This document shows positions 1 through 64,000 of a stretch of DNA of 64,000 bases, piece by piece. The notes beneath the pieces were generated by a model. That model was not told the origin of the DNA and searched no databases. It saw nothing but the letters and a program-made list of their open reading frames with translations. The stretch lies in assembly GCF_000758625.1 (NCBI RefSeq), contig NZ_CP009283.1, forward strand, positions 1,065,501 through 1,129,500. Direction: 5' to 3'. Source of the stretch: Paenibacillus sp. FSL R7-0273 (GTDB lineage: Bacteria; Bacillota; Bacilli; Paenibacillales; Paenibacillaceae). The position numbers and the translations under genes are program-made. How positions within the stretch are numbered: the first letter of the stretch is position 1; each line of letters opens with the position of its first letter.

Positions 1-2
1 TA

Positions 3-2084
3 ACCCGTGCCGAGGCTGAGGCCGGGCTGGACGATGATACGTATTACATGGCGATTATTGTTCCTGAGGATTTCTCCGCCAGCGCGACGACGCTGCTGGA
101 GGCAGACCCGCAGCCGGCCAAAATCATTTACGAGCCGAATGAAGGCTATAACTTCCTGGCCGGCCAGATCGGCGGAACCGCTGTTAAGGATATCAAGACC
201 AAGGTATCTGCCAAAATTACAGAAGCGTACACGACTTCTGTGTTCGACAAGATTACAGAAATTGCTGACGGCCTCGGGGATGCCGGAGACGGGGCGACCC
301 AAATCGCCGACGGTGCAGCCAAGCTGGATGACGGTGCGCTCAAGCTCAAGGATAATCTGCTTGTACTGACTGAGGGTACCGGCAAGCTGGTAGAGGGAGT
401 AGCACCGCTGACTGAAGGCGTAACAGCCCTTAATAACGGAGCAGCGGCGCTGGAGAGCGGCAGCAGCACCCTGGCAGGCGGACTTGAGCAATTGTCCGCC
501 GCACATAAAAAGCTGCAGGCCGGCGTATCGCAGACAGCGGACGGCAGCAAGCAGCTCAGCGCAGGCCTGAAGCAGTCCGAGGCCGGAGCCAAGGCTCTTC
601 AGACCGGCACGCAGTCGGCAGTCGACGGAACAGCGAAGCTGCAGGCCGGCACGCAGTCCGTAGTGGACGGCAGCGCCAAGCTGGCAGCCGGACTGACGGA
701 CGCAAGTGAAGGCAGTGCGAAGCTGGAAGCCGGTCTTCAGGCTTCCAAGGAAGGCAGCGCTAAGGTAAGCGCCGCTGCCAAGGCGGTGTCCGACGGCCTG
801 CAGCAGCTGGCCAAGTCGAACCCGCAGCTTGCTGCAAGCGCAGATGTGCAGAAGCTGCTGGCCGCAAGCGCCGCTGTAGCCGAAGGCACAGCGCAGCTCG
901 ATCAGAGCCAGCAGCAGCTGCTGGCTGGCGCAACGTCGCTGCACAGCGGCCACGGGCAGCTGGTGCAGGGCGCGAACCAGCTGCAGGCGGGAACGCAGCA
1001 GCTGGACGCGGGGGTTACGCAGCTGCATGAAGGTGCGCAGCAGCTGAATGCAGGCAGCACGCAGCTGCTGGCCGGGCAGCAGCAGCTCCTGGCCGGCGCA
1101 GCGAAGCTGGAGACCGGCGGCGGCACGCTGTCCGCCGGGATGCAGCAGTTCGGCGCGAAGCTGGACGAAGCGGCCGCAGGCGGTGCGAAGCTGGCTGACG
1201 GCGGCAAGGCGCTGGAGGCGGGCACCTCTAAGCTGCTGGCAGGCGCAGGCCAGCTCAGCAGCGGGCTTAGCTCAGTGGCCGACGGCTCGAAGCAGCTTAG
1301 CGATGGTGCGGGCCAGCTGAAGGACGGCCTCGATGAGCTGAAGACCGGCTCCGGCGAGCTGGCCTCCAAGCTTGGGGATGCCGCTACGCAGACCAGCACC
1401 GTGAACAAGAGCGATGCGCTGGTAGCCATGTTCGCACAGCCGGTGCAGATTGAAGAAGTAAAGGTCAGCGCAGTGCCGAACTACGGCACAGGATTCGCCC
1501 CTTACTTCCTGTCACTCGGACTATTCGTAGGCGCGCTGATCTGTACGCTGGTCATTCCGATGAGCAGCTCCGAGGTTCCCGGCGCAAGCCGGTTCAACCG
1601 GTTCATCAGCCGCACGCTGACCTTCTCGATGATGAGTGTGCTCCAGTCGCTGATGGCGGCGATGATAGTACTCTACGGGCTGGGCCTTGAAGTGCAGAAT
1701 GTAGCCTTGTTCTATGCATTTACCTTTATTACGAGCATCTCGTTTATGTGGATGATTCAGGCGATTGTAACCTGGCTGGATCAGCCTGGGCGGTTTGTAG
1801 TCATTGTGATCCTGATCTTCCAGCTGACTACAAGTGCAGGAACCTTCCCGCTGGAGCTGATTCCGGGCTGGATGAAGTTCTTCAATCCGCTGCTTCCGAT
1901 GACCTACAGCGTCCGCGGATTTAAGGCAGCCATCTCCACAGGCAATTACGGTATGATGTGGAGTGATGCGGGAGTCCTGGCCATTTATGGAATTGTATTC
2001 CTGGCACTTACCTTTACCTACTTCATGACCCGTGAACAGGAGAATGAAATTACTGTAAAAGGTGAACAAGTGTTGACTGTATAA
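3..2084 (+). CDS. YhgE/Pip-type membrane protein, 5' end outside window
   Basis: The reading frame is already open at the window edge, so the N-terminus (in this family one membrane segment and part of the outer domain) is missing. What remains begins with a short folded stretch (roughly residues 1-90), then about 380 residues of repeated units of the form 'L-x-x-G-x-x-x-L' rich in Ala, Gly, Gln and Ser, expected to form a long extracellular coiled stalk. It ends with five or six hydrophobic membrane segments starting near the sequence PYFLSLGLFVGAL. This matches the YhgE/Pip (phage infection protein) family, whose members include the phage receptor YueB of Bacillus subtilis. In-frame ATG codons inside the visible part are not credible starts because coding sequence continues upstream. 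Function in this organism is unknown; export or phage adsorption are the family precedents. Confidence 0.85.
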   Translation, partial: TRAEAEAGLDDDTYYMAIIVPEDFSASATTLLEADPQPAKIIYEPNEGYNFLAGQIGGTAVKDIKTKVSAKITEAYTTSVFDKITEIADGLGDAGDGATQIADGAAKLDDGALKLKDNLLVLTEGTGKLVEGVAPLTEGVTALNNGAAALESGSSTLAGGLEQLSAAHKKLQAGVSQTADGSKQLSAGLKQSEAGAKALQTGTQSAVDGTAKLQAGTQSVVDGSAKLAAGLTDASEGSAKLEAGLQASKEGSAKVSAAAKAVSDGLQQLAKSNPQLAASADVQKLLAASAAVAEGTAQLDQSQQQLLAGATSLHSGHGQLVQGANQLQAGTQQLDAGVTQLHEGAQQLNAGSTQLLAGQQQLLAGAAKLETGGGTLSAGMQQFGAKLDEAAAGGAKLADGGKALEAGTSKLLAGAGQLSSGLSSVADGSKQLSDGAGQLKDGLDELKTGSGELASKLGDAATQTSTVNKSDALVAMFAQPVQIEEVKVSAVPNYGTGFAPYFLSLGLFVGALICTLVIPMSSSEVPGASRFNRFISRTLTFSMMSVLQSLMAAMIVLYGLGLEVQNVALFYAFTFITSISFMWMIQAIVTWLDQPGRFVVIVILIFQLTTSAGTFPLELIPGWMKFFNPLLPMTYSVRGFKAAISTGNYGMMWSDAGVLAIYGIVFLALTFTYFMTREQENEITVKGEQVLTV

Positions 2085-2114
2085 CGAATTTGCCGCAAAT
2101 TGGCCAAACTTAGC

Positions 2115-2148
2115 AAAGGACGCCCTGATGAGGGCGTCCTTTGTATTT
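2115..2148 (+). terminator. Rho-independent terminator after the YhgE-type gene
   Basis: A perfect 12-bp stem (2115-2126 with 2131-2142) with a 4-nt loop, followed by a T-rich tract, starting 30 bp after the stop codon. Confidence 0.9.
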
Positions 2149-2381
2149 TCATATGCGGAAAAGTCCATAAAAAAAGATATATAGTGAAAATAAAACCCTG
2201 TTGAAGCGTTTCCAATGTATAAGTGCTTATTCATGATTAATGCATAAATATTCACTATAAGGTTTTTTTACACTTTCACTCAGTAAAGCTGTACCGTAAA
2301 AACAAATGTTAATCAAACTCATAAAAAACTTTAAATTGCACTCATGTAAGGTCGATGATAAACTTATATAACCAATCTGGC

Positions 2382-2409
2382 TTGAATAAATATTAAGAAT
2401 TTCTATGTA
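2382..2409 (+). promoter_or_regulatory. Possible sigma-A promoter for gltB
   Basis: TTGAAT (2382-2387) and TATGTA (2404-2409) are 16 bp apart, about 45 bp before the gltB start. The match is moderate. The 2149-2450 gap is A/T-rich and shows nothing else recognisable; a GltC-type operator could not be confirmed by eye. Confidence 0.35.
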
Positions 2410-2456
2410 ACATTTTCCTGAGAAATAAGGTCTACTTTAGAATAGAAAGGTTGCGT

Positions 2457-5400
2457 ATGATGAGACACACTGAACTGCCCAACAAACAAGGTCTTTATGA
2501 TCCCCAGTTCGAAAAAGATGCATGCGGCATGGGCTTTGTCGCCCATATTAAAGGTAAGCCTTCCCATGATATCGTAAGCAACGCTTTGACCATGCTCTTT
2601 AATATGGAGCATCGCGGCGGACAGGGAAGCGAGCCGAACTCCGGTGACGGAGCAGGCATTATGCTGCAAATTCCGCACCGTTTCTTTGCCGGTGAAGCCA
2701 GCAAGCTTGGCTTTGAGCTGCCGGAACAGGGCCAATATGGCGTGGGTATGATCTTTTTGTCTCATAATGAGGAGATCCGCGCCCGCCATGAAGCTCTGTT
2801 AAGCGAGATTATTGCTGAAGAAGGCCAGGTAGTGCTGGGATACCGCGATGTTCCCACCTATGATGAAATGCTGGGCAAAACCGCTAAGGCTGCCAAGCCA
2901 TATGTACGCCAGGTATTTATCGGCCGTTCGGAAGGCCTTGCTGATGAGCTTGCCTTTGAACGCAAGCTGTTTGTAATCCGCAAGCGTGCAGAGCTCGCAA
3001 TCCGCTATGGCGGCGTTGAAGAGGCTGAATCCTTTTATATGCCAAGCATGTCCTGCCGTAAGATCGTATACAAAGGCATGCTGACAACCGAGCAGGTAGG
3101 CCAGTTCTACCTGGATCTGCAGAATGAAGAGCTGGAGTCGGCAATCGCCCTGGTTCACTCCCGTTTCAGCACCAATACGTTCCCGAGCTGGGAACGTGCC
3201 CACCCGTACCGCTTCATGATCCATAACGGTGAGATTAATACGCTGCGCGGTAACGTGAACTGGATGCATGCCCGCCAGTCCCTGTTCAAGAGCGAAGTAT
3301 TCGGGGAATCGCTGGGTAAGATCAAGCCGATCGTGAACCCTGACGGTTCGGATACCGCGATGTTCGATAATACCTTTGAGTTCCTGTACCTCAGCGGACG
3401 CTCCCTGCCGCATGTGGCCATGATGATGGTTCCTGAGCCTTGGAGCAATCATGAGACCATGAGCGACGAGAAGAAGGCCTTCTATGAATACCACAGCACA
3501 CTGATGGAGCCGTGGGACGGGCCGGCGGCGATGGGCTTTACTGACGGTGTGCAAATCGGCGCAATGCTTGACCGCAACGGTCTGCGTCCTGCGCGTTATT
3601 ATGTAACCAAAGACGATATGATTATTTTGTCCTCTGAGGCGGGAGTGCTCGATATTCCGGCAGAGGATGTATTATACAAGGACCGGCTGAGACCAGGCCG
3701 TATGCTGCTGGTTGACACGAAGCAGGGACGGATTATCTCCGACGAGGAAGTCAAGGCTTCCATCGCTTCCGAGCAGCCTTACCGCCAGTGGCTCGAAGAG
3801 CATCTGATCGGCCTTGATCAGCTTCCGGAAGCGCCTGAGCTGCCGAATCCGAAGCATGACAATGTGCAGCAGCTGCAGCAGTCGTTCGGCTATACCTTCG
3901 AGGATCTGCGCAAGGTGCTGGAGCCAATGGCCTCCACTGGTGCCGAAGCTGTCGGCTCTATGGGCTATGATGCGCCGCTGGCCGTGCTCTCGGACCGTCC
4001 GCAGCGTCTCTACAACTACTTTAAACAAATGTTCGCGCAGGTAACCAACCCGCCGATCGATGCGATCCGTGAAGAGCTGGTTACTTCCACAGCGACTACA
4101 ATCGGTCCTGAGCGCAACCTCTTGAAGCCTGAGCCTGAGAGCTGCCGCCAGATTTCCCTGGACTCGCCGATCCTCTCCAATGAGGATTTCGCGAAGATCC
4201 GCCACGTCCGCCGTGCAGGCTTCAAGTCGATGTCCATCCCGATCCTGTTCCCGGCTGAGCTTGGAGCGGAGGGCATGCGCATCGCGCTTGACCGCATGAA
4301 CGAGGCGGCTGACCGCGTAATGGCCAAGGGGCATAATATTCTTATTCTGTCTGACCGCGGTGTAGACCGTGAGAATGCAGCCATTCCGGCGCTGCTGGCT
4401 GTATCCAGCCTGCATCACCACCTGATCCGCTCCGGATCACGGACCAAGGTCAGCATCCTGCTGGAATCCGGCGAACCGCGTGAGGTACACCATTACGCGC
4501 TGCTGCTCGGCTACGGCGTAAGTGCAGTCAATCCGTATCTGGCGTTTGAAAGCCTGGACGACATGATCGGCCAGGGTCTGCTGCGCGGCATCTCGCATGA
4601 GAAGGCTGTGAAGAATTACATTAAGGCTGCGACGAAGAGCGTAGTTAAAATATTGTCCAAGATGGGTATCTCCACAATCCAATCGTACCGCGGAGCACAG
4701 ATCTTTGAAGCGGTCGGCCTGAGCACAGAGTTTGTGGACCGTTACTTCACCTGGACACCTTCCCGCATCGGCGGTATCGGCCTGGAAGAAGTGGCGGCTG
4801 AAGCACTGTCTCACCACAACCGTGCCTTCACCGAGAAGGACGGCAACGACAAGGTGCTGGATTCCGGCGGCGACTATCAATGGCGCAGTGACGGGGAGGA
4901 CCACCTGTTCAACCCGCAGACGATCCACATGCTGCAGCATTCCGTACGCAGCGGTGACTACGCACTGTACAAGAAATATGCGGCACTTGTTCAGGGTGAG
5001 ACCAAGAAGCATCAGACCATCCGCTCCATGCTGGAATTCAAATCCGTGAACCAGCCGGTTCCATTGGATGAAGTGGAGCCGGCGGAATCAATTATGAAAC
5101 GCTTTAAGACCGGAGCCATGTCGTTCGGCTCCATCAGTAAGGAAGCCCATGAGACACTGGCTATTGCAATGAACCGTATCGGCGGCAAGAGCAACACCGG
5201 TGAGGGCGGGGAAGATCCGGCCCGCTTCATTCCTGACGCTAACGGCGATTCCCGCCGCAGTGCGATCAAGCAGGTGGCATCGGGACGCTTCGGGGTAACC
5301 TCGAATTATCTGGTGAACGCCGATGAGATCCAGATTAAGATGGCACAGGGAGCAAAGCCGGGTGAAGGCGGACAGCTTCCGGGCCGTAAGGTGTATCCTT

Positions 5401-7055
5401 GGGTAGCGGAAGTACGCGGCTCCACAGCAGGTGTAGGTCTGATCTCACCGCCGCCGCATCATGATATCTATTCCATCGAGGATCTGGCAGAGCTGATCTA
5501 TGATTTGAAGAACGCTAATCCGCGGGCCAGCATCAACGTGAAGCTGGTGTCCGAGGTTGGTGTCGGAACGATTGCCGCAGGCGTAGCCAAAGGCCGTGCC
5601 GATATTATCCTGATCAGCGGTTATGACGGCGGTACCGGGGCTTCCCCGATGAACTCCATCCGCCATGCCGGTCTGCCGTGGGAGCTCGGGCTTGCCGAGA
5701 CGCACCAGACGCTTATGCTGAACAATCTGCGTGACCGTGTTGTACTGGAAACAGACGGTAAGATGCTCAGCGGACGCGACCTTGCGGTAGCGGTGCTGCT
5801 GGGAGCGGAGGAATATGGATTCGCGACCGCGCCGCTCGTAGCGGTCGGCTGTATCATGATGCGCGTCTGCCAGATGGATACCTGTCCGGTCGGCGTTGCC
5901 ACCCAGAACCCGGATCTGCGCAAGAACTTTACCGGTGATCCGCAGCATGTCGTTAACTTTATGACCTTCGTAGCACAGGATCTGCGCGAAATTATGGCAG
6001 AGCTTGGCTTCCGCACCATCGAAGAGATGGTCGGACGTACGGATTGCCTGGATGCGGTTCATGCTTCTGACCATTGGAAGAAGAAAGGCGTTGACCTGAG
6101 CAGCCTGCTGCACACTCCGGAGCTTCCGGAGGGAAGCACACGCTTCCGCAGCAAGTTCCAGAATCATGGCCTGGAAGAAACGATTGACGTATCGAAGCTG
6201 CTCGATCTGGCTGCTCCGGCGCTGGAATCCGGCCAGGCGGTAGAGGTATCCCTGCCGATTACTAACGTCAACCGTGCAGTGGGTACAATCCTGGGCAGTG
6301 AGCTTACCCGTAAGTACGGTGCTGCCGGACTGCCGGATGATACAATCCGCCTGAACTTCACCGGCTCTGCCGGACAGAGTCTTGGTGCTTTCGTTCCTAA
6401 GGGGATTACGATTACGGTCGAAGGCGACTCCAATGACTATGTAGGTAAAGGTCTATCCGGAGGCAAGCTGATCATCAAGCCGTCTCCTAAAGCTACCTTT
6501 GCTGCCGAAGACAACATCATTATCGGAAATACGGCGCTCTACGGTGCAACCGGCGGTGAAGCGTATATCAACGGGATTGCCGGTGAACGCTTCGCTGTCC
6601 GCAACTCCGGCGCGAACGTAGTGGTTGAAGGCGTGGGCGACCACGGCTGTGAATATATGACAGGCGGCCGCGTAGCCGTTCTGGGTGCAACCGGCCGCAA
6701 CTTCGCGGCAGGGATGTCCGGCGGTATCGCCTATGTCTATGATCCGGAGAACAGCTTCATTAAACGCTGCAACCTGGAGATGGTTCTGCTGGAGCGTGTT
6801 GAGGAGGCTGACGAAGCAGCCGAGCTGCACAAGCTGATCTCCCGCCATGCTGAGCTTACCGGCAGTGCTGCGGCAGACCGGATTCTCGGCAGCTGGGAAG
6901 CTTCCCTCCCGAAGTTCGTCCGCGTCATTCCGAAGGATTACAAGCGGATGCTGGAGCAGATCCGCAAGGTTGAGCAGACCGGCCTGACCGGCGAGGCTGC
7001 CCTGATGGCTGCTTTTGAAGCCAATATGCGTGAGCTTGCGCGTGTTGGAGGCTAA
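2457..7055 (+). CDS. gltB: Glutamate synthase (GOGAT) large subunit
   Basis: Transfers the amide nitrogen of glutamine to 2-oxoglutarate to give glutamate. About 1532 residues, full length for the bacterial large subunit. Domains in order: class II amidotransferase with the nucleophile Cys in DACGMGF after a short propeptide (the family is trimmed so that this Cys becomes residue 1); central linker domain; FMN-binding synthase domain containing PGEGGQLPG; three cysteines for a 3Fe-4S cluster in the pattern C-x5-C-x4-C ([12 protein letters not shown]); and a C-terminal beta-helix rich in Gly. Start: AAAGG at 2446-2450 lies 6 nt before ATG 2457. A TTG at 2451 is also in frame but abuts the ribosome site, and ATG 2460 is equally possible. 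The small subunit gltD does not follow; the next gene is unrelated and 820 bp away. Confidence 0.97.
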
Positions 7056-7099
7056 GCATAACCTGCTGTGCTAAGCAGCTTGGTGTAACAAAGAGTAAA

Positions 7100-7141
7100 G
7101 AGCTGTATCCTTCCGCATTGGGGAGGATGCAGCTTTTTTTG
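7100..7141 (+). terminator. Terminator after gltB
   Basis: A 14-bp stem with one mismatch (7101-7114 with 7121-7134) followed by a run of T, 45 bp past the gltB stop. Confidence 0.9.
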
Positions 7142-7391
7142 CGTGCACCAGTATAGAGAAACAGCTAGCCCTGGTAAATAAAAAGCTTGATGCGAGCCTG
7201 GAGGGAGCAGCCCCTTTTAAGGGGTTATGCTTTGAGTTGAGACGGCTTCTAAAGGCAGCTAGCCGGGTACTGTCCAGAATAAAGTTTGACAATCGAGGCC
7301 CGTCCTTATCCCTAGCGTTACAAAATAGTTAGTAATGTTTATCTAAATTTCAAACGGCTTCGCCTTTCTAGCCAAAAGTGTGGGAGCGGAC

Positions 7392-7519
7392 GAAGTAACG
7401 GTAAAAATCCCATTAAATGTTCCCAAAGTAGGCAGGGAGAGCGGAAGTAACGGTAAAAACCCCGTTAAATGTTCCCAAAGTAGGCAGAGAGGGCCGAAGT
7501 AACGGTAAAAATCCCGTTG
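7392..7519 (+). repeat. 52-bp tandem repeat, about 2.4 copies
   Basis: Units starting with GAAGTAACGGTAAAAA begin at 7392, 7444 and 7496, an exact 52-bp period; the third copy is cut after about 24 bp. Each unit contains the imperfect palindrome AACGG-TAAAAA-CCCGTT. It lies in the 7142-7676 gap, in which no gene is seen. Confidence 0.9.
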
Positions 7520-7686
7520 TTTTGACTAACTAATGCTCCGATTAAAGGTTTAGGGAGAGCGGCAACTAGACCAGAGCTTGCTCAGCCCGCTTAAATCATC
7601 TTTAAGTTGGTCATCCCTTCCTTTTCCCCCTGTTTTCAGGAAAAAGACAGGATGTGGTAATATGAAAAATATATAAAATGAAATGC

Positions 7687-7838
7687 TTATATAGATTGGG
7701 CTGGAAATTTGATGTTAAGGGAAAAGCTCACTACGGAGTCATAAGCTGTCTGCGGATTTCAACCGCGGGGCCGGTAGTCCAAATATTCTCTGGAGTCACG
7801 GCTAATCCTAAACAGAATATTTCTTGGTTCAATTTAAA
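7687..7838 (+). repeat. MITE-like dispersed element, short copy
   Basis: This stretch shares several blocks in the same order with 51713-51928: a left end reading TATATAGATTG, GTTAAGGGAAAAG, GTCTGCGGATTTCAACCG, AGTCCAAA-ATTCTCTGGAGTCAC and a right end resembling GGTTCAAT. It lacks about 60 bp of the interior present in the other copy and its terminal inverted repeats have decayed. It lies directly upstream of the ABC transporter gene, whose ribosome site begins 25 bp later, so it may be transcribed in its leader. Confidence 0.75.
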
Positions 7839-7876
7839 ATCAGGTCATTTTATAACAAAAGAAAGGAAGTGAAGGT

Positions 7877-8806
7877 ATGCCAGTCACAGCAGAATCAGCA
7901 AATAAGCCTGTTGCCAGCCTGATGGGGGTAAGCAAAAAAATAGGCTCCAAAACGCTGGTCAGCGATCTGACGCTCGACATTCCGCCCGGGCAGATTTTTG
8001 GATTCCTCGGCCCTAACGGTGCCGGTAAAACAACTACGATCCGCATGATGGTCGGCCTGATCTCCATCAGCCAGGGGGATATCCTGATCTGCGGACGCAG
8101 TATTAAGGATCATTTCGAGGAGGCTGTCGCGAATATCGGCGCAATTGTAGAGAATCCGGAAATGTACAAGTTCCTCAGCGGCTATCAGAATCTACGGCAG
8201 TATGCCCGGATGGTCCCCGGCGTTACGAAGCAGCGGATTGATGAGGTGGTGGAGCTGGTCGGACTTGGCCAGAGAATTAACGATAAAGTAAAAACCTACT
8301 CGCTGGGCATGCGCCAGCGGCTGGGTGTAGCCCAGGCCCTGCTGCACCGGCCGAAGCTGCTGATCCTGGACGAGCCTACGAACGGTCTTGATCCGCAGGG
8401 TATCCGTGAGCTGCGTGATTATCTGCGGCGGTTATGCCAGACGGAAGGAACAACCGTCTTTGTCTCCAGTCATCTGCTCTCTGAAATGGAGCTGATGTGC
8501 GACAGTGTGGCGATCATCCAGAACGGCCGGCTGATTGATGTCAAGCAGCTCAAGGCTGTGGGAGATGCTGTGCTGCCGGTCACGGAAACGCTGTTTGAGG
8601 TTAATGACCCTGAAGGGGCGCTGGCCCTGCTTGGACAAGGTGTGTTAAAAAATGGGGGAATCTCGCTTATAGCCGGGCGTGAGGAGATTGCTGAGCTGAA
8701 TGCCGCGCTTGTGGCAGCAGGCTTCAAGATATACAGCATCAGAGCGCTGTCACGGTCGCTCGAGGATCAATTCCTGGAAATTACCGGAGGTGAAGGCATT
8801 GGGTGA
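7877..8806 (+). CDS. ABC transporter ATP-binding protein
   Basis: 309 residues; the ATPase of an ABC-2 type exporter. Walker A is GPNGAGKTT (around residue 50), the signature region is TYSLGMRQRLG, and Walker B is LLILDEPTNGLDP. The roughly 90-residue C-terminal tail is typical of the BcrA/YtrB-like subgroup linked to peptide-antibiotic export or resistance and to lipid or Na+ export. The start is ATG 7877, preceded by GGAAGTGAAGG. The gene overlaps the next (permease) gene by 8 nt, so the two are translationally coupled. The substrate cannot be told from sequence alone; no two-component sensor pair sits nearby. Confidence 0.93.
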   Translation: MPVTAESANKPVASLMGVSKKIGSKTLVSDLTLDIPPGQIFGFLGPNGAGKTTTIRMMVGLISISQGDILICGRSIKDHFEEAVANIGAIVENPEMYKFLSGYQNLRQYARMVPGVTKQRIDEVVELVGLGQRINDKVKTYSLGMRQRLGVAQALLHRPKLLILDEPTNGLDPQGIRELRDYLRRLCQTEGTTVFVSSHLLSEMELMCDSVAIIQNGRLIDVKQLKAVGDAVLPVTETLFEVNDPEGALALLGQGVLKNGGISLIAGREEIAELNAALVAAGFKIYSIRALSRSLEDQFLEITGGEGIG

Positions 8807-9587
8807 GTTTGCAGCTCTCATACATAATGAGAACATCAAGATCTACAGCCGTGTGCGTACGTGGATTATGCTGTTTATTCTGGCATTAATGAGCGCGCTG
8901 TTTCCGGCTCTGATCTATTATACAAGCACAGGTGATCCGTCCGGTACGGGAGTATGGGATAACTTTCAGATGACGGTAAGCATCTCCTTTTTTCTGAACA
9001 CAATATTTGCGGTTGTAGTCGCTTCGGATACAGTCGCCAGCGAGTTTTCCTGGGGTACCATTAAGCTGCTGCTGATCCGCCCATGGAGCCGTTCCAAAAT
9101 TCTGCTCTCGAAATATATCTCTGTGGTGCTGTTCAGCCTGTTGAGTACAGCTGTCCTGATTGCATTTGGTTACGGCTCTTCGCTGATTTTCTCCAGATCC
9201 GATTCTTCCAGCTTGATGAATCTGATGTCCTGGAGCCCGGCGGAATATTCATTTATGGATGTATTCTGCCGTTATATCGAGCTGTTCCTGACAACGGCGC
9301 TGGCGTTTATGGTCTCCAGTGTCTTTCGGGCCAGCGGCCTGGCGATCGGCCTGTCGTTGTTTATCATGTTTACCAAGAATATATTTGCTACTCTCTTTAG
9401 TCCCGAACGCTTCGAATGGGCCAATTATCTGATTTTCACGCATATGGATCTGCGGGGCTATTTGATTAGTGATACCGGACCCGGCGGGGTCAGCCTCGGC
9501 TTTTCGGTAGCGGTGCTCGCTGCTTACTATGTGCTGTTTCTGGCAGTTTCCTGGTTCGTCTTTAAGAAGCGGGATGTTGCCGCGTAA
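8799..9587 (+). CDS. ABC-2 type permease
   Basis: 262 residues with about six hydrophobic membrane segments, the membrane partner of the preceding ATPase. The start is taken as TTG 8799 because GGAGG (8786-8790) lies 8 nt before it, and this gives the usual short cytoplasmic N-terminus before the first membrane helix (WIMLFILALMSALFPALIYY). The sequence SEFSWGTIKLLLIRP after the second helix is typical of ABC-2 permeases that resemble BcrB and the Na+ or antibiotic exporters. Reading through from further upstream would give an unlikely Arg- and Ser-rich extension lying inside the ATPase gene. Confidence 0.9.
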   Translation: MGEFAALIHNENIKIYSRVRTWIMLFILALMSALFPALIYYTSTGDPSGTGVWDNFQMTVSISFFLNTIFAVVVASDTVASEFSWGTIKLLLIRPWSRSKILLSKYISVVLFSLLSTAVLIAFGYGSSLIFSRSDSSSLMNLMSWSPAEYSFMDVFCRYIELFLTTALAFMVSSVFRASGLAIGLSLFIMFTKNIFATLFSPERFEWANYLIFTHMDLRGYLISDTGPGGVSLGFSVAVLAAYYVLFLAVSWFVFKKRDVAA

Positions 9588-9603
9588 AAAGAATACCTTA
9601 TAC

Positions 9604-9637
9604 AAAAAAAGGCTAAGCGGACAGTGCCCGCTTAGCC
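9604..9637 (-). terminator. Terminator of the bactofilin operon
   Basis: A perfect 10-bp stem (9611-9620 with 9628-9637), followed on the minus strand by seven T. The stem includes the stop codon of the bactofilin gene. It lies only 24 bp beyond the stop of the convergent permease gene. Confidence 0.85.
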
Positions 9638-10090
9638 TGCTTCACGTTTCGCCTGCTGTTTGGCGGCGCGCTTAGCTGCTTTATCCGCACTGCTGGCATT
9701 CCCGGCTCCGGTACGGCTTTCAGAAGAGGGAGGAGCAGCCGGCTCAGCGGTGGCTATAGAGCCGTTCAGCACACTGCCTTCCATAATGCTCAGCGTGCCA
9801 GCCATAATATTGCCGTGCAGCTGTCCGGTTTCGGTCATAGTGAGCCGCTGGTCGGCAGTGACATCACCGTATACCTTTCCCGCAATAATAATCGCCTTCG
9901 CTTTAATAGAGGAACGTACAGTGCCCTGTTCGCCGACGGTTACGGTCCCCTGGCACTGGATTTCCCCGCTGAAGTTCCCTTCAATCCGCAGATTGGTATC
10001 ACACTGCACCTTGCCCTCCAGATTGCCGCCGTGGCCGATCAGCGAATCCGTAGACCTGAACGGTGCAACCTGCTTGCGTCTGCCCCACAT
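9632..10090 (-). CDS. Bactofilin (polymer-forming cytoskeletal protein)
   Basis: 152 residues. Central residues of about 20-115 form short repeats with Gly and Val at regular spacing (for example GNLEGKVQCDTNLRIEGNF), the right-handed beta-helix that bactofilins use to assemble filaments without nucleotide. The tail is Ala- and Lys-rich (AAKRAAKQQAKREAG) and the N-terminus is short and basic, which in this family can mediate membrane contact. It follows the M23 peptidase gene by 23 bp in the same orientation; paired bactofilin and M23 endopeptidase genes are common and in Helicobacter and other bacteria the filament positions the peptidase to shape the cell wall. Confidence 0.9.
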   Translation of the reverse strand: MWGRRKQVAPFRSTDSLIGHGGNLEGKVQCDTNLRIEGNFSGEIQCQGTVTVGEQGTVRSSIKAKAIIIAGKVYGDVTADQRLTMTETGQLHGNIMAGTLSIMEGSVLNGSIATAEPAAPPSSESRTGAGNASSADKAAKRAAKQQAKREAG

Positions 10091-10113
10091 ATTATTCCCT
10101 CCCGGAAATTGAA

Positions 10114-11313
10114 TTAAGGTTTTACATAACTCAGAGGATTAACGGCCTTATTCTGCTTGATGACCTGAAAATGAAGATGAGGGCCGGTGCTGCGCCCGGT
10201 GTTGCCGAGTGTCCCGATTTGCTGGCCCTTGCTGATCCGCTCACCCTCGGAGACGGACATACTGTTCAGGTGCATATACCAGGTATCCAGCCCGTTGGCA
10301 TGCTTGATAATAATGTATTTGCCTCTTGCCCCCATCTGGTCGGAGGCTGTAACCTCGCCGTCCATCGCCGCATAGATCGGGTCCCCGATGCTGCCGGCAA
10401 TATCAATCCCGGAGTGATAGGCAGAGACGCCTTTAAACGGGTCAGAGCGGTAGCCGAAGCTTGAGGTGATGACTTTGGAGCGGGTAGGCCAGATGACTGC
10501 CGGTGCCAGCCTGGCTTTTTCGGCTAGCGCCTGCTTGGCCTGGAGCTGGGCTTCTGCGCTCTGCACCTCCTTCGCCTCAGTAATGGTGGCGGACAGGCTG
10601 GCAAGCAGCTCATCGAGCAGGCTGCGGATCTCCTCGTAATCATCCCGCGCCTCCTGCACCAGCCCCAGGGGGTCATCCTGATAAACGGCGATATATTCTC
10701 CGCCGACCTGGGGAGTTACAGTGCTCCTGATTGCGGAAGTGACGGCCCCGAGGCGGAAGCTTACAGCGGGGAGGGAAGTGACAGCGGAGCTGGAATGTAC
10801 TCCTCCTGCTGCAGCGGCTCTGGTGTTAACGGCAGCTGCCGCGGTATAGGCGGCAAGGCGGTTTCCTGACTCTGCAGCCGGAATGCTTCCTGAGGTGGAG
10901 GCAGAATCTCTGTCTGCATCCGTGTCTGCCTCGCTATCTTCCTCGGTTTCAATCAGTGACTGCAGCTGTGCCTCAAGCTCGCTGACACTCTTGAGCTTGT
11001 CTTTAATGGTCTCGGCTTCCTCAAACAATTCTGTAACCTGGCTGCGGAGCTGCTGCAGCGTATGGTCCTTGTCGGCCACCTTTACCTCCATGCGGAGATT
11101 GGCGAGTGACAAGGCAGCGGCCTCGGCCTCGAGCTCCGCAATGGAGCGTGAGGCATGAAAATGCATCGAGGTGACCAGACTGGAAATGGACAGGGCGGCG
11201 GCAGCCGGCAGGACCAGGGCAAGCGGCTTGGACAGCTGGAGCTGTCTGACCGGACGTCCGGCTTCACGGACAACAAGCAGGGTAATCCGGTTATCCTTAT
11301 GCTGGGTTTTCAT
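10114..11313 (-). CDS. Membrane-anchored M23 (LytM) peptidase
   Basis: 399 residues. A basic N-terminus and one membrane helix (about residues 25-45), then a coiled coil of about 80 residues, a variable Ser/Ala/Thr linker, a second helical stretch, and a C-terminal LytM domain. Zinc ligands are visible: H in YHSGIDIAG and the HLHF motif near the end (GPHLHFQV). Predicted to cut peptide cross-links in peptidoglycan outside the membrane. Start chosen at ATG 11313 because GGAGA lies 5 nt upstream on the minus strand; an in-frame ATG at 11391 lacks a ribosome site. It is the first gene of a two-gene operon with the bactofilin. Confidence 0.9.
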   Translation of the reverse strand: MKTQHKDNRITLLVVREAGRPVRQLQLSKPLALVLPAAAALSISSLVTSMHFHASRSIAELEAEAAALSLANLRMEVKVADKDHTLQQLRSQVTELFEEAETIKDKLKSVSELEAQLQSLIETEEDSEADTDADRDSASTSGSIPAAESGNRLAAYTAAAAVNTRAAAAGGVHSSSAVTSLPAVSFRLGAVTSAIRSTVTPQVGGEYIAVYQDDPLGLVQEARDDYEEIRSLLDELLASLSATITEAKEVQSAEAQLQAKQALAEKARLAPAVIWPTRSKVITSSFGYRSDPFKGVSAYHSGIDIAGSIGDPIYAAMDGEVTASDQMGARGKYIIIKHANGLDTWYMHLNSMSVSEGERISKGQQIGTLGNTGRSTGPHLHFQVIKQNKAVNPLSYVKP

Positions 11314-11562
11314 AGCTTCTCCTTCCTGCGGCTGGACGCCGCCTTGTAAGGCTGTGGAATTAGCGCTCCGGCAATAATCAGCAGGGCTCATCCGATTTGT
11401 CCTATTACTCTATGTATTCCGGCTGCTGGATGAACATGACAACGGTTTGCTTGAATAAAGTGGGAGAGTTACGGCAAAACCTGTACTAGATAAGGCATGT
11501 CCGGATAGGAAAACAGCATGTCAGCAGAACTTGTATGCCGGGATTCCGGGGGAGGTGACGGA

Positions 11563-12996
11563 TTGAAAATCATAGCGGTTTTACTGGGCCTTTTTGTGCT
11601 GCAGACTGCGGTTATTCTGCTGCTTGAATACCGCCGCCCGCAGAGGGCGCTGGCCTGGCTGTTCCTCAGCTTCTGCTGTCCTCCGGCAGGTCTTGCACTC
11701 TATTATTTCCTAGGGCGGGATTACTGGCAGAGCCGCAGAGTAAGCAGGCGCTGTACCCCTGCTAAGCGACAGGAAATCCGTACCCATGTCAGCGGCAAAA
11801 TAAAAATGGTCAAAAAACCTGAAGACTGCGGCAATCCCGCCTTTACCGGCCGGGAGCAGCTGCTCCGCCTGCTCTCCGGGCTGTCGGGCATGAAGATTAC
11901 AGGCCGGAATCACTGCCGGGTGCTGCTGAATGCAGGCGTTGCCTATGCTGCCATGCTGGAGGCGATGGAGGCTGCACGTGAGCATATTCACCTGGAATTT
12001 TATATTTTCCGGGATGATGAGATTGGAGAGCAGTTCCAGGATACGCTGATCCGCAAAGCGCGGCAGGGGGTGAAGGTCCGGCTTTTGTGCGACGGTCTGG
12101 GCAGTCATGGACTCAGCAGGCGGTTTATCCGGACGCTGAAAAATGCGGGGGTGGAGATGCATTTCTTTTTGCCTCCGCTGATCTCGCTGCTGGAACGCCG
12201 GTTCAATTACCGGAATCACCGCAAAATTGTGGTGGTCGACGGTCTGGTCGGTTTTACAGGCGGGATGAATGTGGGGGACGATTACTTAGGCAAAGATCCC
12301 AAAATGGGCTACTGGCGTGACACTCATCTGCAGCTGGAGGGGGATACGGTATATGATCTGCAGGATGTATTCCTGAAGGACTGGAAGCTGGCGGCAGGAG
12401 AGCTGCTGAGCCACCCGCGTTTTTTTCCGGAGCATCACTGTAAGGGGGAGGAAGCAGCGCTGATTGTTGCGAGCGGACCAGACGGGGCTATAGACGCGTC
12501 ACAGGGGATGTTTTTTGGTGCGCTTTGCGCAGCCAGGAGGCGGATCTGGATTACCTCGCCTTATTTTATACCTGATCCTGCGATTTGCCGGGCGCTGAAG
12601 AATGCGGTGCTGGGCGGAGTGGATGTGCGGATTATCATTCCGGGCAAACCGGACAATAAGCTCGTCTATGCGGCGTCTCTGTCCTATCTGGAGAATCTGC
12701 AGGATGCCGGAGTGAAGTTCTACCGCTATACTGCTGGCTTCATGCATGCCAAGGTAATGATCATCGATGATCTGCTCGCGGCGGCAGGCAGTGCTAACCT
12801 GGACATGCGCAGCTTCTATTCCAATTTTGAGCTGACGGCGGTGCTGCTTGCTCCTGATACGGTTGCCGGGCTGGCGGAGGCCTTCGAAAAGGATCTGAAG
12901 CACAGCGAGTTTATTGATCCCGATAAGTTCATGAGGCGCGGAAGGAATGTCAAGTTGATTCAAGGTCTTTGTCAGCTGTTATCTCCGCTATTATGA
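11563..12996 (+). CDS. cls: Cardiolipin synthase (phospholipase D superfamily)
   Basis: About 477 residues. Two N-terminal membrane helices (residues about 1-45) precede two HKD motifs, HRKIVVVDGLVGFTGG and HAKVMIIDDLLAAAGSANLD, that form one active site and join two phosphatidylglycerol molecules into cardiolipin at the membrane. Start: TTG 11563 with GGAGG 7 nt upstream fits better than ATG 11518, which would add 15 polar residues before the first membrane helix and has no clear ribosome site. Transcribed divergently from the M23 peptidase operon. Paralogues (ClsA, YwiE and YwjE types) cannot be told apart by eye. Confidence 0.93.
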   Translation: MKIIAVLLGLFVLQTAVILLLEYRRPQRALAWLFLSFCCPPAGLALYYFLGRDYWQSRRVSRRCTPAKRQEIRTHVSGKIKMVKKPEDCGNPAFTGREQLLRLLSGLSGMKITGRNHCRVLLNAGVAYAAMLEAMEAAREHIHLEFYIFRDDEIGEQFQDTLIRKARQGVKVRLLCDGLGSHGLSRRFIRTLKNAGVEMHFFLPPLISLLERRFNYRNHRKIVVVDGLVGFTGGMNVGDDYLGKDPKMGYWRDTHLQLEGDTVYDLQDVFLKDWKLAAGELLSHPRFFPEHHCKGEEAALIVASGPDGAIDASQGMFFGALCAARRRIWITSPYFIPDPAICRALKNAVLGGVDVRIIIPGKPDNKLVYAASLSYLENLQDAGVKFYRYTAGFMHAKVMIIDDLLAAAGSANLDMRSFYSNFELTAVLLAPDTVAGLAEAFEKDLKHSEFIDPDKFMRRGRNVKLIQGLCQLLSPLL

Positions 12997-13067
12997 CCAA
13001 AAATAGGACTAAACCTTAACTTTTCTAAGGCGCGAATATGTTCCATACCTTATTTGACCGCCTTTTA

Positions 13068-13076
13068 TGATATAAT
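13068..13076 (+). promoter_or_regulatory. Extended -10 promoter before the yitT-family gene
   Basis: TGATATAAT is a perfect extended -10 (TG-n-TATAAT), about 90 bp before the start codon. The nearest TTGACC (13054-13059) is only 11 bp away and cannot be its -35, so recognition would rely on the extended -10. Confidence 0.5.
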
Positions 13077-13163
13077 GTAAGTACGAGAAGAAGCATAAGA
13101 AAGTGTACCTTGAACCTTATACTTTCCGTTATTCTTTGGATACTTATTTATAGGGGGAGTTCT

Positions 13164-14078
13164 ATGAATGTAAGCCAGCAAATCTTTACGAGTGAGGATG
13201 AGAAAAAGCCTCTGAAAGCCGGTTCTATGAAGGCGGCCAGGCTGCGGCTGGCCCATCGGATTATCATGATGGTGCTCGGCGCGGGAATGATGTCCGTTGC
13301 GCTGGAAATTTTTCTCGTTCCCAATGAGTTGATTGACGGCGGAATAACAGGTATTTCCATTATGCTATCCCATATTTTTCATATTCCTCTCGGCATTTTG
13401 CTGACCCTGCTCAACCTTCCGTTTCTGATTATCGGTTACAAGCAGATCGGCAAAACCTTTGCCTTGTCCACATTGTTTGCGGTAGTTGTAATGTCCATCG
13501 GCACACAATTATTGCATCCGGTAAATCCGATAACCGTTGAACCGCTGCTGGCAGCAGTGTTCGGCGGCGTTATTCTCGGCGTCGGTGTGGGACTCGTAGT
13601 CAGATACGGGGGCTCGCTGGACGGCACTGAAATCGTGGCTATCCTGGTCGCCAAGAAGCTGCCGTTTTCGGTAGGTGAAGTGGTGATGTTCTTCAACTTC
13701 TTTATTCTGTCCGGGGCGGGCTTTGTCTTCGGCTGGAATAACGCCATGTTTTCTTTAATTGCGTATTACATTGCTTTCAAAATGATCGATATTACACTCG
13801 AGGGCCTGGACCAGTCCAAATCGGTCTGGATCATCAGCGACAAATTCCGTGATATCGGTGAAGCGCTGACAGAACGTCTGGGACGCGGAGTTACTTATCT
13901 CGATGGTGAAGGCGGCTTTTCCGGGGAAAACAAAAAAGTGATCTTCGTGGTCATTACACGTTTGGAAGAAGCGAAGCTTAAATCCATTGTTGAAGACTGG
14001 GATTCCGACGCCTTTATTGCGATCGGCAATATCCACGATGTTAAAGGCGGCCGCTTTAAAAAGAAATCAATCCACTAG
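13164..14078 (+). CDS. YitT family membrane protein
   Basis: 304 residues. Five to six membrane helices in the first two thirds, then a soluble C-terminal domain of about 90 residues (DUF2179) rich in alternating charged and hydrophobic residues (KKVIFVVITRLEEAKLK). This is the YitT/YvjA/YpjC family found in several copies in Bacillus and Paenibacillus. The start at ATG 13164 follows GGGGGAG with good spacing; an in-frame ATG at 13110 has no ribosome site. The biochemical role is unknown. It stands alone, with a weak inverted-repeat region downstream. Confidence 0.9.
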   Translation: MNVSQQIFTSEDEKKPLKAGSMKAARLRLAHRIIMMVLGAGMMSVALEIFLVPNELIDGGITGISIMLSHIFHIPLGILLTLLNLPFLIIGYKQIGKTFALSTLFAVVVMSIGTQLLHPVNPITVEPLLAAVFGGVILGVGVGLVVRYGGSLDGTEIVAILVAKKLPFSVGEVVMFFNFFILSGAGFVFGWNNAMFSLIAYYIAFKMIDITLEGLDQSKSVWIISDKFRDIGEALTERLGRGVTYLDGEGGFSGENKKVIFVVITRLEEAKLKSIVEDWDSDAFIAIGNIHDVKGGRFKKKSIH

Positions 14079-14110
14079 CGTCATCCGGGGGAACGGATAC
14101 GCGGTCTGAA

Positions 14111-14192
14111 GGAAGGTATATTTACGAAAGTCAGAGTAACCAATCCGGTGCCTGCAGCAAGCTGCACCGAATTCTCATATATAATACCTTCC
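14111..14192 (+). other. Nested inverted repeat downstream of the YitT gene
   Basis: Nine bases at 14111-14119 (GGAAGGTAT) pair with 14184-14192, enclosing a smaller hairpin (CGGTGC with GCACCG). No T run follows, so it is not a standard terminator. A second hairpin at about 14213-14250 resembles the sspH terminator but also lacks a T run. Confidence 0.4.
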
Positions 14193-14269
14193 GTCCAAAA
14201 GCTGGACGCCTGATAAGCCCGCAGCCTGATATAGGCAATTGCGGGCTTATGGCTGTCTCCGGGACCAGG

Positions 14270-15154
14270 TCAGGGGAGCTTCGCGGCAATTTCGCCTACA
14301 GGCTGCGGGGGAACCTTTGCGATAAGATCACCAGTGCGGGCCAGCCGTTCTTCAATATTCAGCAGATGAAAATCCAGCGGTGAAACGTTGCGGGCAACCT
14401 CTTCCCATAGCAGCGGCGTGGATACGGTTGCCCCCGGCCTTGCGCGCGGGGTATAAGGGGCGGCCAGTGTTTTTCCGCCGTAATGCTGGAGGTAATCGAA
14501 ATAGATCCTGTCGCCCCGGTTTTTCTTCAACCGCTCCAGCGTGAACAGGTCAGGGCGCTTCTCGGTCACATAACGTCCGATGAAATGCCCTGTCTTCCGC
14601 AGCTCCTCAAAGGTAATTCCCTGGCGCACGGGGACAATAATCTGAACCCCTGTTGCCCCGGAGGTTTTGGGAACAGAGGCCAGGCCCAGCGACTTGAGCA
14701 CCTCGCCGACCAGGGCGGCTGCCTCCATTATCCGCGGCTCCACCTCAAGGGATGGATCAAGATCAATCATCCACTCACAGGGCAGATCGCTGCCTTCATA
14801 ATGCAGGGAAGGATGAAACTCAAGTGCAGCCAGATTGCCCAGCCACAGCAGCTCCGGCAAGCCGTGCAGGACGATATACTCAATCCCGTCCTGCACGGCT
14901 GTCCTGATAAATGCCGGCCTGGGCTGAGGGGCATTCTTCTGGTAAAAGGACATTCCCGGCACGCCGTGCGGATAGCGGATGACGGTAAGCAGCCGGTTCC
15001 TGCAGTAGTGCAGGAGGTAAGGGGACAGGGCAGCCAGCTTCTGCAGATAAATCCGCTTGGTAATGCCCATCTCCGGCCAGAGCGGCTTATCGGGATTCGT
15101 AACGGTTATCTCCTGTCCGTCGATGACTATTGTGCCTTTCAGGGCTGCAGGCAT
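14270..15154 (-). CDS. ligD: LigD-type DNA polymerase/primase (NHEJ)
   Basis: 294 residues, the stand-alone form of the polymerase domain that in Mycobacterium or Pseudomonas is fused to ligase in LigD. It fills gaps, preferring ribonucleotides, at broken ends held by Ku. The metal-binding acidic pair is visible in MIDLDPS and other family motifs include TNPDKPLWP near the start and the C-terminal YTPRARPGA. Start ATG 15154, with AAAGGAGG 7 nt upstream on the minus strand. Last gene of the operon Ku - ligase - polymerase, 25 bp after the ligase stop. No nuclease (phosphoesterase) domain is attached. Confidence 0.93.
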   Translation of the reverse strand: MPAALKGTIVIDGQEITVTNPDKPLWPEMGITKRIYLQKLAALSPYLLHYCRNRLLTVIRYPHGVPGMSFYQKNAPQPRPAFIRTAVQDGIEYIVLHGLPELLWLGNLAALEFHPSLHYEGSDLPCEWMIDLDPSLEVEPRIMEAAALVGEVLKSLGLASVPKTSGATGVQIIVPVRQGITFEELRKTGHFIGRYVTEKRPDLFTLERLKKNRGDRIYFDYLQHYGGKTLAAPYTPRARPGATVSTPLLWEEVARNVSPLDFHLLNIEERLARTGDLIAKVPPQPVGEIAAKLP

Positions 15155-15179
15155 TCGAAATCCTCCTTTCTAAGAACAT

Positions 15180-16127
15180 TCAGCCGCGCTGCTCCAGCCG
15201 GCAGGCATCCGGCGGCAGATCCACCTGCGCCTGGATAACCGGCTGGCGCAGTGTGCCGGACGGGTTCCACTCCAGAAAATGCAGCTTGAACACCAGGGTG
15301 GGGCTAATCCACACCGCATCCTTGCTGCGCTCCGGCATGGCTGCAAAGGGCGATGACGGCAGGGCCAGGCTGTGCGCCTGCGCAGTGAGATTACGCCAGT
15401 CTGCTGCCGTCATTCTTCCAGCCCCGGCATGCCCGATGTAGTGAAGCCTGCCTTCATCGTCATACAGTCCGAGAAGCAGGGCATTCACGATGCCGTCCCG
15501 GAAGGTGACCCCTCCGGCTACAGCGGTCACATCCAGAATGTTCTTGCGCTTCAGCCATCGCGCATCCTTGCCGCCCGGAGCATAGGTGCTGCCTGTATCC
15601 TTGCAGATAATGCCCTCCAGCCCTCCACTGCAGGCAGCGGCGAACAGCTGTGCAGGATCTGAATAGCTCGGCACATTCTGCACATGGGGGTGGGGCAGCA
15701 GCACGTCCCGCAGGATCTGCTGGCGTACGGACAACGGCCGGTCCAGCAGCCATTCACCGTTGCAGTACAGAATATCGAATACCATATACAGCACCGGAAC
15801 CTGCGGCTGTACCGCCCGGACAGCCGCTTCGCTTCTTACGCCGTCACGCCGCATCACCTCGTGAAAGGACGGCTTCCCCCCGCTCAGGGCAATAACCTCA
15901 CCGTCAAGAATATAGCTGTCTGCGCGGCAGTAACGTCCCTCTGCCGTCAGCTCGGGATACTGCATTGTGCGCCGGTTGCCCCGGCGGTTTACAAGCTCTA
16001 TGGGGCCTCCGTCATAATAAGAGAGCATCCGGACACCGTCCCATTTAATCTGCGCGATCCACTGGCTGCCGGCAGGAAGCTGTGCAGCAAGCATCGGCTC
16101 GAATGGCTTAACCGGCTTCAGATCCAT
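15180..16127 (-). CDS. ATP-dependent DNA ligase (NHEJ)
   Basis: 315 residues. Adenylation domain with the active-site motif KWDG (lysine near residue 28), then nucleotide-binding motifs typical of the family (YILDGEVIAL, EGIICKD and RWLKRKN), and a C-terminal OB-fold. It seals double-strand breaks brought together by Ku. It corresponds to the ligase domain of LigD made as a separate protein. Read from the same transcript as Ku, whose stop lies 33 bp upstream. Start ATG 16127 follows AAGGAGG on the minus strand. Confidence 0.93.
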   Translation of the reverse strand: MDLKPVKPFEPMLAAQLPAGSQWIAQIKWDGVRMLSYYDGGPIELVNRRGNRRTMQYPELTAEGRYCRADSYILDGEVIALSGGKPSFHEVMRRDGVRSEAAVRAVQPQVPVLYMVFDILYCNGEWLLDRPLSVRQQILRDVLLPHPHVQNVPSYSDPAQLFAAACSGGLEGIICKDTGSTYAPGGKDARWLKRKNILDVTAVAGGVTFRDGIVNALLLGLYDDEGRLHYIGHAGAGRMTAADWRNLTAQAHSLALPSSPFAAMPERSKDAVWISPTLVFKLHFLEWNPSGTLRQPVIQAQVDLPPDACRLEQRG

Positions 16128-16160
16128 TACACTGCCTCCTTGGTGGCTGAACAGGATAAG

Positions 16161-17132
16161 TTAAGATACGGTTTCTTTGCTTTTGGTGCTGCGGCGTTTG
16201 GCTTTTGGCGCAATGACCGGAATGGGTCCGGTAGCTTCGCTGATCACAGGAGTGCCGGGTACAGCTTCGGCACCGCTGGCCTTGACTGTTCTTTTTCGTG
16301 TGCCGGCAGCACTCTTGGACTTGCCGGCAGCGGCGGCGGGAGCAGTCCCGGGATCGCTCGGGATATGCTGGACCGCCTCGATACTGGCCTGCAGCGCGGC
16401 CATCAGGTCGATCACATTGCTCTCCTGCCGTGCCGGGGCGATGTGGAATTCCTCGCCGGAAATTTTGTGCGAGATCAGATCCAGCATCCGCTGGCGGTAG
16501 TCATCGGTATACTTGCCCGGCTCAAACGGGGTGGACAGCTGGGAGATCAGCAGCTTGGCCATTTCCAGCTCCTTGTCGCTGACAATTCCGGCTTCCGGGA
16601 GTCCCGGAACCTGCGTAACCGGGCGTACCTCATCCGGATAAAAAATCGTCTCAATCGCCAGACAGTTTTCCAGCACCCGGATGGCCGCCAGACTGCTTTT
16701 GGAACGGATGGAAATCTTGGCGATTCCGATTTTGCCCGTCTGGCGCATCGCCTCCATTAAGAGCCGGTAGGCGTTGCTGCCGGCCTGGTCCGGGGACAGG
16801 TAGTAGGTTTTTTGAAAATAAATCGGGTCAATCTCCGTCAGGTCCACAAAGTCCAGAATGGTAATGCTTTTGCTGCTCTCCTCGGTCAGCTGCTCCAGCT
16901 CCTCCTTGTCGAAGAGGACAAACTTGCCTTTTTCATATTCATAGCCCTTGCCGATTTCCTCCCAGTTCACTTCCTTTTCACAGACCGGACATTTGCGCAC
17001 ATAGGACAGCGGGCTTCCGCATTCCTTATGGATGTACCTGAGGGAAATGTCTTTATCCTCGGTTGCCGAGAACATTTTGACCGGGACATGCACAAGGCCG
17101 AAGCTGATGGCCCCTTTCCAAACGGTATGCAT
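16161..17132 (-). CDS. ku: Ku protein (NHEJ end binding)
   Basis: 323 residues. Starts MHTVWKGAISFGLVHVPVKMF, the classic bacterial Ku N-terminus; a beta-barrel core of about 250 residues that forms a ring around DNA ends follows. The last 70 residues are rich in Ala, Lys, Arg and Ser, a disordered basic tail that in bacterial Ku modulates DNA threading and ligase recruitment. Start at ATG 17132 has AGGAGG 8 nt upstream; an in-frame ATG at 17174 lies before this site. First gene of the three-gene NHEJ operon. In spore formers this system protects dormant spores from breaks. Confidence 0.95.
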   Translation of the reverse strand: MHTVWKGAISFGLVHVPVKMFSATEDKDISLRYIHKECGSPLSYVRKCPVCEKEVNWEEIGKGYEYEKGKFVLFDKEELEQLTEESSKSITILDFVDLTEIDPIYFQKTYYLSPDQAGSNAYRLLMEAMRQTGKIGIAKISIRSKSSLAAIRVLENCLAIETIFYPDEVRPVTQVPGLPEAGIVSDKELEMAKLLISQLSTPFEPGKYTDDYRQRMLDLISHKISGEEFHIAPARQESNVIDLMAALQASIEAVQHIPSDPGTAPAAAAGKSKSAAGTRKRTVKASGAEAVPGTPVISEATGPIPVIAPKAKRRSTKSKETVS

Positions 17133-17317
17133 GGATATCGCCTCCTGAGTATAAGTGCTGTATGAACTGAACATAACGATGTAATTACCGCTTAGTATGC
17201 TGTGACGGCGCTGTTTCTACCCTGATGCATTTTTTGCGAGCCTTGGGAAAAAATAAAGCCGGGCCTATAAAAGCGGCTTCCGCGTGGCATGCATCATTTA
17301 GAAAAAGGAGGGATATC

Positions 17318-17491
17318 GTGGACGAGGAACGTAAGGAGTGGCTGGACGACCTGTCTGAGCAGGATATTCCCGCCGAGGTTGTGGACTGGTCCGGTATTGT
17401 TGGTGATCCGGATGAAGAGGATTCCGGTCCGGAGGCCGGATATCTCGATGCCGAAGATACAATCGGTGAGCCAGAGGCGGATGAAGTGTAA
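17318..17491 (+). CDS. Small acidic protein of unknown function
   Basis: 57 residues, about one third Asp and Glu (for example GDPDEEDSGPEAG). GTG 17318 is preceded by AAAGGAGGG with 5-nt spacing, which decides the start over an in-frame ATG at 17225 lacking a site. It lies 25 bp before sspH in the same direction and could be part of the same transcript. Not recognised; coding evidence is the ribosome site and the unbroken frame. Confidence 0.6.
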   Translation: MDEERKEWLDDLSEQDIPAEVVDWSGIVGDPDEEDSGPEAGYLDAEDTIGEPEADEV

Positions 17492-17516
17492 CCAAACTTG
17501 AAGGAGACCTGAATTC

Positions 17517-17702
17517 ATGGACATTCAACGGGCAAAGGATATATATGCATCCAAGGAGATGATCCCGGTTCACCTGGACGGGAAGTCGGTTTGGATTGAG
17601 CGTGTGGACGAGGAAAATGGAATGGCAACGGTACAGGTTGGCTCACGTCCAACCAACACCCATACAGTTGGAGTAGACCGGCTGGAGGAGCAGGAGAAAT
17701 AG
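17517..17702 (+). CDS. sspH: H-type small acid-soluble spore protein
   Basis: 61 residues beginning MDIQRAKDIYASKEMIPV, close to the SspH family of Bacillus. These minor spore proteins are made in the forespore and kept in the spore core. The GAAGGAG ribosome site lies 9 nt upstream. It supports an endospore-forming host. No sigma-G promoter was identified with confidence in the 200 bp upstream. Confidence 0.92.
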   Translation: MDIQRAKDIYASKEMIPVHLDGKSVWIERVDEENGMATVQVGSRPTNTHTVGVDRLEEQEK

Positions 17703-17741
17703 CATGTTGTGTTTAGATTGACCGATTCGTTTCGGCATGTA

Positions 17742-17783
17742 AGCCCGCAGAGCCTGAGAGTAGGCATCTGCGGGCCTTTTTGT
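17742..17783 (+). terminator. Terminator after sspH
   Basis: GCCCGCAG (17743-17750) pairs with CTGCGGGC (17768-17775), followed by a T tract. The loop (AGCCTGA...TAGGC) also pairs internally. A near copy of this hairpin is at about 14213-14250. Confidence 0.88.
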
Positions 17784-17970
17784 TATTAACAGGGCAGGCT
17801 GCTGAAGTCATAATGAAGGTATGGATCAAAGTCTAATGCTGCATCGGTGTGGTGGTTCCCCGGAGAAGGGAAAGAAGGCGCCGTTTACTTTTTTTTATGC
17901 AAAATGTCCCTTTTGACCTCATTCGCTGCTTATAAGGAGTGTTAGGAATAAGAGAGGAGAGTTTCCGACT

Positions 17971-18552
17971 TTGGATGAGATGGAACACCTCGTTGTCCGG
18001 GTGCAGAACGGTGAAGTGGAGCCGTACGGGCAGATTGTTGAGACTTTTCAAAAGCCGATGTACCGTTACTGCAGCCGTCTGCTCAGCAATGCGGCTGAGG
18101 CTGAGGATGCAGTACAGGAGATTCTGGTTAAAGCCTATCAAAATATTGGCCAATACCGTCCGCTGGTCAGCTTCTCCTCATGGCTCTATAAAATCGCATA
18201 TCATCATTGCCTGCATATCATCCGCCAGCGCCAGCGGCACAACCGGCTGTTAATGCTGTTGAGGCCGCAGAAATATGCTGAGAGCCCGGAGCAGGCTATG
18301 GACCGTCACCTGTTTGATGAACCGCTGGCTGTGGCGCTTTCCCGGCTGAAAGCGGAGGAACGCAATTTGCTGGTGCTGCGGATTTTTGAAGAGCAAAGCT
18401 TTGCGGAAATGGCCGCTATCCTGGGGAAAAATACGGATACGGTCAAAAAAAGATACCAGCGCACGATCATTAAGCTCACTAACATGCTGCAAGCTCATAG
18501 AGAGGGGGAGGAAAATTGGACGAGCGCATCTCTACTGAAGAAAAATGGATAA
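17971..18552 (+). CDS. ECF-type RNA polymerase sigma factor
   Basis: 193 residues. Region 2 (about residues 25-90: AEDAVQEILVKAYQNIGQYRP) for -10 recognition, and region 4 (about 130-180: LLVLRIFEEQSFAEMAAILGKNTDTVKKR) with a helix-turn-helix for the -35. The start is TTG 17971 with GAGGAG 11 nt upstream; ATG 17980 is the alternative. The following gene overlaps by 37 nt and encodes a membrane protein with a short cytoplasmic N-terminus, the usual anti-sigma arrangement. No ECF autoregulatory promoter could be assigned with confidence in the 17830-17970 stretch. Confidence 0.92.
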   Translation: MDEMEHLVVRVQNGEVEPYGQIVETFQKPMYRYCSRLLSNAAEAEDAVQEILVKAYQNIGQYRPLVSFSSWLYKIAYHHCLHIIRQRQRHNRLLMLLRPQKYAESPEQAMDRHLFDEPLAVALSRLKAEERNLLVLRIFEEQSFAEMAAILGKNTDTVKKRYQRTIIKLTNMLQAHREGEENWTSASLLKKNG

Positions 18553-19718
18553 GACGCATGGGCTCCGGTGAAGATTTCAACAGCTTTGATGTCAAGTCTT
18601 CAGTTATGGAGCGGGTACGGGCCATTCATGACGAACAAATTTCTTCCGGGGACAGAGCGGCGGCTTCATTGAGAACATTGCCGTTAGGAACAGATACGCA
18701 GACGCTTGTTATGGTAAAACAGCAGACGCCGCCGCAGCTTCCTGCGGCGAAGCGGGGCAGAAGGCTGAAGGCTGGACTCTGTGCAGTCGCACTGCTTGGG
18801 CTGGCTGGCTTTGGCATTCTCCGCAATGTAACGGACCAGGGAATCCTGGGAAAGGAATTGCGTCCGGACTTTGCGGTTACCCGGCAGACGGATGGGCAGG
18901 TTCTGGCCTTGAAGGACAGCAGCGGCAGAGTGGTAGCACAGCTGAGGAGCTCCGTGTGGAAGGCCTACACGCCATCTTATACAGGATCTTCTTCAGCGCG
19001 GGAGCGATATAGTAAGCTGAGGGAACAATATGAACTTCAGGCGCAAGCGGCTTTAGAGCCGGGCGAGATGGCGGCTTACTATGTAAATGACAGTGAATTG
19101 ATTTCATTGATGAAAGGGCTGGGTTATGGGGAGCCTCTTTTTTTCACGCATTCCTCTGTTCAATATAATAACTATGCGCAGTTTTCAGCAGCCCGGGAGC
19201 AAACGGGGAAATGGAGCCTTTCACTGCCTCCTGAGGCTATAGGCGGTTTCCGGTTTGCGGAAGGCCGGATGTCCGCGGAAACGCCCTCTGTGTTTGAGCC
19301 ACAGTATCAGCAGGTACTGAAGGAACTTAAGGCTAAAGCTGAATCCTCTCCGGACGGGAATCCGCTCGCCATAACCTTATGGACCTTGAAGGATTTTGCA
19401 AGCGCCGAGCTGGTTTACCGGGAAGGCGGCGGCCAGATGCTTACTCTAAATGTGTTCTGGAATAACGCAGTAACGACCGGCCCTTCTCAAATCCCTATAT
19501 ACAGGGGCCAGACTGCCGAAATCTGGTCCTTCGCCGATCAGGAGCTGCTGTTCATTTCCGGGGCTGCCGGCGGTGAAGAGCTGAACGGGGTTTCAAAAAG
19601 CAGACTGTATTGGTATGACAGCGCCTATGGAGGGTTTGCTTCGATACCGGAACCGCCGGATCAGCGGCTGACCAGAGAACAATGGGAGATCATCGCCGCC
19701 GGCATTTTAAATCCATGA
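18516..19718 (+). CDS. Membrane anti-sigma-like protein with extracellular domain
   Basis: 400 residues. About 85 cytoplasmic residues, one membrane helix (AGLCAVALLGLAGFGIL) and an outer domain of about 290 residues. TTG 18516 follows GGGGGAGG closely; it overlaps the sigma gene by 37 nt. Position, topology and coupling argue that the N-terminal part holds the sigma factor inactive, although no zinc-binding anti-sigma motif is present. The outer domain shares the pattern GEM-x-A-x-YVND and following segments with the secreted protein encoded next, so the two outer domains are probably homologous. The anti-sigma function is inferred. Confidence 0.65.
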   Translation: MDERISTEEKWIRRMGSGEDFNSFDVKSSVMERVRAIHDEQISSGDRAAASLRTLPLGTDTQTLVMVKQQTPPQLPAAKRGRRLKAGLCAVALLGLAGFGILRNVTDQGILGKELRPDFAVTRQTDGQVLALKDSSGRVVAQLRSSVWKAYTPSYTGSSSARERYSKLREQYELQAQAALEPGEMAAYYVNDSELISLMKGLGYGEPLFFTHSSVQYNNYAQFSAAREQTGKWSLSLPPEAIGGFRFAEGRMSAETPSVFEPQYQQVLKELKAKAESSPDGNPLAITLWTLKDFASAELVYREGGGQMLTLNVFWNNAVTTGPSQIPIYRGQTAEIWSFADQELLFISGAAGGEELNGVSKSRLYWYDSAYGGFASIPEPPDQRLTREQWEIIAAGILNP

Positions 19719-19837
19719 AATGACTTGTTCTAGTTGTTATAGGAAAATTTTTTCAGGCTTATTGTCCCTTTTGGAAGACGGGCGGCATTACAAGAGTGCT
19801 GCAGCAACAATAAATCAACCGAAGGGAAGGATTCATC

Positions 19838-20656
19838 ATGATTCATACAAAGAAAGCGGCTGTTGCCGCAGTGTGCTTGTCCATGCTGCTCAGCGCGGTT
19901 GCCGGAACTGCCGGAGCAGCAGGAACGCTGCCTGACAAGCTGAAGAATAAAAGCAATGGCATTATGGTGACGGAAACGGCCAAGCCTGCTGAGTCATCCT
20001 CAATCGATGCTTTGCTGATTAAGGTATATGAGATTCCCTTGAAAGCGGGGGAAATGCGGGCCGTTTATGTAAATGATGCCAAAATCAACAAGCTGGATAG
20101 CCTGAATATCAGCTATATGCCGTTTAGCTATACCTCTGTGAGTAAAGCGGCACAGAAATTATCCGCTATGGGCGGTGGCGTATTAATGGCTCCGTCCTGG
20201 CTGCCGAAAGAGTATGCGTTGAAGGATGCGACTATCAGCCCTGATATTCCATTATTTTACCAGGATGAATACATGAAGCTCAGAGATGAATTTAAGCAAA
20301 AATCCACGGCAACCGGCCAAAAGGTCGTCTCTGAAATGCTGCCATGGAGCGGCGTTGAAACCTGGCTGACTTATACCCGTAAGGGAGAGGAGCTGAGCCT
20401 CCGCGCCGAGCCGGCCAGCGGGCTTCCGGCAGGCATTACACTGGCCTTACTGCCGGGGGACAAGGATGAGCAGGTGCAGGTTAACGGGCAGGAGATGATG
20501 CTCACCTCCTTTGGGCCGCATCACGGCAAGCTCAAATCGCAATTGCAGTGGAGCAGCGCGGACGGCAGTGTGGAATATACGTTGACCGATACCCGGAACA
20601 CTGTGCAGAGCAAGGCGGAGCTGCTGGATATTGCCGGCAGCCTGACTCCCCAATAG
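19838..20656 (+). CDS. Secreted protein related to the anti-sigma outer domain
   Basis: 272 residues with a clear signal peptide (about 1-29, ending AGTAGAAG). The mature part contains KAGEMRAVYVND, then LPKEY and DEYMKLRDEFKQKS, aligning by eye with LEPGEMAAYYVND, LPPEA and PQYQQVLKELKAKA of the preceding gene product. Third gene of the putative sigma operon, 120 bp after the previous stop, with GAAGGGAAGG upstream of the ATG. It may be a soluble partner or competitor for the signal sensed by the membrane protein. Not otherwise recognised. Confidence 0.7.
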   Translation: MIHTKKAAVAAVCLSMLLSAVAGTAGAAGTLPDKLKNKSNGIMVTETAKPAESSSIDALLIKVYEIPLKAGEMRAVYVNDAKINKLDSLNISYMPFSYTSVSKAAQKLSAMGGGVLMAPSWLPKEYALKDATISPDIPLFYQDEYMKLRDEFKQKSTATGQKVVSEMLPWSGVETWLTYTRKGEELSLRAEPASGLPAGITLALLPGDKDEQVQVNGQEMMLTSFGPHHGKLKSQLQWSSADGSVEYTLTDTRNTVQSKAELLDIAGSLTPQ

Positions 20657-20713
20657 GACCTGATTATTTTCTGGTGCAGAACCGTTTTTCAAGGCAGAGA
20701 GGAACCATAAATA

Positions 20714-20764
20714 GCAGCAGAGCAGCGCAATCCGGACTATGGATGATTGCTGCTCTGTTTTTTT
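20714..20764 (+). terminator. Terminator of the sigma-factor operon
   Basis: 14-bp stem (20718-20731 with 20746-20757 and flanking pairs, one mismatch) followed by seven or more T. Confidence 0.88.
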
Positions 20765-20895
20765 GTCCAGAATGGCGTTTAAGCCGGTATTGAGCACAAA
20801 TGGCTTAGAAGTCCGAGCTGCCGTACAGCTGACACAAGGGTTGACGCTGGCAGCAGCCTGACCCTATATTTGGGAGGTGAATTTGACGGAAAGAG

Positions 20896-21900
20896 ATGAT
20901 GAGCGTGCGTCCTATTATGCTTGGCGTCTGTTCGGCGCTGTTTTTTGCGGTAACCTTTGTTCTTAACCGGCGGATGGAGCTGGCTGGAGGAAGCTGGGCC
21001 TGGAGCGCCTCGCTGCGCTATTTATTCACGCTGCCGTTTCTGGTGGCGATTGTTGCGGGAAGAGGCAGGCTGAAGCCGCTGCTTACTGCGATGAAGGAGC
21101 GCCCCGGAGCCTGGCTGCTATGGGGGACGGTCGGCTTCGGGCTGTTCTACGCGCCGATCTGCTTCGCGGCTGCCTATGCGCCCGGCTGGCTGACCGCGGG
21201 GACCTGGCAGATCACCATTATTTCCGGTTCGCTGCTGGCCCCTCTCTTCGGGCAATGGATTGCGGGTCCCGGAGGTGCGCGCATCTATGAACGGGGCCGG
21301 ATTCCGCTGCGCGGACTCGGCTTGTCACTGGTTATCCTTGCCGGTGTAGCGCTGCTCCAGGCTGAGCATGCCCGGGAGCTGGCTCTGTCACAGGTGCTGC
21401 TGGGCATAGTCCCGGTTCTGATCGCCTCCTTCGCCTATCCGCTCGGAAACCGCAAGACTATGGAGCTGTGCGGGGACCGGCTGGATGTGTTCCAGCGTAT
21501 CCTCGGCATGACACTGGCCAGCCTGCCGTTCTGGCTTATTTTATCGCTTATCGGCCTGGCAGATACCGGACTGCCCTCCGGCTCTCAGACCCTACAGTCT
21601 GTCATAGTCGCGCTGTCCTCAGGTGTAATTGCCACCGTCCTGTTTTTCCGGGCTACGGACATGGTCCGCAGCAGCATGAGCGGATTGGCTGCGGTGGAAG
21701 CTACCCAGTCTCTGGAGGTGCTGTTCGCCCTGATTGGCGAGCTGCTGATTCTGTCTGCCCCGCTGCCTTCACTGCTGTCCTGGACCGGAATTGCCGTGAT
21801 CATTGCCGGAATGGCGCTGCACAGCCTGTTTTCCGCACCTTCGCCTAAGCAAGTCGGCAGACAGCTGCAAACTTCCCGTGCAGTTAAGGGCCGGGAATGA
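20896..21900 (+). CDS. EmrE-type multidrug/metabolite efflux transporter
   Basis: 334 residues with about ten hydrophobic segments, matching the 'multidrug resistance efflux transporter' family of the drug/metabolite superfamily (EmrE-like duplicated fold). The first helix reads IMLGVCSALFFAVTFVLNR and a conserved AGTWQITIISGSLLAPLFG follows in the first half. Two ATG codons at 20896 and 20899 follow GGAAAGAG; a stronger GGAGGTGAA is 15 nt away. An in-frame stop at 20884 excludes an earlier start. No regulator is adjacent, and the substrate is unknown. Confidence 0.85.
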   Translation: MMSVRPIMLGVCSALFFAVTFVLNRRMELAGGSWAWSASLRYLFTLPFLVAIVAGRGRLKPLLTAMKERPGAWLLWGTVGFGLFYAPICFAAAYAPGWLTAGTWQITIISGSLLAPLFGQWIAGPGGARIYERGRIPLRGLGLSLVILAGVALLQAEHARELALSQVLLGIVPVLIASFAYPLGNRKTMELCGDRLDVFQRILGMTLASLPFWLILSLIGLADTGLPSGSQTLQSVIVALSSGVIATVLFFRATDMVRSSMSGLAAVEATQSLEVLFALIGELLILSAPLPSLLSWTGIAVIIAGMALHSLFSAPSPKQVGRQLQTSRAVKGRE

Positions 21901-21908
21901 GGGGATTG

Positions 21909-21937
21909 TTGCGGGACCAGGAGCATACCGATATAAT
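21909..21937 (+). promoter_or_regulatory. Likely sigma-A promoter of the tsaE-tsaB-rimI-tsaD operon
   Basis: TTGCGG (21909-21914), 17 bp, TATAAT (21932-21937), about 65 bp before the tsaE start. Confidence 0.55.
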
Positions 21938-22003
21938 TAAAAGTATTGTAATGCTATGTCGGTTCATGTCTTTGAAGGATACTATATAAGGTGGAGTTGC
22001 AGC

Positions 22004-22495
22004 TTGGACAATAATGCTGAAACGGTATTAACTTACCGTTCACACAGCCTTCGGGATACGGAGCTGCTTGCGGCTGCGATAGCCGGGGCGGCATCGGCAG
22101 GCATGGTGATCGGCCTGGACGGTGACCTCGGTGCCGGCAAGACGGCCTTTTCGCAGGCCTTTGCGCGCCATTTGGGTGTAGAGGGGATTGTGAACAGTCC
22201 TACCTTTACGATTATCAAAGAATACAACGGGCGCCTGCCGCTGTACCATATGGATGTGTACCGGATTTCTCCGCAGGAAGCGGACGAGCTGGGGCTTGAT
22301 GAATATTTCTACGGGCAGGGAGTCTGCCTGGTGGAATGGAGCAGTATCATTACAGATTTGATGCCGCAGCAGCATCTGCACCTATACATGGAAACGGCCG
22401 GGCCGGAAGAACGCCTGATAACGGTGAAGGCAGCCGGTGAGCCGTATGGCGGGCTGTGCCGTGAGCTGATTGAGAAGTGGGGTAACGGACGATGA
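22004..22495 (+). CDS. tsaE: tRNA t6A biosynthesis ATPase TsaE
   Basis: 163 residues. P-loop GDLGAGKT (around residue 45), the conserved SPTF after it and HMDVYRI later. TsaE drives the TsaB-TsaD complex that puts threonylcarbamoyl on A37 of ANN-decoding tRNAs. The TTG start at 22004 has GGTGGAG 7 nt upstream; ATG 21956 would add 16 residues with no ribosome site. Overlaps tsaB by 4 nt (ATGA). Confidence 0.93.
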   Translation: MDNNAETVLTYRSHSLRDTELLAAAIAGAASAGMVIGLDGDLGAGKTAFSQAFARHLGVEGIVNSPTFTIIKEYNGRLPLYHMDVYRISPQEADELGLDEYFYGQGVCLVEWSSIITDLMPQQHLHLYMETAGPEERLITVKAAGEPYGGLCRELIEKWGNGR

Positions 22496-23325
22496 AGAAC
22501 GATAATAACGGGCCGCGTAAGCGGCTTTTGGCGCTGGATACCTCGACGGCCATCCTCGGTGTGGCTGTTACGGAGGACGGCAGGGTGCTGCATGAGATCA
22601 ATGCATCCGGGGAGCGGAATCATTCCGTGCATCTGCTGCCGATCATTGAACAGGCCATGCAGGCCAGCGGTACAGATGCCTCGATGCTGAAGGGGATTGC
22701 CGTCGGCGTCGGCCCGGGGTCCTACACCGGAACGCGCATTGCGGTATCCACGGCGAAGACACTGGCCTGGGCCTGGAAGGTACAGGTTACCGGCGTATCC
22801 AGCCTGCATGCAATTGCCTGGGGCGGGTATGCCGCCGCGCTGGAGAAGCGGGCGGAAGAGCCGGCTGCTGAGCCGGGACAAGCCGGCGTGTATGGCCCCG
22901 ACTGGATTATCCCGCTGATTGATGCGCGCCGCGGACAAGCCTATACCGGGCTGTTTGCTGCGGATGGCGAGGCTGCTCCGCAGCGGCTTGAACCGGATGC
23001 AATCCGGCTTATGGCCGACTGGGTAACGCATCTTGCCGGGCGGCTGAAGCAGGCGGAGGCAGAGGGCAGCAAGCCGCGCATCCTGTGGTTCGTAGGTGAA
23101 ACCGCCCAGCATGCAAGCCATGCAAGCATCGAGCCTTTGATTGGTCAGGCTGAAATACAGCCGTTGCCGTACGAGCTGGAAGGGCGCTGGGCAGGCTTTC
23201 TCGGTGAGACGGGACTGCTGGCAGGCGGTGATGAGGTTCACGGGTTAATCCCGAACTATACCCAGCTTTCTGAAGCGGAAGCCAATCTGCGCCGGAGCAG
23301 TGAAGGGAGCAGAGGCCAAGTATGA
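22492..23325 (+). CDS. tsaB: tRNA t6A biosynthesis protein TsaB
   Basis: 277 residues. ASKHA-fold protein with LALDTSTAILGVAV at the N-terminus and the GVGPGSYTGTRIAVSTAK motif near residue 75. It is an inactive paralogue of TsaD that dimerises with it. Longer than the roughly 230 residues common in Bacillus, owing to insertions after residue 120 and around 180. Joined to both neighbours by 4-nt start/stop overlaps. Confidence 0.95.
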   Translation: MKNDNNGPRKRLLALDTSTAILGVAVTEDGRVLHEINASGERNHSVHLLPIIEQAMQASGTDASMLKGIAVGVGPGSYTGTRIAVSTAKTLAWAWKVQVTGVSSLHAIAWGGYAAALEKRAEEPAAEPGQAGVYGPDWIIPLIDARRGQAYTGLFAADGEAAPQRLEPDAIRLMADWVTHLAGRLKQAEAEGSKPRILWFVGETAQHASHASIEPLIGQAEIQPLPYELEGRWAGFLGETGLLAGGDEVHGLIPNYTQLSEAEANLRRSSEGSRGQV

Positions 23326-23846
23326 CGGAGCCTATGATAGTGGGAGATCAGGGGAGCGAGCTTGTTTTTCGCCTGATGAAGCTTGAGGATATTCCGGAAA
23401 TTCTCGTGATCGAGCGGGAAGCCTTCACCATGCCGTGGACTGAGGAAGCGTTCCGCAATGAGCTGACGCATAATCATTTTGCCAAGTATATGGTGATGGA
23501 GCTGCAGGGCCGCATTATCGGATATGCCGGGATGTGGGCTATTGTTGATGAGGCGCATGTGACGAATATAGCGCTCCTTGAGGCTTACCGGGGACGCAAA
23601 TGGGGAGAGAGGCTGCTCGACGAGCTGATGAGAACGGCAGGCTTCCTGGGCATGAAATCAATAACACTTGAGGTCAGGGTCTCGAATGAGGTGGCCCAGA
23701 ACCTGTACCGCAAAAAAGGCTTCCGTCCGGCGGGTACCCGCAAGGGCTACTATTCGGACAACCGTGAGGATGCGCTCATTATGTGGGCCGATCTGCCGGC
23801 TTACGGGGAGCAGGGAATGATGGAAGGAAGAGTGGATCTGAAATGA
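23322..23846 (+). CDS. rimI: Ribosomal protein S18 N-acetyltransferase RimI-type
   Basis: 174 residues, GNAT fold. The acetyl-CoA binding loop is seen in YRGRKWGERLL and the C-terminal half contains ITLEVRVSNEVAQNLYRKKGF, a standard GNAT ending. In Firmicutes rimI sits between tsaB and tsaD as here. The family acetylates the N-terminal alanine of ribosomal protein S18, and other substrates are possible. Overlaps both neighbours by 4 nt. Confidence 0.92.
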   Translation: MTEPMIVGDQGSELVFRLMKLEDIPEILVIEREAFTMPWTEEAFRNELTHNHFAKYMVMELQGRIIGYAGMWAIVDEAHVTNIALLEAYRGRKWGERLLDELMRTAGFLGMKSITLEVRVSNEVAQNLYRKKGFRPAGTRKGYYSDNREDALIMWADLPAYGEQGMMEGRVDLK

Positions 23847-24892
23847 ATACAGAAACGGGTGCAGCTGCGCCTGTACTTATATTGGCTATTGAGACGAGCT
23901 GTGATGAAACCTCGGTAGCTGTTGTCAAGGACGGCTGTGAGGTGCTGGCGAACATCATCTCCAGCCAGATCGAAACCCACCGCGCATTTGGCGGTGTAGT
24001 ACCGGAGGTTGCCTCCCGCAAGCATGTGGAGGTCATCACTCTGGTGATTGAGGAGGCAATGACAGCAGCCGGTGTACAGCCGGAGGAGCTTACGGCCATT
24101 GCGGTAACGCAGGGCCCGGGGCTGGTCGGCGCGCTGCTGGTCGGTGTCGTGGCCGCCAAGAGCCTGGCGCTGGCCTGGGGCAAGCCGCTGATCGGTACCC
24201 ATCATATCGCCGGGCATATTTATGCCAACCGGCTGGTTAAGGAGCTGCAGTATCCGTGTATGACGCTGGTTGTATCGGGCGGGCACACGGAGCTTGTAAA
24301 TATGGAGCGTGAAGGGGAGTTCCGGATTATCGGGCGCACCCGGGATGATGCAGTGGGCGAAGCTTATGACAAGGTCGCACGGGCTTTGGGCTTCCCGTAT
24401 CCGGGCGGCCCGCATGTTGACCGGCTGGCCCGTGAAGCTGAGGAGGCAGTAGCCCTGCCGCGGGTCTGGCTGGAGCCGGATTCGTATGATTTCAGCTTCA
24501 GCGGCCTGAAGTCGGCGGTGCTGAATGTAGTCAACCAGAGCAAGATGAAGGGCCTGACTCCGGATGTGGCCGGTATTGCCCGCGGCTTCCAGGAATCCGT
24601 CGTTGAAGTGCTGGTGGAGAAGGCTGTACGTGCTGTCAGAGCCAACCAGGCTAGGCAGCTGCTGCTCTGCGGCGGAGTTGCCGCCAACAAAGGGCTGCGG
24701 GAAGCACTGGTGTCCCGTTGTGAAAAGGAAGGCATCGAGCTGATTATTCCACCTGCGGTATACTGCACGGATAATGCGGCTATGATTGGGGCAGCAGCCT
24801 ATGTGAAATGGCGGCATAACGGCAGTACGCCGCTGGATATGGTTGCGGATCCGGGCTTATCGCTGGAGAAGTGGTCTGTTTCTGCCTATTGA
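23843..24892 (+). CDS. tsaD: tRNA N6-threonylcarbamoyladenosine transferase TsaD
   Basis: 349 residues. Catalytic subunit; metal ligands in HHIAGH (near residue 118), nucleotide-binding SGGHTEL and LLCGGVAANKGLR, and ETSCDETSVAV at the N-terminus. Starts at ATG 23843, overlapping the rimI stop (ATGA); an in-frame ATG at 23783 lies inside rimI and would add 20 residues. Last gene of the operon; the promoter for the T-box transcript overlaps its stop codon and no terminator intervenes before the first T-box. Confidence 0.97.
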   Translation: MNTETGAAAPVLILAIETSCDETSVAVVKDGCEVLANIISSQIETHRAFGGVVPEVASRKHVEVITLVIEEAMTAAGVQPEELTAIAVTQGPGLVGALLVGVVAAKSLALAWGKPLIGTHHIAGHIYANRLVKELQYPCMTLVVSGGHTELVNMEREGEFRIIGRTRDDAVGEAYDKVARALGFPYPGGPHVDRLAREAEEAVALPRVWLEPDSYDFSFSGLKSAVLNVVNQSKMKGLTPDVAGIARGFQESVVEVLVEKAVRAVRANQARQLLLCGGVAANKGLREALVSRCEKEGIELIIPPAVYCTDNAAMIGAAAYVKWRHNGSTPLDMVADPGLSLEKWSVSAY

Positions 24893-24918
24893 CATCTTTT
24901 GAACGTTAAACGTATAAT
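24889..24918 (+). promoter_or_regulatory. Strong sigma-A promoter overlapping the tsaD stop
   Basis: Perfect TTGACA (24889-24894) and perfect TATAAT (24913-24918) with an 18-bp spacer. The TGA stop of tsaD (24890-24892) is inside the -35 box. Transcription from about 24925 would enter the first T-box leader. Confidence 0.85.
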
Positions 24919-24925
24919 CAACCCA

Positions 24926-25298
24926 ATCCAAATAATGAAACGCAATGAAGAGAAGCAGTAGGGTAATTCCGGGTTAAGAGAACTGCGGGTTGGTGCGACG
25001 CAGCCGAAGGAAACCTGAACTCGTCTTGGAGCGGAGCGGTGGAAGCGGGATATTCTTTCTAGAGGAATATTAACGGCATCTCAATGTGCCGGACCTTTCG
25101 TACACCGTTACGGGTAACCTCCGTGAGAGGGTGGTCAGACAAGTGCTGGGTAATGCTTAAGGTATCCTGATGAGCTTGCTGACTGTTGAGTGGATATTCT
25201 GCAGGCTGTGTATGATGGCTAAGCCGGAATATCAACAAGAGTGGTACCGCGAAGGTGAACAGCCTGTCGTCTCTTGAATGAGACGGCAGGCTTTTTTG
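24926..25298 (+). promoter_or_regulatory. T-box leader 1 (probably leucine)
   Basis: A complete T-box: an AGTA near 24957-24960 for the specifier loop, the distal element TGCGGGTTGGTGCGACGCA, a 3' specifier region GAACTCGTCTTGGAG, the T-box core AGAGTGGTACCGCG (about 25238-25251) and a terminator stem 25262-25273 with 25280-25291 followed by T. The triplet CTC (25020-25022, Leu) lies 9 nt before GGAG-type closing sequence, as in leader 2. A one-base shift would read TCG (Ser), so the assignment is likely but not certain. No gene lies between this leader and the second. Confidence 0.88.
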
Positions 25299-25319
25299 TA
25301 TGCTTTTATATAAAGATTA

Positions 25320-25636
25320 CACGCGATGAACGGGAGCAGTAGATGTTGAAGGTGTGCAGAGAGCTGCGGGTTGGTGCAACGCAGTCACCCAAGAAGCATT
25401 GAATCTCGCCCGGGAGCGGAGCGGCGGAAATAAGGAAGTACGCCGCAACGGCAGTCCCCGTTACCGGACACCTGTACTTGCCGGGCTATGCCTGCGCTGG
25501 ACCTCGGTTAAGTATAGGGTGAGCTGGACGCAGCTTACGGCTGCCCGAGAATCAGGGGGCCGGATGCGTCAACAAGAGTGGTACCGCGGAGGGGTGAAAC
25601 CCGTCGTCTCTTTAAAGAGACGACGGGTTTTTGTTG
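25320..25636 (+). promoter_or_regulatory. T-box leader 2 (leucine) in front of leuA
   Basis: A second full T-box of the same design: GAGCAGTAG, GCTGCGGGTTGGTGCAACGCAG, specifier region GAATCTCGCCCGGGAG with CTC (Leu) at 25405-25407, core AGAGTGGTACCGCGG (about 25576-25590), and terminator stem 25598-25629 followed by T. No promoter is visible between the two leaders, so they appear to act in series on one transcript. Uncharged leucine tRNA would stabilise the antiterminators and permit leuA expression. Confidence 0.9.
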
Positions 25637-25673
25637 TGTTCTGCAATCTAAAATTAACATTTCAGGAGGGTTC

Positions 25674-27233
25674 ATGATGATTATTCCGGTAAAGAAACGT
25701 ATTCAGATTTTTGACACGACGCTGCGGGACGGCGAGCAGGCACCGGGTGCCAGTCTGACTCCTGAGCAGAAGATTGTGCTGGCCCACAAGCTGGCCGGGC
25801 TGGGAGTCGATGTGATTGAGCCGGGCTTTCCGGTCTCGAGTCCGGGGGACTTTGCCGCTGTGGAGACCATTTCCCGTAAAGTAGAGGGCGTGGAAATCTG
25901 CGGCTTCGCCCGCGCGGTGCGCGGGGATATCGATGCGGCTGTCCGGGCAACCCGGGATGCGGCACGCCGGCGGATTCACCTGTTCATCTCCTCCTCTGAT
26001 ATTCACCTGCGCCATCAGCTGCGCATGAGCCGGCCTGAGGTTGTTGCAGCCGCCCGTGAAATGACGGCCTATGCCCGCCAGTTCTGCGATGTGGTGGAAT
26101 TCACCGCGATGGATGCGGCCCGGACAGGAATTGACGATCTGATTGAAATGGTTGAGGCCGTCATTGAAGAAGGGGCCAGTATTATCAATCTGCCGGATAC
26201 AGTCGGCTATGCCCTGCCGCATGAATACGGAGAGATGTTCCGGCGGGTGCGCCTCGGAGCCAGAGGCGGACAGAACGTAAGCTACAGCGCCCATTGCCAC
26301 AACGATCTGGGGCTGGCTGTAGCAAACAGCCTGGCAGCAATTGAGGGAGGGGCAACACAAATTGAGGTTACGGTGAACGGTGTCGGTGAGCGGACCGGAA
26401 ACTGTGCCCTGGAGGAGCTGGTTATGGCGCTTGAGACCAGAGGGGATGTGCTTGGGGCAGAGACGGGAATCGTACTGGATAAGCTGTATGAAACCTCGCG
26501 GATGATCAGCGGGGCGATGCATTTCCCGATTGCCTTCAACAAGCCGGTAGTCGGACGGAATGCCTTCCAGCACGAGTCCGGTATTCATCAGGACGGTCTG
26601 CTGAAGGACCGCAGCACCTATGAGATCATGGACCCGGAACGGCTCGGTATTCCGCGCAGCATGATTATTCTGGGCAAGCATTCCGGCAGGCATGCGCTGA
26701 AGGACCGTGCGGCCAAATACGGAATAGCTCTGGATGCGGCAGAGCTGGATGCGCTCTATGAATCCTTTAAGGAAAAGGCGGACCGCCAGAAGGCTGTCAG
26801 CGACGACGAGCTTCTGCGGATGGTCAGCAGCACTACCGGACAGCAGGCGCAGTTCTACGAGCTGGGTGAGGTTCAGGTGCTGGCCGGCAGTGCACCGCGC
26901 CGGGTAGCTGCAGTTACCGTGCGGAACCTGCAGACAGGAGCAGAGCAGGCCTATACCAGCACAGGCAGCGGCCCGCTGGAGGCGGTCATTGCAGCCATCA
27001 GTCTTGGCATCACGGAAAGCATCGGGTTTGCCGGTCTTGAGCTGCATTCACTGGGCAGCGGGGAGCAGGCCCAGGCTGAAGCGGCTGTCATGGTGGAGTG
27101 GGAAGGCGCCAAATTCAGGGGCACAGCCATCCATCAGGATATTGTTATGGCGGCGGGGATTGCCTATGTGGCTGCCTGCAATGCGGCGCTGCTGTCCGCC
27201 AGCGCGGAGAACAGCCGGGAGACGGCTGTCTAG
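25674..27233 (+). CDS. leuA: 2-isopropylmalate synthase
   Basis: 519 residues. First committed step of leucine synthesis: condenses acetyl-CoA and 2-oxoisovalerate. Begins with IQIFDTTLRDGEQAPGASL, the HMGL-like TIM-barrel signature with the metal-binding Asp; the histidines of SAHCHNDLGLAVAN and GIHQDG are further on, and a C-terminal regulatory domain of about 120 residues is present (inhibited by leucine in the family). ATG 25674 or 25677 follows AGGAGGG. It stands alone with no other leu or ilv gene beside it, so the main branched-chain operon is presumably elsewhere. The leucine T-boxes upstream support LeuA over citramalate synthase. Confidence 0.93.
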   Translation: MMIIPVKKRIQIFDTTLRDGEQAPGASLTPEQKIVLAHKLAGLGVDVIEPGFPVSSPGDFAAVETISRKVEGVEICGFARAVRGDIDAAVRATRDAARRRIHLFISSSDIHLRHQLRMSRPEVVAAAREMTAYARQFCDVVEFTAMDAARTGIDDLIEMVEAVIEEGASIINLPDTVGYALPHEYGEMFRRVRLGARGGQNVSYSAHCHNDLGLAVANSLAAIEGGATQIEVTVNGVGERTGNCALEELVMALETRGDVLGAETGIVLDKLYETSRMISGAMHFPIAFNKPVVGRNAFQHESGIHQDGLLKDRSTYEIMDPERLGIPRSMIILGKHSGRHALKDRAAKYGIALDAAELDALYESFKEKADRQKAVSDDELLRMVSSTTGQQAQFYELGEVQVLAGSAPRRVAAVTVRNLQTGAEQAYTSTGSGPLEAVIAAISLGITESIGFAGLELHSLGSGEQAQAEAAVMVEWEGAKFRGTAIHQDIVMAAGIAYVAACNAALLSASAENSRETAV

Positions 27234-27441
27234 CGGCAGAGCAGACAGCTTCGGACAGTTTGCGGGACCAGCTGACAAAGGACCGGAGTCTGCCAGGCTG
27301 CAGGCCAGAGAACGGGCAGGATTGTCCAAACGGGATCACAGCCGGAGCTAAGGTGATGTACAGGTAAAATAAGCTGTTTTTTTACAGCAAAGGGCTTTGT
27401 CTGAAAGCGTAGAAAATTAGCGAATGCTGGTTTTGTCAAGC

Positions 27442-27700
27442 TGTGGACAACGTTATCCACATATTCCGCCTTACTTGTGTAAAAACCGTGTAAAATCAGC
27501 AATAACGCCTGTTTCGTACCCCTATGAAATGGGGAACTTTTCAATGTGAGGTTTATGTGTAAACTGTGGATAATGTGGACAATTCGGTGGATAAAAAGTA
27601 CTTGACAAAAGAAATGTTGATTTTATGCATAAAAAAAGCCCCTTAGGGGCTTTTTTTATTCAAGGTTATGCACCAAATCTGTGGATGGGCATGTGGATAA
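27442..27700. promoter_or_regulatory. Cluster of DnaA-box sequences
   Basis: Three perfect DnaA boxes (TTATCCACA at 27453-27461; its reverse complement at 27565-27573 and 27692-27700) and three with one mismatch (27442-27450, 27574-27582, 27586-27594) lie within 259 bp of the gap between leuA and the ABC-F gene. The surrounding DNA is A/T-rich. Confidence 0.65.
27631..27657. terminator. Bidirectional terminator between leuA and the ABC-F gene
   Basis: A7-GCCCC-TTA-GGGGC-T7: the A and T runs on both sides also pair, so it can end transcription from either strand. It lies inside the DnaA-box cluster. Confidence 0.8.
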
Positions 27701-27753
27701 GTGATTATGAACAAATTTGGAACAGTTAAAATTTTTTTTGAAGCCGGTTTACA

Positions 27754-29703
27754 TTATTCGTCAGCAAGCTGCTCCCATTCCTCAAACCGCAGGCCAAGCT
27801 GCTCTTTCTTAGCCTTCAGGTCGCTTTCATGCTGCTGTAGCGCCATATAATCCTGATAAATCTCCGGTTTGGTCATTTCATTCTCGATGAGGGCAATCTC
27901 CTCCTCGAGGCGGGCAATGGCCTCCTCCAGCTCAGAAATCCGCCGCAGGCGGTTGCGTTCCTCGCGTTTGGCTGCTTTGTCAGCTTCAAAGGAAGAGGCG
28001 CTGCCTTTATCCGCAGCCTCAGCCTCGGCAATCCGTGCGGCTTTGGCTGCGACCAGTCCGGCTTCCTCAAGGGCGATAGCCTCGAGCTCTTTTTTCTTAT
28101 CAATGTAATCATCGTAATTGCCGAGATACTGGTCGATGCCGGACGGATGCAGCTCCAGGACACGCTCAGCCATTTTGTTCAGGAAGTAACGGTCATGGGA
28201 TATGAACAGCAGGGTGCCTTCAAAATCAATCAGTGCCGCCTCCAGCACCTCGCGGCTGACCAGATCCAGATGGTTGGTAGGCTCATCGAGTATGAGCATA
28301 TTGGCACCGCGCAGCATCAGCTTGGAGAGGGCCACCCGGGCCTTTTCCCCGCCGCTCAGTGCAGCTATCCTCTTCAGGACGTCCTCACCGCTGAACAGAA
28401 AGTTGCCGAGAATTGTGCGGATGCGTGCCTCCTCCAGCATCGGATATTCACTCCAAAGCTCCTCAAGCACGGTGTTACGCGGGTTGAGACGGGTCTGCTC
28501 CTGGTCGTAGTAGGCGATTTTGACTTTAGCGCCCCAGTTGACGGTTCCGGCGGAAGGCTCCCGGGTGCCGGTCAGGCACTGCAGCAGCGTTGATTTGCCG
28601 ATTCCGTTCGGTCCGATCAGCGCAGCCGTTTCTCCGCGCCGCAGCTCAAAGGAAGCGCCGCGGAAGAGCGGCGCTGCCGCTTCACTGAACGCTACAGCGA
28701 CGTCACGCACCTGCAGCACCTCCTTACCGGACATGAAGTCAGGCTCAAAGGAGAAGCTGGCCTTCTTCAGATCGCCGAGCGGCTTGTCGATGCGTTCCAT
28801 CTTGTCCAGCGCCTTGCGCCGGCTCTGGGCCCGTTTGGTGGTGGAAGCGCGCACGATATTGCGCTGCACGAAATCCTCCATCCGGGAGATTTCCTCCTGC
28901 TGCTTCTCATACTGCTTCATGCGGATTTCATACTCTGCCGCCTTCAGCTCCATATAACGGCTGTAATTGCCCGTGTAACGACGGGATTGATGCCGTTCTA
29001 TTTCTACAATAGTGGTAACCAGCCTGTCGAGGAAATACCGGTCATGGGACACGACCAGAATGCCGCCGGCATAGCCGCGCAGGTAATCCTCCAGCCAGGT
29101 CAGTGTCTCAATATCCAAATGGTTGGTAGGCTCATCCAGCATGAGCAGATCGGGAGCCTGCAGCAGAATGCGGGCCAGCGCCAGCCTTGTCTTTTGTCCT
29201 CCGCTTAGTGTGGATATTGGCGTATCCGGTGCAAACTCGCCGAAGCCCATACCGTGCAGCACGCTGCGGATCCGTGTGTTCATCTCATAGCCGCCGTGGT
29301 CCTTGAACCAGTCCGAGCGCTTGGAGTACCGCTCCAGCAGATCCTCGTACCGTTTCGGATCCTCCGCCAGCTTCGGATCAGCAATATCGGCTTCCATCTG
29401 CCGCAGCTCCGCTTCCGCTTCAATTAAAGGCGCGAATACCGCCAGCATTTCCTCCTGGATGGTTTTGTCAGACTGCAGACCGCTGTTCTGGGCCAGATAG
29501 CCGACGGTTGTTTCCTTGGATTTATGAATTTGTCCGCTGTCAAAGGACATTTCACCTGCGATAATCTGCAAAAAGGTGGACTTGCCTGCTCCGTTAACGC
29601 CTACAAGACCAACGCGCTCCTTTTCGTTCACCTGCAGGCTGATGCCGTCCAGCACGCTTTGAACACCATATGATTTCGAAATTCCTGTCGCTTGAAGAAG
29701 CAT
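27754..29703 (-). CDS. ABC-F family ATPase (ribosome-associated)
   Basis: 649 residues, soluble, with two ABC domains: Walker A GVNGAGKST and GPNGIGKST, signatures LSGGQKTR and LSGGEKAR, and Walker B LLMLDEPTNHLD and LILDEPTNHLD. The linker between them (RMEDFVQRNIVRASTTKRAQSRRK) is the P-site tRNA interaction motif of the family. The C-terminus has a coiled coil (ELEEAIARLEEEIALIENE). Closest in layout to YdiF of Bacillus subtilis; these proteins rescue or tune translating ribosomes, and some give antibiotic resistance, which cannot be judged here. Start ATG 29703 follows GGAGGG. Confidence 0.93.
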   Translation of the reverse strand: MLLQATGISKSYGVQSVLDGISLQVNEKERVGLVGVNGAGKSTFLQIIAGEMSFDSGQIHKSKETTVGYLAQNSGLQSDKTIQEEMLAVFAPLIEAEAELRQMEADIADPKLAEDPKRYEDLLERYSKRSDWFKDHGGYEMNTRIRSVLHGMGFGEFAPDTPISTLSGGQKTRLALARILLQAPDLLMLDEPTNHLDIETLTWLEDYLRGYAGGILVVSHDRYFLDRLVTTIVEIERHQSRRYTGNYSRYMELKAAEYEIRMKQYEKQQEEISRMEDFVQRNIVRASTTKRAQSRRKALDKMERIDKPLGDLKKASFSFEPDFMSGKEVLQVRDVAVAFSEAAAPLFRGASFELRRGETAALIGPNGIGKSTLLQCLTGTREPSAGTVNWGAKVKIAYYDQEQTRLNPRNTVLEELWSEYPMLEEARIRTILGNFLFSGEDVLKRIAALSGGEKARVALSKLMLRGANMLILDEPTNHLDLVSREVLEAALIDFEGTLLFISHDRYFLNKMAERVLELHPSGIDQYLGNYDDYIDKKKELEAIALEEAGLVAAKAARIAEAEAADKGSASSFEADKAAKREERNRLRRISELEEAIARLEEEIALIENEMTKPEIYQDYMALQQHESDLKAKKEQLGLRFEEWEQLADE

Positions 29704-29933
29704 ACTGATTGAACCCTCCGCCCTTGCATATTCGCCCTGGCGTTATAGCCCGGCTGTAAAATTTACTTATACTACAGTTTACATGAAAAGCTTCTTCCGC
29801 GCGAGAGGGAGGGATTCTCCGATTCGTATAACAGGGGAAATGATACAACCTTGGCGAACCGGGGAGAAGAGTGGTAAACTGGGTTTACAAACAATGATAA
29901 GCCAGGTAAATACGCAAGGGGAGGCGGCTGCAC

Positions 29934-30575
29934 ATGACAGTCCGGAGTGACCGGACCGCTGAGTGGAAGCGGGAGCTGCGTGCAGCGGCTGCTGCTGCAC
30001 GCGGCAAGCTCCCGGCAGACCGGAGGGAGCAGCAGTCTTCTCTGGTCTGCCGGCATGCGGCGGAATGGATGGCAGGTTATGGCGTGAATACGCTGCTTGC
30101 TTATGTTCCGTTCCGCTCGGAGCTGGATACACGCCCGCTGATCGGCAGTGCCTGGGCAGCGGGCTGCACAGTGCTGCTGCCCCGTGTGATACAAGCCACA
30201 GGAATGATGAGCCTGCATCCGGTACACTCATGGAAAGAGCTTGTGCCGGGGGCATACGGTATTCTGGAGCCTGCAGCTGACCCTGCAGATATGCAGGTCC
30301 GGCTGCACCGGCCGGAGCTTATTTTTGCGCCAGGACTGGCATTTGACCGGCGCGGCGGAAGATTGGGCTACGGAGGCGGATACTACGACCGGTTGCGGGC
30401 CAGCCTGAATGCAGGGGCTCCTGCACGAGGAAGAGATACGCTGTGGATTGGCCTGTCCTTCAGCCAGCAGGTGGTGGAGGAAGTGCCTATGGAAGATCAT
30501 GATGCCTGCATGGACCTGTTAATTACCGAAGACGGCGTCATGGATTTCCGGGAGGAGAGACGGCATGGAATTTAG
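29934..30575 (+). CDS. 5-formyltetrahydrofolate cyclo-ligase
   Basis: 213 residues. Converts 5-formyl-THF to methenyl-THF using ATP. Family motifs visible: a basic N-terminal helix ([15 protein letters not shown]), [16 protein letters not shown], and the phosphate-binding [13 protein letters not shown]. Slightly longer than the roughly 190 residues of Bacillus YqgN, with a variable loop near residue 160. GGGAGGCGG precedes ATG 29934. Overlaps moaC by 11 nt, forming a small operon with it. Confidence 0.92.
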
Positions 30576-31038
30576 TCATTTTAACGAGCAGGGCCGCGCG
30601 CGCATGGTGGATGTCAGCGACAAGGAGATCACCAAGCGGTCGGCGACTGCAAAGAGCAAGGTAGCAATGGATCCCGGGACACTTGAGGCGATCAAGGCAG
30701 GAAGAATCAGCAAAGGGGATGTACTGGCAGTTGCACAGGTGGCCGGAATTATGGCTGCGAAGCAGACGTCCGGCTGGATACCGATGTGCCATCCGCTGCC
30801 GCTGACCGGTATAGATATTGCCTTCTCGGATAACAGCAAAGATGAACTTTATATAGAAGCAACCGTGAAGACGACCGGAAAGACCGGAGTGGAGATGGAG
30901 GCGCTGACGGCGGTTTCGGCGGCTGCGCTGACTGTCTATGACATGTGCAAGGCGCTGCAGAAGGATATGATTATCGGACCGACGATGCTCGTAGCCAAGA
31001 GCGGCGGAAAGAACGGGGATTACGCGCTGGATGCTTAG
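30565..31038 (+). CDS. moaC: Cyclic pyranopterin monophosphate synthase MoaC
   Basis: 157 residues. Acts with MoaA to make cyclic pyranopterin monophosphate, the first molybdenum-cofactor intermediate. [23 protein letters not shown] and [13 protein letters not shown] are all family-typical. MoaA is not in the window. The start overlaps the cyclo-ligase gene and follows GGGAGGAGAG. Confidence 0.95.
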
Positions 31039-31121
31039 ACAGCCGGGGGCTGCAAGGGAGAGGCGCGGAGAGCCGCAGACTGCGGCCGTCCATACATAGA
31101 ACAGAGAGGGAGGAACGACCT

Positions 31122-31607
31122 ATGGCGTGGAAAACAGCAATCCTGACAGCAAGTGATAAGGGATCCCGGGGCGAGCGGGAGGATACGAGCGCCCAGGTTA
31201 TCCGTGAGCTGGTGGAAGAGGAGCTAGGCGGTGAAATTATCGAGGTCCGGATTGTGCCGGACGAACAGGATGAGATTATTGCGGCACTGATTGAGCTTAC
31301 TGATTACTTCAAAGCCGATCTAGTGCTGACTACAGGCGGAACGGAGCTGGCTATCCGAGATGTTACCCCGGAAGCGACCCGGCGGGTGATTGAGCGCGAG
31401 GTGCCGGGCATGTCTGAGGCGATGAGAAGCACTGTGATGCAAAAGAACCGTGCGGTCATGCTTTTCCGCGGCATTTGCGGAATCCGCGGCCGGACGCTCA
31501 TTGTCAATCTGCCGGGCACGCCGAAGGGTGTGCATGAGAATCTGGCAGCGATTATGGATCAGCTGCCGGAAGCGCTGCTCATGGTAACCGGACAGTACCG
31601 TCAATAG
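31122..31607 (+). CDS. moaB: MogA/MoaB family molybdopterin adenylyltransferase
   Basis: 161 residues. Begins with AILTASDKGSRGEREDTS and contains LVLTTGGTELAIRDVTPEAT, the molybdopterin-binding core that adenylates molybdopterin before metal insertion. The start at ATG 31122 follows GAGAGGGAGG; the frame is open upstream but that stretch overlaps moaC. Same direction as moaC with an 83-bp gap. Whether it acts like MogA or like the inactive E. coli MoaB is not decided by sequence; gram-positive members are usually active. Confidence 0.9.
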   Translation: MAWKTAILTASDKGSRGEREDTSAQVIRELVEEELGGEIIEVRIVPDEQDEIIAALIELTDYFKADLVLTTGGTELAIRDVTPEATRRVIEREVPGMSEAMRSTVMQKNRAVMLFRGICGIRGRTLIVNLPGTPKGVHENLAAIMDQLPEALLMVTGQYRQ

Positions 31608-31652
31608 TCTCAGCGGGCCTCTGCCATGTCACATTCTGCTGCATTAAAGCCA

Positions 31653-31682
31653 TTGGATGTGTGATATAAGTTATGGTATTAT
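31653..31682 (+). promoter_or_regulatory. Likely promoter of tatA-tatC
   Basis: TTGGAT (31653-31658), 18 bp, TATTAT (31677-31682), with TG one base before the -10, making it an extended -10. About 50 bp before the tatA start. Confidence 0.5.
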
Positions 31683-31735
31683 TAAGCTACTTCTAAAGTT
31701 ACCATGACCGGACAAAAGGCGAGGAGGAATAACGA

Positions 31736-31978
31736 ATGCTGAGTAGTATTGGTGCTCCCGGAATTATTCTACTGGTGATCCTGGCGTTGCTGCTTTTTGG
31801 TCCGAATAAGCTCCCTGAGCTAGGCCGGGCGGTCGGACGTACCTTCCGTGAATTCAAGGACGGGGCGCGTGAAATTATCAATGAGCCGGAACCGGCAAAG
31901 CGCAGTGAAGCTGCTGCTGCGCCGGCCCCGCAGACATTGGCTGCAGATCTTCCGCAGGACCGGAAGCTGCCGGAATAA
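31736..31978 (+). CDS. tatA: Sec-independent (Tat) translocase subunit TatA
   Basis: 80 residues. One N-terminal membrane helix (IGAPGIILLVILALLLFGP), the conserved FGPNKLPELGRAVGR hinge, an amphipathic helix ending in FKDG, and a disordered tail. Forms the pore-like assembly for folded proteins with twin-Arg signals; in Firmicutes TatA also does the TatB job. GAGGAGG sits 8 nt upstream. tatC follows after 109 bp. Confidence 0.95.
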   Translation: MLSSIGAPGIILLVILALLLFGPNKLPELGRAVGRTFREFKDGAREIINEPEPAKRSEAAAAPAPQTLAADLPQDRKLPE

Positions 31979-32087
31979 CCGTTTTAATTACGCGGGGGCG
32001 TTTCTCTCAGTCTGCTTAAGACCGGGCGGCGCTCCTTTATTTTTTGTCGAAGAGTATTATACATATGTTATCCGGGTGGTGCCTATC

Positions 32088-32858
32088 ATGTCACTGAAAG
32101 CGGAAGAAATGTCAATGGTTGATCATCTGGCCGAACTGCGCAGACGCATCATTTATGTGCTGATTGTGTTCACAGCCGGCCTGATCGGCGGATTGTTTGT
32201 GGCAAAGCCGGTTTATGAATACCTGATTGCTGCCGACCACGCCCGGGGCTTTGTGCTGCATGCCTTCTCCTTCTGGGACGGTATAGGCATGTACATGAAG
32301 ATCGCCATGGCGGTATCCCTGGCAGTATCCCTGCCGTTTATCGTATTCCAGCTGTGGGCGTTCATCAGCCCCGGCCTGCACCCGGAGGAGCGGGGCGCTG
32401 CGCTGCGGTACGTTCCGTATGTGTCGGTGCTGTTTATTCTGGGTCTGTTATTTGCCTATTATATTGTCTTTCCTATGGCCCTGTCGTTTACCATCTCCGT
32501 TACCCGGAGCATGGGGCTGGAGGAGACTTATGGCATTGCTGATTATTTCAGCTTTATGTTCAGCCTGTGCCTTCCGCTGGCGCTGCTGTTTGAGCTGCCG
32601 CTGCTGGTCATGTTCCTGACCAAGCTGCGGGTTCTGAATCCGCTGCGGCTACGCCGGATGCGGCGGTATGCTTATTTCGCCCTGGTATTTATCGCGGTTG
32701 TGATTACACCGCCGGATTTCATCTCTGATTTGCTGGTTACGGTACCGCTGCTTGTGCTGTACGAGTTCAGCGTGTTCCTCTCGGCCTTTGTCTACCGCAG
32801 GCAGCTGGCGGAGGAGGCGGCGCGGGAGGCCAGGTATGTAAAGCGGGAGCAGCTGTAA
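32088..32858 (+). CDS. tatC: Tat translocase subunit TatC
   Basis: 256 residues with six membrane helices. The N-terminal SMVDHLAELRRRI contains the conserved signal-recognising region, and FELPLLV in the middle keeps the conserved Phe-Glu. Works with TatA to export folded, often cofactor-bearing, proteins; the neighbouring molybdenum-cofactor genes fit that theme loosely. The start is ATG 32088 (weak GGTGGT before it) or ATG 32109, seven codons later. The frame is open further upstream but that part lies inside tatA in another frame. Confidence 0.93.
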   Translation: MSLKAEEMSMVDHLAELRRRIIYVLIVFTAGLIGGLFVAKPVYEYLIAADHARGFVLHAFSFWDGIGMYMKIAMAVSLAVSLPFIVFQLWAFISPGLHPEERGAALRYVPYVSVLFILGLLFAYYIVFPMALSFTISVTRSMGLEETYGIADYFSFMFSLCLPLALLFELPLLVMFLTKLRVLNPLRLRRMRRYAYFALVFIAVVITPPDFISDLLVTVPLLVLYEFSVFLSAFVYRRQLAEEAAREARYVKREQL

Positions 32859-32986
32859 GGGGTCAGGTTTTAATGCCGGGAGGCATATTTTGCCTTCCGG
32901 TGGATAGAATGTATGTGAGTGTGTGCCGGACAAACCTGGAGAACCATTTTTTTCCGAAGGAAGCAGCTGATTTTACGCAAAAGGAC

Positions 32987-33015
32987 TTGAAATCCGCCTT
33001 CAAGTTGAGTATCAT
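32987..33015 (+). promoter_or_regulatory. groES-groEL sigma-A promoter
   Basis: TTGAAA (32987-32992), 17 bp, TATCAT (33010-33015), placing the start of transcription at about 33022, just before the CIRCE operator. Confidence 0.7.
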
Positions 33016-33026
33016 AAAAATTGTTG

Positions 33027-33053
33027 TTAGCACTAAAGATGGTTGAGTGCTAA
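33027..33053 (+). promoter_or_regulatory. CIRCE operator (HrcA binding)
   Basis: TTAGCACTA, 9 bp, GAGTGCTAA. This is the CIRCE inverted repeat with one mismatch, in the last base of the left arm. HrcA bound here blocks groES-groEL until heat or misfolded proteins occupy GroEL. No other feature was seen in the 32859-33190 gap apart from the promoter. Confidence 0.95.
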
Positions 33054-33190
33054 TACTGCCGGGTAATAGGGAATCAGCTGGCTGAAGCTGTGCCGCTGCC
33101 TGACCCGACAGCCGGGTAACCTTACCGGTTCTCCGGTATCAATCTATGTTTTCAAGTTAAACCACATAATTTCAAAGGAGGCTATTTTTC

Positions 33191-33472
33191 ATGATCAAGC
33201 CATTAGGTGAACGCGTATTGGTAGAAGCAAGCGAGCAACAGGAAACCACTTCTTTCGGTATCGTGCTTCCGGACTCCTCCAAGGAGAAGCCGCAGGAAGG
33301 CACAATCATCGCAGTCGGCAGCGGAGCTCTTAAAGACGGAGTGCGTGTACCGCTGGAAGTTAAAGAAGGCGACCGCGTGATCTTCTCGAAATATGCCGGA
33401 ACCGAAATCAAATACGAAGGCAAAGAATATCTGATTATGAAAGAAAGCGACATTCACGCGATTCTGGACTAA
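33191..33472 (+). CDS. groES: Co-chaperonin GroES
   Basis: 93 residues, full length, starting [12 protein letters not shown]. The mobile loop ([16 protein letters not shown]) that touches GroEL is intact. AAAGGAGG lies upstream of ATG 33191. First gene of the CIRCE-regulated pair; groEL follows after 93 bp. Confidence 0.98.
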
Positions 33473-33541
33473 GCAGACCGTTTATAAGAATAGCGCTAAA
33501 TATACTTAAGTTTCATAAGCTTTACACACCAACACTTATAA

Positions 33542-35197
<1,656 letters not shown>

Positions 35198-35281
35198 TTT
35201 GAGGGCTGATCCCTTGCGTAGCAAGGGTTTCTCCTCGTGGCAATACTAATTGCCTGTGTTTTTACCATATTGTGTAAAATG

Positions 35282-35326
35282 AAGACACCTTAGAGTGATG
35301 AAAATTACTCTAGGGTGTCTTTTGTA
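35282..35326 (+). terminator. Terminator of groES-groEL
   Basis: A stem of about 14 bp (35283-35296 with 35307-35320) followed by T residues. Confidence 0.85.
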
Positions 35327-35340
35327 TATCTTGACTAAGG

Positions 35341-35484
35341 TGTGAAGAAGAATCACCTATATATGAATTAGCATTCTTTGATCATCAAGATTTTGCTTGT
35401 GAACATAATTTGAACTTGAAAATATCCAAAAAGGAAGTAGTGGCGGAAGAGCTCGAACAGATGTTTTTAAAAGTGGGGAAATAA
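35341..35484 (+). pseudogene. Possible coding remnant
   Basis: An open frame of 47 codons without a start codon or ribosome site, ending in a charged helical segment (KKEVVAEELEQMFLKVGK) and a TAA. It could be the tail of a lost gene at the edge of the A/T-rich block. No family was recognised. The rest of 35327-35630 shows nothing else. Confidence 0.25.
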
Positions 35485-35633
35485 ATTAGGTATCCGTATT
35501 CCAAGTCAGAATGGAGCTGCAGGTGCAACCTTAAAGATTTCTTTAACTTTCACACAGGGGCTAATCCGCCATGTTAGAGTTGCTTGATAAGTAAATCAGC
35601 TACTTTATTTTCAAATGGAAAGGCCGGAATTTG

Positions 35634-37280
35634 ATGAAGCATATCCGAAGCTTAATTATTTTTATGTTTTTTTTTGTTGCAATAACTCCATCAGCAGCGG
35701 CACAAAGCTCAAACTATGCGGAAGGGCTTAACCGATTGGAATTGTTCAGTGGAACGGGGAATGGATATGAGCTTTCGCGGGTGCCCACCAGAGCAGAATC
35801 CCTTGTTATGATGCTGCGTCTGTGGGGGAAGGAAGACGAGGTCCTGAAAAGCACCTACAAAAATCCGTTTAAGGATACGGGCTGGGAAAGCCGCTACGTG
35901 TCGTATTCCTATTCAAAGGGTGTAGTTAACGGAATTGATGAATTTAGCTTTGGCGGTAACCGGCCAACCACTTTAAACCAATATTGTTTAATGGTTTTAA
36001 GGGTTTTGGGATATTCAGAAACTAAGGGCGACTTTACCTATGAAACCGCGGTTTCTTTCGCCTCTATAGTTTTAGGAATAGACTTTACACAAGAACTCGA
36101 ATTCAATCGGGGAACGCTCGCAAAAATAAGCAGTCATGCTTTAAACACAAGACCCAGAGATCAAATAGCAACACTAGGTGAAACCCTTAGTGCAACAGAA
36201 GTTTTCACAACGCAAGCTTTAAACGAGGCAAGGTCACTTTGGGAGCAGGATAAAAATGTTGCTTCATCGACAATTTTAATATATGCAGTTGGTTCTGACC
36301 TTGAATCACAGCAAGGCCAGCTAACAGATGACCTGGAAGAAATGTTCCGCGGCCAGCCAAACCAAAACACGAAAATCCTGATTCAAACAGGTGGAACGCT
36401 CAAATATCACAACAAATATATGGCTGATGGAGCATCAGAACGCTTTGAAGTCGGCAATGGACAGCTTAAAAAGCACGAGAGCCACATCCAAACAGCCGCA
36501 TCAGACCCTAAAACACTAAGGGATTTTCTTGTTTGGGGCAAAACCGTTGCACCAAGTGATCGTTATATACTGGTTTTATGGGATCATGGGTATGGTACAA
36601 TGGGCGGATTTGGTGCAGACGAGCTAAATGAACGAAAAACGATGAAGGTTTCGGAGCTTTCGAAGGCAATCGGTGCATCAGATATGTATTTTGACTTAAT
36701 CGTCTTTGATGCATGTCTTATGGGCACAGTTGAAACGGCCTATGCCCTTAGAGACCATGGCAAATATCTCATCGCTTCTGAAGATTCAACTCCTGCGGCA
36801 GGGTTGTATTATACCACATGGATAGGTGCGATGGAGCGAAACCCGCAGATTAGCACTGAAAGAGTAGGGCGTTTAATCTTAGATTCCTTTACCCTTCATT
36901 CGGGGCTTGAAGCTAAGATGCAAACCACAATGTCTATGATGAAGCTTTCTCAGGCTGAATCCCTGGTTAAGGCAATAGAACATGCAGAATTTGATTCCCC
37001 ACTAACAGATCTTGCAAACAACGCAGAGCTATTAGGCAAGAACGATGGGATATTTGATCAATATGATCTTATAGAGATAATGGGCAAATCATCAGAAATC
37101 ACTGCTGCAGCCCAAGCACTTGCATTCGAAGTAAGAAATTCAGCAGGGTATAACAATCGGGGCGGCGTAGCTTTATATGTCCCTAACAGAAAAATGTCAC
37201 ACACACATGAAATGAAAGAAGAGCTAAAAGCTATAGGTCTTAGCTCTAAGTATATTGAAACTATTCTTAACGGAAAATAG
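35634..37280 (+). CDS. SLH-bearing clostripain-like (C11) cysteine protease
   Basis: 548 residues. Signal peptide (about 1-24). Residues about 30-140 resemble one to two SLH repeats (PFKDTGWESRYVSYSYSKGVVNG), which bind secondary cell-wall polymer. From about residue 215 a caspase-like C11 domain: the catalytic His in LVLWDHGYG (about 318) and the catalytic Cys in VFDACLMG (about 361). C11 proteases cut after Arg or Lys in the family. Ends at the domain's end, with no dockerin. ATG 35634 is preceded by an in-frame TTG at 35631, and the ribosome site is weak. Codon use is A/T-rich, unlike the groE genes before it. It has its own terminator and sits just upstream of three giant surface-protein genes, whose products are plausible substrates; that link is inferred. 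Confidence 0.85.
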   Translation: MKHIRSLIIFMFFFVAITPSAAAQSSNYAEGLNRLELFSGTGNGYELSRVPTRAESLVMMLRLWGKEDEVLKSTYKNPFKDTGWESRYVSYSYSKGVVNGIDEFSFGGNRPTTLNQYCLMVLRVLGYSETKGDFTYETAVSFASIVLGIDFTQELEFNRGTLAKISSHALNTRPRDQIATLGETLSATEVFTTQALNEARSLWEQDKNVASSTILIYAVGSDLESQQGQLTDDLEEMFRGQPNQNTKILIQTGGTLKYHNKYMADGASERFEVGNGQLKKHESHIQTAASDPKTLRDFLVWGKTVAPSDRYILVLWDHGYGTMGGFGADELNERKTMKVSELSKAIGASDMYFDLIVFDACLMGTVETAYALRDHGKYLIASEDSTPAAGLYYTTWIGAMERNPQISTERVGRLILDSFTLHSGLEAKMQTTMSMMKLSQAESLVKAIEHAEFDSPLTDLANNAELLGKNDGIFDQYDLIEIMGKSSEITAAAQALAFEVRNSAGYNNRGGVALYVPNRKMSHTHEMKEELKAIGLSSKYIETILNGK

Positions 37281-37331
37281 CTGTAAAGGCTGATCGTTGC
37301 CTGAATGTGGTCTTACCATTATTGTGCTTCC

Positions 37332-37371
37332 GGCTTCGCATGAGTTTATTAAACTTATGCGGGCCTTTTTT
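37332..37371 (+). terminator. Terminator after the protease gene
   Basis: Stem GCATGAGTTT with AAACTTATGC plus outer pairs, followed by GGGCC and six T. It separates the protease gene from the following operon. Confidence 0.7.
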
Positions 37372-37452
37372 GCGTGTCGTGGTAACAAGCTGGCTTCCTA
37401 GTCTACTTTATTTTTGAAACTTAAAGTTTTCTTTACAAAGCAGCAGGGCTTC

Positions 37453-37487
37453 TTTCGACGATGGTATTATAGAAAAAAATGTCGAAA
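37453..37487 (+). promoter_or_regulatory. Putative promoter and operator of the surface-protein operon
   Basis: An extended -10 (TGGTATTAT, -10 hexamer 37465-37470) lies between the arms of an inverted repeat, TTTCGAC (37453-37459) and GTCGAAA (37481-37487). No good -35 is 16-18 bp upstream. The operator reading is speculative. Confidence 0.35.
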
Positions 37488-37560
37488 TTTGATCATCACG
37501 GTTCATAACTGCGAATGAACTTACTGCCAAAAGTGCCAGGATAATACTAGGAGGTATTTT

Positions 37561-40500
37561 ATGAAGAAGATTTTAAGTTTGATGCTGGTATTTTCGCTTC
37601 TCGCATCAGTAGCGCCTGTTTATGCGAATACAGCAACAGAGTACACTTATGTGTTTGGTGTGAAAACAGGAGGAAACGGAAACGGCGGAACAGGTGATGA
37701 TATTTATATGGGCGTAAGTACCTATGAACCTGGAGTAAACTCTGATCATGTAGCAAATTTTGGCGGCGCTGCCGCTTGGTCTGATACACAACATACATTT
37801 AAATTACAAAATATTCCACCTTGGAGAATGAATGAGCTCGTTTTTTGGCTTGTGGGCAGTGATGACTGGTACGGTGAATCTGTGGTTCTGTGGCTTCCTC
37901 AAATTGGGGGGAACATAAATCCAACACAGACGAAGACCATTCCAATAAACGCATGGACAAAAGACCAGGGCAGACTCTATCGTGACATTTCGGACGTAAC
38001 CAAAAGAAAATTCACAGATCTTGGTTACGTTGATGAGCTTGGCGGAGAATTCTATCTGGATGCTAATTCGTCAGGCTCTGAAAGTGCAGGGTGGGACAAA
38101 TATGTCAGAGATCAATATGGTCACTATGACATTATGCAATATGAGGATGCTCCTGTTTTCAGCTATAGCGTTTCGGATGACGCTGTGGGCAGAGATTGGT
38201 TAACATTCCAGGAACCAACAAAAACACAAACGTTTCAGATGGATATTGACCGCAAGAAGCTTCACGATGAAATGGTTGCAAAGGACAAAGCAGAGATTTC
38301 GCTAACCTACAGGGTGGCGCTGCTTGCCCAGTCTACCAATGCTGAAAGCCTCGGGGGGACTTTTGCCCACACCGTTTCAGGAAATCCCGAAGTTAAAACC
38401 TATTTAACAACAAAGATAGGGCAAGCGGATTACTACTATAAGGATGTAACGTATACGTTCTATCGTAGTATATATAACCTCGGCAACCCCGATATCAATC
38501 AAACGGTTACCTATACGCCGAGCCAGGACAACCGGTATCTAAATCGGAAATTGACAGATGTTAATATCACCGTTGAAGCGGTTTCCATTCATAAAAAAAG
38601 CATGACGCAAGAAATTAAAACGGAGCTCATAACAAATTTCCAGGCAACACCTGTGTTATATCTTGGAAACAGTACGGAAACACAGCTCGCTAGCCTTACC
38701 ATGACAAAACTGCAAGGCAATGACGGACAACCAAACGGCAAACTTCAATTCACTGGAAAGGTACCGCTGGATGTCAGCGCAGTTGAAAGCGAGGGCATAA
38801 GGCTTCAGCTTAACAATGTGTCTACCTATCTATCGAAAAATGGGCGTGCTCAGGCCTACTATTTGGAAAATCCGACACCGGAATCTGCAGCATCACAAAG
38901 CTTTTATTTTTCTACTCACAAAGTGGACACACAAACGCCAACCGTCAGAGTTACCGATCAAGATGGAAATGACCTTACGGGGGGGAATTCCATTCAAAAC
39001 AACATCAAAAAGATGCATGAATTCTACATGGTATCAAGCGAAACACTCTATCCGGAGGGGAATGCCGCCCACACCAGTGAGAATCAAAACCTCTTTAAAT
39101 ATGAGCTGTACAAGAAAACCGGTGATTCCTATGAACCGGCAATAACAAGAATAAAAAACTTTGACGGTACAGGCTCCAGAACAACTGTTACCGCACCCAT
39201 TAACACGCAAGTGCTAAATGGAGTCAGTATAAAACTAAGTCCGATCGACCCGACAGAAGGCGAATTCAAGCTTCGGCTTTATGGATGGGATAAAGCTGAC
39301 AATCCACTAGGCGGAGATGCCGGATATGCAGAAATTGAAAATATCAAAATCGATAGCCTGGCTCCGCGAGTGACCATTCACGAAACGGTACATCCGCAAA
39401 ATGCACAGCTTCGTAAAAGAAATGACTATCGTTTTGAAATGAACGACCTGGAGCAAAGCAATAACGGCTGGTCAAGGACTTATTATACCTTTATAAACGG
39501 AACTGCGGCGCCAACCGACACTCCAATCGATGAAATTAAGCCTGTATCAAAAGAAATAGCTTCAACTCAAGGGGTGTGGGCATTTGTAGACTCGGAAGGT
39601 GATAGCACAACGGCTATGATATCCATTCCCAAAGGTGATAATTTTGACGGAACTCTCTATTATTTCACAGTGGACTCACTAGGAAACGATTCAAGAAACG
39701 AGCAGGCGTCAACAAGGTATTATAAAAGGCCTTTGCAGATTTTTAACGGGGATGTTGCCGACACACTGATTACAGAGGATTCCAGCCTGCCAAAGCCACG
39801 CTTTGATATCCGTTTCGACACAAGCGATGCAAACATTGAAACGAGTTATAGATGGATTTCTCATTCCAGCAATGATAATAGCTTTACACAAAACTTTAGA
39901 GTGTATGAATCGAGCCATGATGTTGGTGCAGCTGAACAACGTAGTCATAATGAAACAAATGTGGTGATGGACGGAAGATATATACTTGAATACCGTGTTA
40001 AAGATAAACTATCCGGAAACACGGCTGATTTTTCGCGAGAATACTATTTCGACCATAATGATCCGGAAATTAGCTATATTATCGAGAAGCAGCATGATTT
40101 TTTCAAATCTTCCCATCAGTTTAAAGTGAAAGTGACAGATGACAGCGGAATTGCGAGTGCATATTACTATCTATCTGAACCAGATACAGAAATTAGAATT
40201 GAAGGTACGCCAGAATATCCGCTGACACTGACACCAGACAGTGAAAACATTGCTGAGGTTAATCAAATCTTGACCCTAACAGGAATTCCTTCAGGTGCGT
40301 ACAGTATTGTTGTTGTTGCACAAGACCCGCATGGCAGAGAAAGCAAAAGGGTTTCCCCCTACTTTGGCATAAGGTCAGGACCTGTGACAATGGATACATT
40401 AAATCATACTCAGCCAAAGACTTTGAACGGAATGGGGACAACAACAGATGGTACATATAGTGTCTATGCTGTTTTGAATGAGCCCCATGTAGCATGGACT

Positions 40501-43500
40501 TCTGACAGCACAACGAAATATCAAAACCCGGTATATTATGCAACAACGGACGGCATGTCAACAGATAACGGCGTTGTAGTGCCCGAATTTACAGCGAGCA
40601 ACCATTCAGGCGGGAACTTTTCATTTACAATCGACACCCCTGTTCCGCTTCAAGAGGGCGTTAACACAATCTATTTTCAGTTCGGGCTTCTCAATGTTCC
40701 CGCTGACGTTAGACCGGAGTTTGTAACAGAGGCACAACCTGTCACCATTCTTTATGATAGCCAGGCACCAACCTTTGAATTGCCGGACTATAGCACCATT
40801 CAGCCAACAAACGCATCAGTGACAGCAACAATAGCAGCAAATGATGCCGGCACGGGAATCAGCAAGCTGACAGTTGCACCGGAGGATGCAGACAAAATCA
40901 CGGTTTCTCCATATGCAGACGGTGCATTCACCGTTACAGTTAGCGAAAATATAACAACAAACCTGCTCCTGTCTGACGAGCTTGGAAATCAGGTTTTTGT
41001 TCCTATTTCCGTGTCTAACATTGACCGGACAGCTCCATCTGCACTTGAGTCAAGTGAAATCGTGACAAAAGGAGAAAGACAGGATGGTGTGATTACAGTA
41101 GAGGTTTCAGACAATAGTGACACAACCGTCTCATTCGCACTTATTAAAGATCCGGCAGAAAACTATATTGCAACAGAAGCTGATTATATGTTATTTAATT
41201 CAAGTCAATCAGTGGAAATGCAAAGCGGTCCGGTAATCGTTAATGGCGAAGGGAACAAACAGAGAAGCTATACCATTGACTTGAAAGGGCTTAGCGGCAC
41301 CTATGCAATTGGGATCAAAGCCGTCGACACCGCAGGAAATGTGACTGAAAAAGTTTTCTTTGACTCAAAAATAAACCTGGTTGACGCGGAGGCTTCCATT
41401 GTAAGGGTCAGCGCAAACCCTACAACAACAAAAACCACAGCAACGGTTAGCGTTTATTTTAACGTTCCAGTAACCGTAATGCCTAACGCACCTGCCCAGG
41501 GTGATGTTGTGGGTGATATGGCAAGGTCGAACCTTCTCCATAAAGGACTTTTAACAACATCTGCTGACTATGTAATGGACTATGAGGTTGTTGTTCAAAA
41601 CAATAATCCAATCAGCCTCTATGTTCAGGACGAGGTCGGAAGGGATAGTGTGTTAGAATTCACACCTGAGGTTGAGTTTGTTACAGGATTTGATGTTTCA
41701 GGTTATGTAGAGAGAAATGGTCAAACCATCCAAAACGGCGGGTTTATATCTTTTAACGAGGGCGATAAGCTTTATTATGTTGTCGTTCCGGATCCAAAGT
41801 ATGCAGGACAATATTTCTTTGTTGAAAATGCAGTTTTGTCGGGATTCGTTCTGAATACAGAGCTAAGTGTTCTGGACCCTTCATTTACAGAAGCAGAAGG
41901 AAAAACAGCTTATTCAAAGCTTGTATTTGAAGCGCTCAGAAATGGAAAAACAACAAAATCAGCTTATTTCGAGGCCTATACCAATGAAGGCATCGAAGCC
42001 GACCGGATGGAAGAGGAATATGTTGCCATTACAGTGGTCGATGAAACGGCACCTGTTGCAGAGGTTAAATATTCAATTACCGAGTTAACCAATAAAAGTG
42101 TTAGTGCAACACTTTCTGTGTATGACCCGGAAAGCGGGATTTCAAAGCTTGAGCGTTCATATGACGGCATAGATTTTAGCCAAATTGACTTCATGCTTCC
42201 GCACACCGAAACATTCGAACAAAATGCAACGGTATATTTCAAAGTGACAAACAAAGCAGGAATAGAAACGACCCTGCCGGTCACCGTTTCAAACATTGAT
42301 AAAACGCCAATCACGCAAGACATACACTACACGGTTGAATACACCTATGAGAACTATCTTGGAAACTGGGTTCCAATCAAAGAAGGAAAAGCCTATAGAA
42401 GGGTTATGGCTACGCTCAAGTTTATAGGAGGCGGAAAAACGCTTTCTATGACAAACAACAACGCAGCCTTTTCAAGGACTTTAACTCAAGATGTAAACAC
42501 ATTCACATTTGAGTTTAAGGATAATGCAGGAAATACAGCTGCTCATAAGGTTAGCTATGACCATTTTGACAACACCATTGGTCAAACCTCCTATGTGTTA
42601 TCCAATACGTCCAAGACAAACAAAAATATCTTTGCAACGATCACTTTATCGGATGATTCAGGTGAAATCGCATTTGCGGAGGTTAAAAAGGGCGATGTGG
42701 TTTATCCGTTCAAAGGTGAGCCGCTTGAAAATGAATATATCGTTGAGCTTGACAGCTCAGGAATTTATTATGTGACAGCCTATGACTATGCCGGAAACCG
42801 CTGGAGTACTCCGATCACCGTTTCAAACATTAACAAAGTAGTGCCAATAGCAATTGAGAAGACTTACAGCACGCCTCCAGCCACAATTACTGCACAAAGC
42901 GTGAATGTTGAGCTGACACAGTTTAGCAAAGAGTTCAAAACTATTTCAGTCACTGGTGTAGAACCTGTCGGGAGCCTGACTGCCAACGATATCGTACATA
43001 TCCCTGGCACAAAAGCTGTTCGCTTTAGAAAAAATGGTACTGTTACGATGTTCTTTGTTGACGACTATGGCAACGAAGGACATGAGCTTATTACCATATC
43101 CAATATTGTTTCTACGCCGCCGCAAGTAAAAGCGACTGCAACATTAGCAGAAGATAAGCTGAGCGTTAATGTAACCTTTGACCAAATCCGTGACAGTGAC
43201 GGCGTTCCGGTGGATATTCTTAGAAAGATGACAGATCTTACCGTTTCTTATCGTGGATATGAACATGCCCTTTTAACTGAGGTGAAGGATGAAAACGGCG
43301 ATGTGGAGTCCTACAAAGATGCCGTTATCAACGTTAACACTAACGGGGAGCACGTCTTTCAAGTCAGGGACCAAACAGGTATAACGCAAAAAATTCTTTT
43401 AACGGTGGAAGGAATTGAAGTTGGAGCACCCAAGGTTAAAGAGGTCCGCTTCACATATAAATATCTCGAACAAAACCAAAGTGGTGCATGGGTGGAAAAG

Positions 43501-44382
43501 GACTATCAAAACAAGATTGTTGTTGGTGTTGACACATCTGGAAAAGAAGAAGGATATGTTGTGGGAATCGACAAAAATCCGGCAACGAACCAGAATGTGA
43601 ATGTCACGGTAATCACTGACAAAGATGCTAAGTTTGTGGGCGGAAACGACCCTTGGGAACAAGAGAAGTCGTTGAACTATAGAGAAAATGGGCTTTACAA
43701 TTTTAACCTTGAAGGAAGAACAGGGGCCTACACCTCATATGGTGTCGACATTGGTCTAATCGACAAAACTTCCCCTGAGCTAAAACTTGAAAATGGCGAT
43801 GAGCTAATCTTCATCGAAGGAATGACGCCTAAAAAAGATGCCTCCATTGCATATGACAAGTCAAAGCTTCTGGATTTCAAAGCATGGGATATGGTTGCAG
43901 GTCAAAAAGTCGACCTGACAAGCCGGGTCACCATAAATTATGGAGCAGGCGGACGGGTGTTTAACCCTGACAATCTCTCAGCAAATGAATTTGTTCGTTC
44001 GAACCCTTACTATATCGACTATACAGTAAGAGATGATGCAGGGAATCAAACAACCATTCGCCGAACCGTTCGCCTTGTGGGTCTTTATGACACTTTAGCC
44101 CTTGTTAACGGAGTTATGCCGGACAGCTCAAATGTTGCAACCGTTATTGGAAGCAAGGTTGAAATTTCACTGAAAAACTTTTCCGGAATCTCGTATGCCC
44201 GTTATGAAAAGGGTATTTTAACACAAGGCCAGATGAAAACAAAAGGAACTGTCCTTCAGGAGAAAAACGGAGTTTACACCATCGATAATGTTTCGGCGGG
44301 CTGGTACACCGTATATATCCAAACGGATAAACGCGACTATTTCAACATTCATGTATATGTTTCAAATCAAGGAGGGAAGTAG
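37561..44382 (+). CDS. Giant secreted Ig-repeat surface protein
   Basis: 2273 residues. Signal peptide MKKILSLMLVFSLLASVAPVYAN, an N-terminal domain of about 400 residues rich in Trp and Tyr, then a long array of beta-sandwich domains of about 80-100 residues. Their joints share short sequences such as VSNIDRTAP, VSNIDKTP, VSNINKVVP and ISNIVSTPP, and inner strands carry DNAGN-type motifs (DTAGN, DNAGN, DYAGN and DDAGN) typical of bacterial Ig-like repeats. No enzyme, dockerin, SLH or LPXTG element was seen, so its means of attachment is unknown. AGGAGG precedes ATG 37561. Its stop is 3 nt before the next start. Composition is A/T-rich relative to the flanking host genes. Likely an extended scaffold or adhesin. 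Confidence 0.85.
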   Translation: MKKILSLMLVFSLLASVAPVYANTATEYTYVFGVKTGGNGNGGTGDDIYMGVSTYEPGVNSDHVANFGGAAAWSDTQHTFKLQNIPPWRMNELVFWLVGSDDWYGESVVLWLPQIGGNINPTQTKTIPINAWTKDQGRLYRDISDVTKRKFTDLGYVDELGGEFYLDANSSGSESAGWDKYVRDQYGHYDIMQYEDAPVFSYSVSDDAVGRDWLTFQEPTKTQTFQMDIDRKKLHDEMVAKDKAEISLTYRVALLAQSTNAESLGGTFAHTVSGNPEVKTYLTTKIGQADYYYKDVTYTFYRSIYNLGNPDINQTVTYTPSQDNRYLNRKLTDVNITVEAVSIHKKSMTQEIKTELITNFQATPVLYLGNSTETQLASLTMTKLQGNDGQPNGKLQFTGKVPLDVSAVESEGIRLQLNNVSTYLSKNGRAQAYYLENPTPESAASQSFYFSTHKVDTQTPTVRVTDQDGNDLTGGNSIQNNIKKMHEFYMVSSETLYPEGNAAHTSENQNLFKYELYKKTGDSYEPAITRIKNFDGTGSRTTVTAPINTQVLNGVSIKLSPIDPTEGEFKLRLYGWDKADNPLGGDAGYAEIENIKIDSLAPRVTIHETVHPQNAQLRKRNDYRFEMNDLEQSNNGWSRTYYTFINGTAAPTDTPIDEIKPVSKEIASTQGVWAFVDSEGDSTTAMISIPKGDNFDGTLYYFTVDSLGNDSRNEQASTRYYKRPLQIFNGDVADTLITEDSSLPKPRFDIRFDTSDANIETSYRWISHSSNDNSFTQNFRVYESSHDVGAAEQRSHNETNVVMDGRYILEYRVKDKLSGNTADFSREYYFDHNDPEISYIIEKQHDFFKSSHQFKVKVTDDSGIASAYYYLSEPDTEIRIEGTPEYPLTLTPDSENIAEVNQILTLTGIPSGAYSIVVVAQDPHGRESKRVSPYFGIRSGPVTMDTLNHTQPKTLNGMGTTTDGTYSVYAVLNEPHVAWTSDSTTKYQNPVYYATTDGMSTDNGVVVPEFTASNHSGGNFSFTIDTPVPLQEGVNTIYFQFGLLNVPADVRPEFVTEAQPVTILYDSQAPTFELPDYSTIQPTNASVTATIAANDAGTGISKLTVAPEDADKITVSPYADGAFTVTVSENITTNLLLSDELGNQVFVPISVSNIDRTAPSALESSEIVTKGERQDGVITVEVSDNSDTTVSFALIKDPAENYIATEADYMLFNSSQSVEMQSGPVIVNGEGNKQRSYTIDLKGLSGTYAIGIKAVDTAGNVTEKVFFDSKINLVDAEASIVRVSANPTTTKTTATVSVYFNVPVTVMPNAPAQGDVVGDMARSNLLHKGLLTTSADYVMDYEVVVQNNNPISLYVQDEVGRDSVLEFTPEVEFVTGFDVSGYVERNGQTIQNGGFISFNEGDKLYYVVVPDPKYAGQYFFVENAVLSGFVLNTELSVLDPSFTEAEGKTAYSKLVFEALRNGKTTKSAYFEAYTNEGIEADRMEEEYVAITVVDETAPVAEVKYSITELTNKSVSATLSVYDPESGISKLERSYDGIDFSQIDFMLPHTETFEQNATVYFKVTNKAGIETTLPVTVSNIDKTPITQDIHYTVEYTYENYLGNWVPIKEGKAYRRVMATLKFIGGGKTLSMTNNNAAFSRTLTQDVNTFTFEFKDNAGNTAAHKVSYDHFDNTIGQTSYVLSNTSKTNKNIFATITLSDDSGEIAFAEVKKGDVVYPFKGEPLENEYIVELDSSGIYYVTAYDYAGNRWSTPITVSNINKVVPIAIEKTYSTPPATITAQSVNVELTQFSKEFKTISVTGVEPVGSLTANDIVHIPGTKAVRFRKNGTVTMFFVDDYGNEGHELITISNIVSTPPQVKATATLAEDKLSVNVTFDQIRDSDGVPVDILRKMTDLTVSYRGYEHALLTEVKDENGDVESYKDAVINVNTNGEHVFQVRDQTGITQKILLTVEGIEVGAPKVKEVRFTYKYLEQNQSGAWVEKDYQNKIVVGVDTSGKEEGYVVGIDKNPATNQNVNVTVITDKDAKFVGGNDPWEQEKSLNYRENGLYNFNLEGRTGAYTSYGVDIGLIDKTSPELKLENGDELIFIEGMTPKKDASIAYDKSKLLDFKAWDMVAGQKVDLTSRVTINYGAGGRVFNPDNLSANEFVRSNPYYIDYTVRDDAGNQTTIRRTVRLVGLYDTLALVNGVMPDSSNVATVIGSKVEISLKNFSGISYARYEKGILTQGQMKTKGTVLQEKNGVYTIDNVSAGWYTVYIQTDKRDYFNIHVYVSNQGGK

Positions 44383-44385
44383 GCA

Positions 44386-47300
44386 ATGACGGTCCATAAA
44401 ACAATGAAACGCAGCATAGCTGCAACTCTCTTTCTAGCTATGCTTTTCACTTTTGCCAGTTTCCCTGCTCGTGCAGAAGCCAGTAGTGCGGATTATTCGA
44501 TTGCAAATGAATTTATGAAATATTCGATTAATTCAAAAACAGGCGGTTTTTCAATCGAAACCGTTGACGGCCATCCACAAAAAGCTTATGACAACAACCT
44601 TCCGCTTCTTTATAAGGAAGATGCGGCAAGGAGCAATGGAACCTCGTTCACAACCGTTCGTATCGACGGAAAAGATTTTGTTTTCGGTCAGGAATATGGC
44701 TGGTTTGGAATCGATACAAAGCTTCATGAACCTGTCGTTTCAGAGCAAAACAGGCTTTTAACCATTGCATGGGACATTAAGGGCTACACCATCACACAAA
44801 AGGTGTCCATTTCAATTGATCCTAACAACTCGAGGACTGGAAACATTGGTATTTCATATGATGTGAAAAATAACAATGCTACAGCCGGAACGGTTGGTAT
44901 TCGGCTTCTTCTGGACAACGCGCTTGGTTCAGAAATTGATTCACCTTATGTTTTGGTTGACCCGACGCAGCCGACAATCGTTGAAACCGAATATAGCGGT
45001 GACAATCTTCCGCAGCAAATCAGATATGTTGATTCTCTTTCAGCTTCGAACAAGATGGCTTATGCCCTCTTGTCAGGCTGGAGCGGCAACAAAGACGTAA
45101 ACGTGGATAAAGTGATTGTAGGCCACTGGGTTAATCTTGCAAACACAAGATACGATTATACACCAAACCCTAATGTTGACTTTACTAATTATTCAAACAA
45201 ATATTTAGTTCCTGACACTGCAACTGCTTATTATTGGAACGAAAAATCAATTGAGCCGGGTCAAGTCAGAATTTCTGAAATGCTCTATGGGATCGGCAAC
45301 TTTTCTGAACAAACACAAAAGGAGCATGTTTCAATAGGTATCCAAACTGACAACATATTACTGGCTAACGACAAAAAAGCATATGAAAACGATGGTGTGT
45401 TTAAAGCGAATGTCACCATTGACAACAGTGTCTCGGGAGCAAAAGAACTCTTAGAGCCTATTGTTAGGCTTAGCCTCGATGAGGGACTTGTTTTTGCAGC
45501 AACGAAAACACGGGAATACACGGTGAAAATTTCGGGCGGTCTTAACATTGGATCGGTGTTTGATATTCCGGATGTTGAAATTATTGCAGAGACTCAGGCT
45601 ATGATCACATCAAAACGTTTGGTCGTTTCATTAAACGCGACAGAAATAATTGATGCTAACACTAATAAATTGGTTGACTATAGTGCAAACACAAACATAT
45701 TGATTCCTGCAGTTGACGGAAAGCTTCCGGAAGTTTCAATGAAGCATGTTTTCCCGTCGTCCGTTTATTATGAAGGCGACAAAAATATCACCGTTTCTGG
45801 CAATATGAAGGTTTTGACTGAGGCTCTTTCGGGAAGTGATGGCTGGAGTCTTTACCTTGTTTCATCATCAGGCGGTGAGGCTATTTTGATTGACAAAAGA
45901 AAAATAAGTTTTATTGAAGAAGGTCAGACGCTTGCGTTTTCAACTAATCAGACCTTGGATGTTGGAAAATATGACATTGAATTCAGATTTACAAATCAAC
46001 AGCTAATCGATGCCTTCGGTACAAAAATTAAAGCGGCAGCTACAGTGGACGTCACCAATAATTTAGCGGATAAAAGTGCAAGTTACGGTATTGTTTCGCT
46101 AGTTCGATTTACAGACGCTGCAAATAACAGACAGCTGTATGACTATATTAGTTTCGCAAACGAAGATGCAATGAAAAAATTTGTATCTGGCGGCGTGAAA
46201 AAGGATGGAATTCTTAACAAAGGCATAGCATTTGAAAAAGATAAAACAGAGATTCTTTTGACCCTTCGCGGAAAAATCAGGCTTATGGATACGGGTACGG
46301 AAAAATATTACTCTGCCAGCAGAGCCGATGGCGACATTACCATTAACAACATCCTGACCTATGACAGCAACGAAGCCCTTAAGATGACAGTTGACAGCAA
46401 GGGTGCAAAGCTGGAAGGCGATGGTACCATCAAAGTGATCAACTCCATTAATATTTGGCATAATAAGTGGCATTTTGAAGCCAAAAATGGAACCAAATAT
46501 ACTCTGAACCGGGAGGCAGTTTCCGAGAAAGATGCTCAAGCACTTGAACTTCAGCTTGGAGATGCCGGTTATATGCTGCAGAATATTGCAGGTTTTTTGA
46601 TCAATATTAAATATGGCGTTATGACCCAGGATGAAGATGATTACGGCATAAGCTTTGGCGGAAAAATTTCATTGCCTTTAAAAGCTGCTGATCAATCGAA
46701 GGGTGAGGAGCACTATGATTATAAAGGCTCACTAACGGCTAACGTCCAAGATGTACTCTATGGAAGTAAAGACAGCGAAATTGGTTTTGTTGGCATAAAC
46801 ACAACACTATCTGTAGCCCTGCCAAAAGATATATTAGGCCCGCTAGTAGGAAACGAAGCCGGTGTTAAGGCGGATATAACCATTAACACCATTGATGATA
46901 TTTACAGCATTGATGCAGGTGTTTCTGTAACCATGCTGGAAGTAGAAGGGTCATTGGCACTAAAAAAGGTCCCTATTAACGCTGTTCCAAAAATGATGCT
47001 AGACAAACTTACCTTCTTTTTAGCGCCATCCACAATGAAGGTTCCTGTGGTTGCACCTTATGTGTTTATCACAGGGCTTGGCGGAGGGATTTCAAACCTT
47101 GCAGATACCATTGCCGGAGAACCGGCAGGTGAACTTCCACCGCTTACAATTCATCTTCAAACGAGGCTTTTAATTAATGCGATTATTGTAGGTGACTTTA
47201 AGCTGGATGCCAAACTATCCGGTCTTGCAATTGAAGGTACCGGCCGGCTGGAAAAAGACGAAGAGGGAAGACTTCTTAATCTTCAAGCGGGAATGAATGT

Positions 47301-50076
47301 GCAATGGATATCGCCGTTTCAGCTAAATGCCTTTGGCAGCATCAGCATTCATGCCGGAGCCATTCGTGGCGGTATAACGATAAAAATTACGGAAGATTAT
47401 TTTTATGGTTATGTTTACGCAGGACTGTTCATTCCAGACTCGATCCCATTGCTCGGGGGCAAGGAGGTTGCAGGAGTAGAGGCAGCTGTTTCCTCTGACT
47501 TTGTTGGTGCAAACTTTAAAGTCATTGGAATTAAGCTTGGCTTTATTTATTACTGGAACGGTGACCTGAGCTTTGGCGGATCAATCGACCTCTCTTCAAG
47601 AGGAAACGCGGTTCACTATGTCAACTCGGAAGCGCTGGACGAAAACGGCAAGCTTGTGCCGACCACAATGATATATGGAACGAATATGAGAAGACTGAGT
47701 ACCGGGGCAATAGCTAAAACAAGGGCCGGGGATGGGGTTACAAAAGAGGTTACCCCAACATCAAAGGATGCGCTTCTCTTTGAAGTTCCGCTTCGCGGTT
47801 TAGTCAAACCGTCTGCATCAGAAATCATTGTCACCAATCCAAACGGCAAAAAATTGACAATGGTTGAAGACGATAACAAGGGCAACGGAAACTTTCTTGT
47901 TCAATCTTTAGATGGCACTAATTATTTGTACGTTTCAGTCACTGACCCTTCTCTTATTGTTGCCGGTAACTGGTCCATTTCAGTTACAACACCTGATGTT
48001 TATATAGACAGCTTTGCAGTAAACAGTGTGGACTATTTGCCGGAGCTTACAGGAATCAGTGCTTCTCATAGCGCAAATTCAAGCCGTGATATTAACGTTT
48101 CCTGGACAACTGATAAGCAAGGCAAATATTCGGGTGCACTTAATGTCTATGTCACTACAGACCCATCAGTCATGCAAACAATCGAATCCTCTAACATTCA
48201 AGACACTTCAGCATTAATTAGTATCGGCAACCTGGAGTTAGACGGAATTGAATCAGGTTCTCATGTGTTCACACTTCCGGAGTCCTTTCCTGAAGGGAAA
48301 TATCATGTTGTTGCAATGCTTGTTAACCATCAAGGCGGAATGAGTAAGAAAATCACGTCTTCAACATTCACTTTCACCAATCCATTGCTCCCTCAAAACC
48401 CGAAATCTGTTTCTGCGGTCTACAGTGGTGACGGCTATGTGAAGGTTGAACTAGCGGGAAGCGACGAAACGGCAACACACTATCTCGTGGCGATCGAAGA
48501 CGAAGATGGTATTGAGGTCGAGAATTCCTTTGGTCAATTTAAAGCTGGCAGTAGCATCATTCTAAAACCACTAGAAAGCCAGACCAACCGGCCTCTATTG
48601 GAGGCAGGCAAGACTTACTTTGTTAAAGTACAGGCAGCTAGAATTGTGGAGTCTGCTCTTAAACAGGCCGAATATTACCGATCAGCCGGATTTGCATCAT
48701 CGCCAAGCTTTGTTATGCCTTCAATGGATAAACCTCAGCTGTTAAGCGTTGAAACCAATATTGACAGATCAAAAGACCGCTATTATTTAAACACTGACCG
48801 ATTAGAGGCAAAGTACACCTTCGACAGACCTGTTAAAATGACCTTAAACCTAAATACTGAAGATAAAAACACGCCTCAAGAGTTTAAGACGGAGTGGTCA
48901 TTTGAAGAAAGTCTTGAAGACGGCCAGCAGTTAATTGACTTTATAGCAGTTGGTGAAAACCGTGACACCATCCAAGGCAGCAGGTCATCGGGTGCCATTG
49001 GATTTAATGTTGACACAAAAGCACCTGTGTTACTCCTTGACGAAGATGTTCAAACAAGTCTTGACGGGGAAAACGCTGAAAACACCGTCAGTAATCAAGT
49101 TGTTTTTGTTGGCGCGGGCTCAAGCTATAGCTTCCATGGTCTAACAGAACCAACCGCAGCATTAACATTAGACGGTAGTTCAGACGGAATTGTTGTAAAT
49201 CCGGACGGAACATTCGTTGTCAATCGTAAGGCCTCAAGTGAGGACCCGGACCAAACCCTGATTCTTAAAGCGGTTGATGCTGCCGGAAACGAAACAGCTG
49301 TTCAAGTATATCTTGTGAATCGTGCTTTGTCAGAGTTTGACAGCATTAACCTAATCTCTGACCTTGAAAGCTCGGATGATCAGCCTGATTCGATTGAGCT
49401 TGGTATAGGCGGGACAACTGTGCTTTCTGTTAAAGCGCTTCGTACAGTTGGCGACACCGTTCTAAAGGCAGACGACGTTGTGTGGGACGTTCTTTATAAT
49501 CAGAACATCATTAGACTTTCACAAGACGGGACTATTGAAGCATTAGCTCCAGGCGAAACTGCAATCAAGGTTAGTTATAGACTTTCTGCTTTTGAAGGAC
49601 AGAATGGGAAAACGGTCTATAAAGAACTGTCAGACGTTATCAGAATTAGTGTAAAAGATTATGGTTATCGTTATGAAGTTCGTCAGACACAAGGGTTCTC
49701 GTTGTACACCATATACACTGAAATAAACATGGGCAAGGCAACGGTTGTAATTGGAGGCAACAAACATACTCTTTTGTATGACAAGCTTAAAAAAGCATAT
49801 ATTGGGGCTTCAAAGGAACTTGTCACAGGCGAGCAATTAACAGCCAAGCTTGGCTTTGAACCCACAGTGAAATCTCCTGTTCTCCTTCGTGGAGACACCG
49901 ATGGTAGTGGTGCTATTGATAAAATCGACGTTTTGGCAACGTTGAATGCTATTTTAGACAATGTCTACAACGGTTTTAGTTCATCAGAAGATTGGATGAG
50001 AGCTGATAAAAACGGTGACGGCATAGTTGACATTGTAGATGCGCAGCTCACACTAATGGAGGCACTTGAGAGATGA
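44386..50076 (+). CDS. Giant secreted protein with C-terminal dockerin
   Basis: 1896 residues. Signal peptide (about 1-33). The N-terminal 300 residues look like a beta-rich carbohydrate-associated fold (DYSIANEFMKYSINSKTGGF...), a long beta-rich middle follows, then Ig/fibronectin-like domains (about 1220-1600), a Big_2-like domain (about 1665-1780), and a type I dockerin in the last 64 residues. Its two calcium loops are DTDGSGAIDKID and DKNGDGIVDIVD, each followed by a helix (LATLNAILD and AQLTLMEALE). Dockerins bind cohesins. The gene overlaps the cohesin-like/SLH gene by 4 nt (ATGA) and AAGGAGGG lies 9 nt before its ATG. No catalytic domain was recognised. Confidence 0.85.
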   Translation: MTVHKTMKRSIAATLFLAMLFTFASFPARAEASSADYSIANEFMKYSINSKTGGFSIETVDGHPQKAYDNNLPLLYKEDAARSNGTSFTTVRIDGKDFVFGQEYGWFGIDTKLHEPVVSEQNRLLTIAWDIKGYTITQKVSISIDPNNSRTGNIGISYDVKNNNATAGTVGIRLLLDNALGSEIDSPYVLVDPTQPTIVETEYSGDNLPQQIRYVDSLSASNKMAYALLSGWSGNKDVNVDKVIVGHWVNLANTRYDYTPNPNVDFTNYSNKYLVPDTATAYYWNEKSIEPGQVRISEMLYGIGNFSEQTQKEHVSIGIQTDNILLANDKKAYENDGVFKANVTIDNSVSGAKELLEPIVRLSLDEGLVFAATKTREYTVKISGGLNIGSVFDIPDVEIIAETQAMITSKRLVVSLNATEIIDANTNKLVDYSANTNILIPAVDGKLPEVSMKHVFPSSVYYEGDKNITVSGNMKVLTEALSGSDGWSLYLVSSSGGEAILIDKRKISFIEEGQTLAFSTNQTLDVGKYDIEFRFTNQQLIDAFGTKIKAAATVDVTNNLADKSASYGIVSLVRFTDAANNRQLYDYISFANEDAMKKFVSGGVKKDGILNKGIAFEKDKTEILLTLRGKIRLMDTGTEKYYSASRADGDITINNILTYDSNEALKMTVDSKGAKLEGDGTIKVINSINIWHNKWHFEAKNGTKYTLNREAVSEKDAQALELQLGDAGYMLQNIAGFLINIKYGVMTQDEDDYGISFGGKISLPLKAADQSKGEEHYDYKGSLTANVQDVLYGSKDSEIGFVGINTTLSVALPKDILGPLVGNEAGVKADITINTIDDIYSIDAGVSVTMLEVEGSLALKKVPINAVPKMMLDKLTFFLAPSTMKVPVVAPYVFITGLGGGISNLADTIAGEPAGELPPLTIHLQTRLLINAIIVGDFKLDAKLSGLAIEGTGRLEKDEEGRLLNLQAGMNVQWISPFQLNAFGSISIHAGAIRGGITIKITEDYFYGYVYAGLFIPDSIPLLGGKEVAGVEAAVSSDFVGANFKVIGIKLGFIYYWNGDLSFGGSIDLSSRGNAVHYVNSEALDENGKLVPTTMIYGTNMRRLSTGAIAKTRAGDGVTKEVTPTSKDALLFEVPLRGLVKPSASEIIVTNPNGKKLTMVEDDNKGNGNFLVQSLDGTNYLYVSVTDPSLIVAGNWSISVTTPDVYIDSFAVNSVDYLPELTGISASHSANSSRDINVSWTTDKQGKYSGALNVYVTTDPSVMQTIESSNIQDTSALISIGNLELDGIESGSHVFTLPESFPEGKYHVVAMLVNHQGGMSKKITSSTFTFTNPLLPQNPKSVSAVYSGDGYVKVELAGSDETATHYLVAIEDEDGIEVENSFGQFKAGSSIILKPLESQTNRPLLEAGKTYFVKVQAARIVESALKQAEYYRSAGFASSPSFVMPSMDKPQLLSVETNIDRSKDRYYLNTDRLEAKYTFDRPVKMTLNLNTEDKNTPQEFKTEWSFEESLEDGQQLIDFIAVGENRDTIQGSRSSGAIGFNVDTKAPVLLLDEDVQTSLDGENAENTVSNQVVFVGAGSSYSFHGLTEPTAALTLDGSSDGIVVNPDGTFVVNRKASSEDPDQTLILKAVDAAGNETAVQVYLVNRALSEFDSINLISDLESSDDQPDSIELGIGGTTVLSVKALRTVGDTVLKADDVVWDVLYNQNIIRLSQDGTIEALAPGETAIKVSYRLSAFEGQNGKTVYKELSDVIRISVKDYGYRYEVRQTQGFSLYTIYTEINMGKATVVIGGNKHTLLYDKLKKAYIGASKELVTGEQLTAKLGFEPTVKSPVLLRGDTDGSGAIDKIDVLATLNAILDNVYNGFSSSEDWMRADKNGDGIVDIVDAQLTLMEALER

Positions 50077-51686
50077 TAAAATACTTGAAAAGCATTTTGT
50101 GTATCATGCTTCTAGGAGCTGTTTTACCATCATATGCCTACAGCGCAAACGATGCTGCAGACCTTAGTTATCGTGTAGTCACTACAGTAACTGACAGCTC
50201 CGGTGCCTTAAAATCATCATTTGAGGTTGGAGAAGAAATTTTTGTTAAACTGAGTCTTTCCTATACTGGTGCCGGAAGGGCACCGGTATATGGCTTTCAA
50301 GGAAAGCTGCAGTTTGATTCTTATGTTCTGCAAAATACCAGTGTTAAAATGGAAAAGGACATTTCAATGAAATATTCCGAGGGTGCCGTCAACTATGTCT
50401 ATCTTGATATGACCGGTAACGGAAAAGAGGATTCAATACTCCGGAATATTGGTACTGCTGTATTTCAAGCTAAAAACAGCGGAACGTTCAGCTTTTCTTC
50501 AGGCAGCTTCATTCTGACAAATAAAGATGCGACACACCGGTACATTGAACCGTTTGAGGATGTGCAGATCACTGTTGGCTCTGGAATAAAGGACACCTCA
50601 AAATCTTTATTATATGAAAACATTGTAGCTGCAAAAGCCTTACTTGCTTCAGTTACTATTGCAGATAATCCCAAAACTATATATGATCCGGATTATTGGT
50701 ATCCAACAAAATCCGCTCAAAAATTGAGAGAGGTTATTGCCGAGGCTGAGGCTGTTTTTGATAACAAGGATGCTCTGGCGTCGGAAATCTCAGAAGCAAT
50801 CGAAAAGCTTAGCGTTGGCGTTTCCGATTTCGAGAGCTCAAAAATTGTCGGTCCGAAACGTTGGGCTGCGCCGGTTGGCAACACCACAGACGGTAACACC
50901 GCAGTTGATCTTTACTATTCCGTTAGTGCTTCTGTAAAAGGCGGAAACGGAAAAATTGCCGGCGGCTTTGAAGTTCAGACCATTCGGGCAACAACCTCTG
51001 CAACCATCAGAATGATTCCAGATGAGGGGTTTGAAACTGAATATATCATTGTCAACGGTGAAAGATTTATAGGCCATGACATTTACACCATTCCCGAGGT
51101 TAGCCGAGATACCGTTGTGGTGGTTACATTTGCTAAAAAACCGCCTTTTACAGATATAGCACATGATGATTGGTACTATTTTTCAGTAAGGCATGTTTAC
51201 AACAAGGGACTATTTACGGGAACTTCTGACACGGAATTCTCACCGTCAGGGAAAATGAGCCGTTCCATGCTGGCCACTGTAATCTATCGTATGGAAAATA
51301 AGCCGAATGTTACATTTGCAAATGTATTCTCTGATGTTCAAAGTGGCTATTGGTATTCAGATCCGATTATTTGGGCACATCAAAGTAAAATTGTTAACGG
51401 GTATGATAAGGATAGATTTGCTCCCAATGATGCAATCACCCGTGAGCAAATTGCTGTTATGCTCTATAGATACGCTAAGAGTAAAGGTGTTGACCTTCAA
51501 ACCGGTCATTCAAGCCTGAGCTTCAAGGATGCTGATGAAATTTCAGACTTTGCCAAAGAGTCCATCACTTGGGCTGTATCCAAGGACATTATGAAGGGTA
51601 ACGATGATTTGACTCTAAATCCTTCTGGTCTTGCAACCAGAGCAGAGGTGGCCACGATGCTCCAAAGATTTAATGAGTTGGAATAG
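50073..51686 (+). CDS. Cohesin-like, FIVAR and SLH cell-surface anchor
   Basis: 537 residues. Signal peptide (about 1-25). Residues about 28-170 show the cohesin pattern: VGEEIFVKLSLSY, GFQGKLQFDSYVLQ, a central YLDMTGN strand and IGTAVFQAKNSGTFSFSSGSF. Then a FIVAR-type helical bundle (about 180-250), a small beta repeat (about 270-355), and three SLH repeats (about 359-402, 419-462 and 483-530) with WYYFSV, GYWYSD and SFKDADEI entries. This is the layout of an anchoring scaffoldin: SLH holds the cell wall and the cohesin holds a dockerin protein. It is translationally coupled to the dockerin gene. The cohesin call is by eye, and another beta-sandwich such as a CBM-like domain is possible. 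Confidence 0.75.
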   Translation: MIKYLKSILCIMLLGAVLPSYAYSANDAADLSYRVVTTVTDSSGALKSSFEVGEEIFVKLSLSYTGAGRAPVYGFQGKLQFDSYVLQNTSVKMEKDISMKYSEGAVNYVYLDMTGNGKEDSILRNIGTAVFQAKNSGTFSFSSGSFILTNKDATHRYIEPFEDVQITVGSGIKDTSKSLLYENIVAAKALLASVTIADNPKTIYDPDYWYPTKSAQKLREVIAEAEAVFDNKDALASEISEAIEKLSVGVSDFESSKIVGPKRWAAPVGNTTDGNTAVDLYYSVSASVKGGNGKIAGGFEVQTIRATTSATIRMIPDEGFETEYIIVNGERFIGHDIYTIPEVSRDTVVVVTFAKKPPFTDIAHDDWYYFSVRHVYNKGLFTGTSDTEFSPSGKMSRSMLATVIYRMENKPNVTFANVFSDVQSGYWYSDPIIWAHQSKIVNGYDKDRFAPNDAITREQIAVMLYRYAKSKGVDLQTGHSSLSFKDADEISDFAKESITWAVSKDIMKGNDDLTLNPSGLATRAEVATMLQRFNELE

Positions 51687-51712
51687 GCTGAATCAATGAC
51701 AATTAAATTTAC

Positions 51713-51928
51713 TATATAGATTGAACTTAAGAATTTAAGTTAAGGGAAAAGTGGCGGAGGGGAATTTTGGAACTGGAGGAGCGGTAGCGACCGCCTTTGT
51801 CTGCGGATTTCAACCGTTAAAAACGGTATAAATCAAGAAATCTGCAGACAACAGCGGCTGGAAGTCCAAACATTCTCTGGAGTCACATGCAATCCCAAAA
51901 CAGCAATATTATTAGTTCAATCTATATA
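51713..51928 (+). repeat. MITE-like element with 15-bp terminal inverted repeats
   Basis: 216 bp. TATATAGATTGAACT (51713-51727) is the exact reverse complement of 51914-51928. Inside, 51799-51812 pairs with 51837-51850 (one mismatch) around a smaller ACCGTT/AACGGT hairpin, and GCGGT-AGCG-ACCGC folds at 51781-51794. No coding frame. Blocks are shared in order with 7687-7838. It begins 27 bp after the SLH anchor gene, at the downstream edge of the A/T-rich block. Its last third may also act as a terminator-like structure for that operon. Confidence 0.8.
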
Positions 51929-52099
51929 AAAGTCTTCTGCAGTCTACTAGACATGCGGAGGGCTTTTTTTTTTCATACTGGAATACCCAAACGAATCTAG
52001 CAACAAAAGAATAGAGTATAGCAGTTGATCTTCTGCAGTGCTTTTGCTTTTGCAGGTGCTGCGGAGATGGACAGGTTCCCAACAAACGGGGTGATATGG

Positions 52100-52366
52100 A
52101 TGGATTTGAATGCATTGACTGGCCTGTTTGCTGAGAATAGCGGCTCAGTCGTGCTAAATGTCCTTTTATCGGTTGCTTTAATCTGGGCGATCAGGCAGAT
52201 CGCGGGCAAAGAGAAGGTCATTCAGAATTACCAGAAACGTGATGAGGAGAACGAGAAGCAGCTGAGTGAGTACAATCGTTCCCTGGTCAAGCTATTGATT
52301 GAAAGAGAGGCCCTGGTACGAGAGAGCGCCGATAAAACCAAAGGTGAGGAGGTCGTCAACAAGTGA
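52100..52366 (+). CDS. Small holin-like membrane protein
   Basis: 88 residues. An N-terminal membrane helix (SVVLNVLLSVALIWAI) is followed by a charged helical tail (KEKVIQNYQKRDEENEKQLSEY). This resembles BhlA/UviB and XhlA-type proteins of phages and bacteriocin clusters by layout only. The start at ATG 52100 has GGGGTGA 7 nt upstream; in-frame ATG codons at 52025 and 52067 lack good sites. Overlaps the next gene by 4 nt. Confidence 0.6.
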   Translation: MDLNALTGLFAENSGSVVLNVLLSVALIWAIRQIAGKEKVIQNYQKRDEENEKQLSEYNRSLVKLLIEREALVRESADKTKGEEVVNK

Positions 52367-52539
52367 AGCTCCTCGATATTTTCAAAAAAAATGAAGTCAA
52401 GCCCAGCAGTGTGAGACGGGAGATAGAGAACCTCGGCAGAATCCGGGAAGCCTATGAATTGAATGATATCGAAAGCCTGTTAGACCTGCACCGTACCGGC
52501 CTGGGTAAGAGAGGAGATGATTTGCATGGCCATCGTTGA
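52363..52539 (+). CDS. Small protein of unknown function
   Basis: 58 residues starting at GTG 52363, which overlaps the stop of the preceding gene (GTGA); GAGGAGG lies about 10 nt upstream. Mostly charged helix (SSVRREIENLGRIREAYEL). It overlaps the start of the next membrane protein. The coupling on both sides is the main evidence that it is real. Confidence 0.5.
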   Translation: MKLLDIFKKNEVKPSSVRREIENLGRIREAYELNDIESLLDLHRTGLGKRGDDLHGHR

Positions 52540-52858
52540 TTTGATTCTAATTACGCTCGAGGTTGCTGTTTTTATCGTGTTTGCTGCTTATGTGCTGCGG
52601 TACCGTACGTTTTTTATCGGAAAAGGGCCGAACCGGACGTATAACCTGTATCTCCGGAGTGTATGGATGACTTATTTCATGGTCTCGCTGCTGTGCATTA
52701 ACCTGCTGTGGGGCCGGCTGAACATTGTTTTTGGTTATAATGTAGACAGCGTATCCAATACGATCAGGGAGTTAGTGATGATTCTGACGCTGATCCTGCT
52801 CCTGTTCGCGGGGCTGACGCACAAGGATCTGTGGGATATCAACGAGCAGGATAAATAG
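52526..52858 (+). CDS. Three-helix membrane protein of unknown function
   Basis: 110 residues with three hydrophobic segments (LILITLEVAVFIVFAAYVL, TYFMVSLLCINLLW and LVMILTLILLLFAGL). The start at ATG 52526 has GAGGAG 9 nt upstream; ATG 52517 is too close. Third of three coupled small genes. A phage-derived lysis or membrane cassette is one reading, but no other phage gene is nearby. Confidence 0.6.
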   Translation: MAIVDLILITLEVAVFIVFAAYVLRYRTFFIGKGPNRTYNLYLRSVWMTYFMVSLLCINLLWGRLNIVFGYNVDSVSNTIRELVMILTLILLLFAGLTHKDLWDINEQDK

Positions 52859-52940
52859 GTTATGAGATGCTTACCGGGCACTTGGGTGTGCACTCCATAG
52901 CTGGCAGGTTGTAGCCCAAGGAACAATGCAGGCTACCCGC

Positions 52941-52984
52941 AAAGGCAGCGATTCTCCGGTATAGGCAGGATCGCTGCTTTGCTG
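52941..52984 (+). terminator. Probable terminator after the small membrane genes
   Basis: AAAGGCAGCGAT pairs with ATCGCTGCTTT across a 17-nt loop, with a short T-rich end. Confidence 0.5.
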
Positions 52985-53017
52985 TTACTGCAGTTATATT
53001 TAATCGAATAAAGCTGC

Positions 53018-54217
53018 TCAGCGGCGGCTATTTATACGCCGAAGGTGCCTGCGGAACGCAGACATTACGAGCAGGTGGACTCTGGCCTGTGTGTGCTTAT
53101 AGAGAAACCACGGGAGCGAAGGCTGGTAGTCATGGATGGCAATGATACACTCACGGCTGCCGGGAATCTGCAGAAATGCTAGCCTTCCTTCATACGGATC
53201 TCTTTGCTTCGTGAGGATTCCGCCGGAAATTCGGAATACGGTATGCTGCGGGCTGCTCTGCAGTGGCTGGCAGGTCAATTCCAGTATCGGCCGTCTGAAG
53301 GCACGCAGACAGAGCCTGTACCTGTCCTCACTGTCATGATAATCTATACGGATCAGCGGCTTGAGCAGGCTGCCCAGCCAGTCCGTATAATAACGGGCAG
53401 CCCAGGCCGCATCTGTATCTCCAGGCAGCACCACACGCTGGATGGACCGGACATCCGGGAACGGTCCAGTCTTTGCGGCTGAGGACTTGGCCGGAGCTCC
53501 GGCCTGTTTGCCTGACAAGGCAACGCCTGCCGCGGCCATAAGCAGTGCCCTTCCGGCATCGGCCAGCTCTGCCGGAACCGGACGGGAGTCGTGTACCGTT
53601 CCGGCTTGCTGCCTCGTGCCAAGCGTCGTGAAGGGCAGCCCGTAAGAGGCGAGGATGCGCTCCGTCTCCAGACAGCCCTGCAGCTGGCTGTTCAGGTTAT
53701 CTGCAGACACTGTATTGAGGAGGAGTAGAATATGCTTAATGCCGTTCTTTAGGGCTGCCCTGGCAAAATAATCGGCCTGTATAGCATTCATATCCGCCGT
53801 ATCTGCCTGTGTCAGCCTGGCCGGGCGCTGCGGCCGGTGCAAGAAATAGATGGCGTAATCCGCACCCTCCAATGCCTTCTCTGCAGAGGGCAGGGAGAAC
53901 AAGTCACAAGGACGCCACTGCACATGAGAGTGAGCCTGTACCTTGTCCCGGCGCTGATCCAGTGCTTTTTGCTTCTCACAAGACAGCGCTATTACATCAT
54001 AATGCCCTGTCAATATTGCCGAAAGCTGATGATCCGGGCATCCGGCTGCGCCGGTTACCGCAACGGTTTCCCGGCGGCTGGCGGCAGGTCCGGCTTTTTT
54101 ATTGTCACCATTTGCTGATTCAATGGTTTCCTTACAGGCTGTATTTGCTGGCTTCATACGGCGTTCCGGCTCCTGTCTATGACGGGTAATCCTGATGGAC
54201 TCCCTGTATTCCTGCAT
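53018..54217 (-). CDS. Rossmann-fold NAD(P)-binding protein
   Basis: 399 residues. After a charged, probably non-structured N-terminus of about 45 residues, a nucleotide-binding turn VAVTGAAG appears, followed by an alternating alpha/beta domain with DYAIYFLHRP and ALKNGIKHILLL, as in atypical short-chain dehydrogenases of the NmrA/YtfG kind. The C-terminal 150 residues (LLKPLIRIDYHDSEDRYRLC) resemble a lipid-binding SRPBCC or DUF2867-like domain. The catalytic YxxxK is not evident. No ribosome site supports ATG 54217, and ATG 54157 (with AGGAG 12 nt upstream) is a credible alternative. Substrate unknown. Confidence 0.6.
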   Translation of the reverse strand: MQEYRESIRITRHRQEPERRMKPANTACKETIESANGDNKKAGPAASRRETVAVTGAAGCPDHQLSAILTGHYDVIALSCEKQKALDQRRDKVQAHSHVQWRPCDLFSLPSAEKALEGADYAIYFLHRPQRPARLTQADTADMNAIQADYFARAALKNGIKHILLLLNTVSADNLNSQLQGCLETERILASYGLPFTTLGTRQQAGTVHDSRPVPAELADAGRALLMAAAGVALSGKQAGAPAKSSAAKTGPFPDVRSIQRVVLPGDTDAAWAARYYTDWLGSLLKPLIRIDYHDSEDRYRLCLRAFRRPILELTCQPLQSSPQHTVFRISGGILTKQRDPYEGRLAFLQIPGSRECIIAIHDYQPSLPWFLYKHTQARVHLLVMSAFRRHLRRINSRR

Positions 54218-54265
54218 GTAATGGGTTAATAATACTATAACAGAACAAGTGAGGGGGCAGGCTGG

Positions 54266-55261
54266 ATGGATAAATTACAGGCGGCGGGTCAGCGGTATGA
54301 GCTGGCAACCTTTGCCGGCGGCTGCTTCTGGTGTATGGTCAAGCCGTTTGATGAGCTGCCGGGGATTGTTTCGGTGGTTTCGGGCTACACAGGCGGGCAT
54401 ACGGAGGCTCCGACCTATACCGAGGTGGGGACGGAGACGACCGGACATTTCGAGGTGGTGCAGACTACCTTTGAGCCTGAGCTGTTTCCGTACCGGCGTC
54501 TGCTGGAGATTTACTGGCAGCTGATCGATCCAACAGACCGCAGCGGCCAGTTCATGGACCGCGGCCATTCCTACAGGACGGCTATCTTCGTTCACAGTGA
54601 AGAGCAGCGGGCGGAAGCCGAGGCCTCCAAGGCTGCACTTCAGGCAGAAAAAAGGTTCAAGGGACCGGTTGTAACGGACATTCTGCCGGCGGCACCGTTC
54701 TATCCGGCTGAAGCCGAACACCAGGATTACTATAAGACGCATCCGCTGGATTACAAGCTGTATCTTAAAGGCTCAGGCCGGGACGATTTCCTGGAGCGCC
54801 ATTGGCAGCGGCGTGAGGACAGGGAACGGCTGCACTACCGGCTGACTGCCCTGCAAATAGAAGTTATCCGGAACAAGGGTACAGAGCCTGCGTATGACAA
54901 CGCCTATTGGGATGAATACCGTGACGGTATTTACATTGATGTGCTGAACGGTGACCCGTTGTTCAGTTCAATAGATAAATTTGATTCCGGCACCGGCTGG
55001 CCCTCCTTTACCGCACCGCTTGAGCCGGGGCTGATCCGCCGTGAGGCGGACCTCAGCAGCGGGGCACCACGGACTGTACTGCGGAGCCGGTTAAGCGGAG
55101 CTTATCTCGGCCAGCTGCTGTATGACGGCCCGGAGCCTGCGAAGCTGCATTACCGGGCCAATTCGGCTGCGCTGCGTTTTGTCCCTCTTGAAGAGTTTGC
55201 AGCTAACGGGCTTGAGCGTTATCAGGCGCTGTTTGCCGCTGGAGATCAGGCTTCTTATTGA
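54266..55261 (+). CDS. msrA: MsrA-MsrB methionine sulfoxide reductase fusion, MsrB half degenerate
   Basis: 331 residues. The N-terminal MsrA half (about 10-165) is intact: the catalytic Cys in [16 protein letters not shown], and [12 protein letters not shown] near the end. The MsrB half (about 185-320) keeps [17 protein letters not shown] and DGPEP, but the position of the catalytic Cys (RYCxNSxxL in the family) reads HYRANSAAL, and the His residues of the usual HLGHVF read YLGQLL. Zinc-binding CxxC pairs are also absent. MsrB activity is therefore probably lost while the fold is kept. GAGGGGG precedes ATG 54266. Confidence 0.9.
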
Positions 55262-55399
55262 ATTTATGCGAATATCCGGGAAAATGGCGGGCAGTAATTA
55301 AAATATGACAAATACTGCGAATTTTCCGGTAGACTTGCTAAATAAGGTATAATAGGAGTTAAGTATTATTTTTTGTGCGTATACTGAAGGAGTGACCCA

Positions 55400-56476
55400 A
55401 TGTATACTAATCAGCAAAACGCTGGAGAACGCCTTAAAATGATAGCCGAGCAGCTTGCAGAAGAAGTTACCTTGCGTCAATACGAACGTCAGCCTGATCT
55501 GAGACAGCGCTTTGGTCCTTCCGGGATTGCTCGAACCAGGCAGGATTCCCTATATCATCTGCGTTATCTTGCACAAAGCGTGTCGCTGGAAAGTCCGCTT
55601 TTGTTCATTCATTATATTATCTGGCTTAAAGTACTGCTCATGCAGTACAAGATTACAGCTGAGGATCTGCGGATCAATCTGGAGCTAATGAAGGATGCTA
55701 TCACTGCCGAGGTGAAGCCGCCCGATAGGGAAGTGATTCTTAGCTATCTTGAAATGGGCATGTACCACATGCGCGGTGAGGAGAGTGTGCCCTCCTTTCT
55801 GCAGCCGGACAGGCCATACTACCGGGAGGCAGAGCAGTACCTCGGGCTGCTGCTGGACGGGCAGCGGCGTCAGGCCGCTGAATTTATAATGAGGCTATAT
55901 GATGACGGCATTCCTGTCCAGGACATTTACCTGCATCTCTTTCAGCAGAGCCAGTATGAAATCGGACGGCTATGGCAGCTGGGACGAATAACTGTTGCCC
56001 AGGAGCATTTCTGCACGGCCTGTACCCAGAGTATTATCTCTCAGCTGTATCCCCGCTGGATTCAGGCGCAGAGCGGCCGTAAACGGCTGGTTGCAACCGG
56101 TGTGGGAGAAGAGCTGCATGAAATCGGCCTGCGGATGCTGACGGATTTTTTTGAAATGGAGGGCTGGAATACCTTCTATTTAGGCTCGAACATGCCTGCC
56201 GAAAGCCTGATACGCTACCTGAAGGAGCAGCCTGCCGATCTGCTGGCAGTTTCAGTGACAATGACCTTTCATGTGTCCGAGGTAGTCCGCCTGATCGGGA
56301 TGATCCGCAGCCATGGAGAACTGGACGGCCTGAAGATTATGGTCGGCGGGATGCCGTTTAATATTGACAGGGATTTATGGAAAAAAGTCGGCGCAGACGG
56401 ATACGCCCCCGATGCCGGGACTGCGCTTGAGGTTGCAGAACAGCTTATTCCTGGTACCCGGCGCCGGGAGAACTGA
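55400..56476 (+). CDS. B12-binding protein with cobalamin light-sensor motif
   Basis: 358 residues. The N-terminal 110 residues are helical and not recognised. A four-helix B12-binding bundle (about 135-225) contains LWQLGRITVAQEH, exactly the W-x9-EH motif by which CarH, CarA and LitR hold adenosylcobalamin as a light sensor. A Rossmann B12 domain follows (about 230-350), with ELHEIGLRM (E-x-H-x-x-G, His as lower cobalt ligand), FYLGSNMPAESL and VGGMPFN. No DNA-binding MerR domain is present, unlike CarH. It is followed 24 bp later by a soluble hybrid histidine kinase, so the sensor probably signals through it. GAAGGAGTGA precedes ATG 55400. Confidence 0.88.
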   Translation: MYTNQQNAGERLKMIAEQLAEEVTLRQYERQPDLRQRFGPSGIARTRQDSLYHLRYLAQSVSLESPLLFIHYIIWLKVLLMQYKITAEDLRINLELMKDAITAEVKPPDREVILSYLEMGMYHMRGEESVPSFLQPDRPYYREAEQYLGLLLDGQRRQAAEFIMRLYDDGIPVQDIYLHLFQQSQYEIGRLWQLGRITVAQEHFCTACTQSIISQLYPRWIQAQSGRKRLVATGVGEELHEIGLRMLTDFFEMEGWNTFYLGSNMPAESLIRYLKEQPADLLAVSVTMTFHVSEVVRLIGMIRSHGELDGLKIMVGGMPFNIDRDLWKKVGADGYAPDAGTALEVAEQLIPGTRRREN

Positions 56477-56500
56477 TACAGAAGAAGGCGGGATACAACA

Positions 56501-58186
56501 ATGACCGGCAGTGAACAGGAAATCCGCGTTCTGAGAGAGACGATTGAGAATCTTTCAGAGCAGTTAATTGCAGGCAAGCACCGGGAAGAGCAGGCATTAT
56601 CTGAGTTTTCTGCCATGAATAATGAACTCATAACCATGCACCGGCTGCTGGCCAAGAATGTCGCCGAGCTTAAAGCGCTGAAGGAAGAGGCGGAAGCAGC
56701 CAGCAGGGCGAAAAGCCTCTTTCTGGCTACCGTCAGCCATGAAATCCGCACACCCATGAACGGGATTCTGGGGATAACCGAGCTCCTGGAAGCGGAAGGC
56801 GGTAACGGGGAACAGCAGAGTCACCTGCAGGTGATCCGCGAATCGGCACAGTATCTGCTGCAGATGATCCGGAATCTGCTTGATTTCTCGAAAATGGAAG
56901 CCGGAAAAATGGAGATCGGCCGGATGTCCTTCAGCATACAGGAGCTGATTGAGCATGCGTTAAGACTGCTCTCGCCTGCAGCGGCAAAGCGGGAAAATAG
57001 TCTGACCTACCAGATCATGAGCGGGGTTGCTGATAGGCTGGAGGGAGATTCCCCGAAAATTCTGCAGGTGCTCATTAATCTGCTGGGCAATGCGGTGAAG
57101 TTTACGCAAAAGGGAAAGGTAGAGGTTAGGGTGAGTCTCACTGCTGAGGACGAGGCCCGCCAGCGCTTATGCTTTGAAGTCCGGGACGAGGGAATTGGCA
57201 TATCGCCTGAGGATCAGGCCTCCCTGTTCCGGCCTTATTCGCAGGTAGGCCGTGATGCGGAGCTGTCTGCCGAGGGGACTGGCCTTGGCCTGTCCATCTG
57301 CAAGTCCATGATCGAGCTGATGGGCGGTACTATTTCAGCAGACAGCACACCCGGACAAGGCTCGATATTCCGCTTTGAGCTTACGCTGGATAAGCTGGCC
57401 CTCCTTGCTGAACCGTTAAAGCCTGCTGAAGCAGGCTTGCAGGAGAGCAGGTTTAGTAAGCTGCCGGTGCTGGTTGCCGAGGATAACGGGCTGAACAGTA
57501 CGGTACTGCTGCGGCAGCTGCAGAGGCTCGGCGTACAGGCCGTTCATTTGGCAGGCAACGGGCAGGAGGCTGTTGAGGCCTGGCAGCGGCAGGAGTACGG
57601 ACTCATCCTGATGGACAGCCGGCTTCCGGTTATGAACGGCCCGGAGGCCGTCCGTGCGATCAGGCAGCTTGAAGCCTCAGGCGCAAGGACAAGGGTACCC
57701 ATTATCGGTGTAACCGGAGATGAGGACGGGGACAGCCGCTCGCAGTTTATGGGGGCCGGACTGGATGACTGGACGGTTAAGCCGCTGAGCCTGCAGACGC
57801 TAGGTAAGCTGTTAGCCAAATGGTACGGCAGAAAGCCGTATATTCCTGTCCTGCAGGAGGAGACCCTGGCGGGTATCCGGGAAATGGACGGGGAAGACGA
57901 GCCTGAGCTGCTGCATATGCTGGCCGCAATCTTCAACAAGGATACGCCTCTGCGTCTAGCTGCCCTGGAGGAAGCTGCAGCCCGGCAGGACCTGGCGGAA
58001 ATGGCAGCGGCAGCCCACAACCTGAAATCCGGCAGCCTGAGCATCGGGGCGCAGTATTTCGCCCATCTGTGCGCTCTGGTGGAGCGTCATGCCAGGGCCG
58101 GCGAATACGATCAGGCAGCCGTGCAGCTTCCTAAGCTGGGGCCTGCATACAGTGAGGCCTGCCGGGAGCTGGATAAGCTGCTGTAA
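56501..58186 (+). CDS. Cytoplasmic hybrid histidine kinase with receiver and Hpt domains
   Basis: 561 residues, no membrane helix. N-terminal coiled coil (about 1-75); HisKA with [10 protein letters not shown] (His about 85); HATPase with [10 protein letters not shown] and GTGLGLSIC; receiver domain (about 325-440) with AEDNG and the phosphoacceptor Asp in [13 protein letters not shown] and Lys in VKPLS; Hpt domain (about 470-555) with AAHNLKSGS. All phosphorelay residues are present, but no output domain, so a separate response regulator must exist. There is no sensor domain of its own; the B12 protein encoded just upstream is the likely input. Confidence 0.93.
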
Positions 58187-58200
58187 ATCCTTAGGCTGAT

Positions 58201-58241
58201 TAGAGCGGAAGCTCCGGTATTTCCGGACTTCCGCTCTTTTG
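58201..58241 (+). terminator. Terminator of the B12 sensor and kinase operon
   Basis: GAGCGGAAGCTCCGG pairs with CCGGACTTCCGCTC (one bulge), followed by TTTT. Confidence 0.85.
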
Positions 58242-58447
58242 CATTAGGGCATGAATCCGCGACTGCTGCTGTCCAAATAGCCTTCCGTTTCAAAAGTCGC
58301 GTCAAGCGGATATAATCTATCTAGATAGAACGTCATTATGAGACTAACAAACCGTCTCCTGTTCCTGCCTTAGGTAAAGCGTTGAGCAGCGGATGGATCT
58401 CCCTTGCCAAAGCGCTAACCTTAGTCAGTCGGTTCGGAGTTAAATGA

Positions 58448-58715
58448 GTTCAACCCGGCTCATTCATGATGCCGTGCAATTACTTACGAAACAGGGCAAG
58501 TGCATCACCGAGAAGAAGGAGAGGCGGACGGGATCTTCTCTCTGCTTCCCCTAGCAGAAAAATAGCTTTGATGTTGGACAACAGCCCAATTCATGACGCT
58601 ACTGAGTTACAGCTGTTTCCCAAGGAGTATCCGCATTTGCAGCTTGTTTTTCTATCACCTTACAACCCAAACCGGAACCCTGCTGATAAAGGATTTAGCT
58701 GTGGAAGCGATAGAT
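58448..58715 (+). pseudogene. Decayed IS630-type transposase
   Basis: One frame encodes RKIALMLDNSPIHD then LVFLSPYNPNRNPADKG, matching the second Asp and nearby region of the IS630/Tc1 DDE transposase (normally LVLDNA-x-IH and F-LPPYSP-x-LNP-x-E). The expected Glu after NP is lost (NPADKG) and only about 60 residues of homology remain, with frameshifted fragments before it. No intact ends were found. 58242-58447 holds nothing else. Confidence 0.75.
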
Positions 58716-58793
58716 TGCCTCCATGTGAGGTTATACAGGTAATTGCGGTTTATCTATATCAGTTGTCCGCCCCGGGCGGAAGGAGGAACTGTT

Positions 58794-59303
58794 ATGTACA
58801 TAAGAATGCTGGATCAGGCCGATGCGGAGCAGTACCGTGAGCTTCGGCTGCAGGCGCTTCGGCTTCATCCGGAGGCCTTTCTAAGCTCCTATGAAGAAGA
58901 GAAGGAGCTGCCGCTGGACACTACCCGCAGCAGACTGGAGCCTACAGAGGACAAGTTCACCCTGGGCGCGTTCAATACAGAGCATGAGCTGGCAGGCGTG
59001 GTTACGTTTATCCGTGAGGGCAGGGAGAAGATCCGCCACAAGGGCAATGTCTTTGCAATGTATGTAAGTCCGGCGGCACGCGGACAGAAGCTGGGCTTCG
59101 CTTTACTGACGGAGCTGCTTGCGCGTGTAAGGCAGATAACAGGGCTTGCGGTAATTAATCTGACTGTAATGGCGGATAATCTTCCGGCAAAGCGGCTCTA
59201 TTCTGCCCTGGGCTTCACCTGCTACGGCACTGAACGCGACGCGGTCAGACTGGCCGACGGCCGGCATCTGGATGAACACCTAATGACACTTGTACTATCC
59301 TGA
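58794..59303 (+). CDS. GNAT family acetyltransferase
   Basis: 169 residues. Acetyl-CoA loop in YVSPAARGQKLGFALL (R-G-x-x-L-G-x-A) with the beta-bulge VFAMYV before it and NLPAKRLYSALGFTCYG near the end. GGAAGGAGG lies 7 nt before ATG 58794; the frame is open upstream into the transposase remnant but that part is not coding. Substrate unknown. Confidence 0.88.
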   Translation: MYIRMLDQADAEQYRELRLQALRLHPEAFLSSYEEEKELPLDTTRSRLEPTEDKFTLGAFNTEHELAGVVTFIREGREKIRHKGNVFAMYVSPAARGQKLGFALLTELLARVRQITGLAVINLTVMADNLPAKRLYSALGFTCYGTERDAVRLADGRHLDEHLMTLVLS

Positions 59304-59404
59304 ACAGAGGATAGGCACCAAAATGCGGGCAAGGTCATAAACTATGCTGCCCGCCGCATAAATTGAGTCTATGAAAATCGTTCTGCTGATGAGGAGGAAA
59401 TAAC

Positions 59405-60136
59405 TTGGAGACTGCGCTGCTAGGCAGCTTTTTATCTGCAATGGCAACGGTGCTTGGAGCGGTACCCATTTTGTTCGTACGAAGATTGTCCGAGCGCTGG
59501 AAGGATATTTTGGTTGCTTTTACCGCCGGGATTATGGTGTCCGCTTCGACCTTCGGCTTAATGCCGCAGGCGATCAATGAATCGGGCATTATCGCTTTGA
59601 CGCTTGGGCTGATTACCGGTGTGCTGATGCTTGATCTCATTGAAAAAAATATTCCGCATATCGATGTGGAGAACAAGCCCGGCTTTGCCAATATGGATTC
59701 CAAGGCGCTGCTTGTCATGATTGCCCTGTTCATTCATAACATTCCTGAGGGTCTGAGCACCGGCTTCAGCTATGCCAGCGAAGAGGCCAGTCTTGGTCCA
59801 ATGGTGGCAATTGCCATCGGGGCACAAAATATGCCGGAGGGCCTTATTCTGGCTGTTTTCATGATGAATTCAAAGTCAACCCGCTGGAAAGCGCTCGGAG
59901 TGGCAGCGTTGACTGGGCTGATGGAGATGATATCGGCGGTTGTCGGCTATTTTGCAGCCAGCTCCCTGGAGCATGCGGTCGGTTACGGGCTGGCGTTCGC
60001 TGCAGGAGCGATGCTCTTTATTGTCTATAAGGAGCTTATTCCGGAGAGCCATGGTCACGGCTATGAGCGGCCTTCTACGTATTCGTTTATTTTCGGGCTG
60101 CTGGCGATGGTGTATATTACACAGTTTTTTGGCTGA
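59405..60136 (+). CDS. ZIP family divalent metal transporter
   Basis: 243 residues with about eight membrane segments. The metal-site motifs are HNIPEG (about residue 118) and QNMPEG (about 144); in ZIP proteins the first forms the paired binding site. It imports zinc or other divalent cations in the family (ZupT/GufA-like). Start: TTG 59405 with GAGGAGG 8 nt upstream; no ATG fits. Confidence 0.92.
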   Translation: METALLGSFLSAMATVLGAVPILFVRRLSERWKDILVAFTAGIMVSASTFGLMPQAINESGIIALTLGLITGVLMLDLIEKNIPHIDVENKPGFANMDSKALLVMIALFIHNIPEGLSTGFSYASEEASLGPMVAIAIGAQNMPEGLILAVFMMNSKSTRWKALGVAALTGLMEMISAVVGYFAASSLEHAVGYGLAFAAGAMLFIVYKELIPESHGHGYERPSTYSFIFGLLAMVYITQFFG

Positions 60137-60275
60137 TGCCGGCCTCGGGTGTCCGCATTTGCATCAGGCTTGCGGAGCCGATATACTGTACGCATCCGGA
60201 GCTGAGACTACTGTGCCCGGCAAAAGGGCAGGGTCTCCGTGACCGGCTAAGGCTGAAGATAAGGAGTGTGACAGG

Positions 60276-60569
60276 ATGGACAGACTCGCAATTCAGGCTT
60301 CGTTATCTTTCATTCTACTGGTTATTTCGTATCTGAGTTTGTATTACGCATTGCCCAAACGCACTACTTTTGCGCGGTACAGCACGCTGGTTCTCCTGAT
60401 AGCAAGCGGTGCTCCGCTCGCCGTTTTGCTTGTGCAGGAGAGCCTCCGGGAGGCACAGGACGCCAATATCGGGCTGGGGATGGCATTTTTGCTGACCTGG
60501 GCGATTTCGGGAGTGGTATTACTGGTATCGCTGGTGCTGTGGATTCTCCGTTTGCGGAAAAGAAGATAA
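60276..60569 (+). CDS. Small three-helix membrane protein, unknown
   Basis: 97 residues: three hydrophobic segments (SLSFILLVISYLSLYYAL, STLVLLIASGAPLAVLLV and AFLLTWAISGVVLLVSLVLWIL) and a basic C-terminus (RLRKRR) that should lie inside. AAGGAG is 11 nt before ATG 60276. No family recognised. Confidence 0.7.
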   Translation: MDRLAIQASLSFILLVISYLSLYYALPKRTTFARYSTLVLLIASGAPLAVLLVQESLREAQDANIGLGMAFLLTWAISGVVLLVSLVLWILRLRKRR

Positions 60570-60721
60570 CAGGTCTCATAGAGGGTAACGGATTACCCGG
60601 TTTTAGCAGAAAAAGTAGGCTCCAATTCTACCAGTGTGCAGTTTGGCGAATCTAACGGACTGTAATGACGCTGGAAGGTGACACCTTGCGAACACCAGTG
60701 TCAGCTTAGTAGGGCAGCAGG

Positions 60722-60774
60722 AGCAAATAGGCTATCCCATATGTTGCATCTAGCAACGGGATAGCCTATTTGCT
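60722..60774. terminator. Long perfect inverted repeat between convergent genes
   Basis: 17 bp (60722-60738) are the exact reverse complement of 60758-60774, with GTTGC/GCAAC pairing in the loop. It lies between genes pointing at each other, as a bidirectional terminator would, but lacks T runs. The rest of 60570-60860 shows nothing. Confidence 0.5.
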
Positions 60775-60860
60775 GTTACCGGCTGTCAGTTTTTCTTAAC
60801 GGACCGGTTTGTACGTGTGCACCGCTATGCCAGGCCCGCTAATCCAAGCCTCCACCAAGC

Positions 60861-61769
60861 CTAGCGGTGAGCGGTATAGACACCCGCTTTGCTGGCCTGC
60901 CGGACAGCGTCCGCTTCAGCAGCGTTGAGCGGCGCTGCTGAAGCTGCGGCAATGTTCGCCCGCAGCTGCTCCGGGCTGCTCGCGCCGGGAATTACAGCCG
61001 CAACTGCCGGCTGTGACAGCGGGTAGTGAAGCGCGGTCTGCGTGAGGGTCCGGGGAGCGGAAGCCTGCCGGGTCAGCTCCTCATGCAATGCGGCCAGTTC
61101 TGCCGCCGTATAATCGAGATAGTCCTTCTCCAGCCTGGAGCGGCCGTTCTCTGTCAATATGCCGCGCGCCAGCGGCCCGCGTGCAATCAGGCTGATGCCG
61201 TGCTGCTCAAGCAGCGGCAGAATAGACTCCTCAGGCCGCCGGTCGAGAATGCTGTATTGGCTCATAACACTTACGATCTTAGAACGCTTCACATATTCAC
61301 GGACCACATTCGGCCGGATGGAGGAGATACCGTAATAGCGGATGAGCCCCTCCTGCTTCAATTCTTCAAAAGCTTCTATAGTTTCATCGATGTTGTCTTC
61401 CATGGTTCCGCCGTGCAGCTGATAGAGGTCGATATAATCGGTCTGCAGCCTGCGGAGACTGTCATGGACAGCGGATTTGATATAGGCCTTGGAGGCGTCC
61501 CAGGACCAGCCGTCCCGGCCGGGAATCCGGCGGTTGCCAACCTTAGTAGCCAGAATGACATCGCTGCGGCGTCCGCGTAATGCAGTGCCGACAAGCTCCT
61601 CGTTGCGGCCGGCATCATAAAGATCAGCAGTATCCAGGAAATTGATTCCTCTGTCCAGTGCCTCATGAATGATAGAGACGGCTGGCGCTTCCTCCGTACC
61701 CAGGGACATGCAGCCCAGGCCCATGGCACTTACATATAAATCGGATTGTCCTAAGCGGTTCTTGTTCAT
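60861..61769 (-). CDS. Aldo/keto reductase
   Basis: 302 residues. Catalytic tetrad visible: Asp and Tyr in LDTADLYDAGRNE, Lys in ILATKVGNRR, His in YQLHGG. Reduces carbonyls with NADPH in a TIM barrel; YQLHGGTMEDN and the closing VAAVIPGASSPEQL follow the family. Start: ATG 61769, with AAAGGA about 11 nt upstream; the earlier ATG 61781 abuts the site. Substrate unknown. Same direction as the next reductase but 132 bp apart. Confidence 0.88.
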   Translation of the reverse strand: MNKNRLGQSDLYVSAMGLGCMSLGTEEAPAVSIIHEALDRGINFLDTADLYDAGRNEELVGTALRGRRSDVILATKVGNRRIPGRDGWSWDASKAYIKSAVHDSLRRLQTDYIDLYQLHGGTMEDNIDETIEAFEELKQEGLIRYYGISSIRPNVVREYVKRSKIVSVMSQYSILDRRPEESILPLLEQHGISLIARGPLARGILTENGRSRLEKDYLDYTAAELAALHEELTRQASAPRTLTQTALHYPLSQPAVAAVIPGASSPEQLRANIAAASAAPLNAAEADAVRQASKAGVYTAHR

Positions 61770-61913
61770 TATGCGGTACATCCTTTCTGCGCTGTTTTGT
61801 GTCCATTATACCATCCCTGACGCAAAAGACGGCAAATGTCCCCGCCCGGCTTCTCAGCCAGGCAGCTTCATTTACCGTCTATAATGCAATTCTGTGCAGC
61901 ATTCCTGGCGGTG

Positions 61914-62903
61914 TTATCCCCGCAGGATGGTTTCAATCTGCTCCAGCTCGTCTGCAGTGAGCTCAGGAGCGTTAAGCGATGCCACGGCATCCTCAATCTG
62001 GCTTACCTTGCTGGCACCGATCAGCGCCGAGGTTACCTTGCCGCCGCGCAGCACCCATGAGAGGGCAAGCTGCGACATTTTCTGGCCGCGGGCTGCAGCG
62101 ATGTCGTTCAGTCTGCTTACCTTGCCGATAACTTCCTCGGTAATCTCCTTCTCGGAGAGGAACACGCTTGGTCCTGCCGCACGGGAATCCGAGGTGATAC
62201 CGTTCAGATAGCGGTCGGTCAGAATACCCTTGTACAGCGGCGAGAAGGCGATGGTGCCGATGCCCTCTTCAGCAAGCACATCCTGTAGCTCGTCTTCAAT
62301 CCAGCGTGCCATCATGGAATAGTTCGGCTGATGGATCAGGCAAGGTGTGCCCAGGCGGCGGAGAATCTGCGCCGCTTCACGCGCTTCAGCCGGCCGGTAG
62401 TTGGAGATGCCGACATACAGCGCCTTGCCCTGGCGGACAATGAGGTCGAGCGCTGCCATCGTTTCTTCCAGCGGCGTGTTCGGGTCCGGACGGTGGTGGT
62501 AGTAGATATCCACGTAATCGAGGCCCATCCGCTTCAGGCTCTGGTCAAGGCTGGCTACCAGATTCTTCTTGGAGCCCCACTCTCCGTAAGGGCCCGGCCA
62601 CATGTAATAGCCGGCCTTGGTGGAGATAATCAGCTCATCACGGTAAGCGGCGAGATCCTGGCGGAGAATCCGCCCGAAATTCTCCTCGGCGGAGCCGGGA
62701 GGCGGGCCGTAGTTGTTGGCCAGGTCAAAATGGGTAATGCCCAGATCAAAGGCCCGGCGCACCATGGCCCGTCCGTTCTCGAACAGGTCGTTGCCGCCGA
62801 AATTATGCCACAGGCCGAGCGAGATGGCCGGCAGCAGCAGGCCGCTGCGGCCGGTACGGTTATATTTCATCTGGTTGTAACGTTCAGGATTAGCGATGTA
62901 CAT
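61914..62903 (-). CDS. mgrA: L-glyceraldehyde 3-phosphate reductase-type aldo/keto reductase
   Basis: 329 residues, very like E. coli YghZ (Gpr) in sequence: ANPERYNQMKYNRTGRSG at the start, LANNYGPPPGSAEENFGR with the catalytic Tyr, and STKAGYYMWPGPYG. The group reduces L-glyceraldehyde 3-phosphate and methylglyoxal and detoxifies aldehydes. GAGGAGG is 7 nt upstream of ATG 62903. A 63-bp tandem repeat lies directly upstream, and an AraC regulator is the next gene, read in the same direction. Confidence 0.92.
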   Translation of the reverse strand: MYIANPERYNQMKYNRTGRSGLLLPAISLGLWHNFGGNDLFENGRAMVRRAFDLGITHFDLANNYGPPPGSAEENFGRILRQDLAAYRDELIISTKAGYYMWPGPYGEWGSKKNLVASLDQSLKRMGLDYVDIYYHHRPDPNTPLEETMAALDLIVRQGKALYVGISNYRPAEAREAAQILRRLGTPCLIHQPNYSMMARWIEDELQDVLAEEGIGTIAFSPLYKGILTDRYLNGITSDSRAAGPSVFLSEKEITEEVIGKVSRLNDIAAARGQKMSQLALSWVLRGGKVTSALIGASKVSQIEDAVASLNAPELTADELEQIETILRG

Positions 62904-62919
62904 GTGTAAACCTCCTCAA

Positions 62920-63054
62920 AGTTTTGTTAGCATAGACTTCCTGTATTACCTTCGGCAAAACTCGCTTCGGAAGCAGACGCTTAGTTTTGTTAGCATAAGC
63001 TTCCTGTATTACCTTCGGCAAAACTGGCTTCAGAAGCATCTGCTTAGATTTGTT
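62920..63054 (-). repeat. 63-bp tandem repeat, about 2.1 copies
   Basis: Units starting AGTTTTGTTAGCATA begin at 62920 and 62983, and a third start (AGATTTGTT) is at 63046; the period is exactly 63 bp with a few mismatches. It occupies the leader or promoter region of the mgrA-type gene. Confidence 0.9.
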
Positions 63055-63149
63055 CACCGGTAAGGGGAAGCGTTTGCTTCACAATCTGCCGGACATGTTC
63101 TATTGTAGCGGAAGCAGGGGCCAAAAGCGTATGTCAGCATGGAAGTTGT

Positions 63150-63998
63150 TTATAGAACAATGTCATTATTCGCATGGCGGCTGCGGTAGTCCTTGGGCGA
63201 GCAGCCCTTGACCTTTTTGAACATCCGCGAAAAGAGCAGCGGGTCCTGGTAGCCGACCGAACGGGCAATTTCACCGACCGTGCAGCCGGTTTCGGCAAGC
63301 AGCTCGCAGGCTTTGGCAATGCGGAAATTCAGCAGATACTGCTGCGGCGGCAGGCCGACTGTACGTTTGAACAGGGCGGACAAATATTTACGGTCCAGCT
63401 TCAGGGAGGCGGACAGCATCTCGACGGTAATATTTTCACAATAGTGGGCATGCAGGAAGTGGAGGCATTCCTCGACATAAAAGCTTTTTGCACGCGAAGG
63501 CCTCAAGCTGTCTGCTGCCGCCGGAGCTGTACGCAGCAGGACCGCAAAAAACTCATACATAATTGCTTTTAGCGGCAGGTCGAGCCCCTCAGCCGTATCG
63601 GCTGCTGCTGTCAGCCGGTCATAAAGGGCAGGCATAAGCTGCTGATCCATCGGGAAAACCGGCTGCTCCGGGGTAAGCGAGGTCCGGGACAATAAGGATT
63701 CCACTTCTTCTCCGGTAAAGGCAATCCAGGAGTAGGTCCACGGTTCGGCGCTGTCGGCTGCGTAACGGGTGACAATATGCGGATAGGTCAGAAAAGCCTG
63801 GCCGGCCTGCAGCCTGTGCTCGGCTTCTCCTACAGCCACCGTGCCCGTGCCTGCGTGAATAAAGTGGATTTTGTAAAGGTCGCGTACGCCGGGACCGACG
63901 GTATGCCCGGAAGCACAATGCTCAAAGCCCCAGTAATGCAGATGCAGGTCGGGGCTGCTGCGGAACGGACGCTGCGGATTATATTTAAATATGGCCAT
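63150..63998 (-). CDS. AraC family transcriptional regulator
   Basis: 282 residues from the ATG near the window edge. The N-terminal cupin-like sensing domain (about 1-150) contains HYWGFEHCASGHTV and HFIHAGTGTVAVG. Two helix-turn-helices in the C-terminal 100 residues (VEMLSASLKLDRKYLSALFKR and VGEIARSVGYQDPLLFSRMFKK) bind DNA. The ribosome site lies outside the window, so the start may be further upstream. It resembles sugar-responsive members such as raffinose operon regulators; its target is unknown, possibly the neighbouring reductase gene. Confidence 0.88.
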   Translation of the reverse strand: MAIFKYNPQRPFRSSPDLHLHYWGFEHCASGHTVGPGVRDLYKIHFIHAGTGTVAVGEAEHRLQAGQAFLTYPHIVTRYAADSAEPWTYSWIAFTGEEVESLLSRTSLTPEQPVFPMDQQLMPALYDRLTAAADTAEGLDLPLKAIMYEFFAVLLRTAPAAADSLRPSRAKSFYVEECLHFLHAHYCENITVEMLSASLKLDRKYLSALFKRTVGLPPQQYLLNFRIAKACELLAETGCTVGEIARSVGYQDPLLFSRMFKKVKGCSPKDYRSRHANNDIVL

Positions 63999-64000
63999 CA

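Follow-up and report, generated by a model that had tools for sequence, protein, structure and literature searches.

A giant secreted protein of Paenibacillus sp. FSL R7-0273 has probably exchanged its own cell wall anchor for a dockerin, and may now depend on the protein encoded by the adjoining gene to reach the surface. In this reading, to which a probability of roughly two in three can be attached, surface display has been split between two proteins: a dockerin replaced the SLH tail of ORF2 once, and ORF3 is an SLH anchor protein with a divergent cohesin. The sequences of both proteins suggest that the ORF2 dockerin is a plug that probably fits a socket on ORF3, and we infer that the two bind. 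The system is viewed as a putative variation on the single-cohesin SLH anchor of the SdbA/OlpA type, outside any cellulosome. The genes lie in a 64,000-nucleotide stretch of DNA, referred to as the window, and their features are collected in Table 1.

Table 1. Features of the locus, numbered from the first nucleotide of the window.
Feature	Position	Strand	Description
C11 (clostripain-family) peptidase gene	35631-37280	+	549 aa from TTG, ATG at 35634; one SLH stretch
Terminator-like hairpin, C11 gene/ORF1 interval	37335-37363	+	from consensus scan alone
ORF1	37561-44382	+	2273 aa; by eye a secreted protein; sub-threshold Ig-like stretches (Pfam)
ORF2	44386-50076	+	1896 aa; giant secreted protein, dockerin at C-terminus
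Shared body, ORF2 residues 3-1735	44392-49590	+	common to SLH-tailed relatives
Pre-dockerin module, ORF2 residues 1736-1835	49591-49890	+	not seen in SLH-tailed relatives
Dockerin, ORF2 residues 1836-1888	49891-50049	+	Pfam PF00404; PDB 5nrm_B
Calcium loop 1, ORF2 residues 1837-1848	49894-49929	+	
Calcium loop 2, ORF2 residues 1874-1885	50005-50040	+	
GGAGG within ORF2, 10 nt 5' of ORF3 start	50058-50062	+	likely ribosome-binding site; 17/17 loci
ATGA, ORF2 stop/ORF3 start, 4-nt overlap	50073-50076	+	17/17 loci
ORF3	50073-51686	+	537 aa; SLH anchor protein
Cohesin-like stretch, ORF3 residues 49-151	50217-50525	+	Pfam PF00963, below cut-off
FIVAR-like stretch, ORF3 residues 210-246	50700-50810	+	Pfam PF07554, below cut-off
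Three SLH domains, ORF3 residues 358-532	51144-51668	+	Pfam 106.4 bits

The initial annotation had treated the locus as a stand-alone system and a candidate for an undescribed one. ORF2 belongs instead to a family of large Paenibacillaceae surface proteins that is widespread and typically SLH-tailed, and within it to a branch with dockerin tails; no family name was found. All nine of the relatives checked carry SLH at the C-terminus of the same chain and differ in this from ORF2, which has no SLH match in the Pfam scan. Residues 3-1735 of ORF2 align with the SLH-tailed protein of locus L083 (BLASTP E 5e-113), and the alignments of three further relatives extend as far as residues 1731, 1734 and 1738. 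The junction before the dockerin is therefore reached in four of the nine, where homology ends at 1731-1738; the other five alignments stop at residue 1648 or 1419-1438. The likeness extends to the neighborhood, with distant ORF1 relatives preceding the SLH-tailed giants in 6/9 loci. One such giant, of 2761 aa, is encoded in the same genome as ORF2 (L082). No ORF3-like gene was seen by eye among the listed ORFs beside it, nor beside L083 and L093-L095. All 17 proteins with a dockerin tail group together in the tree with 100/100 support; the tree is unrooted, so the direction from SLH to dockerin rests on parsimony. As far as alignments and domain matches can tell, ORF2 resembles a member of the SLH-tailed family in which a dockerin has taken the place of the anchor, with ORF3 giving SLH in trans.

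A dockerin at the C-terminus of ORF2, for which a Pfam comparison had been proposed, scores 25.0 bits against Dockerin_1 (PF00404; E 2.2e-5), above the cut-off of 22.9, and 30.8 bits when the whole genome is searched. The best PDB match of the tail is the type I dockerin 5nrm_B (E 0.00085). Dockerin calcium loops place their ligands at positions 1, 3, 5, 9 and 12. Both loops that had been read in the tail are present, with acidic or amide ligands at the expected positions, as in type I dockerins: loop 2 has D, N, D, D and D in 17/17 orthologs, and loop 1 has D, D/N, D/N/S, D/N and D across them. Of the 22 positions in each repeat, 17 are invariant among these orthologs in repeat 2 and 9 in repeat 1, a difference large enough to suggest that the ORF2 dockerin uses a single binding face. 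For the C. thermocellum surface, a passage of one study likewise describes a single binding mode (PMC5429695). AlphaFold prediction of ORF2 residues 1733-1896 from the window copy and five relatives reached a pLDDT of 35.0 and gave no structural support.

The three SLH repeats proposed for ORF3 are confirmed by three stretches (106.4 bits, E 6.8e-31). This region also aligns with SLH domains of known structure, those of the S-layer protein Sap (E 2.7e-10), and an SLH match at E <= 1 is found in every one of the 17 orthologs. SLH domains bind pyruvylated wall polymer, a trait linked to csaB, which this genome carries with a score of 269.9 bits (cut-off 213.1). ORF3 has matches in 53 records of a plasmid collection, but in no record does the match cover more than 80% of its length, and the eight matches listed run from residue 269 onward, in the SLH half.

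The N-terminal part of ORF3 had been described as a cohesin-like domain followed by a FIVAR bundle, and both are fair descriptions, although neither stretch reaches its Pfam cut-off. Cohesin (PF00963) scores 18.3 bits (E 0.0027) against a cut-off of 24.1 and is matched at E <= 1 by 13/17 orthologs (best 0.00025), four being without a match; FIVAR (PF07554) scores 13.0 bits (E 0.16) against 29.2 and is matched at E <= 1 by 10/17 (best 0.0023). Five orthologs scanned singly all fall below the Cohesin cut-off, and in single scans L084 and L043 have no cohesin match. The suggested profile comparison of the N-domain with cohesin thus yields a match, but one below the Pfam cut-off and with an hhalign probability of 39% (P 3e-4). 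A profile of 30 cohesins from the genus was also ranked against 750 targets, half of them reversed decoys, with four ORF3 copies included. Three copies take ranks 1, 2 and 3 (12.1, 10.1 and 8.3 bits; best decoy 7.3 bits), and the fourth, from L084, scores 4.2 bits, below two reversed decoys. The N-domain has no match among PDB sequences, and AlphaFold prediction of residues 25-186, again from the window copy and five relatives, gave no structural support for the jelly-roll beta-sandwich that characterizes cohesins (pLDDT 34.8). The likeness of the FIVAR region to 2jnk/2ozn, which we take to be dockerin structures, is weak and not significant (E 0.22). An SLH-anchoring scaffoldin is defined, in a passage of a published account, by at least one cohesin plus SLH (PMC11557425); ORF3 has the SLH and a sub-threshold cohesin match. 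Its N-domain is best called cohesin-like, a putative divergent cohesin below the Pfam cut-off.

The alternative that survives best, though an unlikely one, is that this domain is a different beta-sandwich, that the ORF2 tail is a calcium-stabilized cap or docks elsewhere, and that ORF3 fastens the complex or decorates the wall without any cohesin-dockerin contact. The sub-threshold Cohesin score of every ORF3 copy whose score was seen and the low-confidence ORF3 model both favor it. Dockerin matches are moreover frequent in the genus (47/100 genomes), so a dockerin by itself need not point to ORF3. Yet in 9/11 same-genus carriers the ORF2 dockerin, adjoining ORF3, is the only dockerin match, and its second repeat is nearly fixed, would-be contact positions included. 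The initial annotation had held that another beta-sandwich family in place of any cohesin match would refute its own proposal. This was not what the scan showed: SLH and FIVAR aside, Cohesin is the sole Pfam family found in more than 2/17 ORF3 orthologs.

A survey of 295 genomes of the family, of the kind the initial annotation had called for, found full-length ORF2, its dockerin module (residues 1736-1896) and the ORF3 N-domain in the same 15 genomes, and the module in those 15 only. Adjacency and common descent account for this co-occurrence, which is hence no independent evidence of contact. ORF2 is 1896 aa long from the first start codon in 17/17 loci, and the 17 sequences align without a gap column. 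Genome G216 also holds a weak match to the ORF3 N-domain (E 2.5e-4), which was not counted among the 15, as by eye the protein looks both LamG-like and glycosidase-like and is otherwise unlike ORF3. The idea of a private lock-and-key is favored by this distribution, by the sole dockerin of most same-genus carriers, by the SLH architecture of ORF3 and by the absence of an SLH tail from ORF2; the sub-threshold Cohesin score and the modest hhalign probability of the ORF3 N-domain count against it.

Searched at E <= 0.001, the whole genome shows a single dockerin match and two Cohesin matches, each a lone one. A cellulosome was ruled out on this ground, as it needs a multi-cohesin scaffoldin and several dockerin glycosidases. 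Both Cohesin matches, at G000:C1:258888 and 6967049, pass the cut-off, and either protein could be the partner of the ORF2 dockerin. It is accordingly conceivable, if quite improbable, that a real ORF2 dockerin has its partner in a different cohesin encoded in this genome and that ORF3 has some other purpose; an example would be the 1897-aa protein G000:C1:258888, which also matches SLH and whose Cohesin stretch reaches 29.1 bits. Against this, the ORF3 N-domain tracks ORF2 genome by genome, and carrier G080, which keeps ORF2 and ORF3, lacks any match to Pfam Cohesin at E <= 0.001, so that ORF3 is the only candidate seen there.

The arrangement of the genes bears on the same question. ORF1, ORF2 and ORF3 are co-directional, and the reported 4-nt overlap of the last two is real and retained in every locus. 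An ORF3 start inside the ORF2 stop, together with the internal GGAGG, implies translational coupling. The 49 matches to ORF3 in the genome reveal many SLH proteins, so that an SLH gene nearby is not rare in itself, but the kept overlap and the same-chain SLH of all nine relatives, which makes wall attachment a family habit, leave very little room for the view that ORF2 is merely secreted or held by ORF1 and that ORF3 is an ordinary wall protein in a shared operon.

The description of ORF2 and ORF3 as a minimal pair is not upheld. ORF1, which has no SLH, dockerin or cohesin match in the Pfam scan, ends 3 nt before ORF2 and belongs with it, and a C11 peptidase gene lies upstream of ORF1; the genes form a cassette of three or four. 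The C11 gene product matches Peptidase_C11 (125.8 bits) and SLH (23.8 bits), and DHG and DAC motifs were seen by eye in it and in 13/13 extracted relatives. This gene stands 5' of ORF1 in the window and, judged by ORF size and C-terminal sequence, in all 15 other loci that extend that far (the L028 locus ends too early), at a spacing of 14 nt in L045 and L047-L051. It is a probable member of the cassette. The claim that no recognizable enzyme is present thus holds for ORF2 and ORF3 but fails for the cassette. A mobile cassette, though conceivable, was not favored: groEL (identified by eye) stands 5' of the genes in the window, in 9/10 other loci of the genus and in G123. Neighbors 3' of the cassette vary between loci, unlike the upstream groEL.

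The split display proposed here would have begun when the SLH tail of an ancestral ORF2-family protein was swapped, once, for a type I dockerin together with the module that precedes it. Translation of ORF3 would be coupled to that of ORF2 through the overlap and GGAGG described above, and the products of ORF1, ORF2 and ORF3 would be exported by the signal peptides seen by eye. The SLH domains of ORF3 should attach to the pyruvylated wall polymer, as is expected of the family in a genome with csaB. The ORF2 dockerin would then dock on the ORF3 N-domain in a calcium-dependent manner, through its second repeat and in one orientation, and each ORF3 would in this way hold one ORF2 at the wall, perhaps together with ORF1. 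The C11 protease might, more speculatively, mature or release the complex. The N-domain of the ORF1/ORF2 head has a weak likeness to the beta-sandwich of carbohydrate-active enzymes, from which glycan binding by the head is guessed; the profile of the ORF2 N-domain has no match in the PDB. A tentative extension of this scheme is that the same-chain SLH gave way, in a single event, to a plug and socket that would be private, calcium-dependent and limited to one orientation. Through it the head could be assembled on the wall, exchanged there or shed, possibly under C11 control, in a one-client system that has no tie to polysaccharide-degrading enzymes.

Cohesin-dockerin pairs are known mostly for holding cellulosomes together, with numerous clients sharing numerous sockets. 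Secreted proteins of Clostridium perfringens are reportedly joined by cohesin-dockerin contacts as well (Adams, in 2008). As in ORF3, whose own match is not significant, FIVAR is found there near the cohesin-dockerin module, whereas here it lies on the cohesin-like side and there is no glycosidase. Among cellulosomal anchors, SdbA of C. thermocellum and ScaF of A. cellulolyticus are described, in passages of one article, as having one type II cohesin and then SLH, and OlpA and ScaJ as having a single type I cohesin (PMC3413522). All four resemble ORF3 in being small proteins with one cohesin or cohesin-like domain and an SLH trimer, whose client ends in a dockerin. They differ in that many dockerin proteins, scaffoldins or enzymes, provide their clients. 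The present genome has a single dockerin match, and the client is a giant in which no enzyme domain is recognized; its gene is coupled to that of the anchor, and the cohesin-like domain is below cut-off. Outside cellulosomes, a cohesin-dockerin pair of Archaeoglobus fulgidus is reported, in part of another source, with surface display engineered in E. coli (PMC9705933). The putative pair of ORF2 and ORF3 is similarly non-cellulosomal, but its proposed display is a natural one, by way of an SLH anchor. No description of the pair was found among the papers listed on dockerins and cohesins in Paenibacillus, in non-cellulosomal systems or together with S-layer homology, represented mostly by abstracts and passages and by few subscription titles.

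The ORF2/ORF3 locus is thus a candidate for one-client cohesin-dockerin attachment in the Paenibacillaceae. It comes with a built-in control in the same-chain-anchored relatives, some of which are found within the same genome, and comparing both anchor forms in one cell would reveal the benefit of a detachable anchor. If binding is proven, the pair could also be considered for surface display as an orthogonal coupling module.

The proposed cassette lies in the window, G000:C1:1065501-1129500 of the single-contig host genome (7,288,921 bases), and comprises three consecutive co-directional genes, ORF1 to ORF3, downstream of a clostripain-family (C11) gene. The initial annotation had placed a dockerin at the end of the giant protein ORF2 and SLH repeats in ORF3, and both were borne out by Pfam, which finds three SLH stretches on ORF3 and, on ORF2, a Dockerin_1 match that exceeds the cut-off. 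Its "cohesin-like" and "FIVAR" labels for ORF3 stood in part: matches to both families exist, each below the Pfam cut-off. The reported ORF2/ORF3 overlap (ATGA) was confirmed in the window and is likewise 4 nt in 17/17 genomes read (the window, L042-L051, L084-L088 and L028), all with GGAGG 10 nt 5′ of the ORF3 start.

Features of the cassette and its flanks (positions in the window)
Feature	Coordinates	Product	Remark
Clostripain-family gene	35631-37280		upstream of ORF1; product with SLH stretch
ORF1	37561-44382	2273 aa	ends 3 nt 5′ of ORF2
ORF2	44386-50076	1896 aa	
ORF3	50073-51686	537 aa	
First small ORF	52025-52366		3′ of ORF3; no Pfam match
Second small ORF	52517-52858		3′ of ORF3; no Pfam match

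Between the clostripain-family gene and ORF1 the window has a hairpin that resembles a terminator by consensus match only; the two genes lie 14 nt apart in L045 and L047-L051. An ORF matching this gene in size and C-terminus is found in all 15 other carrier loci reaching that far; inspection by eye showed no such ORF next to ORF2's SLH-tailed relatives at L082, L083 and L093-L095. Relatives of both small ORFs follow the cassette in L042; the second also has relatives in L048 and L051. Neither has relatives in the stretches fetched from the remaining genus loci.

ORF2, read from its first start codon, is 1896 aa long in 17/17 genomes and aligns with zero gap columns, and close relatives of ORF3 (79-92% identity) occur in five named Paenibacillus genomes; the host itself probably belongs to Paenibacillus. 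ORF3 residues 25-355 were found in 11 of 100 genus-set genomes, the host's own included. In the family set, full-length ORF2, its 161-residue dockerin end and the ORF3 N-terminal domain (N-domain; one weak match left out) were each found in 15 of 295 genomes, and these are the identical 15, in agreement with the pairing originally proposed. A class-wide draw (398 genomes, 145 genera) gave matches in 4 genomes only, all of this family.

Distant relatives of ORF2 are widespread in Paenibacillaceae: it matches somewhere in 67 of the 295 genomes, the 15 carriers among them. Nine relatives with fetched loci were checked at the C-terminus, and every one terminates in SLH domains, which score from 90.6 to 146.9 bits. 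The ORF2 alignment reaches residue 1735 (L083), 1734 (L093), 1731 (L094) or 1738 (L095), stopping earlier (1648 or 1419-1438) in the other five; ORF2 residues 1736-1896 comprise an extra module and the dockerin. ORF1 is matched by the preceding gene at 6/9 loci. In the N-domain tree, 17/17 dockerin-tailed proteins share one branch (support 100/100) with the SLH-tailed set on the opposite side; because the root is for drawing only, the SLH-to-dockerin direction rests on parsimony. A second, longer ORF2 match exists in 12/15 carriers, the SLH tail being checked for the host's own copy (L082) alone. A further large protein lies 3′ of several SLH-tailed relatives (L082, 17926-19902; L094, 16203-19904; L093, 16930-19902), and the SLH version may therefore be a three-gene unit. 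At the other end of ORF2, the N-domains of 9 of the 16 members aligned match the glycosyl hydrolase 38 C-terminal domain, with E 0.0014 at best; the window copy has no such match and a PDB search returned none. A glycan-binding beta-sandwich is a faint possibility.

There is evidence for and against ORF3 as the partner of this dockerin. Gene coupling, co-occurrence and the presence of SLH on ORF3 where ORF2 has none count in its favor, as do the ORF2 dockerin being the sole dockerin match in 9/11 genus carriers (G066 and G086 have two each) and the lack of any Cohesin match at E <= 0.001 in carrier G080. At E <= 1, the N-domain matches Pfam Cohesin in 13/17 orthologs, the best of them with 0.00025; outside Cohesin, SLH and FIVAR, no family appears on ORF3 in more than 2 of 17. 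With a profile of 30 genus cohesins, four ORF3 copies rank 1, 2, 3 and 6 among 750 targets, ranks 4 and 5 being reversed decoys. Against this, singly scanned orthologs score 15.7 (L088), 14.5 (L085) and 15.3 (L086) for Cohesin, under the cut-off of 24.1, or have no match (L084, L043). Profile comparison with the 30 cohesins yielded a probability of 39% (P 3e-4, 101 columns); a PDB sequence search with the N-domain gave no match and AlphaFold no usable model. Two other Cohesin matches in the host genome exceed the cut-off (29.9 and 29.1 bits), which counts against ORF3 as partner. On balance, the N-domain is likely a cohesin, and we infer that the ORF2 dockerin binds ORF3.

The two further host matches lie at G000:C1:258888-259202 (L002) and G000:C1:6967049-6967456 (L001), one on a 1897-aa protein also matching SLH and the other on a 226-aa protein. 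Away from the cassette, G066 and G086 encode another protein that ends in a dockerin (L165, G066:C1:6133000-6142900), with an open frame of 1858 aa. Elsewhere, clusters of adjacent large genes have products ending in a cohesin with a dockerin directly after it (L166 and L167, G035:C51:72000-111800; L168, G078:C1:2140000-2159900; and, judging from coordinates, G005, G015, G016, G038, G042, G057, G058, G068 and G081), and include ~200-260 aa proteins scarcely extending beyond one of each. Such tandem tails could form chains.

Across the 17 ORF2 orthologs, 17/22 positions are invariant in dockerin repeat 2 vs 9/22 in repeat 1; position 10 has one residue type in repeat 2 and four in repeat 1, and position 11 two and six, respectively. 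This asymmetry predicts a single binding face. According to one study, dual-mode binding depends on the internal symmetry of the dockerin and is used by some dockerins joining cellulosomes to the surface, and a single binding mode is used by those non-cellulosomal dockerins that bring single enzymes directly to the surface of Clostridium thermocellum (PMC5429695). A single mode is compatible with direct wall anchoring of ORF2, without proving it.

At the wall end, SLH trimers of P. alvei are described as binding secondary wall polymer (PMC6081394), in its pyruvylated form (PMC10435577), and csaB is present in the host genome (269.9 bits vs a cut-off of 213.1). ORF3 is one among many SLH proteins there: it has 49 matches, the 48 others all inside residues 233-536.

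The cassette is not a cellulosome. Its layout is that of the single-cohesin SLH anchors SdbA and ScaF, and close to OlpA and ScaJ, as these are presented in PMC3413522; the definition of an SLH-anchoring scaffoldin in PMC11557425 would cover ORF3, provided that the N-domain counts as a cohesin. What sets the cassette apart from these known anchors is a single client without a recognized enzyme domain, whose gene is coupled to that of the anchor, and in which a dockerin appears to have replaced an anchor on the same chain.
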